36,751 bases of DNA from positions 1 to 36,751 of the forward strand of contig JALSIX010000110.1 in assembly GCA_026989655.1 (NCBI GenBank), given 5' to 3'. This DNA is from Caldilineaceae bacterium (lineage in GTDB: Bacteria > Chloroflexota > Anaerolineae > Caldilineales > Caldilineaceae). The notes beneath the pieces were generated by a model that saw nothing but the letters and a program-made list of their open reading frames with translations, was not told where the DNA came from and ran no database searches. Position numbers and translations under genes: made by a program. How positions within the stretch are numbered: the first letter of the stretch is position 1; each line of letters begins with the position of its first letter. Shown here in pieces: positions 1-36,751 of the stretch.

Positions 1-27
1 CTCCCTTTGGGCACGACTCTTCTTCAT
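1..27 (-). CDS. Start of a divergent gene, cut by window edge
   Basis: On the minus strand an ATG at 27 opens a frame of nine codons (MKKSRAQRE) that runs off the window. A good Shine-Dalgarno sequence, GGAGGGAG, lies at 32-39 five bases upstream of the ATG. The Lys/Arg-rich beginning would suit a cytosolic protein or the n-region of a signal peptide, but nine residues do not allow a function. The gene would be divergent from the peptide ABC operon, and the 28-186 stretch would be its leader and promoter region. A call resting only on an RBS plus a start codon could be chance. Confidence 0.4.
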
Positions 28-186
28 GGGGCTCCCTCCAGCTCCTCTGGATCAACTCGAACCTCGACGACATCCCCATCCTATCACAGCTTCGCTCGAT
101 CTCTGCCCCCAAATCTGAATACACCCGCGGCCCGTTTCGATATCTGTCCAAGGAGGACGGTCCAGGCCCGGAACTTTCCGTAGCAG

Positions 187-215
187 TTGCGTTCCCCTCG
201 CGGCTTTGGTATACT
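187..215 (+). promoter_or_regulatory. Sigma-70-type promoter of peptide ABC operon
   Basis: TTGCGT at 187-192 and TATACT at 210-215 are separated by 17 bases. Transcription would start near 222, giving a leader of about 48 bases before the GTG start at 270, which has the RBS-like ACGAGGA at 257-263. Confidence 0.6.
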
Positions 216-269
216 GGGGGCCACACAGCGCTCTGTCGCCCCCCCCGCTCCATCCTACGAGGACATATC

Positions 270-1355
270 GTGACCACCACAGCCGAACTCATCCGGCCGG
301 AAGAGCCCTATGTCCCGCGTCAGGAAGGGGCACTGCTGCGCCTTTTCCGCTCCTACTACCTGCGGAAGGTGTTCAAGGCCCTCTTCACCGCCTACGTGGT
401 GATCACCCTGACCTTCTTCCTCATCCGCCTGCTGCCCAGCAACCCCATCGAGTTCTACATCCAGGACCTGATGGTCCAGTACGGGATCCCCTACCACGAG
501 GCCAAGGATCAGGCGGCCGCGCTCTTCGCCATCGACCTGGACAAGCCCCTGGCCCTCCAGTACGTGGAGTACATGGGGAACCTCCTCCGGGGCGATCTGG
601 GCACCTCCATCCTGTCACCAGGCCAGTCGGTGGCCAGCTTCATCAAGCGCTTTCTGCCCTGGACCATCTTCAGCGTGGGCACTGCGCTGATCCTGAGCTT
701 CACCATCGGGGTGCTCCTGGGGCTGCTCATGGCCTACCGCCGGGAGAGCCTCCTGGACCACGCGCTCACCGTGGTGGCCTCGGTCCTGAGCTCCATCCCC
801 AACTACCTGCTGGGCATCCTGCTCATCGTGTGGCTCGGGGTCCAGTGGAAGCTCATCCCGGTCTCCCAGATGCGGGGCTCCCTGTCTCCCGGGGTCCAGC
901 CCGAGCTGAGCTTCACCTTCCTGAAAGACGCCCTCTTCCACGCGGCCCTGCCCATCGCGACCTATGTGCTGACCACCATGGGCAACTGGATGCTGACCAT
1001 GAAGAGCAGCACCATCGCGGTGCTGGAGGAGGACTACGTGACCGTGGCCCGGGCCAAGGGGCTGCCCGACTTCCGCATCACCACCGCGTACGTGGGCCGG
1101 AACGCGGCCCTCCCCCTCTTCACCCTGTTGACCATCTCCATCGGCTTCGTGGTGGGGGGCTCCGTGCTCATCGAGGGGCTGTTCCAGTACCAGGGCATCG
1201 GGTACATCCTGTTGCAGAGCGTGAACCGCCGGGACTACACGGTGATGCAGGGCGTCTTCCTGATCATCACCCTCTCGGTGATCTTCGCCAACTTCTTCGC
1301 GGACATCTTCTACAGCTGGCTGGATCCGCGCATCAAGCTCGGCGCGCAGGAGTAG
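270..1355 (+). CDS. Peptide/nickel ABC transporter permease (DppB-like)
   Basis: This 361-residue inner-membrane protein is the first of the two permease subunits of a dipeptide/oligopeptide/nickel-type importer. The N-terminal membrane helix lies around residues 36-55. An extracellular loop typical of DppB/OppB follows (about 56-130, with the family GDLGTS segment at 108-113). The BPD_transp_1 core begins near 133, and the EAA coupling motif that docks on the ATPases is at 254-266 (EDYVTVARAKGLP). The GTG at 270 is chosen because it follows an RBS-like ACGAGGA, whereas the upstream in-frame region is not coding-like. It heads a six-gene operon and is 7 bases from the second permease gene. 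Substrate (peptide, glycoside, nickel) cannot be told from the permease alone. Confidence 0.93.
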   Translation: MTTTAELIRPEEPYVPRQEGALLRLFRSYYLRKVFKALFTAYVVITLTFFLIRLLPSNPIEFYIQDLMVQYGIPYHEAKDQAAALFAIDLDKPLALQYVEYMGNLLRGDLGTSILSPGQSVASFIKRFLPWTIFSVGTALILSFTIGVLLGLLMAYRRESLLDHALTVVASVLSSIPNYLLGILLIVWLGVQWKLIPVSQMRGSLSPGVQPELSFTFLKDALFHAALPIATYVLTTMGNWMLTMKSSTIAVLEEDYVTVARAKGLPDFRITTAYVGRNAALPLFTLLTISIGFVVGGSVLIEGLFQYQGIGYILLQSVNRRDYTVMQGVFLIITLSVIFANFFADIFYSWLDPRIKLGAQE

Positions 1356-1362
1356 AAGCGAG

Positions 1363-2226
1363 ATGACCATGCTGCGCTCCCTGGCCACCACCCTGCGGAT
1401 CATCACCTACAACAAGGTGGGCTTCCTGGGCTTCCTGGCGGTGCTGGCCATCGTGCTGCTCTCCTTCGTGGGGCCCTACTTCGTGGAGCTGGACACCAAG
1501 ACCAAGGTGGACAAGATCTACCAGCCCCCCTCCCAGGAGTTCTGGCTGGGAACCGACCACCAGGGGCGGGACATCTTCTCCCAGATCGTCCACGGCGGGC
1601 GGGAGGTCATCGAGGTCGCGGTCATCGCGGCCGCCCTCTCCACGGCCATCGCGGTGACCTTCGGCACCCTGAGCGGCTTCGCCGGCGGCTGGGTGGACAC
1701 CGCGGTCATGTCCATCACCGACATCGTCCTCACCATCCCCCAGCTTCCCCTGCTCCTGGTCCTGGCCGCGCTGATCCAACTGAACAACATGATGGCCCTG
1801 GGGGTCCTGCTGGGCCTGCTGGGCTGGCCCGCGCTCCTGCGCGCGGTCCGTTCCCAGGCCCTCTCCCTGAAGGAGCGGGACTTCGTGGAGGCCGCCCGGG
1901 CCCTGGACCTGGGGACCTGGCACATCGTCTTCCGGGAGATCGTGCCCAACATGATGACCTACATCATCGTCAGCTTTGCCCTGGCCATGACCGGCGCGGT
2001 CTACGCCCAGGTGGGCCTGGTCCTCTTCGGGCTGGTCCCCTTCTCGGGGAGCAACTGGGGCGTCATGCTCAGCCTGGCCTGGGTCCGGGGTGCGATCTTC
2101 TACAAGGACAGCATCTGGTACATCATGATGCCGGTGGCGGCCATCGTGATCCTCCAGCTCTCGGTGGTGACCATGACCCGCTCCCTGGAGCTGGTGTTCA
2201 ACCCACGACTGCGCACAGGAGAATGA
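1363..2226 (+). CDS. Peptide/nickel ABC transporter permease (DppC-like)
   Basis: This 287-residue protein is the second permease subunit. It has the OppC_N-like N-terminal helix (about 19-38). The family hallmark GTDHQGRD follows at the start of the periplasmic loop, leading into the transport core of about five helices. The EAA region reads FVEAARALDLG and differs slightly from the usual ARALG, while keeping the following IVPN segment. The start ATG at 1363 lies 7 bases after the first permease stop, and an AGAAGCGAG stretch just upstream could act as a weak RBS. It pairs with the DppB-like subunit to form the pore and is energised by the two ATPases downstream. Confidence 0.93.
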   Translation: MTMLRSLATTLRIITYNKVGFLGFLAVLAIVLLSFVGPYFVELDTKTKVDKIYQPPSQEFWLGTDHQGRDIFSQIVHGGREVIEVAVIAAALSTAIAVTFGTLSGFAGGWVDTAVMSITDIVLTIPQLPLLLVLAALIQLNNMMALGVLLGLLGWPALLRAVRSQALSLKERDFVEAARALDLGTWHIVFREIVPNMMTYIIVSFALAMTGAVYAQVGLVLFGLVPFSGSNWGVMLSLAWVRGAIFYKDSIWYIMMPVAAIVILQLSVVTMTRSLELVFNPRLRTGE

Positions 2227-2230
2227 TCGG

Positions 2231-3322
2231 GTGACCCTTTCCACGGCAAGCTCCATGGCGAACTCCGTGACCTGGGTGCAGGAGGGCGAGACCGAGTCCC
2301 GGCCTCCCCTGAGCCTCCGGGACGTACACATCGTCTACAGCAGCCGTCGGGGGCCGGTGCAGGCCGTCCGAGGAGTCTCCTTCGACCTCCACGGGGGCGA
2401 GAGCCTGGCCCTGATCGGCGAGAGCGGTTCGGGCAAGACCACCCTGGGCCTGGGCATCGTCCGGCTGCTGGTGAAGACCGCCCGCATCACCCAGGGTGCG
2501 ATCCGCTACCGGCGCGACGGCCGGGAGATGGACGTCCTGGCCCTGGAAGGCCCAGAGCTCCGCCGCTTCCGCTGGAAGGAATGCGCGATGGTCTTCCAGT
2601 CCGCGCTCAACGCGTTCAACCCGGTCATCCGCATCTGGGACCAGTTCTGGGACACGGCCCGGGCCCATGGCTGGTCCGACCGCCGAGCCGTACGCCAGAA
2701 GGCCCTGGAGCTCCTCCGCTTCGTCCAACTGGACGCGGACCGGGTGATCGACGCCTATCCCCACGAGCTGAGCGGCGGCATGCGCCAACGGGTGCTCATC
2801 GCCCTCTCCCTCCTGCTGGATCCCCAGATCCTGATCCTGGACGAGCCCACCACCGCGCTGGACATCCTGACCCAGCGGACCATCATGGACCTCCTCCGCC
2901 GGCTGAAGGAGGAGCTCCACTTCACCATGATCTTCATCTCCCACGATCTGGCCATCGCCGCGGAGCTGGCGGATCGGGTGGCCACCATGTACGCGGGCAC
3001 CGTGGTGGAGCTGGGCCCCTCCGAGGCCATCTTCTACCAACCCCGACACCCCTACACCCTGGGGCTGATCCGGGCCGTGCCCACAGTCACCGGCGGCTAC
3101 GAGGAGCTCTACTCCATCCCCGGCTCGCCGCCGGACCTGATCGACCTGCCCAGCGGGTGCAAGTTCCATCCCCGCTGCCCCTTCGCCACGGAACGCTGCC
3201 GGAAGGAGGAGCCCCCCCTGGAGAAGGTGGGCGAGCACCACCTGGCCGCCTGCTGGCACTGGACCGAGGTGGCCGCGGAGCTGGGGCGCACCCCTCTGCA
3301 CCGACGCACACCGAACGCCTGA
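2231..3322 (+). CDS. Peptide ABC transporter ATPase (DppD/OppD-like)
   Basis: This 363-residue ATPase energises the transporter. Walker A is GESGSGKTT at 63-71, the Q-loop lies in [12 protein letters not shown], the signature LSGGMRQR is at 180-187, Walker B is LILDEP at 201-206 and the switch His is in ISHDL. The C-terminal oligopeptide/dipeptide domain (Oligo_HPY) follows, with cysteines 310, 316, 323 and 341 in the [10 protein letters not shown]...C arrangement. In the mycobacterial OppD such a cysteine set carries a [4Fe-4S] cluster, so the same is plausible here. The GTG start at 2231 lies 4 bases after the permease stop, with CAGGAGAATG overlapping the stop as RBS. The first 25 residues are an extension before the ATPase fold, and a later start is possible. 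Confidence 0.93.
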
Positions 3323-3331
3323 GCTGCTGCC

Positions 3332-4327
3332 ATGGCCCCCATCATCGAAGCCCGCCACATCACCAAGACCTTCGGCCGAGGCAAGGAACAGGTCGTGGCC
3401 GTGGACGCCGTCTCCTTCGCCATCCAGGAAGGGGAGATCCTCTGCCTGGTGGGGGAGAGCGGCTGCGGCAAGAGCACCACCGGCCGCATGATCGCGGGCC
3501 TGCTCCCCCCCACGGCCGGGGAGATCCTCTTCGAGGGCCGCCCCATCTCCCAGATGGCCCCGGAGGAGTACCGCCGCTACCGCCACGCGGTCCAGATCAT
3601 CCACCAGGACCCCTACGCCTCCCTGAACCCTGTCCAGACCGTGCAGCAGATCCTGGTCACCCCCCTGCTGCGCCACCGGAAGGTCGACGGCCCATCCGGT
3701 GCCCGGAAACGGGCCCTGGAGCTGTTGGAGATCGTGGACCTGACGCCCCCGGAGGACTTCCTGAACAAGTACCCCCACCAGCTCAGCGGCGGCCAGCGTC
3801 AACGGGTCTCCGTGGCCCGGGCCCTGACCGTGGAGCCCCGCTTCATCGTGGCCGACGAGGCCGTCTCCATGGTGGACGTCTCCATCCGGGTCAGCCTGCT
3901 CAACATGCTCACCCGGCTCAAGGAGGAGTTCCACGTGACCTTCCTGTTCATCACCCACGACCTGGCCCTGGCCAAGTACTTCGCCTGGCACGGTCGGATC
4001 ACGGTGATGTACCTGGGCCGCATCGTGGAGGACGGACCGACCCCCCGGGTGATCCAGGACCCCCGCCATCCCTACACCCAGGCCCTGCTCTCCGCGGTCC
4101 CCGAGGCCGATCCGGAGCTCACCCGGCGCAAACGGCGCATGGAGCTGCGGAGCGCAGACATCCCCAGCCTGTTGGCCCTGCCGTCGGGGTGCACCTTCCA
4201 CCCCCGATGCCCCTACTTCGTGGAGGGAGAATGCGACGTGAACGTGCCGCCCCTGGAGCCCATCTCGGAGGGCGGACGGGTCGCCTGCCCGGTCCGCAAG
4301 TCCGAGCCCATCCAGTTGCTGGCCTGA
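3332..4327 (+). CDS. Peptide ABC transporter ATPase (DppF/OppF-like)
   Basis: This 331-residue protein is the second ATPase of the heterodimer. Walker A is GESGCGKST at 41-49, the Q-loop is [10 protein letters not shown], the signature LSGGQRQRV is at 151-159, Walker B is FIVADE at 171-176 and the switch region is ITHDL. The D-loop reads SMVD, a variant that keeps the key Ser and Asp and is common in this subfamily. The Oligo_HPY tail has cysteines 287, 293, 301 and 319, again a potential [4Fe-4S] site. The ATG at 3332 follows the previous stop by 9 bases; a GAGCTGCTGCC stretch gives only a weak RBS, so translational coupling is likely. Confidence 0.93.
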
Positions 4328-4337
4328 GGAGAGGACC

Positions 4338-4529
4338 ATGCCTCCCGAACTGGGACGCGCCGGCATCCGCATCGGCACCTACGTGACCCTGATCAGCGGT
4401 GGCCTGCTCCTGGTGGTGGACAAGGGCACCCCGGAGTACGTGATCAGCCAGATCACCTTCATCATGGGCGTGGTCTTCCTGGCCCTGATCGGGGCCTGGA
4501 TCCGCTGGAGCCAGCGAAGACAGAACTGA
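4338..4529 (+). CDS. Small two-helix membrane protein of the operon
   Basis: This 63-residue protein has two hydrophobic segments (about residues 14-27 and 36-55) and a basic C-terminus (RWSQRRQN), suggesting a small integral membrane protein with both ends on the cytosolic side. It lies 10 bases after the second ATPase gene and has an AGGAGAGG RBS directly before the ATG. It is therefore translated as part of the transporter operon. I do not recognise a family. Its position between the ATPases and the binding protein suggests an accessory role in the transporter (assembly, regulation or subunit), but that is inference only. Confidence 0.7.
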   Translation: MPPELGRAGIRIGTYVTLISGGLLLVVDKGTPEYVISQITFIMGVVFLALIGAWIRWSQRRQN

Positions 4530-4544
4530 ATCCCTGCTCGCGCC

Positions 4545-4560
4545 CGACCGTCACCGGTCG
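4545..4560 (+). other. Intercistronic hairpin before binding-protein gene
   Basis: CGACCG and CGGTCG form a perfect 6-bp stem around a TCAC loop. No T-run follows. It sits between the small membrane gene and the binding-protein gene and could set differential expression or mRNA processing of the binding protein. Confidence 0.35.
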
Positions 4561-4606
4561 TTCGTCAACCATTCCATCCGTTTCACACACCACAAGGAGG
4601 AGCCCT

Positions 4607-6430
<1,824 letters not shown>

Positions 6431-6457
6431 TCGCCTCGCGCACACACCCAAACCCTC

Positions 6458-6486
6458 GGGGGTGGTGGGCCAGACCCGCCACCCCC
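6458..6486 (+). terminator. Strong hairpin terminator after peptide ABC operon
   Basis: A 12-bp stem (6458-6469 with 6475-6486, one G-T wobble) closes a 5-base loop CCAGA, followed by AATGTTTT at 6487-6494. The stem is very GC-rich and the T-tract short. It lies 28 bases after the binding-protein stop and only 11 bases before the ATG of the MFS gene. Confidence 0.6.
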
Positions 6487-6497
6487 AATGTTTTGCC

Positions 6498-7703
6498 ATG
6501 CATCCCTCCACCCGAAGGGACTACCGTCTCCTCACCGGGATGATCGCCCTGGTCTATGGGGCCACAGGCATCCGCGCGCCCCTCCTGGTCCTCTTCCTGG
6601 AGGATCTGGGCGCGGACTACGGCCAGATCGCCCAGGTGCTGACCACCTTCTCGGCGGTCTTCCTGGCCAGCAACTACCTGTGGGGCCGGGCCACAGACCG
6701 TTGGCGCCACCGGAAACCCCTGTTGGTAGGTGGCCTGCTGGCCATGGCCGCTCTCTACGGCCTCCTCAGCCGGGCGCCTACCCTGGGCTGGGCGTGGCTC
6801 TTCCATGCCCTCCAGGGCCTGGCCCTGGCCGCGTACACCACCCCCAGCCTGGCCCTCATGGGGGACATCCTGGCCGGCGAAGGCCGCCGCGGGCATCGCA
6901 TGGGCGGCTACCGCGGCGTGGCCTCCCTGGCCTTCGCGGCCACGGCCGTGGCAGGCGGCTACATCGCAGACATCGCCGGCCTGGACCGAGCCCTGGCCCT
7001 GGGTGGGCTCCTCTATGGGCTGGCCGGCGGGCTGGGCCTGTGCCTGCACGAGGTGGAAGAGACCTCAGCCCAGACCCAGACGAGTTCCCGCGCGGCCCAG
7101 CCCTCCCTGCGCCCGCTCCAGCAACTTGGGCCCCGATCCGCCCGAGGAACCGGCACCCGATTGCCCATCCCCTTCCTCCTGGGGGTAACCCTGTGGATGG
7201 CCGCCCACGTGGCCGGGGCCTCGGTGTGGCCCAACTTCATGGCCTCCTTGGGCTACACGAAGAGCGCCATCGCCTCCCTCTGGGGGCTGGCCGCGCTGGT
7301 GGAGTTCCCGGCCATGAGCGGGAGCGGCCTGGCCTCGGACCGGGTGGGGCGCACCCCCCTCCTGGTGGCCGGCAGCCTGGGCATCGCCGGCGTGCTGGTG
7401 GGCTACCTCCTGTTGGCCCGGGTCTTCCTGGGCCTGCTGGGCATCCAGCTTCTCCGCGGGGTCGCCTTCGCGAGCTACACGGCCACGGCCATGGTCTTCG
7501 CCGCGGAATGGGGCCCCAAGGGAAGCCGCGGACAGAACACGGGCCTGTTCCACGCGGCCTCTGGATTGGGCCAGGTGGCGGGGACCTTCCTGGGAGGCAC
7601 CCTGGCCCAGCATCTGGCGTTCGGCTGGCTGTACGGCATCTGTACAGGTCTGGCCCTGGGCGCCGGGGCCAGCTTCATGCTCGGAAGCCGAAGGGCCGAA
7701 TAA
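6498..7703 (+). CDS. MFS transporter
   Basis: This 401-residue protein has the 12-helix pattern of the major facilitator superfamily, in two halves separated by a polar central loop around residues 188-225. Motif A-like loops are visible in both halves: GRATDRWRHRKPL between helices 2 and 3, and SDRVGRTPL in the second half. The substrate is unknown; sugar or drug efflux families are possible. The ATG at 6498 is preferred because the longer frame from GTG 6462 would begin inside the terminator hairpin and adds non-family residues. There is no Shine-Dalgarno between the hairpin and this ATG, which is odd; expression may depend on read-through or a promoter inside the preceding gene. Confidence 0.85.
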   Translation: MHPSTRRDYRLLTGMIALVYGATGIRAPLLVLFLEDLGADYGQIAQVLTTFSAVFLASNYLWGRATDRWRHRKPLLVGGLLAMAALYGLLSRAPTLGWAWLFHALQGLALAAYTTPSLALMGDILAGEGRRGHRMGGYRGVASLAFAATAVAGGYIADIAGLDRALALGGLLYGLAGGLGLCLHEVEETSAQTQTSSRAAQPSLRPLQQLGPRSARGTGTRLPIPFLLGVTLWMAAHVAGASVWPNFMASLGYTKSAIASLWGLAALVEFPAMSGSGLASDRVGRTPLLVAGSLGIAGVLVGYLLLARVFLGLLGIQLLRGVAFASYTATAMVFAAEWGPKGSRGQNTGLFHAASGLGQVAGTFLGGTLAQHLAFGWLYGICTGLALGAGASFMLGSRRAE

Positions 7704-8044
7704 AGGGGAAAGGACCCCTGGACGGATCCCGGCCCTACCGGAAAAGAGGCCAGGCCCCAGGCTGGAGAGGGCGAAGTTCCCCCAGGTGTCTTCCACAAGG
7801 GTCGAGCCCTGCAGCACCAAGGCCTGTTCGCACGCCCCCAGGGGGCAGGGAGCCTCACCGCAACGATGGCCCTGAAATATGCTCCGTTTCTCCCGGCGCC
7901 GTTGCCCTCGGGTAGGGCCCATGGTATGATGGAGGCGCTCCCCTCAGCGGGGGACGAGCGGATTCCGCCCCCAGGGCCCGGCGCGAATCCCGGGCATCCA
8001 GGAACCCTTCCAGACCAGGCCGACGGCACAACGGAGCAGCGCAC
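7704..8044 (+). other. Gene-free stretch before the sugar gene pair
   Basis: No gene is supported in these 341 bases. A short hairpin (AGGGG/CCCCT, 7704-7719) follows the MFS stop codon but lacks a T-tract. The right part holds the promoter at 7902-7930. A leader of about 108 bases follows, beginning with a short TCCCC/GGGGA hairpin (7939-7954). Confidence 0.5.
7902..7930 (+). promoter_or_regulatory. Sigma-70-type promoter of isomerase-galK genes
   Basis: TTGCCC at 7902-7907 and TATGAT at 7925-7930 are spaced by 17 bases. The spacer contains GCCCTCGGGTAGGGC (7904-7918), a small inverted repeat that could be an operator. Confidence 0.6.
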
Positions 8045-8944
8045 ATGGGCTCCCAATGGACACCTACCCTGCGGTTGGGCACCTCCACCTACTCCTACTG
8101 GCATTTCACCGCGGAACGCCCCCCTATCGAGCAGGTGCTGGAGGCGGCCGCGCGCCTGGGCCTGGCCGGCGTGGAGATCCTGCACCGCCAGCTGGAGTCC
8201 GAGGATCCGGCCTACCTACACCGGTTGAAACGCCACGCCTTTCATCTCGGACTGGACCTCTACGGCCTCTCCATCCACCAGGATTTCGTCCACCAGGACG
8301 TGGAAACGCGCTGGGAAGAGGTGAAGCATACCCTCCACTGCATCGACCTGGCCCACGAGATGGGCATCCCCTCTGTGCGGATCCACTCCGGAGGCTGGCG
8401 CAAGAGCGGCCCCTTCGACGAGCTCCTCCAGGCCCAGGGCTGGGTGGAGCCATGGCCAGGCTACACGAAGGAAGACGGCCTCCGCTGGGTGGTGGAGGCC
8501 GTCGAGCAGTGTCTCACCCACGCAGAGCGCCGGGGCGTTCTCCTCCTGCTGGAGAACCACTGGGGCCTCACCACCTTCGCGGAGGACATGGTCCGCATCC
8601 TGGAGGAGGTGGACTCCCCCTGGTTTCGGGCCGTGTTGGACTGCGGGAACTTCCTCTTCGAGGAGGACATGTACGCGGCCATGGCCAGGGTCGCTCCGTA
8701 CGTCTGGCTGGTCCACGCCAAGACCTACCCCGGCGGTGGCACCTGGTATACCCTGGACCTGGACTACCCCCGAATCTTCCGCCTCCTGTTGAAGGCCGGC
8801 TTCACCGGGTACGTCTCCATCGAAATGGAGGGCCAGGAACCTCCGGGGACGGCCATGCCCAAGAGCGCGGCCCTGCTGCGCCAGGCCTGGTGTGAGGCGG
8901 TCCAGGCCCTCCACACCCACCCCGATCCTCCCCACCCGCCCTGA
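8045..8944 (+). CDS. Sugar phosphate isomerase/epimerase-like TIM barrel
   Basis: This 299-residue cytosolic protein belongs to the xylose isomerase-like/AP endonuclease 2 superfamily. The predicted metal ligands of the TIM barrel are visible at the usual strand ends: Glu170 (LLLENHWG), Asp199 (VLDCGNF), His224 (LVHAKTY) and Glu260 (VSIEMEG). The N-terminus (LGTSTYSYWHF) also fits the family. Members isomerise or epimerise sugars or inositol derivatives, but the substrate cannot be deduced. The ATG at 8045 follows CGGAGC as RBS. It is the first gene after the promoter at 7902-7930 and is 33 bases from galK, so the two are probably co-transcribed. Confidence 0.85.
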   Translation: MGSQWTPTLRLGTSTYSYWHFTAERPPIEQVLEAAARLGLAGVEILHRQLESEDPAYLHRLKRHAFHLGLDLYGLSIHQDFVHQDVETRWEEVKHTLHCIDLAHEMGIPSVRIHSGGWRKSGPFDELLQAQGWVEPWPGYTKEDGLRWVVEAVEQCLTHAERRGVLLLLENHWGLTTFAEDMVRILEEVDSPWFRAVLDCGNFLFEEDMYAAMARVAPYVWLVHAKTYPGGGTWYTLDLDYPRIFRLLLKAGFTGYVSIEMEGQEPPGTAMPKSAALLRQAWCEAVQALHTHPDPPHPP

Positions 8945-8977
8945 AAACCACCCCTTTCTGGGGTCCCTGCCAACGCC

Positions 8978-10309
8978 ATGACCGACCTCGCGACCGCCCT
9001 GACCGCCGTCTACGGCCCGGAGATCCAGCCCCAGATCCGCCGCTACCAGGCCGGACTGGCCGCGTTCCGGGAACGGTTCGGCCCGGGACCGGTGACGGTC
9101 TTCCGGGCGCCGGGCCGGGTGAACCTGATCGGCGAACACACGGACTACAACGACGGCTACGTCCTCCCCCTGGCCCTGGACAAGGATGTGCTGCTCTTTG
9201 CCCGCCCACGTCCGGACTCCACGATCCACCTGCACAACCTGGAGCCCCGCTTTCCGCCACGGGCCTTCCCACTGGCCACCGCCATCCCACCGGCTCCTGC
9301 CGGCGATTGGAGCAACTACGTGCGCGGGGCCGCCCAGGAGCTGGCCCGCCGCCTGGGCCTGGAACTCCCGGGCCTGGACGTCCTGGTAGACGGGCGCCCG
9401 CCCCACGGCGTGCCCCGAGGTGCGGGGCTCAGCTCCTCCTCCGCGCTGACAGTGGCCAGCGCCGTGGCCCTGGCCTACTTCGGGGGATGGAGATGGGACG
9501 GGGACACCATGGCCCAGCTCTGCTCCCAGGCCGAGTGGTACGTGGGAACCCGGGGAGGCATCATGGACCAGTACATCGCGCTCCAGGCCCGGCGAGACCA
9601 CGCCCTCTTCCTGGACTGTCGCCCCCTGCCTGGAGGCAGCTTTCGCTCTCGTCCGGTGCCATTGCCCCCAGGTCACCGGCTGTTGGTGGTGGACAGCGGC
9701 GTACGCCACCAGAACACCCGCAACGAGTTCAACCGACGGGTGGCCGCCTGTCGGGCCGGTGTGGCCCTGTTGCGCCGCGCGCACCCGGGGATCGGCCACC
9801 TGCGGGACGTGGAGGCCGTGGACTGGTCCCGGCTGGAGCCTCTCCTGCCGGAGGTCATCACGCCGGCGGAGCTCCAGGCCCTGGGCCATCCGCTGGAAGA
9901 CCTGCCCAATGTGCCGCCCGACGCGCCGCTACGGGTTCGGGCCTGCTGTCGACACGTGTGGCACGAGAACCGACGGGTGTTGGCCACGGTAGCGGCCCTG
10001 GAACGGGGGGAGATGGCAGAGGTGGGGCGGCTGCTGCGGGAGGCCCATGCCAGCGGTCGAGACGACTACCAGGTGACCACCCCCGAGCTGGACACCCTGG
10101 TGGCCCTGGCCATGGAAGTGGAGGGCGTGGTGGGCGCCCGGTTCACCGGTGCCGGCTGGGGAGGATGTATCGTCGTGTTGGTGCGTCTGGAGGCCGTGGC
10201 GCAGTTCCTGGCCACGGTGCCCGAACGGTACAGGGCCCAGACCGGCCGCTCCGCCACCGTGTTCCCCTGCCGGGCAGGGCCCGGAGCCGGCCTGGTGGGC
10301 ACGTTCTGA
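8978..10309 (+). CDS. galK: Galactokinase
   Basis: This 443-residue GHMP kinase would phosphorylate galactose at C1 with ATP in the Leloir pathway. The galactokinase signature GRVNLIGEHTDYNDGY is at 46-61. The ATP-binding GHMP motif RGAGLSSSSAL is at 147-157, the catalytic Asp197 is in GGIMDQ, and the third GHMP motif GAGWGGC is at 391-397. It is some 50 residues longer than the E. coli enzyme. No galT, galE or galM is beside it, although a DUF4432 epimerase-like gene lies elsewhere in the window. A related sugar kinase (arabinokinase, N-acetylgalactosamine kinase) is possible. Its end is 17 bases from the end of the convergent ABC ATPase gene, leaving no room for a separate terminator. Confidence 0.9.
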   Translation: MTDLATALTAVYGPEIQPQIRRYQAGLAAFRERFGPGPVTVFRAPGRVNLIGEHTDYNDGYVLPLALDKDVLLFARPRPDSTIHLHNLEPRFPPRAFPLATAIPPAPAGDWSNYVRGAAQELARRLGLELPGLDVLVDGRPPHGVPRGAGLSSSSALTVASAVALAYFGGWRWDGDTMAQLCSQAEWYVGTRGGIMDQYIALQARRDHALFLDCRPLPGGSFRSRPVPLPPGHRLLVVDSGVRHQNTRNEFNRRVAACRAGVALLRRAHPGIGHLRDVEAVDWSRLEPLLPEVITPAELQALGHPLEDLPNVPPDAPLRVRACCRHVWHENRRVLATVAALERGEMAEVGRLLREAHASGRDDYQVTTPELDTLVALAMEVEGVVGARFTGAGWGGCIVVLVRLEAVAQFLATVPERYRAQTGRSATVFPCRAGPGAGLVGTF

Positions 10310-10326
10310 CGCGGAGCACTGGGATC

Positions 10327-11442
10327 CTACGCGAGAACCTCCTGGGGAAACCGCTCCTCCCCGGGCAACAGGTAGAGATTGGAGCGGATGGGCTCCGCGT
10401 GGACCTGGGTACCCGGGGGGATCAGCTCCTCCTCCGCGGGGTTGTACTGGACGGCCAGGATCCGCTGCCCATCGATGGCGATCTCGTACTCCGCCCACGC
10501 GCCCAGATAGGAGGTCCGCACCACATCGCCCAGGAAGGCGGGCTCCGGCGGGGCCTCCAGGTGTATGCGCACGGACTCGGGACGGAGGAGGACCCACACC
10601 TCCTGGCCAGGATGGAAGCTCACCGCATCCGGCCGGGGCACCGGCACGGACACCTGGTACACCCGCACGTGGACGCTCTCCGCGTCCACCTGCTCCACCA
10701 CCCCGGGGAGGAAGTTGGCCCGACCGATGAAGTCCGCCACAAAGCGGTTGCGAGGCCGACGGTAGATCTCCGGCGCGGTGCCCACCTGCTGGATCTGCCC
10801 CTGGTCCATGACCACAATGCGGTCCGAGAGGACCATGGCCTCCTCCTGGTCGTGGGTGACGTAGACGCTGGTGATGGCCAGCTCCTGTTGGATGCGGCGG
10901 ATCTCGCTGCGCATCTGGACCCGGAGTTTCGCGTCCAGGTTGCTCAGGGGTTCGTCGAAGAGGAGCACCTTGGGCTCCATCACCAGGGCCCGGGCCAGGG
11001 CCACCCGCTGCTGCTGGCCGCCGCTGAGCTCGTTGGGCTGCCGGTTCTCCAGCCCGGTGAGCTCCGTCAGCTCCATGACCTCCCGCACCCGCTGCCGGAT
11101 CTCATCCCCCGGGAGCTTCTTCACCCGCAGGCCATAGGCGATGTTCTCGAAGACGCTCAGGTGGGGAAAGACCGCATAGCTCTGGAAGACCATGGCCATG
11201 TCCCGGCGGTTGGGCGGCAGGTGGTTGATCTCCTGGCCGTCCAGGACGATCCGGCCCCGAGTGGGGAACTCGAACCCCGCGATCAGGCGCAGGGTGGTGG
11301 TCTTGCCACATCCAGAGGGCCCCAACAGGGTCACGAACTCCCCGCGTTCGATGTCCAGGGAGACGTCATCCACCGCCAGGACGTCCGCGCTGCCGCCGCG
11401 GCCTGGGAAGACCTTGGTGAGCTGCTCCAGACGAAGATACAC
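10327..11442 (-). CDS. ABC transporter ATPase (Fe3+/polyamine/sugar type)
   Basis: This ATPase of about 371 residues powers the fused permease encoded just upstream. The family motifs are all visible: Walker A GPSGCGKTT, Q-loop FQSYAVFPHL, signature LSGGQQQRV, Walker B LLFDEP with D-loop SNLD, and switch His in VTHDQEEA. A C-terminal TOBE/OB-like regulatory domain follows from about residue 240 (RANFLPGVV onward). This layout is shared by FbpC, PotA and MalK types. The GTG at 11442 is chosen because GAGGAGAG stands at the right distance and because the protein then begins MYLRLEQLTK, as in relatives. An upstream GTG at 11475 would overlap the permease stop and lacks an RBS. Confidence 0.9.
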   Translation of the reverse strand: MYLRLEQLTKVFPGRGGSADVLAVDDVSLDIERGEFVTLLGPSGCGKTTTLRLIAGFEFPTRGRIVLDGQEINHLPPNRRDMAMVFQSYAVFPHLSVFENIAYGLRVKKLPGDEIRQRVREVMELTELTGLENRQPNELSGGQQQRVALARALVMEPKVLLFDEPLSNLDAKLRVQMRSEIRRIQQELAITSVYVTHDQEEAMVLSDRIVVMDQGQIQQVGTAPEIYRRPRNRFVADFIGRANFLPGVVEQVDAESVHVRVYQVSVPVPRPDAVSFHPGQEVWVLLRPESVRIHLEAPPEPAFLGDVVRTSYLGAWAEYEIAIDGQRILAVQYNPAEEELIPPGTQVHAEPIRSNLYLLPGEERFPQEVLA

Positions 11443-11464
11443 GTCTCTCTCCTCGAGGATGGTG

Positions 11465-13777
11465 CTATCCGCCACCCACGGTCAGGTCCACATCCGGACG
11501 AGCCGTGAAGGCCCGGCCCACCACCAGGTAGGTGAGGCCGATGGCCACCAGCACGATGGCGATCAGGATCATGGAGTAGGCCGCGGCCACGCTCATGCCC
11601 CCCTGTTCCACCTCGCTCAGGATCCAGACCGTCAGGATGGGCCACTCCGCGGTGGTGAGGAAGATGATGGCCGAGAGGCTGGTCATGTGGCGGGCGAAGG
11701 CGAAGATCAGGCCGGCGATGAAGGCCGGCAGGATCAGGGGCAGGGTCACATGGCGGAAGGTGTAGCCCGCGTCCGCGCCCAGGCTGGTGGAGGCCTCCTC
11801 GATGGCCGGATCGATCTGTTGCAGGGCCGCCACACCGGCTCGGACCGACGCGGGCAGGCTGCGGACCGCGTACGCGGCGATGACGATGTAGGGGGTCCCC
11901 ACCAGGGCCAGAGGGGTGCCGAAGAACATGGGCGATGCGCTCAGGGCCAGGATGCCCGCAGCCAGGGGAACCCGCCAGCCGGGCCGCATCTGGGCCACGG
12001 GATAGAGGCCCGCCACCAGGTAGGTGAAGGCCAGGATGGCCATGGTGGGCTGGAGAAAGACCTTGAGCATGCTGGCCGACTTGGTGACCACTCGTGACGC
12101 GATGAGCCCCGAGAGTGTGCGCCCCCACCGAGCCAGCGGATCGGTGACCAGTGGGGCCAGGTTGTAGAGGGCCAACATCAGGGCCATACCCACCAACACG
12201 GCCACCGCGCCCCGCCGCTTCTCCGGCACCGCGCCCCGCCCGGCCATCAGGGCCAGGGCCAGGAAGCCCACCACCAGGAGCCAGCGCCAGCCGTCCTCGT
12301 CCAGGCCCAGGTAGTAGGGGAGCCAGTTGATGCCATAGCCCACGGCCGTGGCCCCGGCCAACACGGCCAGCCGGCGGGACCAGCCGTCCACCGCGGTGGA
12401 GATCAGGTAGGCGGCCAACAGGGCATAGATCACGGCCACCACCCCCATGGGCGCGTTGATGAAGGCCAGGATGTAGCCGATGCCCAGGATGGTCCCCGGC
12501 ACCGCCCCGCCCAGATTGGAGGCGAAATCCAGGGCCTCCTTCCCAGAGAAGGCCTTGCGGACCACCAGGAACGCGATGACCATGCCGATGAGCCCGGCCA
12601 CCGGGGTGGCCACCGCGGAGAGGAAGGTGGTGGACAGGATCGCGTTCAGCCCCCGGGTGAACGCCGTCCGGTAGTGGGTCAGGTCCGGAGTGTAGTCGAT
12701 CCCCCAGAGCCGGGTGAGGGAGCCGATCAGGATGGAGGCGTACAGGGCCAACACCAGCAGGAGCATCAGCCCGGTGATGCCGATGAAGGTCCAGCGGATC
12801 CAGGGCTCCTTCACCTGGAGATGGCCGCCCGTGGGCTTGCCCGTCACCGCGATGTAGGAACGGCGGCTGACCACGTAGCGCTGGAGCAGGAAGACCGTCA
12901 GGGTGGGGATCAACAGGACCAAGGAGAGGGCCGCCCCCTTCTGCTGGTCGTACTGGCCGTTGATGGCCAGGAAGATCTCCACCGAGAGGACGCTGACGTT
13001 CCCCCCCAACAGCAAGGGGTTGCCCAGATCGGCCAGGGACTCCACAAAGAGCAGGAGAAAGGAACCGGCCAGGCCTGGGATGAGGAGGGGCAGGGTCACC
13101 GTGCGGAAGATATAGTACTTGCTGGCCCCCAGGCTCAGCGCGGCCTCCTCCATGGCCGGGTCCAGACGCTCCAACATGGCCCGGATGATCAGATAGGCCA
13201 CGGAGAAGAAGGTCACGATCTGGACGAAGACCAGGCCGTCCAGGCCGTAGACATCGTTGGCCCCCGGGCCGAACTCCATGCCCAGGATCCGTTTGGTCAC
13301 CAGCCCGGCTCGGCCGAAGAGGAGGATGGTCGCGATGGCGATGGCAAAGGGCGGGGAGATGGTGGGCAGCAGGGCCAGGGTGTGCAGCAGCCGGGGGAAG
13401 GGCACGTTGCAGCGGACCATGGTGTACGCGAAGATGAAGCCCAGGAGGGTGCCCCCGGCCGCGGTGGCCACCCCCATGACCAAGGTGTTCCGCAGGACCC
13501 AGTAGTTGTAGCCCCGGTAGTAGGGATCGATGTACTGCGCGAAGTAGACCGTACTGAACTCCCCTGTCTGGGGATCGAAGAAGCCCTGGACGATCACCCG
13601 CACCAAGGGCCAGACCACGAAGACGAAGACAAAAGCCCCCACGGCCATCAGGCCCAGGGCCAACACCGGGTCCTGGCCGATGAGACGGAACTCCTGCCAT
13701 CGGCGCCACAGGGTCGAACGCTCCGCCTGGGCCGGGGCCGCGGTGGGCACCACTGCACCGGGAGAGGCTTCAGCCAT
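11465..13777 (-). CDS. Fused double permease, Fe3+-type ABC transporter
   Basis: This 770-residue inner-membrane protein joins two BPD_transp_1 permease domains in one chain, as in FbpB-type iron transporters. EAA coupling motifs occur at about 210-219 (EEAALSLGAS) and 660-669 (EEASTSLGAD). The second domain is unusual: its normal segment GTILGIGYILAF (about 428-439) is separated from VGTPYIVIAAYAVRSLP (about 625-641) by roughly 180 residues that hold about six extra hydrophobic segments. In relatives I know, these two parts are nearly adjacent. The start ATG at 13777 follows AGGAG by 6 bases and excludes 24 upstream in-frame residues. It is encoded between the binding protein and the ATPase. 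Confidence 0.9.
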   Translation of the reverse strand: MAEASPGAVVPTAAPAQAERSTLWRRWQEFRLIGQDPVLALGLMAVGAFVFVFVVWPLVRVIVQGFFDPQTGEFSTVYFAQYIDPYYRGYNYWVLRNTLVMGVATAAGGTLLGFIFAYTMVRCNVPFPRLLHTLALLPTISPPFAIAIATILLFGRAGLVTKRILGMEFGPGANDVYGLDGLVFVQIVTFFSVAYLIIRAMLERLDPAMEEAALSLGASKYYIFRTVTLPLLIPGLAGSFLLLFVESLADLGNPLLLGGNVSVLSVEIFLAINGQYDQQKGAALSLVLLIPTLTVFLLQRYVVSRRSYIAVTGKPTGGHLQVKEPWIRWTFIGITGLMLLLVLALYASILIGSLTRLWGIDYTPDLTHYRTAFTRGLNAILSTTFLSAVATPVAGLIGMVIAFLVVRKAFSGKEALDFASNLGGAVPGTILGIGYILAFINAPMGVVAVIYALLAAYLISTAVDGWSRRLAVLAGATAVGYGINWLPYYLGLDEDGWRWLLVVGFLALALMAGRGAVPEKRRGAVAVLVGMALMLALYNLAPLVTDPLARWGRTLSGLIASRVVTKSASMLKVFLQPTMAILAFTYLVAGLYPVAQMRPGWRVPLAAGILALSASPMFFGTPLALVGTPYIVIAAYAVRSLPASVRAGVAALQQIDPAIEEASTSLGADAGYTFRHVTLPLILPAFIAGLIFAFARHMTSLSAIIFLTTAEWPILTVWILSEVEQGGMSVAAAYSMILIAIVLVAIGLTYLVVGRAFTARPDVDLTVGGG

Positions 13778-13812
13778 AGAACGCTCCTGGAGGGGGCGCA
13801 GCCATTCCATGC

Positions 13813-13844
13813 GGCCGACGGGGAAAGAGGTCTCCCCGCCGGCC
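13813..13844 (-). other. Intercistronic hairpin between binding protein and permease
   Basis: GGCCG and CGGGGA on one side pair with TCCCCG and CGGCC on the other, giving an 11-bp stem with one mismatch and an 8-base loop. With no T-tract it is more likely a processing or stabilising element that keeps the binding-protein mRNA more abundant than that of the permease. Confidence 0.45.
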
Positions 13845-13861
13845 GCCACGTGGGAGGAGGG

Positions 13862-14944
13862 TTACTTGCGCAGGTTCTCCGCGCCGGCGATCTCGTTGGT
13901 GAACTTGTCCACGAAGGCCTTCTTGTTCTCGCCGCACCACTGGAAGTCGTAGTCGATGAGCGTGACCTGGAGCAGCTCGGGCCGGGCAGCCTGGGCGCCC
14001 TTCACCGTGGGGGCCTGGTAGGCCTGGTACTTGGGGCCCAGCTCCTGGGTCGCGGGCTCCAGGGCCCAGTCGTACCAGAGCTTGGCGTTCTCCAGGTTCT
14101 TGGCCCCGGCCACGATGCCCATGCCGCCGATCTCGTAGCCGGTGCCCTCCTCGGGGAAGGTCAGCTCCAGGGGAGCGCCGTTCTCGATCTCGGCCACGAT
14201 GTCGTGGGAGAAGACGATGCCCACTGCGGCCTCACCCTGGCCCACGAACTTCGCAGGGGCCGCGCCGCTCTTGGTGAACTGGAGCACCTGGCCTGCGTAC
14301 TGCTTCAGGAACTCCCAGCCCTCCTCCTCGCCCTTGATCTGCAGGATGGTGCACAGGGCCGTGTACGAGGTCCCGGAGCTGGAGGGGTGGGCCACCATGA
14401 TCTGGCCCTGGAACTCCGGCTTCAACAGATCGTCCCAGCTCCGGGGCGGCTCCACCCCGGGGTTCTCTGCCAGCCAGTTCTTGTTGGTGGCGAAGCCCAG
14501 GGTGCCCACGTAGATGCCCACCCAGTACTTGTCGGGGTCCAGGTACTTCTCGGGATCGGCCAGGTTCGCGTGGTTGGGCGAATCGTAGGCCTCCAACAGC
14601 CCCTCCTGCTTGGCCGCGATGAAGCTGTCGATGGGGCCTCCCCACCAGATGTCGAACTGGGGATTGTCCCGCTCGTTGCGGAGCCGGGTCAGGGACTCGC
14701 CGCTGGACATGCGGACGAAGTTGACCGTGATGTCGGGATACCGCTTCTCGAACTCCGCCTTCATGCCCTCACACCACTGGACCTGCGGGGTGCAGAGCAG
14801 GTTCAGCTCGCCGCTGGGCGCGGCCGCGGCCTCACCGGCGGCCGCGCCGCCCTCAGGGGCCGTGGCCGGGGGCGGTGGTGCCGGACACGCGGCCAGCAAC
14901 AGCACCACGATGACCAATAGGGAGAACAGACCGATTCGGCGCAT
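13862..14944 (-). CDS. ABC transporter substrate-binding lipoprotein (Fe3+/FbpA-like)
   Basis: This 360-residue lipoprotein is the first gene of the three-gene ABC operon. The signal peptide ends in lipobox LAAC with Cys20, then a Pro/Ala/Gly-rich linker to about residue 44. The mature domain starts ELNLLCTPQVQWCEGMKAEF, followed by the family pattern of extracellular binding protein family 1/AfuA-FbpA: FDIWWGGPIDSF, GTLGFATNKNW, PRSWDDLLKPEFQGQI and the C-lobe KNLENAKLWYDW. The ligand may be ferric iron, but two- or three-carbon phosphonates, thiamine and polyamines use related proteins. A near-perfect RBS AAAGGAGGTG precedes the ATG. The promoter at 15028-15055 lies upstream. Confidence 0.9.
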   Translation of the reverse strand: MRRIGLFSLLVIVVLLLAACPAPPPPATAPEGGAAAGEAAAAPSGELNLLCTPQVQWCEGMKAEFEKRYPDITVNFVRMSSGESLTRLRNERDNPQFDIWWGGPIDSFIAAKQEGLLEAYDSPNHANLADPEKYLDPDKYWVGIYVGTLGFATNKNWLAENPGVEPPRSWDDLLKPEFQGQIMVAHPSSSGTSYTALCTILQIKGEEEGWEFLKQYAGQVLQFTKSGAAPAKFVGQGEAAVGIVFSHDIVAEIENGAPLELTFPEEGTGYEIGGMGIVAGAKNLENAKLWYDWALEPATQELGPKYQAYQAPTVKGAQAARPELLQVTLIDYDFQWCGENKKAFVDKFTNEIAGAENLRK

Positions 14945-15027
14945 GCAGACACCTCCTTTTGGCGGGATGGGGAACCGGGTACAGAGCGTCGAACGACGCC
15001 CAGACCGGGGGATGGGTCCTGCCTACC

Positions 15028-15055
15028 ATTATGGGAGTTGCCCGGGGATTGTCAA
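15028..15055 (-). promoter_or_regulatory. Sigma-70-type promoter of Fe3+-type ABC operon
   Basis: Read on the minus strand, TTGACA (15050-15055) and CATAAT (15028-15033) are 16 bases apart. This is near consensus and lies about 85 bases upstream of the binding-protein start. Confidence 0.7.
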
Positions 15056-15116
15056 ACAGGGTTCTCAAACCCCAGATCGCCCCCCTCCCCCGTACAGGGG
15101 TAGCCGACCAGGGCAC

Positions 15117-15132
15117 GGGCCCGGAGGGGCCC
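15117..15132 (-). terminator. GC hairpin after amidohydrolase gene
   Basis: GGGCCC repeats flank a 4-base loop about 30 bases past the amidohydrolase stop. There is no T-tract, so this is only a weak terminator candidate. Confidence 0.25.
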
Positions 15133-15163
15133 AGGTCCAGAGGCGTCGGAGCGCCCCCTCGTC

Positions 15164-16834
15164 TCATCCGCTCCACCCGGTTCGGGGATCGGCCCACACC
15201 ACCTGGCCGTCGAACAGGGTCAAGAGCACCTCGGTCCGCGCGATGGCATCGTCCCGGACGTTCCGGGCAGCCAACGCGAAGAGATCCCGGTCCAGCACAA
15301 TGAGGTCGGCCCGCTTGCCCGGAGCGAGGCTGCCCAGGAGGGCCTGCCATCCCACTGCCTGGGCCGGGCCCAGGGTATAGGCCTGGATGACGGTGGGCAG
15401 ATCCAGACACTCCTCCGGATACCAGGCAGGGCGTTCCATGCGCTCGGGCCGTTGGCGATAGAGGGCCGCATGGAAGCCCAGGAAGGGGTTGGGATCGGAC
15501 ACCGGGGCATCGCTGCCGAAGGCCAGGAGCGCGCCGGCCGCGTGGAGGCTGCGAAAGCGGTACATGCGACGGCCCCGCTGGCCCAGAAGAAGGTCCGCGG
15601 TGTCCATGTCGTCGGTGCAGTGGATGGGCTGGACGCTGGCGGTGAGGCCGAGCTGCCCGAAACGGGGGAGGTCGTCGGGGTGGAGGGTCTGCGCGTGCTC
15701 GATACGATGGGGCACGGGGGGCTGGAGCCCCACACTGGCCAACTCCTCGAACAGGTCCAGACAGACCCGATTGGCCTGGTCGCCGATGGCGTGGACGCTG
15801 ATGGGGAAGCCCTGGACCGTGGCGCGGCGGAAGGCAGCGGCCATCTCCTCCACCGGGGTCACGTTCACCCCCCGGTTGTCCGCCGGCTCCCCGGGCTGGG
15901 GAAGGAAGGGCTCCATCATCCACGCGGTGCGGCTGCCCAGGCTGCCGTCGGTGAAGAGCTTCACATGGCCCAAGCGCAGGACAGCATCCCCCAGCCCGGT
16001 CCGGAGTCCCAGGGCCTCCACATGCTCCAGATCCCGGTAGAAGAGGTTGCACGCGACGCGCAGACGCAGGTCCCCCTCCTGGCGGAGCTGCTGGAACGCG
16101 GCCAGGGCCCGGCGCCCCTCGGTGCCGTTCCCGGAACGTTGGTCGTGGATGCCGGTCACGCCCAGGCGGTGCAGCTCGGCCATCCCGGCCCGCATGGCGG
16201 CCTCCACCTCCGCGTCCGTGGGCCTGGGCACATGGCGGAACACCAGGTCCATGGCCTGCTCCCGGAGCACGCCGGTGGGCTCCCCTCGCGGGTCCCGGTC
16301 GATGACACCGCCGGGCGGATCTGGGGTCTCCCCGGTGATGCCGGCCGCCTGCAGGGCCGCGGTGTTGACCACGGCACAGTGCATGTCGCTGCGGGTGAAG
16401 CAGGCCGGTCGGTCCGTGCCGGTGACCGGGTCCAGGTCCTCGCGGGTCGGGAACTCGGTCTCGCCCCAGAAGCTCTCGTTCCAGCCATGGCCCAGCAGCC
16501 AACGCCCCGGGGGCGTCTCCTGGGCCCGGGCCTGGATCCGGGCCAGCATCTCCGCCTTGCTGCGGGTGTCGGCCAGCTGCACCCGCTGACGCCCCAGGGC
16601 CCAGGGAAGGAAGTGGATGTGGGCATCCCACAGGCCCGGCAGGACCAGACGGCCGCCCACGTCGATGATCCGAGTGCGGGGGCCGGCCAGCCCTCGGATC
16701 TCCGGGTCCGTGCCCAGGGCCAGGATCCGCCCCTCCCGGATGGCCAGGGCCTGGGCCCAGGGCAGGTCCGGATCCACGGTGTAGATCCGCCCATTGACCA
16801 GCACGGTGTCCGGATGGGAAGGCAGCGCGCGCAT
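15164..16834 (-). CDS. YtcJ-like amidohydrolase
   Basis: This 556-residue cytosolic protein is a metal-dependent hydrolase of the amidohydrolase superfamily, YtcJ/Amidohydro_3 group, often annotated as an N-substituted formamide deformylase or exoenzyme-regulatory relative. The small N-terminal beta domain reads [11 protein letters not shown]. The metal-binding HIH is at 72-74, the strand-4 region [15 protein letters not shown] and the later HAIGD and IEHAQTL histidines supply ligands, and [11 protein letters not shown] holds the catalytic Asp. The C-terminal segment [12 protein letters not shown] closes the beta domain. The true start is ATG 16834, preceded by GAGGAG; a longer open frame upstream is not coding. 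The substrate is unknown. Confidence 0.87.
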
Positions 16835-16899
16835 GACGTCTCCTCGCTTCCTCGGCAGCGGCGGGACAGGCCGCCAGGCCATTCGTCCACTGGAGGAAC

Positions 16900-16927
16900 A
16901 GTGTAGCCGATCCCGGAAAAATGGCAA
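16900..16927 (-). promoter_or_regulatory. Sigma-70-type promoter of amidohydrolase gene
   Basis: On the minus strand TTGCCA (16922-16927) and TACACT (16900-16905) are 16 bases apart. The -35 box begins 4 bases after the stem of the mgtE terminator. Confidence 0.55.
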
Positions 16928-16931
16928 ACCA

Positions 16932-16974
16932 GGCGGCGGGGACCCCGTCCGGGTCCGGGGCGGTCCCCGCCGCC
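16932..16974 (-). terminator. Rho-independent terminator of mgtE
   Basis: A perfect 13-bp stem (16932-16944 with 16962-16974) encloses a 17-base loop. On the minus strand it is followed by TGGTTTGCC and then TTTTT at 16916-16920. It lies 24 bases past the mgtE stop. Confidence 0.75.
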
Positions 16975-16998
16975 GGGGCCCTCGTCTCGCCACATCCC

Positions 16999-18342
16999 TC
17001 AGAGCAACAGCCAGGTGCCCAGCCCCAGGAAGAAGAGAAAGCCGCAGACGTCGGTCACCGTGGTGAGGAAGATCCCCGAGGCCAGGGCCGGATCTCGTCC
17101 CATCCGGTGGAGCGCGAAGGGGATCAGGACGCCGGCCAGGGCCGCCATGAGCATGTTGCCCACCATCGCGACGCCGATCACCAGGCCCAGCATGGGATTG
17201 CCCTTCCATACCAGGGCCACGCCGGCCACCACCAGGCCGACGGCGATCCCGTTGAGCAGCCCCAGGAGGAGCTCGTAGCGCAGGGCCTTCCAGAGTTCGT
17301 CCAGGGCCAGCTCGCCCAGGGCCAGGGACCGAATGACGATGGTGGAGGTCTGGATGCCCGCGTTGCCGCCCTGGCCCGCGACGATGGGCATGAAGGTGGC
17401 CAACACCGCGACCCGGGCGATGGTGCCCTCGAAGAGGGAGACCACGGCCGAGGCCAGAAAGGCCGTACCCAGGTTCACCATCAACCAGAAGAGGCGGGTG
17501 CGTACTGCCTCCCGCAGGGGGCTGAAGATGGCCGCATCCCCGCTCATCTGGGCGATGCCGTAGATGTCCTCCGTGGCCTCCTCCTCCAACACGTCCATCA
17601 CGTCGTCCACCGTGACGATGCCCAGGAGATGGTTCTCCTCGTCCACCACGGGCAGGGCCAGGAGGTTGTAGCGGGCCAACAGCCGGGCCACCTCCTCCTG
17701 GTCCACGTCCGGCGACACCGAGATCACATCCCGCTCCATGATCTCATCCAGGGTCTGGTCTGGATCTGCCAGGACCAGGGCCCGGAGACTGACGATGCCC
17801 ACCAGCCGCTGGTTTCGATCGAGGACGTAGAGGTAGTAGAGGTCGTGTTCGTCCTGGTAGTGTTCCCGCAGGAAGGCCATGGCCTGGGCCACGGTCATAT
17901 GGCGCCGGAGCATATGCCGGGGCGTGGTCATGATGCCCCCGGCCGTGTCCTCCGGATAGGCCAGGAGGGGCGCGACCTCCTCCCGCTCCTCCATCTGCTG
18001 GAGGACCTCCGCGGCCTCTGCCTCCTCCAGCTCGCCCAGGAGGTCCGCGGCCATGTCCGGTTCCATCTCATCCAACACCCCGGCCAGCTCCGAGGTGGTC
18101 AGGCTCTCCACCACCTCCACCATCTCGTCCTCGTCCAGCTCCTCCAGGATGTCCGCGATGGTCTCCCAGTCCAGCTCGTGGAGGACCACGGCTCGGCGGT
18201 CGGGCTCCAGCTCGTAGAGCACCTCCGCCGCGTCCGCCGGGTGGAGCCTGCGGAGGAGCTGGGCTGCCTCCCGGTTCCGGCCCCTCTCCAACAGGGCCCG
18301 GACGCGCTCCAATGCCCGATCGACGACCATGGGCTCGACCAT
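16999..18342 (-). CDS. mgtE: Magnesium transporter MgtE
   Basis: This 447-residue membrane protein is a Mg2+ channel/transporter gated by cytosolic magnesium. An acidic helical N domain (about 1-125, with DxxxEVLYEL and [13 protein letters not shown] repeats) is followed by two CBS domains (from the [18 protein letters not shown] region to [10 protein letters not shown]). A long plug helix and five membrane helices come next. The conserved selectivity segment [17 protein letters not shown] and the last-helix [10 protein letters not shown] with its pore Asp are present. The length fits the family. The ATG at 18342 has GAGGG eight bases upstream; a TTG at 18366 is the alternative and lacks an RBS. 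It follows a long gene-free segment and ends with a strong terminator. Confidence 0.93.
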
Positions 18343-18394
18343 CCTCTCTACCCTCGCTTCCTCCAAGTGGCTTCGGCGCGATACTCCCTGGAGA

Positions 18395-18414
18395 GGGGAG
18401 CAGGACCTGTCCCC
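18395..18414 (-). other. Leader hairpin upstream of mgtE
   Basis: GGGGACA and TGCTCCCC pair in about 7 bp with one bulged base and a GGTCC loop, ending about 50 bases before the mgtE start. It could be part of an mRNA leader, but no known magnesium riboswitch pattern is recognised. Confidence 0.3.
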
Positions 18415-18545
18415 TGGGCGCAGGGCATCGGGCCGATATTCCGGTTCCGACCTTATCGGAGACGATACATGCCGGGCCTGGAAAGGCGTTCCCAGGCGAG
18501 ATTCGAACCTACGCAGGGAGCCCGGTAGGGGCAGGGAAAGGGGAA

Positions 18546-18572
18546 GCCGACAGCGCCCAGAGCGCCGTCGGC
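18546..18572 (-). terminator. Hairpin with pyrimidine tail in the gene-free segment
   Basis: On the minus strand GCCGACGGCGC pairs with GCGCTGTCGGC (11 bp with one G-U) around a TCTGG loop. TTCCCCTTTCCC follows. The tail is pyrimidine-rich rather than a pure T-run, so it is a possible intrinsic terminator. On the plus strand the G-U becomes an A-C mismatch, so folding favours minus-strand RNA. Confidence 0.45.
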
Positions 18573-18952
18573 GAGGGGGAGGAAAGAGACGCAGACCTCA
18601 CGGACGGCGGCGGGCGCTGGGGACTTCCGGGCTCTCGCCGTCCCGGGTGATCCCCGGCCACGACCTGCCACGGCCGCTCTCGGATGGTGGACAACGACGC
18701 AGCCCACCCAGGGTCCAGGGCCCCGGCAGCCCTGTTCCACCCCTGGAACGGGAGCTACTGCCAGGCTCTGGATCCGGCTGCGAATCGACCTGCAGTTGGG
18801 CGTTCATGGTCGGTGCACACAGAAAGCAGCAGCCCGGAAGCCGACCCCTTGAGGATCGTCCCTCTGGGGGAAGCTTCGGGCTCCTGCGCGAAAGGGAGCT
18901 CCATCCACCGATGCGCTCCTGGAGACCCGGCCTCACAACCGATACAGCGCCC

Positions 18953-18982
18953 ATTATGGCAAAGAGCAGGGGGAGATGCCAA
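18953..18982 (-). promoter_or_regulatory. Orphan promoter-like element
   Basis: On the minus strand TTGGCA (18977-18982) and CATAAT (18953-18958) are spaced by 18 bases. Transcription from about 18946 would cross the gene-free segment towards the hairpin at 18546-18572 and then mgtE. Confidence 0.45.
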
Positions 18983-19036
18983 ATTTCCCGGAGTCGGCAT
19001 CCGGGGCGGGGAGCCCTCAAGCGCTCACCCATGGGA

Positions 19037-19855
19037 TCATGCCGGGGCTTCCCGACCGATTCCCCGCTCATGGGCCAGGGCCACGACCCGGGCCACCACC
19101 TCCTCGGGGGTGAGACCGCCGGTGTCGACGACCACCGCGTCCGGTGCCGCCCGGAGGGGAGCCACCTCCCGGTGGCTGTCGAGGGTGTCCCGACGCCGCA
19201 TGTCGGCCAGGACCTGCTCGTAGCTCACCTCCTTGCCCCGGCCCACCAGCTCCAGGTACCGCCGTCGGGCCCGCTCCTCCACAGGGGCGTCCAGGTAGAT
19301 CTTGAGCGGGGCATCGGGCAGGACCACGGTGCCGATGTCCCGTCCTACCATGACGACGCCGGCCTTGTCGCCCTGGCCACATCCATAGCGGTGGCCGATC
19401 TCCCGTTGACGTCGGGTCATGGCCATCCGGACCCGAGGATGGGCCGCCACCAGGGAGACATGCTTGTCCACCTCCGGAGTACGGATGGCCCAGGTCACGT
19501 CCTGGCCCTCCACCCGCACAGTGGCCTGACGGCCGTCCGCGTGGAGGGCATCCGGGGCCTGGATCTCGATGCGGACGGTCTCGGCCAGCCGGCCCACCGC
19601 AGCCTCGTCCCGAGGATCCACCCCCCGATCCAGCACGGCCCAGGTCACCGCCCGGTACATCACCCCGGTGTCGAAGTAGAGGAAGCCCAGTCGCTGGGCC
19701 ACCGCGTAGCCCACCGTGCTCTTCCCCGAGGCCGCGGGGCCGTCGATCGCGATGACCTGCAGGACCCGGTCCCCGGGGCAGGGGTGGGCCTCCTGCCTCG
19801 CGCGCACCTGGGGCCCCGATGGGCCCGAAAAGTGTTCTCCCGGGTGGTCTTCCAT
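19037..19855 (-). CDS. cmk: (d)CMP kinase
   Basis: This 272-residue cytosolic enzyme phosphorylates CMP and dCMP with ATP. The P-loop is GPAASGKST at 39-47. CMP-binding segments YFDTGVMYRA, the VVMVGRDIGTVVLPDA motif and the lid-region arginines (ERARRRYLEL, DMRRRDTLDS) are all in place. The P-loop usually lies within the first 15-20 residues, so this protein has about 30 extra N-terminal residues with no obvious fold. No RBS-backed start closer to the P-loop is visible. ATG 19855 follows GGGAGGAAG; a TTG overlapping the rluB stop (19885) is the alternative. It is the last gene of a four-gene operon. Confidence 0.92.
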   Translation of the reverse strand: MEDHPGEHFSGPSGPQVRARQEAHPCPGDRVLQVIAIDGPAASGKSTVGYAVAQRLGFLYFDTGVMYRAVTWAVLDRGVDPRDEAAVGRLAETVRIEIQAPDALHADGRQATVRVEGQDVTWAIRTPEVDKHVSLVAAHPRVRMAMTRRQREIGHRYGCGQGDKAGVVMVGRDIGTVVLPDAPLKIYLDAPVEERARRRYLELVGRGKEVSYEQVLADMRRRDTLDSHREVAPLRAAPDAVVVDTGGLTPEEVVARVVALAHERGIGREAPA

Positions 19856-19881
19856 CTTCCTCCCTCTGTGTCCGGCCTGGC

Positions 19882-20718
19882 TCAACGTCTGCGACGCCGA
19901 GGACGGGATCGGCGCGAGCGGCTAGGGCTGGACAGGCCCGATGGACCGCGGGAGCGGGACCGGCCATAGGCCTGGACCCGGAGGCCGGCGATCTCCCGCC
20001 TCGTCAGGGGACGAGCCTCCTTGGGCCGGAGCCCAGCCAGGGTAAGGGGGCCGATGGCCCACCGAATCAGGCGGACCAAGTTCAGCTCCACCGCGGCGAT
20101 CATGTGGCGGATCTGGCGCTTCTTCCCCTCCCGGAGCACGAACCGGAGCCACGAGCCCTTTCGCTCTCCAGGCGCCAGGATCAGCTCCGGCGGCGGTGCG
20201 TCCACCACCTCCACGTCCGCCGGTGCGGTGACCCCCCCGGGGATCTCCACCCCTCTGCGCAGCCGGTTCAATGCGCTCTCCGGAGGGCGCTGGGTCACCA
20301 ACACGTAGTAGACCTTGGGATGTTCGTAACGGGGATGGGTGAGCCGATGGGCCAGGGCCCCGTCGTCCGTGAGCAGGACCAACCCCTCGCTGTTCAGGTC
20401 CAACCGCCCCACCGGGAACACCCGCTGGACGCCCTGGGGAAGCAGATCCGCCACCGTGGGGCGGCCCCGGGTATCCCCCCCGATGTCGCTGAGCATGCCC
20501 CGAGGTTTGTACACCTTGTAGTAGACGTGATCTCGCCGGGGGCCAATGGGTCTGTCGTCCACGGTGATGGTCGCCCGGGCCGGATCGACCTTGGTCCCCA
20601 GGGCTGTGACCACCCGACCGTCCACCTTGACCCGGCCAGCCCGGATCAGGGCCTCGCTTCCCCGCCGGCTGGCCACCCCGGCCGCGGCCAGGATCTTCTG
20701 CAGCCGCTCCTCTGCCAT
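19882..20718 (-). CDS. rluB: 23S rRNA pseudouridine synthase, RsuA/RluB family
   Basis: This 278-residue enzyme isomerises uridine to pseudouridine in ribosomal RNA. An S4 RNA-binding domain occupies about residues 3-60 (RLQKILAAAGVASRRGSEAL). The catalytic domain has the family motif GRLDLNSEGLVLLTDDG with nucleophile Asp107, followed by HPRYEHPKVY and GKKRQIRHM. The C-terminal 25 residues are an Arg/Ser-rich tail, probably disordered and RNA-binding. ATG 20718 is preceded by AGGTGGGA; the open frame extending a further 96 codons upstream is not coding-like. RluB is the most probable member, but RsuA or RluE/F cannot be excluded. Confidence 0.88.
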   Translation of the reverse strand: MAEERLQKILAAAGVASRRGSEALIRAGRVKVDGRVVTALGTKVDPARATITVDDRPIGPRRDHVYYKVYKPRGMLSDIGGDTRGRPTVADLLPQGVQRVFPVGRLDLNSEGLVLLTDDGALAHRLTHPRYEHPKVYYVLVTQRPPESALNRLRRGVEIPGGVTAPADVEVVDAPPPELILAPGERKGSWLRFVLREGKKRQIRHMIAAVELNLVRLIRWAIGPLTLAGLRPKEARPLTRREIAGLRVQAYGRSRSRGPSGLSSPSRSRRSRPRRRRR

Positions 20719-20776
20719 GGCGCATCCCACCTGATGGTGCCGAGCCCCGGGAAGAGCTCCCCAGGCCGGCATCTCC

Positions 20777-20796
20777 GAGGCCCCTGAAAGGGCCTC
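20777..20796 (-). other. Intercistronic hairpin, dacA-rluB gap
   Basis: GAGGCCC and GGGCCTC form a perfect 7-bp stem with a 6-base loop 8 bases after the carboxypeptidase stop. Without a T-run it may be an attenuator or processing site inside the operon. Confidence 0.35.
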
Positions 20797-20803
20797 TGTC
20801 CCG

Positions 20804-21937
20804 CTACTGGAGCTTGAGCCGTTGACCGCCCACCACCGTGCCGCCCACATACCAGACCAGTCGACCGACCTCCAGTCCCGGGGACCAGGGCCCCGTCGGC
20901 AGGTCCAGGCGCCGGACGCTCCGGAGCCACAGCCGCTCCCACACGGCCAGGAAGAGCTCCGACGGCTCCTCCATGGGGGCCAGCCACCACCGGTTGCCCT
21001 GGCCATCCTCCACCCGATCCAGACGGGTGGGGGGCTGGGGCGCCGGGCGCACCCACCCGTAGAAGGCGGTGGCCTGCCGGTACAGGCTCTGCACGTCCGC
21101 GTACCGGTCCTGGCTGCCCAGGACCACCAGGAAGAGCACGCGGCCGTTCCGCTCCACGGCCGCGACCAGGGACTCGCCGGCGGCTTCGGTGGTGCCCGTC
21201 TTCACGCCCACAGCACCGGGGAAGCGCCCCAGGAGTTGGTTGGTGTTCCGGAGGGAGCGGCCGGCCACCGTCGCGGCCGGGGTGGCCACGATCTCCCGGA
21301 ACAGCGGGTACTCCCACAGCACCTTGGCCAGGGCCAAGAGGTCCCGGGCGCTGCTGGTGTGCCCCGGCGCGTCGAAGCCCGTAGGGTTGGCGAAGTAGGT
21401 GCGGGTGAGCCCCATCTGGTGGGCCCGGAGGTTCATCCGCTGCACGAAGACATGTGCCTGGCCCGAGTGGTACCGGGCCAGAGCCATGGCCGCGTCGTTG
21501 GCGCTGGCCATCAACATGCCCCGCAGCAGCTCCTCCACGGTCAACACCTCCCCGGCCTGGAGCCCCATGGTAGCCCCTCCCACCAGGTCCTCCGGTCGTA
21601 CGGTGACCGAGGCCTCCAGGTCGCCCCGCTCCAACACCAGCAGCGCGGTCATGAGCTTGGTCAGGCTCGCGGGCGGCACAGGCCGATCCGGCTCCCGGAG
21701 GATCAGCTCCCGGTCCGCATCCAGGTCGTAGACCAGGACCGAGCGGGCGCTGACGTCGGGGGAAGGCGTGCGGGCCAGGGCCATCTGCCCAAGCTGGCCC
21801 ACCGTGAGACGCTGGGCCGGGTCCACGTCCCGGTCGATCAGGGTGGGAGGGCCAAAGCCGTAGAGGAACAGGGCAGCCACCCACAGAAACCCCCAGAGAG
21901 GCCAGATCGACCCCCGCACCGGGCGCGACGCTCCCAT
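20804..21937 (-). CDS. D-alanyl-D-alanine carboxypeptidase (PBP5/6, S11)
   Basis: This 377-residue extracytoplasmic serine peptidase removes the terminal D-Ala of peptidoglycan stem peptides. An N-terminal hydrophobic segment (about 11-29) is a signal anchor or signal peptide. The three S11 active-site motifs are present: Ser91-Leu-Thr-Lys94, Ser145-Ala-Asn147 and Lys246-Thr-Gly248. The C-terminal part (about 300-377) is a beta-rich region resembling the PBP5 C-terminal domain, although no clear amphipathic membrane helix is visible at the end. It starts four bases after the dehydrogenase stop and is followed by the rRNA modification gene. The role in peptidoglycan trimming is inferred from the family. 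Confidence 0.9.
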   Translation of the reverse strand: MGASRPVRGSIWPLWGFLWVAALFLYGFGPPTLIDRDVDPAQRLTVGQLGQMALARTPSPDVSARSVLVYDLDADRELILREPDRPVPPASLTKLMTALLVLERGDLEASVTVRPEDLVGGATMGLQAGEVLTVEELLRGMLMASANDAAMALARYHSGQAHVFVQRMNLRAHQMGLTRTYFANPTGFDAPGHTSSARDLLALAKVLWEYPLFREIVATPAATVAGRSLRNTNQLLGRFPGAVGVKTGTTEAAGESLVAAVERNGRVLFLVVLGSQDRYADVQSLYRQATAFYGWVRPAPQPPTRLDRVEDGQGNRWWLAPMEEPSELFLAVWERLWLRSVRRLDLPTGPWSPGLEVGRLVWYVGGTVVGGQRLKLQ

Positions 21938-21941
21938 GGTT

Positions 21942-22919
21942 CTACACCCTCAACAGGACCTTGAGTACCCCCTTGCGGGCGGCATCCTCCAGCGCGGTCA
22001 CCCCCTCCTCCAGCGGATACACCCGCTGGATCAGCGGTTCCACCTGGATGGCCTGCCGGGCCAGAAGCCGCAGGGCCGGTGGGAAAGGGCCGCACCGGCT
22101 TCCGACCACGGTCACCTCGTCCACCACCAACCCGCTGACGTCGAAGGCGTCGATTCCACCGGGGAAGGTGCTCTTGAGCACCAGGGTGCCCCCAGGGCGC
22201 ACCAGGCTCCGGGCCACCTGGAACCCGGCCGGCGACCCGGTGACCTCCACCACCACGTCCGCCGGGGCCGCCAGGAGCTCTTCGGGCACTTCCCCTGCCA
22301 CAGAGACGGTGGCAATCCCCCGGGCATCCAGAATGGCCAACTTATCGGGGTTTCGACCCAACACCAGGAGGTCGCAGCCGGTCTGGGCCAGGACCTGGGC
22401 CACCAGCAAGCCCAGGCGGCCATCGCCCAACACGTAGGCCCGGGTGTCGGGCCGCACCGAGACCTGCTCCAAAATCTGGAGGGCAGCGGCCAGGGGCTCG
22501 ACGAAGACCGCGTGGGCGTCGGGCAGGTGCGGGGGCACCGGGTGCAGATTGGCCACCGGCAGGGCCAGGTAGGTGGCGAAGGCCCCTGGATGGCCCCATA
22601 TGCCCAGCACCCGACGTCGACGACAGTGCTTGGCCAGCCCCCTCCGACACCGTTCACAGCCGCCGCAGCCGATGTTGATCTCTCCCACCACCCGTCGCCC
22701 CACCCACTCCGGGTGCTCCGGCGCGTCCTCCACCTGGCCCACGAACTCATGGCCCAGGATCCCCCGGTACCCTCCCTTGTAGCCGGCCACCAGGGCCAGG
22801 TCCGTGGCACAGATGCCGGCCATCCGCACCCGGATCCGGGCCCAACCTGGCTCCAGCTCCGGCACGGGGACGTCGGTGCGAAACCGGACGCCCCGATCGC
22901 CCAGGACCAGGGCCTGCAT
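21942..22919 (-). CDS. Zinc-dependent alcohol/sorbitol dehydrogenase (MDR family)
   Basis: This 325-residue NAD(P)-dependent medium-chain dehydrogenase has the usual two-domain order. The catalytic zinc site comprises Cys37 (GICATD), His57-Glu58 (GHEF) and Glu141. The structural zinc site has Cys85, 88, 91 and 99 in CGGCERCRRGLAKHC. The Rossmann nucleotide motif is VLGDGRLGLLVAQ. The Asp-containing GDGRLG loop still fits the GxGxxG pattern. Members oxidise alcohols, polyols or threonine, and the substrate cannot be assigned. The start ATG 22919 is taken from the family N-terminus (MQALVL); a longer frame upstream is not coding. It is the first gene of the operon with dacA, rluB and cmk. Confidence 0.87.
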   Translation of the reverse strand: MQALVLGDRGVRFRTDVPVPELEPGWARIRVRMAGICATDLALVAGYKGGYRGILGHEFVGQVEDAPEHPEWVGRRVVGEINIGCGGCERCRRGLAKHCRRRRVLGIWGHPGAFATYLALPVANLHPVPPHLPDAHAVFVEPLAAALQILEQVSVRPDTRAYVLGDGRLGLLVAQVLAQTGCDLLVLGRNPDKLAILDARGIATVSVAGEVPEELLAAPADVVVEVTGSPAGFQVARSLVRPGGTLVLKSTFPGGIDAFDVSGLVVDEVTVVGSRCGPFPPALRLLARQAIQVEPLIQRVYPLEEGVTALEDAARKGVLKVLLRV

Positions 22920-23035
22920 GGTGGCGGTCTTCGCCGGAGAGCTTCCCACGGTCGTCCTCGCTCCACACGTGAAACGGGCGATGGGAATCCCCACCGCCCG
23001 AGAGCCGATGGCATCGGATGGACCGCCGAGAAGGG

Positions 23036-23068
23036 GCCGAGGGGTTCTGGGCACCTGCCCATCTCGGC
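23036..23068 (-). terminator. Compound hairpin after secDF
   Basis: An outer GCCGAG/CTCGGC stem encloses an inner TGGGCA/TGCCCA palindrome (23048-23061), 15 bases past the secF stop. There is no pure T-run but a pyrimidine-rich CCCCTTCT follows on the minus strand. It probably separates secDF from the dehydrogenase operon. Confidence 0.4.
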
Positions 23069-23083
23069 AGCCCTGAAGGGCCG

Positions 23084-24034
23084 TCACGCGGTCACGGCTC
23101 GGCTGCCCGATGCCCGGGCCCTGTCGGCCTGGGCGCGGCCGAAGAGGGAGCCCTCTTCCCAGGCCACCACGATGGGGGTGGCGCTGAACATGGAGCTGTA
23201 GGTCCCGGAGACGAAGCCCACGATCAGGGTGGCCACGAAGACCCGCAGGGTAGCCCCTCCGAAGATGAGGATGGCCAACAGGACCAACAGGGCGGTGACC
23301 TGGGTGGCGATGGAGCGCTGGGCCGTCTCGATGATGCTGCGGTTGGCCACCGCGGCCAGGCTCTCGCCCTTGTAACGGCGCACGTTCTCCCGGATCCGGT
23401 CGAAGATGACGATGGTGTCGTTCACGCTGAAGCCGATGATGGTCAGGGCTGCGGTGAGGAAGAGGGCATCGATCTGCCAACCGGCCACCCGGTTCATGAC
23501 GGCCAGGAAGGAAAGGGTGACCAGGACGTCGTGCACCAGGGCGACCACGGCTGCAGTGCCGTAGCGAAAGGGATGGGAGAGCTCCCGGAACGCGAGCGCG
23601 ATGTAGACCAAGATCAGGATGGAGGCCGCGACGATGGCCAGGACCGCGGCCCGGCTCACCTCCGAGCCGATGGCCGGCCCGATGCTCCGGTAGGACAGCT
23701 CCTCGAAGGGGCCGAAGCGCTCCTCCAACGCCTGGGCCAGACGCTCCTTCTCGTCCAGGTCGATGGGCTTGAAGCGGACCAGGACCGTGCGCTCGTCCTC
23801 CACGTGGAAGGCCGTGGTGTCTGGATAGCCGGCCTCCACGAAGACCTGGCGGACGTCTGTGGGGGCTACCGCCTGCTGAAAGCGGAGCTCCCATTCCGTG
23901 CCTCCGGTGTAGTCGATGCTCAGAGGCAGAGGCGAGCCGGTGGTGGCCATCTGCCAGATCATGAAGAGCACACCCGGCAGGATGGCCAGGAGGGAGAGGG
24001 TAAACCAGATGGAGCGTCGTTCAACCAGGCGCAT
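23084..24034 (-). CDS. secF: Protein translocase subunit SecF
   Basis: This 316-residue membrane protein works with SecD to pull secreted proteins through SecYEG using the proton gradient. It has an N-terminal helix and a short extracytoplasmic domain that begins [13 protein letters not shown]. Six membrane segments in the second part carry the SecF signature [23 protein letters not shown]. SecF and SecD are separate polypeptides here. ATG 24034 has an AAGGA RBS 8 bases upstream and lies 37 bases after the secD stop, so both share one promoter. Confidence 0.95.
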
Positions 24035-24071
24035 GGCTCATGTCCTTGCTGTATGGTTCGCCGGTCTGACT

Positions 24072-25469
24072 TCAGTAGCCCACCAGCTGTCGGGCCTCCA
24101 ACAGCCTCTGGCCGCCAGTGGAGAGGACCGTCCGCATGAAGGTTCGGGTGGCGAAGAACGCGGTGAACATGGAGAGCACCACACCGATGGAGAGGGTGAC
24201 CGCGAAGCCCTTCACCACACTGGCGCCGAAGTTGCTGCCGAACCAGTAGAGCACGGCGCAGGAGATCAGGGTGGAGAGGTTGCCGTCCCGGATGGCCGGC
24301 CAGGCCCGGCTGAACCCGGTCTCCACCGCCAGCCGCAGGGAGCGCCCCCGGCGCAGCTCCTCCTTCATCCGCTCGAAGATCAGGATGTTCGCGTCCACGG
24401 CCATGCCGATGGAGAGCAGGAAACCGGCGATCCCGGCCAGGGTGAGGGTCACGGGGATCAGCTTGTAGACGGCCAGGTTCAGGCTGATGTAGAAGGCCAG
24501 CGCGACGTCTGCCAACAGGCCGGGCAACCGGTAGAGAATCAACATGAAGAGGAGCACCGTAGCCAGGCCGATGAGTCCGGCCCGCAGGCTCCGGGACACA
24601 GACTCCTGGCCCAGGCTGGCGCCGATGGTGCGCACGTCCACCACCTTCAGGGGCACGGGCAACGCGCCGTAGCGCATCTGGATGGCCAGGCTCTCGGCCT
24701 CCTCCTGGGTGAACTGGCCGGTGATGACGCCATTGCCCTGGATCGCGGCCTGGATCACCGGCGCGGAGAGGACCCGGCCGTCCAGCACGATGGCCATGGG
24801 GCGGCCGATGTTCTGGCGGGTGTACTCGTAGAACTGATCGCTGCCCTCGCCGGTCAGGGTGAACTCGATCTGCCACTGGCCGAACTGGTCCTGGGTGGCC
24901 ACCGCGTTCCGCAGGATGTCCCCGGTCATGACCGTGTTGAAGACCCGATCCGGGTAGGGCGCGTTCACCTGGGCGCCCTCGGCTTCGGCCCGCTGTTGCC
25001 ACTCCTCCACCGCGTTGGGCCGATTCGTGGTGTTGATGATCATGCCCGGAGAGAGCAGGGCCTCCTCCGGGTCCACGAACTCCAACTGGCCCGTGGAACG
25101 GATGGTCTCGATGGCCTGTTCCGGGTTCTTCACGCCGGGAAGCTCCACGATCAGACGACGTTCGCCCTGGATCTGGACATTGGCCTCGCTGACCCCCAGG
25201 CCGTTGACCCGCTGCTCCACGATGACCTTGGCACTCTCCATAGCCCGGGGCTCCACCGGCTGGTCTGCGGGCAGGTCCGCCTCCAGAAGCACCTGGGTCC
25301 CCCCCCGGAGGTCCAGTCCCAGGATGAAGTCCCGCAGATCCCGGGAACCGTCGCCGGGCTCCGCCAGGTCCTCCAGCCAGGCCGGGTGGTCGACGGGCAT
25401 GGCGATGTAGAGGCTGACCGCGAACAGGGCCAGGATGACGGTCAACACAAGGGTGGTGTGGCGTGCCAT
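24072..25469 (-). CDS. secD: Protein translocase subunit SecD
   Basis: This 465-residue membrane protein is the larger partner of SecF. An N-terminal helix (about 7-25) is followed by the conserved [16 protein letters not shown]. The P1 domain contains [16 protein letters not shown] and RRLIVELPG. Six transmembrane segments begin near 290 with the SecD motif [23 protein letters not shown]. The length matches compact SecD of Gram-positive-type bacteria. ATG 25469 has an AGGAGAGG RBS. The gene is expressed from the near-perfect promoter at 25548-25577. Confidence 0.95.
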
Positions 25470-25547
25470 GGTCCTCTCCTGCTGGGTGCCCTTCCCCGCA
25501 GCCGCGAAGAAGGGCCGGTACGCGATGGAGGCATCTCAAACTCCGTC

Positions 25548-25577
25548 ATTATAGGGCAGGCCTCCAGGGGGTGTCAA
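25548..25577 (-). promoter_or_regulatory. Consensus sigma-70 promoter of secDF
   Basis: On the minus strand TTGACA (25572-25577) and TATAAT (25548-25553) match the consensus exactly, with an 18-base spacer. The leader to the secD ATG is about 70 bases. Confidence 0.85.
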
Positions 25578-25744
25578 AAGTTCGCGGGCCGGCCCAATAG
25601 GGCCACAGGAGGGCCTGAGACGCCGGGAACCATGGGGACTGCTCCCCCGGATAGAAGGATCTGCCCCCCGTGGGGGGCCGGATCGCGCAGCCGCACATGT
25701 CCCCCCCTGGGTCCCAGGTTCTGGGAGGCGCTCCCCTCGGCATC

Positions 25745-25774
25745 TTGCGCGATCCGGGGGAGATGATGGACAAT
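25745..25774 (+). promoter_or_regulatory. Possible weak promoter of glnS
   Basis: TTGCGC (25745-25750) and GACAAT (25769-25774) are 18 bases apart. Matches to consensus are moderate, and the transcript would have a leader of about 180 bases. Confidence 0.3.
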
Positions 25775-25815
25775 AGACAGACAACGCCTGGAACAGGCGG
25801 ACAAGGGCACCGGAC

Positions 25816-25834
25816 GGCCCAGGGGCCCTGGGCC
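25816..25834. repeat. 19-bp palindrome in glnS leader
   Basis: GGCCCAGGGGCCCTGGGCC is a perfect inverted repeat around one central base. It lies about 130 bases before glnS and could be an operator or an RNA stem. Confidence 0.6.
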
Positions 25835-25963
25835 GCACAGAGGCTGCGGAGGGCGAGACAGGCCCGGTCGGCACGCCACGGCGGATCGGGACGGGGCGCC
25901 CGTCGGTCCGCAGACCCTGGAACTCCCAAGAGCTGGCACAAGGACATCCGCGCGAGGCAAGCC

Positions 25964-27685
<1,722 letters not shown>

Positions 27686-27729
27686 TCGCCTTCCCCCTGT
27701 GAAGAGGGAAGAGAGACCCCGCCGCCCAC

Positions 27730-27765
27730 CTGGGGGACTCCGCTCCAACGGCGGTCGCCCCCCAG
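27730..27765 (+). terminator. Hairpin downstream of glnS
   Basis: CTGGGGG pairs with CCCCCAG, and an inner CCGC/GCGG stem closes a 7-base loop. No T-run follows. A second hairpin, ACAGGGG/CCCCTGT (27676-27700), overlaps the glnS stop codon. They are weak terminator candidates between glnS and the acyl-CoA ligase. Confidence 0.35.
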
Positions 27766-27826
27766 GGTTCCGGCGGCAGAGTTTCCGGCGCTCTCACCCA
27801 GCGCGCCCAGTGGAAAGGAGGATCCC

Positions 27827-29488
27827 ATGTTGGAAGGCCTCATGATGCACTACCCCCTGACCATGGACCGGATCCTGGAACATGGCAACCGCCTCTACCG
27901 CCACAAGCGGATCAAGACCCTCCTGCCCAACGGGAAGATGCACGAGTACACCTACGGGGACCTGTACCGCCGGGTCAAGCGGCTGTGCAACGTGCTGGAG
28001 GGTCTGGGGTTGCAGATGGGCGACCGGGTGGGCACCTTTGCCTGGAACAACTACCAGCACATGGAACTCTACTTCGGCGCCCCCCTGGCCGGTGGCGTGG
28101 TCCACACCCTGAACATCCGCCTCTTCCCCGAACAACTGGCCTACATCATCAACCACGCGGAGGACCGGATCCTCTTCGTGGACGGTACCCTGCTGCCCCT
28201 GGTGGAGCAGGTGGCCGACCGGATCCCCCACGTGGAACACTTCGTCCTCTTCAACGTGCCCCCTGGTCGGGAGCCCCGGCTTCCCGGCCAGGTCCACGAC
28301 TACGAGGCCCTGTTGGCCGACGCCAGCGAGGAGTACACCTGGCGGGTCCAGGACGAGAACCAGGCCCTGGGCCTCTGCTACACCAGCGGAACCACGGGAA
28401 ACCCCAAGGGCGCACTCTACAGCCACCGCTCCATGGTCCTCCACACCATGGGAGAGTGTCAGGCCATGGCCTTGGGCCTGACCGAGTCGGACGTGGTCCT
28501 GCCCGTGGTGCCCCAGTTCCACGCCATGGCCTGGGGCCTGCCCTACGCGGCCACCATGGTGGGCGCGACCCTGGTCATGCCGGGCCCCCACCTGAAGCCC
28601 GAGGCCCTGGCCCAACTGATCGAGGCAGAGCGGGTGACCGTGGCCGCGGGCGTCCCGACCATCTGGAACGGCCTCTACCACGAGCTCCGGACCCGTCCCC
28701 GGGACATCTCCTCCATCCGCGCGTTGGTGGTGGGGGGCTCGGCCATGCCCCGAGCCCTCATCGAGGCCTACGAGCGGGACCTGGGGGTGAACGTGCTCCA
28801 CGCCTGGGGCATGACCGAGCTCTCCCCCCTGGGCACGGTCTCCAAGCTCCTGAGCCACCACCAGGACCTGCCCGCCCCCCAGAAGTGGGACGTGAAAGCC
28901 CGACAGGGCTATCCCATCTTCGGCGTGGAGATGCGCATCGTGGACGACGCGGGCCACGAGCTCCCCTGGGATGGCACCACCATGGGCGAGCTCCAGGTCC
29001 GGGGCCCGTGGATCATCCGGGACTACTTCAAGCTGGAGGGGAGCAGCGACGCCTTCACCCCGGACGGCTGGTTCCGTACCGGGGACGTGGTCACCGTCCA
29101 CGAGGACGGCTTCATGACCATCACCGACCGGACCAAGGACCTGGTGAAGTCCGGCGGGGAGTGGATCTCCTCGGTGGAGCTGGAGGGCCACCTGATGGCC
29201 CATCCAGATGTCCTGGAGGCCGCGGTCATCGCCATGCCCGACGAGAAGTGGCAGGAACGGCCCCTGGCCGTGGTGGTCCTGGCCCCCCAGGCCCGAGAAC
29301 AGGTCCAGGTAGAGGAGCTGAACGCGTTCCTGGAGCCCAGGGTGGCCCGATGGTGGCTGCCCGATGCCTATGCCTTCGTGGAGGAGATCCCCAAGACCAG
29401 TGTGGGCAAGTTCGACAAGAAGGTGTTGCGGGAGCGGCTGGCCCAAGGCGAGCTGAGGCCCATCCGTGCCCGGGAAGCCACCCGCTGA
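27827..29488 (+). CDS. Long/medium-chain acyl-CoA ligase (AlkK/FadD-like)
   Basis: This 553-residue enzyme activates a carboxylic acid with ATP and CoA via an acyl-adenylate. The AMP-binding P-loop [11 protein letters not shown] is at 185-195. The A5-type motif [12 protein letters not shown], the A7 [10 protein letters not shown] and the hinge/A8 [21 protein letters not shown] are present, and the C-terminal catalytic lysine region reads [11 protein letters not shown]. The N-terminus ([19 protein letters not shown]) resembles AlkK-type medium-chain fatty acid ligases. An excellent RBS AAAGGAGG precedes the ATG. The iron-sulfur gene follows by 35 bases, but a functional link is not obvious. 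Confidence 0.92.
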
Positions 29489-29523
29489 GGAGCCCCGCGG
29501 GCCCCCTGCCCCAGCCACCACCT

Positions 29524-30816
29524 GTGGACGCTTTCCCGACCCCACCGCCCAGGATCCACCCAGACAGGTGCCTGAACAGCCGGCACCGGCAGGCCGGCTG
29601 CACCCGCTGCACAGATGCCTGCCCGGTGGACGCGCTGCCCCAATCCCAGGGCCTCCCCGTCCTGGATGGGGACATCTGCGTGGCCTGTGGAGCCTGCGCG
29701 GCCGTCTGTCCCACGGACGCGGTGTACCCGCCCCAGCGGCCGGAACAGATCCTGCTCCGGACCCTGGACGGGCTTCCCGCGGTGCCCCTGCTCCTGGCCT
29801 GCCCTCGAGCCTCTGTGGATCGAGGGACCCAGGCCCCGGTGGCCGGGATCGTGCGCCATGTCCGCTGCCTGGCCGGCCTGGACATGGCCGACCTCCTGGC
29901 CGCCACCGGCCACGGGCAACGGACCCTCTGGCTGGACGACACGGCCTGTGGCCAGTGCCCCATCGGCGCCCTGGGCCCCGCGATCCAGGCCACCGCCCGG
30001 GCCGCGGATCGCATCCTGCACACGTTCGGCCTTCCCGGACGCCTCCGCACCACGGCGCTGGACACGGGGCAGCTCCTGGACAGCCCGGAACGCCGCCCAG
30101 TCCTTCTCGGCACCCAGCCTCGGCTCTCTCGCCGAGAGCTCTTCCGAGGGCTGATCCGAGGAGACGAGGCCTCGAGAGACAGAGACCCTGCCCCGGATCT
30201 GCCCATGCTCCTGCCCGGGGGTCCCGTGGCACTGCGCCTGCCCAAACAGCTTCCGGAAAGCCGTCGGCGGCTGCTGGAGGCCCTGGCCCGGCTGGCCCGC
30301 TCGGCCGCAGTGGACATGGGCGCCGCGACCCTCGCGGCCCAGGACCTCCCGATGGCCCGGGTGAAGGTCCAGGGGGACAGGTGCTCGGGCTGTGGGCTGT
30401 GTGCCCGCTTCTGCCCCACCGAGGCCCTGGCCTTCGCCGGCCCCGACCCCACCGTCCGGCTTCGGCCCACCGAGACCGTGCCCTTCCAACTGGCCTTTCG
30501 GGCCGATCTGTGCATCGACTGCGGGATCTGTCAGGTGGCCTGCCCCGAGGAGGCCGTGGAGTACGGGGAAGAGCTGTCGCTCCGGGATCTGGTGGAACCG
30601 GGCTGGAGCGTGCTGGCCGCAGGTGCGCTGGGGGCCTGCCGGAGATGCGGTGCGGCCACTGCCCCGCGCCCCGGGGATGGAGCACCGCTCTGCTATGCCT
30701 GTCGAGGCGGCGAGGGGGAGCCGCTCCACGGGACTGGGGGAACGGACATGCTGGACGACCTGCGCAGTCAGCTGATGGAGTACCTAGGCGGCTCCCAGGA
30801 GGATCCAGGAGCCTGA
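29524..30816 (+). CDS. Multi-cluster iron-sulfur protein, MvhD-like centre
   Basis: This 430-residue protein appears to be a soluble electron carrier or an iron-sulfur subunit. Twenty cysteines fall in ordered sets. The first cluster has C16, C26, C29 and C33 with an odd first spacing (Cx9CxxCxxxCP). A regular set follows at 52-62 (CVACGACAAVCP). The central domain has C93, C115, C142 and C145 and recalls the hydrogenase-subunit/MvhD fold (RHVRCLAGLDMADLLAATG). Two regular [4Fe-4S] sets lie at 287-297 and 330-340, and C372, C375, C390 and C393 form a likely zinc ribbon. GTG 29524 is the only plausible in-frame start and lacks an RBS, so the N-terminus is uncertain. The partner enzyme is not in the window. 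Confidence 0.8.
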   Translation: MDAFPTPPPRIHPDRCLNSRHRQAGCTRCTDACPVDALPQSQGLPVLDGDICVACGACAAVCPTDAVYPPQRPEQILLRTLDGLPAVPLLLACPRASVDRGTQAPVAGIVRHVRCLAGLDMADLLAATGHGQRTLWLDDTACGQCPIGALGPAIQATARAADRILHTFGLPGRLRTTALDTGQLLDSPERRPVLLGTQPRLSRRELFRGLIRGDEASRDRDPAPDLPMLLPGGPVALRLPKQLPESRRRLLEALARLARSAAVDMGAATLAAQDLPMARVKVQGDRCSGCGLCARFCPTEALAFAGPDPTVRLRPTETVPFQLAFRADLCIDCGICQVACPEEAVEYGEELSLRDLVEPGWSVLAAGALGACRRCGAATAPRPGDGAPLCYACRGGEGEPLHGTGGTDMLDDLRSQLMEYLGGSQEDPGA

Positions 30817-30823
30817 CCCGGAG

Positions 30824-30838
30824 CGCCCTTCCCGGGCG
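30824..30838 (+). terminator. Short hairpin after iron-sulfur gene
   Basis: CGCCC and GGGCG pair around TTCCC eight bases after the stop. The stem is only 5 bp and no T-tract follows. Confidence 0.25.
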
Positions 30839-30905
30839 GGGCCCAATCCGTTCCAGCCCCGCACCCAATGGCGCCCGAGAGCCCGGCCTGTACGCCCCGA
30901 GCCGT

Positions 30906-30922
30906 CTGCGGGAGTCCCGCAG
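30906..30922 (+). promoter_or_regulatory. 17-bp palindrome upstream of antitoxin gene
   Basis: CTGCGGG and CCCGCAG form a perfect 7-bp inverted repeat around AGT, 40 bases before the antitoxin start. Antitoxin-toxin complexes of this kind often bind palindromes here for autoregulation. An RNA hairpin is an alternative. Confidence 0.45.
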
Positions 30923-30962
30923 GGCGGACGCCGGCCCTCTGCCATCCTTGGAGGCCCGAACC

Positions 30963-31190
30963 ATGCGCACCTGGACCATCGATCTGAGCCGTTCCCGGGT
31001 CTGTCTGGAGGAAGCCGTCCGGCTGGCCCAGGCAGGCTACACCGTCCGCATCGTGGAGGACAGCCGCGTGGTGGCCCGCCTGGTCCTCGCTACATCGCCC
31101 CCGGTGTCGGCCCGGGCCCCCGGCCTGGCCCGGGGGCAGATCCGTCTGCCCGAGGACGACTCCAGCCCGGCGGAGCTGGAACAGCCGTGA
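30963..31190 (+). CDS. Type II antitoxin (Phd/VapB-like)
   Basis: This 75-residue protein is a likely antitoxin. The N-terminal half (MRTWTIDLSRSRVCLEEAV...AQAGYTVRIVEDSRVVARL) resembles the DNA-binding part of Phd/YefM and VapB-type antitoxins. The C-terminal tail ARGQIRLPEDDSSPAELEQP recalls the GxAxGxIxxxxDFxxPL motif of Phd-type partners of PIN toxins, including the acidic end. The ATG has GGAGG eight bases upstream. Its stop overlaps the toxin GTG by four bases (GTGA), a strong sign of translational coupling. It would neutralise the PIN protein encoded next. Confidence 0.72.
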   Translation: MRTWTIDLSRSRVCLEEAVRLAQAGYTVRIVEDSRVVARLVLATSPPVSARAPGLARGQIRLPEDDSSPAELEQP

Positions 31191-31594
31191 GGCTCCTCCT
31201 GGACACCCCGGTCTTCCTCTGGTGGTGTGCGGCCCCGGAGCGCATGCCGGCCCCGGTGCTGACGGCCTGCCGTTCGCCCGAGAACACCCTCTCCCTCAGC
31301 ACCCTGAGCGTGTGGGAGATACATCGAATGGTCCAGGGCGGCCACATCCAGCTCCAGACACCCCTGTCCCAGATCCTGCAACAGGAGATGGCCCGCAACG
31401 GCCTGGAACTCCTGGGCTTTCGTCCTGTCCACGCCCTGGCCCTGGCAGAGCTTCCCACACGTCATCCACCCGCGGATCCGCTCCGACAGGCGCTGGTGGC
31501 CCAGGCCCGGGTCGAAGGCCTGGCCCTGGTCAGCCCGCGCCCAGGGCTGGAGGCCTACGGGGTCTCTGTGTTCTGGGCTGCCCCGGATCCCTAG
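31187..31594 (+). CDS. PIN-domain toxin (VapC-like), active site degenerate
   Basis: This 135-residue PIN domain protein begins MRLLLDTPVFLWW and aligns well with chromosomal VapC-type toxins that cleave RNA. Asp6 and Glu44 (SVWEIHR) are present. However, the usual DPFDRLLIAQA reads DPLRQALVAQA, with Arg100 where an acidic residue is expected. The usual LVTADP reads LVSPRP, with Arg118 in place of the fourth acid. Two of four metal-ligating residues are therefore changed to Arg, and RNase activity may be lost. The GTG start overlaps the antitoxin stop. Its stop TAG shares a CTAG with the convergent esterase stop. Confidence 0.8.
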   Translation: MRLLLDTPVFLWWCAAPERMPAPVLTACRSPENTLSLSTLSVWEIHRMVQGGHIQLQTPLSQILQQEMARNGLELLGFRPVHALALAELPTRHPPADPLRQALVAQARVEGLALVSPRPGLEAYGVSVFWAAPDP

Positions 31595-32592
31595 GAACCG
31601 GCCCCCGAAGGGATGGGATGGGTCCCCGGATCCCGATCCGCGGTCCGCTTCCCGGTCCGAAGGGGCTGGAAGGAGAGGGCCGGGTCGGCTGCCTGAAGCC
31701 GCACCCGAATCCACTGGCCGATGGCCCGAATGGCCTTTCGTGCCTCGGGGACGAAGGGGTAGAACGCGTGGAAGACATGGAACATCCCGGGCCATACCTT
31801 GAGGCTCACGGGGACCCCGGCCTGGCGAGCCTTCTCGGCCAGGCGCGTGGCATCGCTGAGGAGGATCTCGCAGTCGCCCACGTGGATCAACATGGGAGGC
31901 AGCCCCTCCAACGCCGCGTAGAGGGGCGAGACCAGGGGGTGGGTCGGCGGGGTCTCGCCGTGATAGAGACGGGCCACCGCGGGCATGCCCTGGGGCTGGA
32001 GCCAGGGATCCTGCCGTGCCCGGGTGCGCAGGCTCTCGCCGGTCCCGGCCAGGTCCGTCCACGGAGAGATGAGCACTGCGCCCGCCGGAAGCGGTACCCC
32101 CCTATCGCGAAGGGCCACGGAGGCCGCCACAGCCAGGCCACCGCCGGCCGAATCCCCGGCCAGGACAACGCCGTAGGGGGGCACCCCCTTGGCCAGCAGA
32201 TGCCGATAGACCGCGAGCACGTCCTCCAGGGCAGCAGGAAAGGGATGCTCCGGGGCCAGACGATACTCCGGCAACAGGGCCCGGACCCCGGCAGCCGCGG
32301 CGATCTGGGCCACCAGCCCCCGGTGGGAATGGGCCGACCCGGCCGAGTAACCACCGCCGTGGAGGTAGAGGAGGATGCCGGAAGAGGCCCTCTCCACGGG
32401 CAGGATCCATTCGGCCGAGATCTGCTCGATCTGGACCCGAGCGACCCGGGTCCCCTGGGGCAAGGGCAGCCGCGCACCCCATCGATCCAGACGTGCACGG
32501 ACCTCCGCAATCGGGCGCGCCCGGCCTCGGTACAGCCGCTTGGTCCGATAGCGCAGGAACTCCCGGAACAGCGCCCCTCGTATGCTGGTCAT
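31591..32592 (-). CDS. HSL-type alpha/beta-hydrolase (esterase)
   Basis: This 333-residue hydrolase belongs to the hormone-sensitive lipase family. The oxyanion-hole motif HGGGY is at 78-82 and the nucleophile Ser148 is in GDSAGG (146-151). The acid in GDCEILLSD (about 239-247) and the His in FHVFH (about 272) complete the triad. A helical cap precedes HGGGY. It likely hydrolyses short-chain esters. ATG 32592 is chosen with GGAG about 11 bases upstream, though GTG 32604 is possible. The gene is convergent with the toxin gene and shares the CTAG at its end. It is transcribed from the promoter at 32660-32688. Confidence 0.88.
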   Translation of the reverse strand: MTSIRGALFREFLRYRTKRLYRGRARPIAEVRARLDRWGARLPLPQGTRVARVQIEQISAEWILPVERASSGILLYLHGGGYSAGSAHSHRGLVAQIAAAAGVRALLPEYRLAPEHPFPAALEDVLAVYRHLLAKGVPPYGVVLAGDSAGGGLAVAASVALRDRGVPLPAGAVLISPWTDLAGTGESLRTRARQDPWLQPQGMPAVARLYHGETPPTHPLVSPLYAALEGLPPMLIHVGDCEILLSDATRLAEKARQAGVPVSLKVWPGMFHVFHAFYPFVPEARKAIRAIGQWIRVRLQAADPALSFQPLRTGKRTADRDPGTHPIPSGAGS

Positions 32593-32659
32593 GGCTTCAC
32601 TCACTCCATGTCCAGGGACGGTTGGACAGGTCTACCAGGCCACGGCGATCCTCGCACCC

Positions 32660-32688
32660 AGTATAGGTCCAGTGGCCCGAGAGGGCAA
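32660..32688 (-). promoter_or_regulatory. Sigma-70-type promoter of esterase gene
   Basis: On the minus strand TTGCCC (32683-32688) and TATACT (32660-32665) are 17 bases apart. The leader to the ATG is about 60 bases. Confidence 0.6.
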
Positions 32689-32743
32689 GATCCCCCGGAG
32701 CGGCGGGCCCCGACCGTGCACGAGACCACCCCGCACCGGAGCC

Positions 32744-32759
32744 CCCACGGTTCCGTGGG
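32744..32759 (+). promoter_or_regulatory. Palindromic operator candidate at DUF4432 promoter
   Basis: CCCACGG and CCGTGGG are separated by TT in a perfect 16-bp palindrome. It lies just upstream of the -10 box at 32766, in the -35/spacer region. Confidence 0.45.
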
Positions 32760-32765
32760 CTGTAG

Positions 32766-32771
32766 TATAAT
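32766..32771 (+). promoter_or_regulatory. -10 box of DUF4432 gene
   Basis: TATAAT is a perfect -10 hexamer 73 bases before the ATG at 32844. No recognisable -35 box lies at 16-18 bases upstream; the palindrome occupies that place, suggesting activator dependence. Confidence 0.5.
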
Positions 32772-32843
32772 CCCGGGTAGGCACTCCTGCTGGAGATCGC
32801 CCTTGGCCGAGGATCCCATCTTCCCATCGATCCGGAGCGCGCC

Positions 32844-33932
32844 ATGACCCCCATCCGCATCCACCTGCGCCCAGAACAGTTCACCGAGCGTCCCTGCCTC
32901 GTGGCCGAACACGGTCCTCTGCGCGCGATCGCCTTTCGCTTCCCCAGCGGCGTCGCGGGCCTTCGCCTGGAGAACGAGCTGGGCCACCTGGTGATGCTCC
33001 CCTTCCAGGGGCAACAGATCTGGTCCGCGCACTTTCGGGGCCGGGAGCTGACCATGCGTTCCATGTTCGACCAGCCCTGGCCCACCCAGGACTACCTGCG
33101 CACCTACGGCGGGTTCCTGCTCCACTGCGGCGCCACCCGCATGGGCGTGCCCGGGCCGGAGGACGATCATCCCCTCCACGGCGAGCTGCCCAACGCCCCC
33201 TTCCAGGAGGCCTGGCTGGAGGCAGGTCAGGACCGGGAGGGCCCCTACCTGGCCCTGAGCGGGCGCTATCGCTACACCGTGGCCTTCGCGTTCCACTACG
33301 ACGCGGTCCCCCGGGTGACCCTGCACGGGGGCTCCTCCCGGATCCACGTGGAGATGGCAGTCCACAACCGCAAGCGGACGCCCATGGAGCTCATGTACCT
33401 GGCCCATGCGAACTTCCGGCCGGCGGACAACGGCCGCCTGGTCTACTCCGCGCGGCCCACCCCGGAACACGTGCGGGTGCGGCGCAGCGTCCCCGCCCAC
33501 ATCCGCCCCGGCCCCGGCTACCTGGAGTTCCTGGAGACCCTGGCCCAGGACCCGGCCCAACACCATGTGCTGCGGCCGGATCGGGTCTTCGATCCAGAGG
33601 TGGTATTCCTCATCGACTACCTGGCGGACGAGAACGGCTGGGCCCACTCCCTCCAGATCCACCCGGACGGCCAGGCCGACTACGTGGCCCATCGCCCAGA
33701 ACAGCTTCCCATCGGGATCCGTTGGATCTCCCGGACCCCCGACCAGGATGCCCTGGGATTGGTGCTCCCGGCCACCGCGGAGCCGGAGGGCTACACCGCG
33801 GAGAAGGCCAAGGGATATGTCCGGGAGATCCCCGGCAGAGCGACCTGGCGCTGTGAGTACATCCTGGGAGCCCTCTCCCCTGAGGAGGCCAAGACCATCG
33901 CAGCCACCATCCAGGCCATGGTGGGCCCATGA
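32844..33932 (+). CDS. DUF4432 family, aldose epimerase-like protein
   Basis: This 362-residue protein resembles the DUF4432 family, which has a galactose mutarotase-like beta-sandwich fold. Visible features are an N-terminal beta-rich region, the stretch GGFLLHCGATRMGVPGPEDDHPLHGELPNAPF (residues about 90-121) with conserved His and Asp, and later WFRPADNGRLVYS-like and VFLIDYLADENGWAHSLQIHPDG segments. These point to sugar binding. The true substrate and reaction are unknown. ATG 32844 lacks a clear Shine-Dalgarno sequence and is the family-like start. Expression is from the promoter at 32766-32771 with the operator-like palindrome. Confidence 0.75.
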   Translation: MTPIRIHLRPEQFTERPCLVAEHGPLRAIAFRFPSGVAGLRLENELGHLVMLPFQGQQIWSAHFRGRELTMRSMFDQPWPTQDYLRTYGGFLLHCGATRMGVPGPEDDHPLHGELPNAPFQEAWLEAGQDREGPYLALSGRYRYTVAFAFHYDAVPRVTLHGGSSRIHVEMAVHNRKRTPMELMYLAHANFRPADNGRLVYSARPTPEHVRVRRSVPAHIRPGPGYLEFLETLAQDPAQHHVLRPDRVFDPEVVFLIDYLADENGWAHSLQIHPDGQADYVAHRPEQLPIGIRWISRTPDQDALGLVLPATAEPEGYTAEKAKGYVREIPGRATWRCEYILGALSPEEAKTIAATIQAMVGP

Positions 33933-33971
33933 GCCGAACTCCGCGGCCGCCCCGGAAGGGATCTCCCTCTG

Positions 33972-34017
33972 CTCCCCGACAAGGGGAGGAGGCCCCATCG
34001 GTCTCCTGTTTGTCGGG
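33972..34017 (+). promoter_or_regulatory. Two mutually exclusive hairpins before GT-C gene
   Basis: CTCCCC-GACAA-GGGGAG (33972-33988) can fold as a 6-bp hairpin. The overlapping CCCGACAA (33975-33982) also pairs perfectly with TTGTCGGG (34010-34017). The two stems cannot coexist, as in an attenuator or riboswitch-like leader. The downstream start is at 34044. Confidence 0.4.
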
Positions 34018-34043
34018 TTCCACCCAGGCCGTCCGCTCCTTCC

Positions 34044-35969
34044 ATGACCTCTCCTGCCCGTGATCCCCGGTCGACGACATCCATAGGGGCATCCATCCCC
34101 ATCTCTGTCCTCTGGCTTGTCCTGGTGGGGGCCAGCGGCTGGCTCCTGGCCCAGATCGGAACGGTCCACCCCTGGGCCGCGGTGGACGACGCCTTCATCA
34201 CATATCGCTACGCGGACAACCTCCGTCGAGGACTGGGGCTGGTCTACAATCCGGGCGAAGCGGTCCTGGGCACCACGGCTCCCCTCTACGCGCTCCTGTT
34301 GGCCGGGGTGGGGAAGCTGTTGCCGGGGGCAGAGATGGCCACCATCGGCCTCTGGGTGTCGGGCATGGCCTGGGTGGCCGCCGGTTGGATGGTCGCCCGC
34401 TTCCTGGGGAGGCCCCAGGAGCGGATCGCGGCCCTGGCCGGGGTGCTCCTGGTGGCCACCCAACCCCAGATGCTCCCCCACCTGGGGATGGAGACCCCTC
34501 TGGTGCTCCTCTGGATGCTGGGGGCCGCCTGGGCCTGGCGCGAGGGACACCGGACCTGGGCAGGGGTCCTCTCCGCGGCCCTGGTCCTCACCCGCCTGGA
34601 CGGTGCCCTGTGGGTGGGCCTGCTCGGCCTGGAGACATGGCGCCGGGAAAGACGATTCCCCTGGGCCGAGGCCGGGGCCATCGCCCTCCTCTGCCTGCCC
34701 TGGTTCCTCTATGCCTGGGAGACCTACGGCAGCATCCTGCCCAACAGCGTGGTGGCCAAGGTGGGCCAGCTCCAGCGAATGCCGGTGGGCAACCGTGCGA
34801 CCACCTGGCAGTGGTTCTGGGTCCTCCTCACCGAGCCGGGGACCCGGCTCGGGGCCGGGGCGATGGTGGGGCTGGTCCTGGCCGGCCTGGGATACATCCT
34901 GGTACGCCGGCGGGACCTGGGATGGCTGGTGATCTGGATCGCCCTCTACCTGACCATCTACCAGATGCTCCAGGTGGTCAACTTCACCTGGTACTTCCTG
35001 CCCCCGCTTCTGGTGGCCAACCTGATGGCCGCGCTGGGCCTGAACGGCCTGCTCCAGGCCCTCTCCCGACTGCCGTTTCCATCCCCCGAGCGGCGCGGAG
35101 CTGTGCTGCTCGGCGCGGGGCTGGTGCTCCTGGGGATCCTTCTGTGGAGCCGAGGCGCCGCGGTGGGCCAGGAGCACGCCCGGCTCCGCCGCGACAGGGT
35201 GCAGCTCCACCCATACCACGCGGCCGGACAGTGGCTGGCCGCCCATGCCCGGCCCCAGGATGTGACCCTCACCATCGAGATCGGCATCATCGGCTACCAC
35301 GCACCCACCCCGATCCTGGACGCCATGGGGCTGGTGAGCCCGGCCGCCCTGCCCTACCTGACAGGGTGGATGGATTCCCTGGTCTATCCCGTGACCCAAC
35401 GCTGGCCGGAGTACGCGATCACCCTCCCCCGGACCGCGTGGGAGCGGATCGTGCCTCTTTGGTGGTTCCAGAAGCACTACCGAAAGGTCGCCCAGTTCGA
35501 GTACGTCTCCATCTACCGCCGGATCGCGGTGCCCACGTACCCCTACACCATCCCCCTGGGCACCCGCTACGAGACCGGACTGGAGGTGGTGCAGGCAGCC
35601 TTCCAGAGCCCGACCATCCGCCCCGGCGAATCCCTGGACGGCACCCTGGTGCTGCGGGTCCACACGCGCCAGCCCGCGGAGCTGCGGTTCCTCTGGACCT
35701 GGATCGGCGTGGACGGGAGCCAGGTGGCCCAGGAGGCCACCTGGCCCTTTGCCCTCCGGGACGCCTGGCCCGCGGACCACTGGCCCCCCGGCGCGACCCT
35801 CGCGGTCCCTGTGCGGCTCCAGCTTCCCTCGGGATTGGAGAAGGGCCCCTATCGGCTGGGCCTGGTGATCTATCGGGTGGACACAGGAGAGCCCTTGCTC
35901 CGGGTGGGCGCGGAGGAGGGCACCCTCTCGGAGGTGGTGTTCGGCGACTTCCAGGTGGACGGCCGATGA
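34044..35969 (+). CDS. GT-C type membrane glycosyltransferase
   Basis: This 641-residue integral membrane protein has about 10-11 predicted helices in the first 380 residues. The first extracytoplasmic loop carries VDDAFITYRYADNLRRGLG with Asp48-Asp49, the acidic motif of GT-C enzymes that use lipid-phosphate sugar donors (relatives include actinobacterial arabinofuranosyltransferases and PMT-like enzymes). A soluble C-terminal part (about 515-641) has beta-sandwich character and resembles tails seen in Chloroflexota GT39-like proteins. The acceptor and donor are unknown. No Shine-Dalgarno is visible before ATG 34044, and the structured leader at 33972-34017 lies just upstream. Family assignment is by motif. 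Confidence 0.7.
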   Translation: MTSPARDPRSTTSIGASIPISVLWLVLVGASGWLLAQIGTVHPWAAVDDAFITYRYADNLRRGLGLVYNPGEAVLGTTAPLYALLLAGVGKLLPGAEMATIGLWVSGMAWVAAGWMVARFLGRPQERIAALAGVLLVATQPQMLPHLGMETPLVLLWMLGAAWAWREGHRTWAGVLSAALVLTRLDGALWVGLLGLETWRRERRFPWAEAGAIALLCLPWFLYAWETYGSILPNSVVAKVGQLQRMPVGNRATTWQWFWVLLTEPGTRLGAGAMVGLVLAGLGYILVRRRDLGWLVIWIALYLTIYQMLQVVNFTWYFLPPLLVANLMAALGLNGLLQALSRLPFPSPERRGAVLLGAGLVLLGILLWSRGAAVGQEHARLRRDRVQLHPYHAAGQWLAAHARPQDVTLTIEIGIIGYHAPTPILDAMGLVSPAALPYLTGWMDSLVYPVTQRWPEYAITLPRTAWERIVPLWWFQKHYRKVAQFEYVSIYRRIAVPTYPYTIPLGTRYETGLEVVQAAFQSPTIRPGESLDGTLVLRVHTRQPAELRFLWTWIGVDGSQVAQEATWPFALRDAWPADHWPPGATLAVPVRLQLPSGLEKGPYRLGLVIYRVDTGEPLLRVGAEEGTLSEVVFGDFQVDGR

Positions 35970-35997
35970 GGGGGTCCCCCGGCTCTCGAAACCCCGT

Positions 35998-36026
35998 TTG
36001 ACATCCTCCACAGCACCGGGTACAAT
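35998..36026 (+). promoter_or_regulatory. Sigma-70-type promoter of GntR gene
   Basis: TTGACA (35998-36003) and TACAAT (36021-36026) are 17 bases apart. Transcription would start near 36033, about 75 bases before the GTG. Confidence 0.75.
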
Positions 36027-36048
36027 GGCCCTCGTTCCCCCGCCGAGA

Positions 36049-36065
36049 TTTGATCAAATATCAAA
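36049..36065 (+). promoter_or_regulatory. Candidate GntR operator
   Basis: TTTGAT and ATCAAA form an inverted repeat separated by CAAAT, and the left half is itself in the perfect palindrome TTTGATCAAA (36049-36058). The AT-rich site lies between the promoter and the GntR start, as expected for autoregulation. Confidence 0.4.
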
Positions 36066-36108
36066 CCTGCCGCGGGCCCTCTTCCTCCTGGCCCTGGAGG
36101 TCCCATCC

Positions 36109-36751
36109 GTGGCCACACTGACATACCGCACCGTGAAGAATGCCTTGGTGGATCGCATCCGGGAGGAGATCCTCCAGGGCACCTACCCGCCGGGGCAACA
36201 CCTGCGCCTGGAGGAGCTGGCCCGGCGGTTCGGGGTCAGCCACATGCCCATCCGGGAGGCCCTTCGCCACCTGGAGGCCGAGGGGATCGTCACCAACGTC
36301 CCCCACAAGGGCACCTTCGTCACCCGCTTGACCGCGGCCGAGATGGAGGACATCTACGACATCCGCTCCACCCTGGAGGCCCTGGCCACCCGGCTGGCCG
36401 TTCCCCGGCTCACCCCAGAGGTGCTGGCCGAGCTGGAGCAGATCCTGGAGGAGATGGACGGGGCCATGGACGCCCTGCCCACCTTCATCATGTTGAACCA
36501 TCGGTTCCACATGACCCTCTACCGCGCCAGCGGCCGTCGCCATCTCTGCGAGCTGCTGCGGACCCTCCGCTACCGGATGCACCACTACATGTACACCTTC
36601 CGGGCCCACACCCCGGACCTCACCCCGGTCCAACAGGAGCATCGGGCCATCCTGGCCGCGTGCAGGGCCGGGGATGCGGAAGAGGCCGCGCGGCGGGTCG
36701 AGGAACATGTGGCCCAGGTCGGCCGGGCCATCATCCAGTCCATGGTCCAGG
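36109..36751 (+). CDS. GntR/FadR-type transcriptional regulator, 3' end missing
   Basis: The frame is open from GTG 36109 to the window end (214 codons), so the C-terminus is missing but probably nearly complete. The winged-helix DNA-binding domain occupies about residues 6-72 (LRLEELARRFGVSHMPIREALRHLEAEGIV). An FCD-type all-helical ligand domain follows, with the metal/ligand-binding Asp in DIYDIRSTLEALA. Later histidines include HRFHMTLYRAS and EHRAILAAC. The GTG has GGAGG eight bases upstream. FCD-domain GntR proteins sense organic acids or sugar acids; the ligand and targets are not visible. Confidence 0.85.
   Translation, partial: MATLTYRTVKNALVDRIREEILQGTYPPGQHLRLEELARRFGVSHMPIREALRHLEAEGIVTNVPHKGTFVTRLTAAEMEDIYDIRSTLEALATRLAVPRLTPEVLAELEQILEEMDGAMDALPTFIMLNHRFHMTLYRASGRRHLCELLRTLRYRMHHYMYTFRAHTPDLTPVQQEHRAILAACRAGDAEEAARRVEEHVAQVGRAIIQSMVQ

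Follow-up and report, generated by a model that had tools for sequence, protein, structure and literature searches.

The locus raises the question of whether a long hydrophobic stretch in the second half of a fused ABC-importer permease is a genuine inserted domain and, if so, where it came from and what it could do. The window, i.e., the whole stretch of DNA that was analysed, comprises 36,751 nt of contig JALSIX010000110.1 (assembly GCA_026989655.1) of a Caldilineaceae bacterium (Chloroflexota; Anaerolineae). The permease gene is located at 11465..13777 on the minus strand and encodes 770 aa from an ATG at 13777. Its frame is open over 11465-13849, also on the minus strand, and an alternative GTG start at 13849 would yield 794 aa; all residue numbers given here refer to the 770-aa form. 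The gene is the second of three on one strand, in the order binding protein, permease and ATPase. The binding protein (13862..14944, minus strand) is AfuA-like with a lipobox-like start, and the ATPase (10327..11475, minus strand), which has a TOBE_2 domain and a GTG start, overlaps the permease stop by 11 bp. In a gene survey of 80 loci, the ATPase was found in 75 and the binding protein in 65, and in 61 of these 65 the binding protein gene is directly upstream of the permease.

Other genes of the window include a galactokinase gene (8978-10309) that is convergent with the ATPase gene, the two coding regions being 17 bp apart, and an oligopeptide-type ABC operon (270-6430, plus strand) comprising two BPD_transp_1 permeases, two oligo_HPY ATPases and an SBP_bac_5 binding protein. 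A 1061-aa reading frame at 27794-30979 on the minus strand has no Pfam match at 1e-6.

A membrane domain inserted between two core helices

The permease exhibits two BPD_transp_1 (PF00528) stretches above the cut-off and nothing further in Pfam at E 1. The EAA loops, EEAALSLGA and EEASTSLGA, are found near 13124-13150 and near 11774-11800 of the minus strand, respectively, and the BPD_transp_1 fold with one EAA loop per half identifies the protein as a type I ABC importer permease. Residues 1-443 (12449..13777, minus strand) cover the first half together with the second half as far as its core helix 3, and residues 622-770 (11468..11914, minus strand) comprise the remainder of the second core half. 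The AlphaFold2 (AF2) model of the full permease (mean pLDDT 79.3, pTM 0.78) was aligned with the structure of Thermus FbpB (9j4r), with a Z score of 29.6 and an rmsd of 3.6, the alignment spanning residues 51-770. Because 488 of the 490 residues of 9j4r align with the model, the core is complete without the insert, and the modelled core is an ordinary one.

The insert itself corresponds to residues 444-621 (11915..12448, minus strand), which are missing from insertless relatives. Its approximately 178 residues lie between P443 and P622, i.e., between core helices 3 and 4 of the second half, and the landmarks GTILGIGYILAF and LVGTPYIVIAAYAVRSLP are 185 residues apart in the window permease. A first, sequence-only reading of this DNA had already proposed a large insert at 11912-12451, and the bounds are now refined to nucleotides 11915-12448. 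The tightest empty site is that of the insertless permease L117, which reads GYILAFNKP-PILLVGT where the window permease reads GYILAFINAP, about 178 residues, and then PLALVGT. Insertless relatives of this type exhibit 6 residues at the insert site (AFNKP followed by PILLVGT), and members of the nearest insertless clade exhibit 20-31, so that the gain relative to the latter is nearer 155-165 residues.

That reading frame and codon character run unbroken through the insert, as proposed in the same reading, is confirmed by the open frame and by the GC content at third codon positions, which amounts to 0.919 inside the insert and to 0.925 in either flank. The same insert occurs in 66 other full-length genes, which bears out the proposal of a real insert and not an assembly error; together with its detection in 81 of the 396 genomes sampled from the class, this rules out an artefact of assembly or frame. 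The insert is thus a real inserted membrane domain.

With regard to its distribution, a query consisting of the insert with a little flank matched 22 of 100 related genomes, own included, the other full matches being 34-67% identical. A query with the C-terminal core, from which the insert was left out, retrieved 22 of the 100 genomes at at least 66% identity, own included, and these are the same 22 genomes; three of the frames concerned (390, 449 and 486 aa) run off the end of their contig. Ranked next are eight matches of the core query with 47-58% identity and frames of 583-624 aa, one of them cut at 268. Ten insertless permeases were read (seven of these eight, one at 41% identity and two paralogs from the genome of the window), and all of them have 5-31 residues at the insert site. 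The length of the window permease is therefore not the norm of its family, a point on which the earlier proposal depended, as the insertless homologs have an ordinary core.

A scan of genome contigs yielded 344 relatives. In the 80 best of these, which were retained, the match extends across the insert region; since they were found by a query containing the insert, its presence in them is not independent evidence. In an alignment of the window permease with 66 full-length relatives (67 rows), the insert measures 177-207 aa, with a median of 185. At E 1e-3, an insert profile matched the 81 class genomes mentioned above, own included, i.e., about a fifth of the 396 sampled, although one of the 81 matches (G706, 5.4e-4) is probably due to chance and another (G623) is a contig-end piece. 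A phylum-wide search with a 19-row profile matched 5 of 400 genomes, own included; both of these searches scored 8 candidates per genome. Among 504 plasmid records with a match, none spans 80% of the whole permease in one place. As judged from these alignments, many Chloroflexota keep the insert at the same position. The most divergent insert-bearing permease in the tree described below, L112 (genome G268), has 209 aa in the insert region and sits on a long branch.

Predicted anatomy, internal repeats and history of the insert

When modelled alone in AF2, the insert (pLDDT 91.6, pTM 0.86) exhibits the same helices as in the full model, in which its ten-residue blocks have pLDDT values of 85-95; it is a self-contained predicted fold. 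About six hydrophobic segments had been expected from the sequence-only reading, and the models indeed give six membrane helices, together with one more helical hairpin. Hairpin 1 (residues 444-483; 12329..12448, minus strand) consists of helices a (444-462) and b (466-483), and hairpin 2 (residues 494-540; 12158..12298, minus strand) of helices c (494-515) and d (518-554). The additional hairpin, predicted to be extracytoplasmic, covers residues 541-576 (12050..12157, minus strand) and comprises the end of helix d and an amphipathic helix (558-575), its side being taken from the topology. Hairpin 3 (residues 577-620; 11918..12049, minus strand) consists of helices e (579-595, broken at 590) and f (599-617). 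In the model, the turns of all three membrane hairpins measure two or three residues.

The insert helices are mostly hydrophobic, and arginine and lysine residues concentrate in three turns, a-b, c-d and e-f, whereas b-c shows no such enrichment. Based on the positive-inside rule, this distribution has the insert begin and end on the outside, as it must if it was inserted into the outer loop that joins core helices 3 and 4. From this topology and the models we infer that the outer hairpin is extracytoplasmic; within the hairpin itself, with approximately 3 Arg/Lys versus 2 Asp/Glu per sequence, the positive-inside argument is not clean. Two of its residues are nearly invariant, R553 being present in 64 and Q576 in 59 of the 67 aligned members. 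Taken as a whole, the outer hairpin does not exceed most of the membrane helices of the insert in conservation (entropy of 1.98-2.16 versus 2.05-2.40).

The helices of the insert are distinct from those of the permease core, as had been proposed. In profile comparisons, the insert matched the N half with a probability of 0.3 and the C half with a probability of 4.1, whereas the control comparison of the N half with the C half gave 98.3; these values rule out duplicated core helices as the origin of the insert. Comparison of the hairpins with one another gave a different picture. For ab versus ef, the score was 31.4 and the probability 93.8, and none of 150 column shuffles reached this score (best, 13.6). 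For ab versus cd, the score was 25.1 and the probability 84.0, and for cd versus ef, the match was weak (score 17.2, probability 22.7). Column shuffles for cd reached at most 14.7, and the core-window controls (74 per hairpin) reached a maximum of 17.4 for ab, 11.5 for cd and 14.9 for ef. The cd/ef score is thus below the best ab-core window, yet above all core windows for cd and ef. The two halves of the insert matched each other with a probability of only 63.8. These controls all come from one protein, and a shared topology can raise such scores. The hairpin repeat therefore looks clear for ab/ef, fair for ab/cd and weak for cd/ef, as far as profile similarity goes, and it is rather likely that the insert grew from copies of a two-helix hairpin. 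What appears to be new here is an insert seemingly built from repeated hairpins plus a predicted outer helical hairpin.

A match between the insert helices and a known family, which had been envisaged earlier, was not obtained in Pfam, NCBIfam or the PDB profile search. The window insert hit no family in Pfam at E 10 and none in NCBIfam at E 0.1, and one or two of the other members' inserts hit any one family (best E 0.011 in Pfam and 0.00068 in NCBIfam); the insert profile had no hits in the PDB. Fold searches gave no confident match, either among viral models or in the PDB, where the best Foldseek E value was 0.30 and the best VIA Z score was 7.5, which is within the chance range for helical bundles; a missing match is no proof of a new fold. 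ECF S components were weighed since they also have six helices, with these same values as the best fold scores. In the 100 relatives, the insert profile gave 24 matches at E 3.2e-29 or better in 23 genomes, own included, the next match being at 0.003; 23 of the 24 are in permeases that were read, and one (G091) is at a contig end. No free-standing copy was found among the 100 relatives or the 396 class genomes, the short insert frames of the class search (G623, 104 aa; G521, 179 aa) lying at contig ends, and the plasmid records contain no insert-profile match at E 10. The literature that was searched, which included few subscription journals, contained no title on this insert and no transport experiment on this clade.

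In order to place the insert in the history of the permease, a tree was built from 42 insert-bearing and 14 insertless rows without the insert columns. All insert rows fall on one side of a branch with an SH-aLRT support of 99, and the presence of the insert requires one change on the tree, a value that none of 500 shuffles matched. The tree was made with a quick method, gave long-branch warnings among the distant insertless rows and has a midpoint root, which was not inferred. The nearest insertless clade comprises L113, L114, L116 and L118, all from the class of the window, and L124 (Nonomuraea); the branch uniting this clade with the insert rows has a support of 89, under the star. Because insertless rows sit on several branches, the insert was more likely gained than lost. 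Two Spirochaetota MAG contigs with an insert-bearing permease, L088 and L094, are nested among Chloroflexota rows; either the gene was transferred horizontally or the contigs were binned wrongly.

In the 16 closest pairs, some of which share members, dN/dS is 0.07-0.34 for the insert and 0.02-0.14 for the core, the insert value being approximately 1.6 to 11 times the core value. The insert is under purifying selection. Its mean identity to the window across the 66 other members is 0.34, compared with 0.70 for the N core and 0.78 for the C core.

Substrate class of the importer

The ferric importer FbpABC is marked by Fe3+-coordinating tyrosines in its binding protein. The window permease had been described as Fe3+-type, a label that is probably wrong: among the best solved relatives of the neighbouring binding protein, AfuA (4r72, E 2.4e-69) comes first, followed by 8x1a (E 5.5e-68) and P5PA (6wce, E 5e-63), and the binding protein keeps the residues that were mutagenised in AfuA. 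According to the AfuABC paper (PMC4546632), this system takes in hexose and heptose phosphates, S37 and T150 of AfuA contact the phosphate, H205, D206 and E229 contact the sugar, and the substitutions H205A, D206A and E229A abolish binding. S81, Y145, T192, H247, D248, E271 and Q310 of the window binding protein are equivalent to S37, Y103, T150, H205, D206, E229 and Q269 of AfuA, respectively (mapped by eye, the AfuA chain numbers being two above those of the paper), so that all five mutagenised residues (S37, T150, H205, D206 and E229) are kept.

This pocket is widely shared in the insert clade. Among 65 aligned binding proteins, the equivalents of H205, D206, E229 and T150 are present in all 64 rows with letters, one row having a gap, and the position of S37 is occupied by Ser in 54, Ala in 7 and Thr in 4. 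In the five members of the insertless sister clade, the pocket letters are identical at all 13 positions checked. Six of 13 insertless binding proteins, all outside the sister clade, differ at H205 or at other pocket positions. A lipobox-like start was found with a loose pattern in 57 of the 65 insert-clade binding proteins and, with the same loose pattern, in 8 of the 13 insertless ones, including 3 of the 5 in the sister clade.

Based on these pocket residues, the cargo is likely to be a sugar phosphate, and the importer probably serves for the uptake of phosphorylated sugars, not of iron. The nearest NCBIfam names are PhnU2 for the permease, PhnS2 for the binding protein and, for the ATPase, both PotA and PhnT2. 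None of them reaches its cut-off, including the three equivalogs of the 2-aminoethylphosphonate importer (PhnU2, 230.8 of 593.25 bits; PhnS2, 211 of 392.75 bits; PhnT2, 379.4 of 457.7 bits). A PfkB-type carbohydrate kinase gene is found near the operon in 10 of the 80 loci surveyed (L079, L085, L088, L089, L094, L095, L096, L098, L103 and L106, the Pfam name coming from L094 only), in 8 cases downstream of the ATPase with the same orientation, and a HAD-type hydrolase is found in 5 of the 80; this survey of neighbours is incomplete, as many contigs end near the operon. The kinase fits sugar uptake, though it is a neighbour in a minority of loci. Insertless relatives are annotated as "iron ABC transporter permease", which is probably a mis-annotation in this clade, given the sugar-phosphate residues of the window binding protein.

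Some insertless systems exhibit other pockets. Two genomes of the same family, G008 and G012, each have an insert-bearing and an insertless system; the binding proteins of the latter (L115 and L117) have Pro-Ala at the positions of H205-D206 and Phe at that of Q269, and they therefore probably bind another ligand. On Ensifer and Paracoccus plasmids (L125 and L127), insertless systems have binding proteins with Gln at the position of AfuA H205 and Arg at that of Q269, and inositol monophosphatase and aphA genes lie after the Paracoccus operon. These two systems may bind another phosphorylated compound.

Possible roles of the insert and comparison with known systems

The reading that we favour, albeit tentatively, assigns the insert two tasks in an AfuABC-type importer, composed of a lipoprotein-like binding protein, a fused permease and an ATPase, that would take up hexose- or heptose-phosphate. 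In an ancestor, a six-helix membrane domain, probably the product of repeated copying of a two-helix hairpin, would have entered the loop on the water side that connects core helices 3 and 4; between its helices d and e, an amphipathic helical hairpin would project outward. The insert may brace the outer end of core helices 3 and 4, the site of the outer gate, and the outer hairpin, with R553 and Q576, may offer the membrane-tethered binding protein an additional place to dock, in the way that MalF P2 contacts its own binding protein. In this scheme, the substrate class, the topology, the gain over loss, the bracing and the docking are all inferred. Against docking, the insert diverges fast (identity of 0.34 to the window), which is unusual for a tight binding interface, and the entropy of the outer hairpin is no better than that of the membrane helices. 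Moreover, neither the tethering of the binding protein nor this substrate is enough to demand the insert, because 8 of the 13 insertless binding proteins have a lipobox-like start as well. A more ambitious version, in which an undescribed domain grown by hairpin duplication would form a dedicated outer platform for docking and gating, a membrane-embedded counterpart of MalF P2, appears unlikely.

Almost as likely as bracing and docking, though doubtful in its own right, is a plain stabiliser, in which the insert would be a purely structural, lipid-facing element or a self-association surface that makes no contact with the binding protein. Low conservation combined with similar length and a confident fold is what such an element would exhibit, as are the mostly hydrophobic helices and a purifying selection that nevertheless leaves dN/dS at approximately 1.6 to 11 times the core value. 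That R553 and Q576, on the side predicted to face outward, are nearly invariant suggests something beyond contact with lipid, but these residues may merely hold the hairpin together. The repeat signal among the hairpins and the fast divergence could also be explained by a hairpin-duplication expansion that is tolerated and has little function beyond folding, and the insertless relatives are apparently intact; however, the insert-free core query found no insertless member at at least 66% identity in 100 genomes, and dN/dS of the insert is well below 1, which makes this explanation improbable.

Equally improbable is a platform for a separate membrane partner, regulatory or enzymatic, that would, for instance, process the imported sugar phosphate. 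The insert, as a self-contained membrane domain whose cytoplasmic turns are short and rich in Arg, could recruit partners, and the PfkB-type kinase and the HAD-type hydrolase are recurrent neighbours (10 and 5 of 80 loci), but both are absent from most loci surveyed and neither is a known membrane protein. An effect of the insert on the substrate range, which the sequence-only reading had suggested, could be imagined because it is located in the second half, close to where the translocation path opens to the outside. It finds no support and is very unlikely, because the five insertless sister systems (L113, L114, L116, L118 and L124) keep the same pocket at all 13 positions.

Type I importers are considered to have a conserved core and to vary chiefly at their ends or in soluble loops. 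A six-helix domain in an internal loop, with the core undisturbed and the domain kept in many members of a class, offers a natural experiment on the ways in which transporters accommodate and exploit new membrane parts. Since insert-bearing and insertless sisters exhibit the same pocket, the effect of the insert is directly testable. The finding also points to a likely mis-annotation of "iron" permease relatives, for which uptake of phosphorylated sugars is probable.

Among known systems, AfuABC has in common with the window the three-gene operon and the AfuA-like binding protein, and the likeness is read from these. The six-helix insert of the window permease is a presumed difference, and the residue corresponding to T60 in AfuA is a proline in the window binding protein. 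The binding protein of the vitamin B6 phosphate importer P5PAB (PMC8427247; 6wce) is related to that of the window (E 5e-63). The substitutions A205D and A228E proposed in that paper imply that P5PA has alanine residues where AfuA has D206 and E229; the window binding protein has Asp and Glu there. FbpB of Thermus thermophilus (FbpBC, 9j4r) is a fused permease like that of the window, with 23% identity in the alignment, and its chain is nearly all core, with no room for the insert. In MalF, the P2 region is soluble and lies between TM3 and TM4 (core helices 1 and 2). Like the window insert, it is a large insertion in the permease of a type I importer. It contacts the binding protein, according to a title in the reference list of PMC3150292. 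Unlike MalF P2, the window insert is membrane-embedded and lies between core helices 3 and 4.
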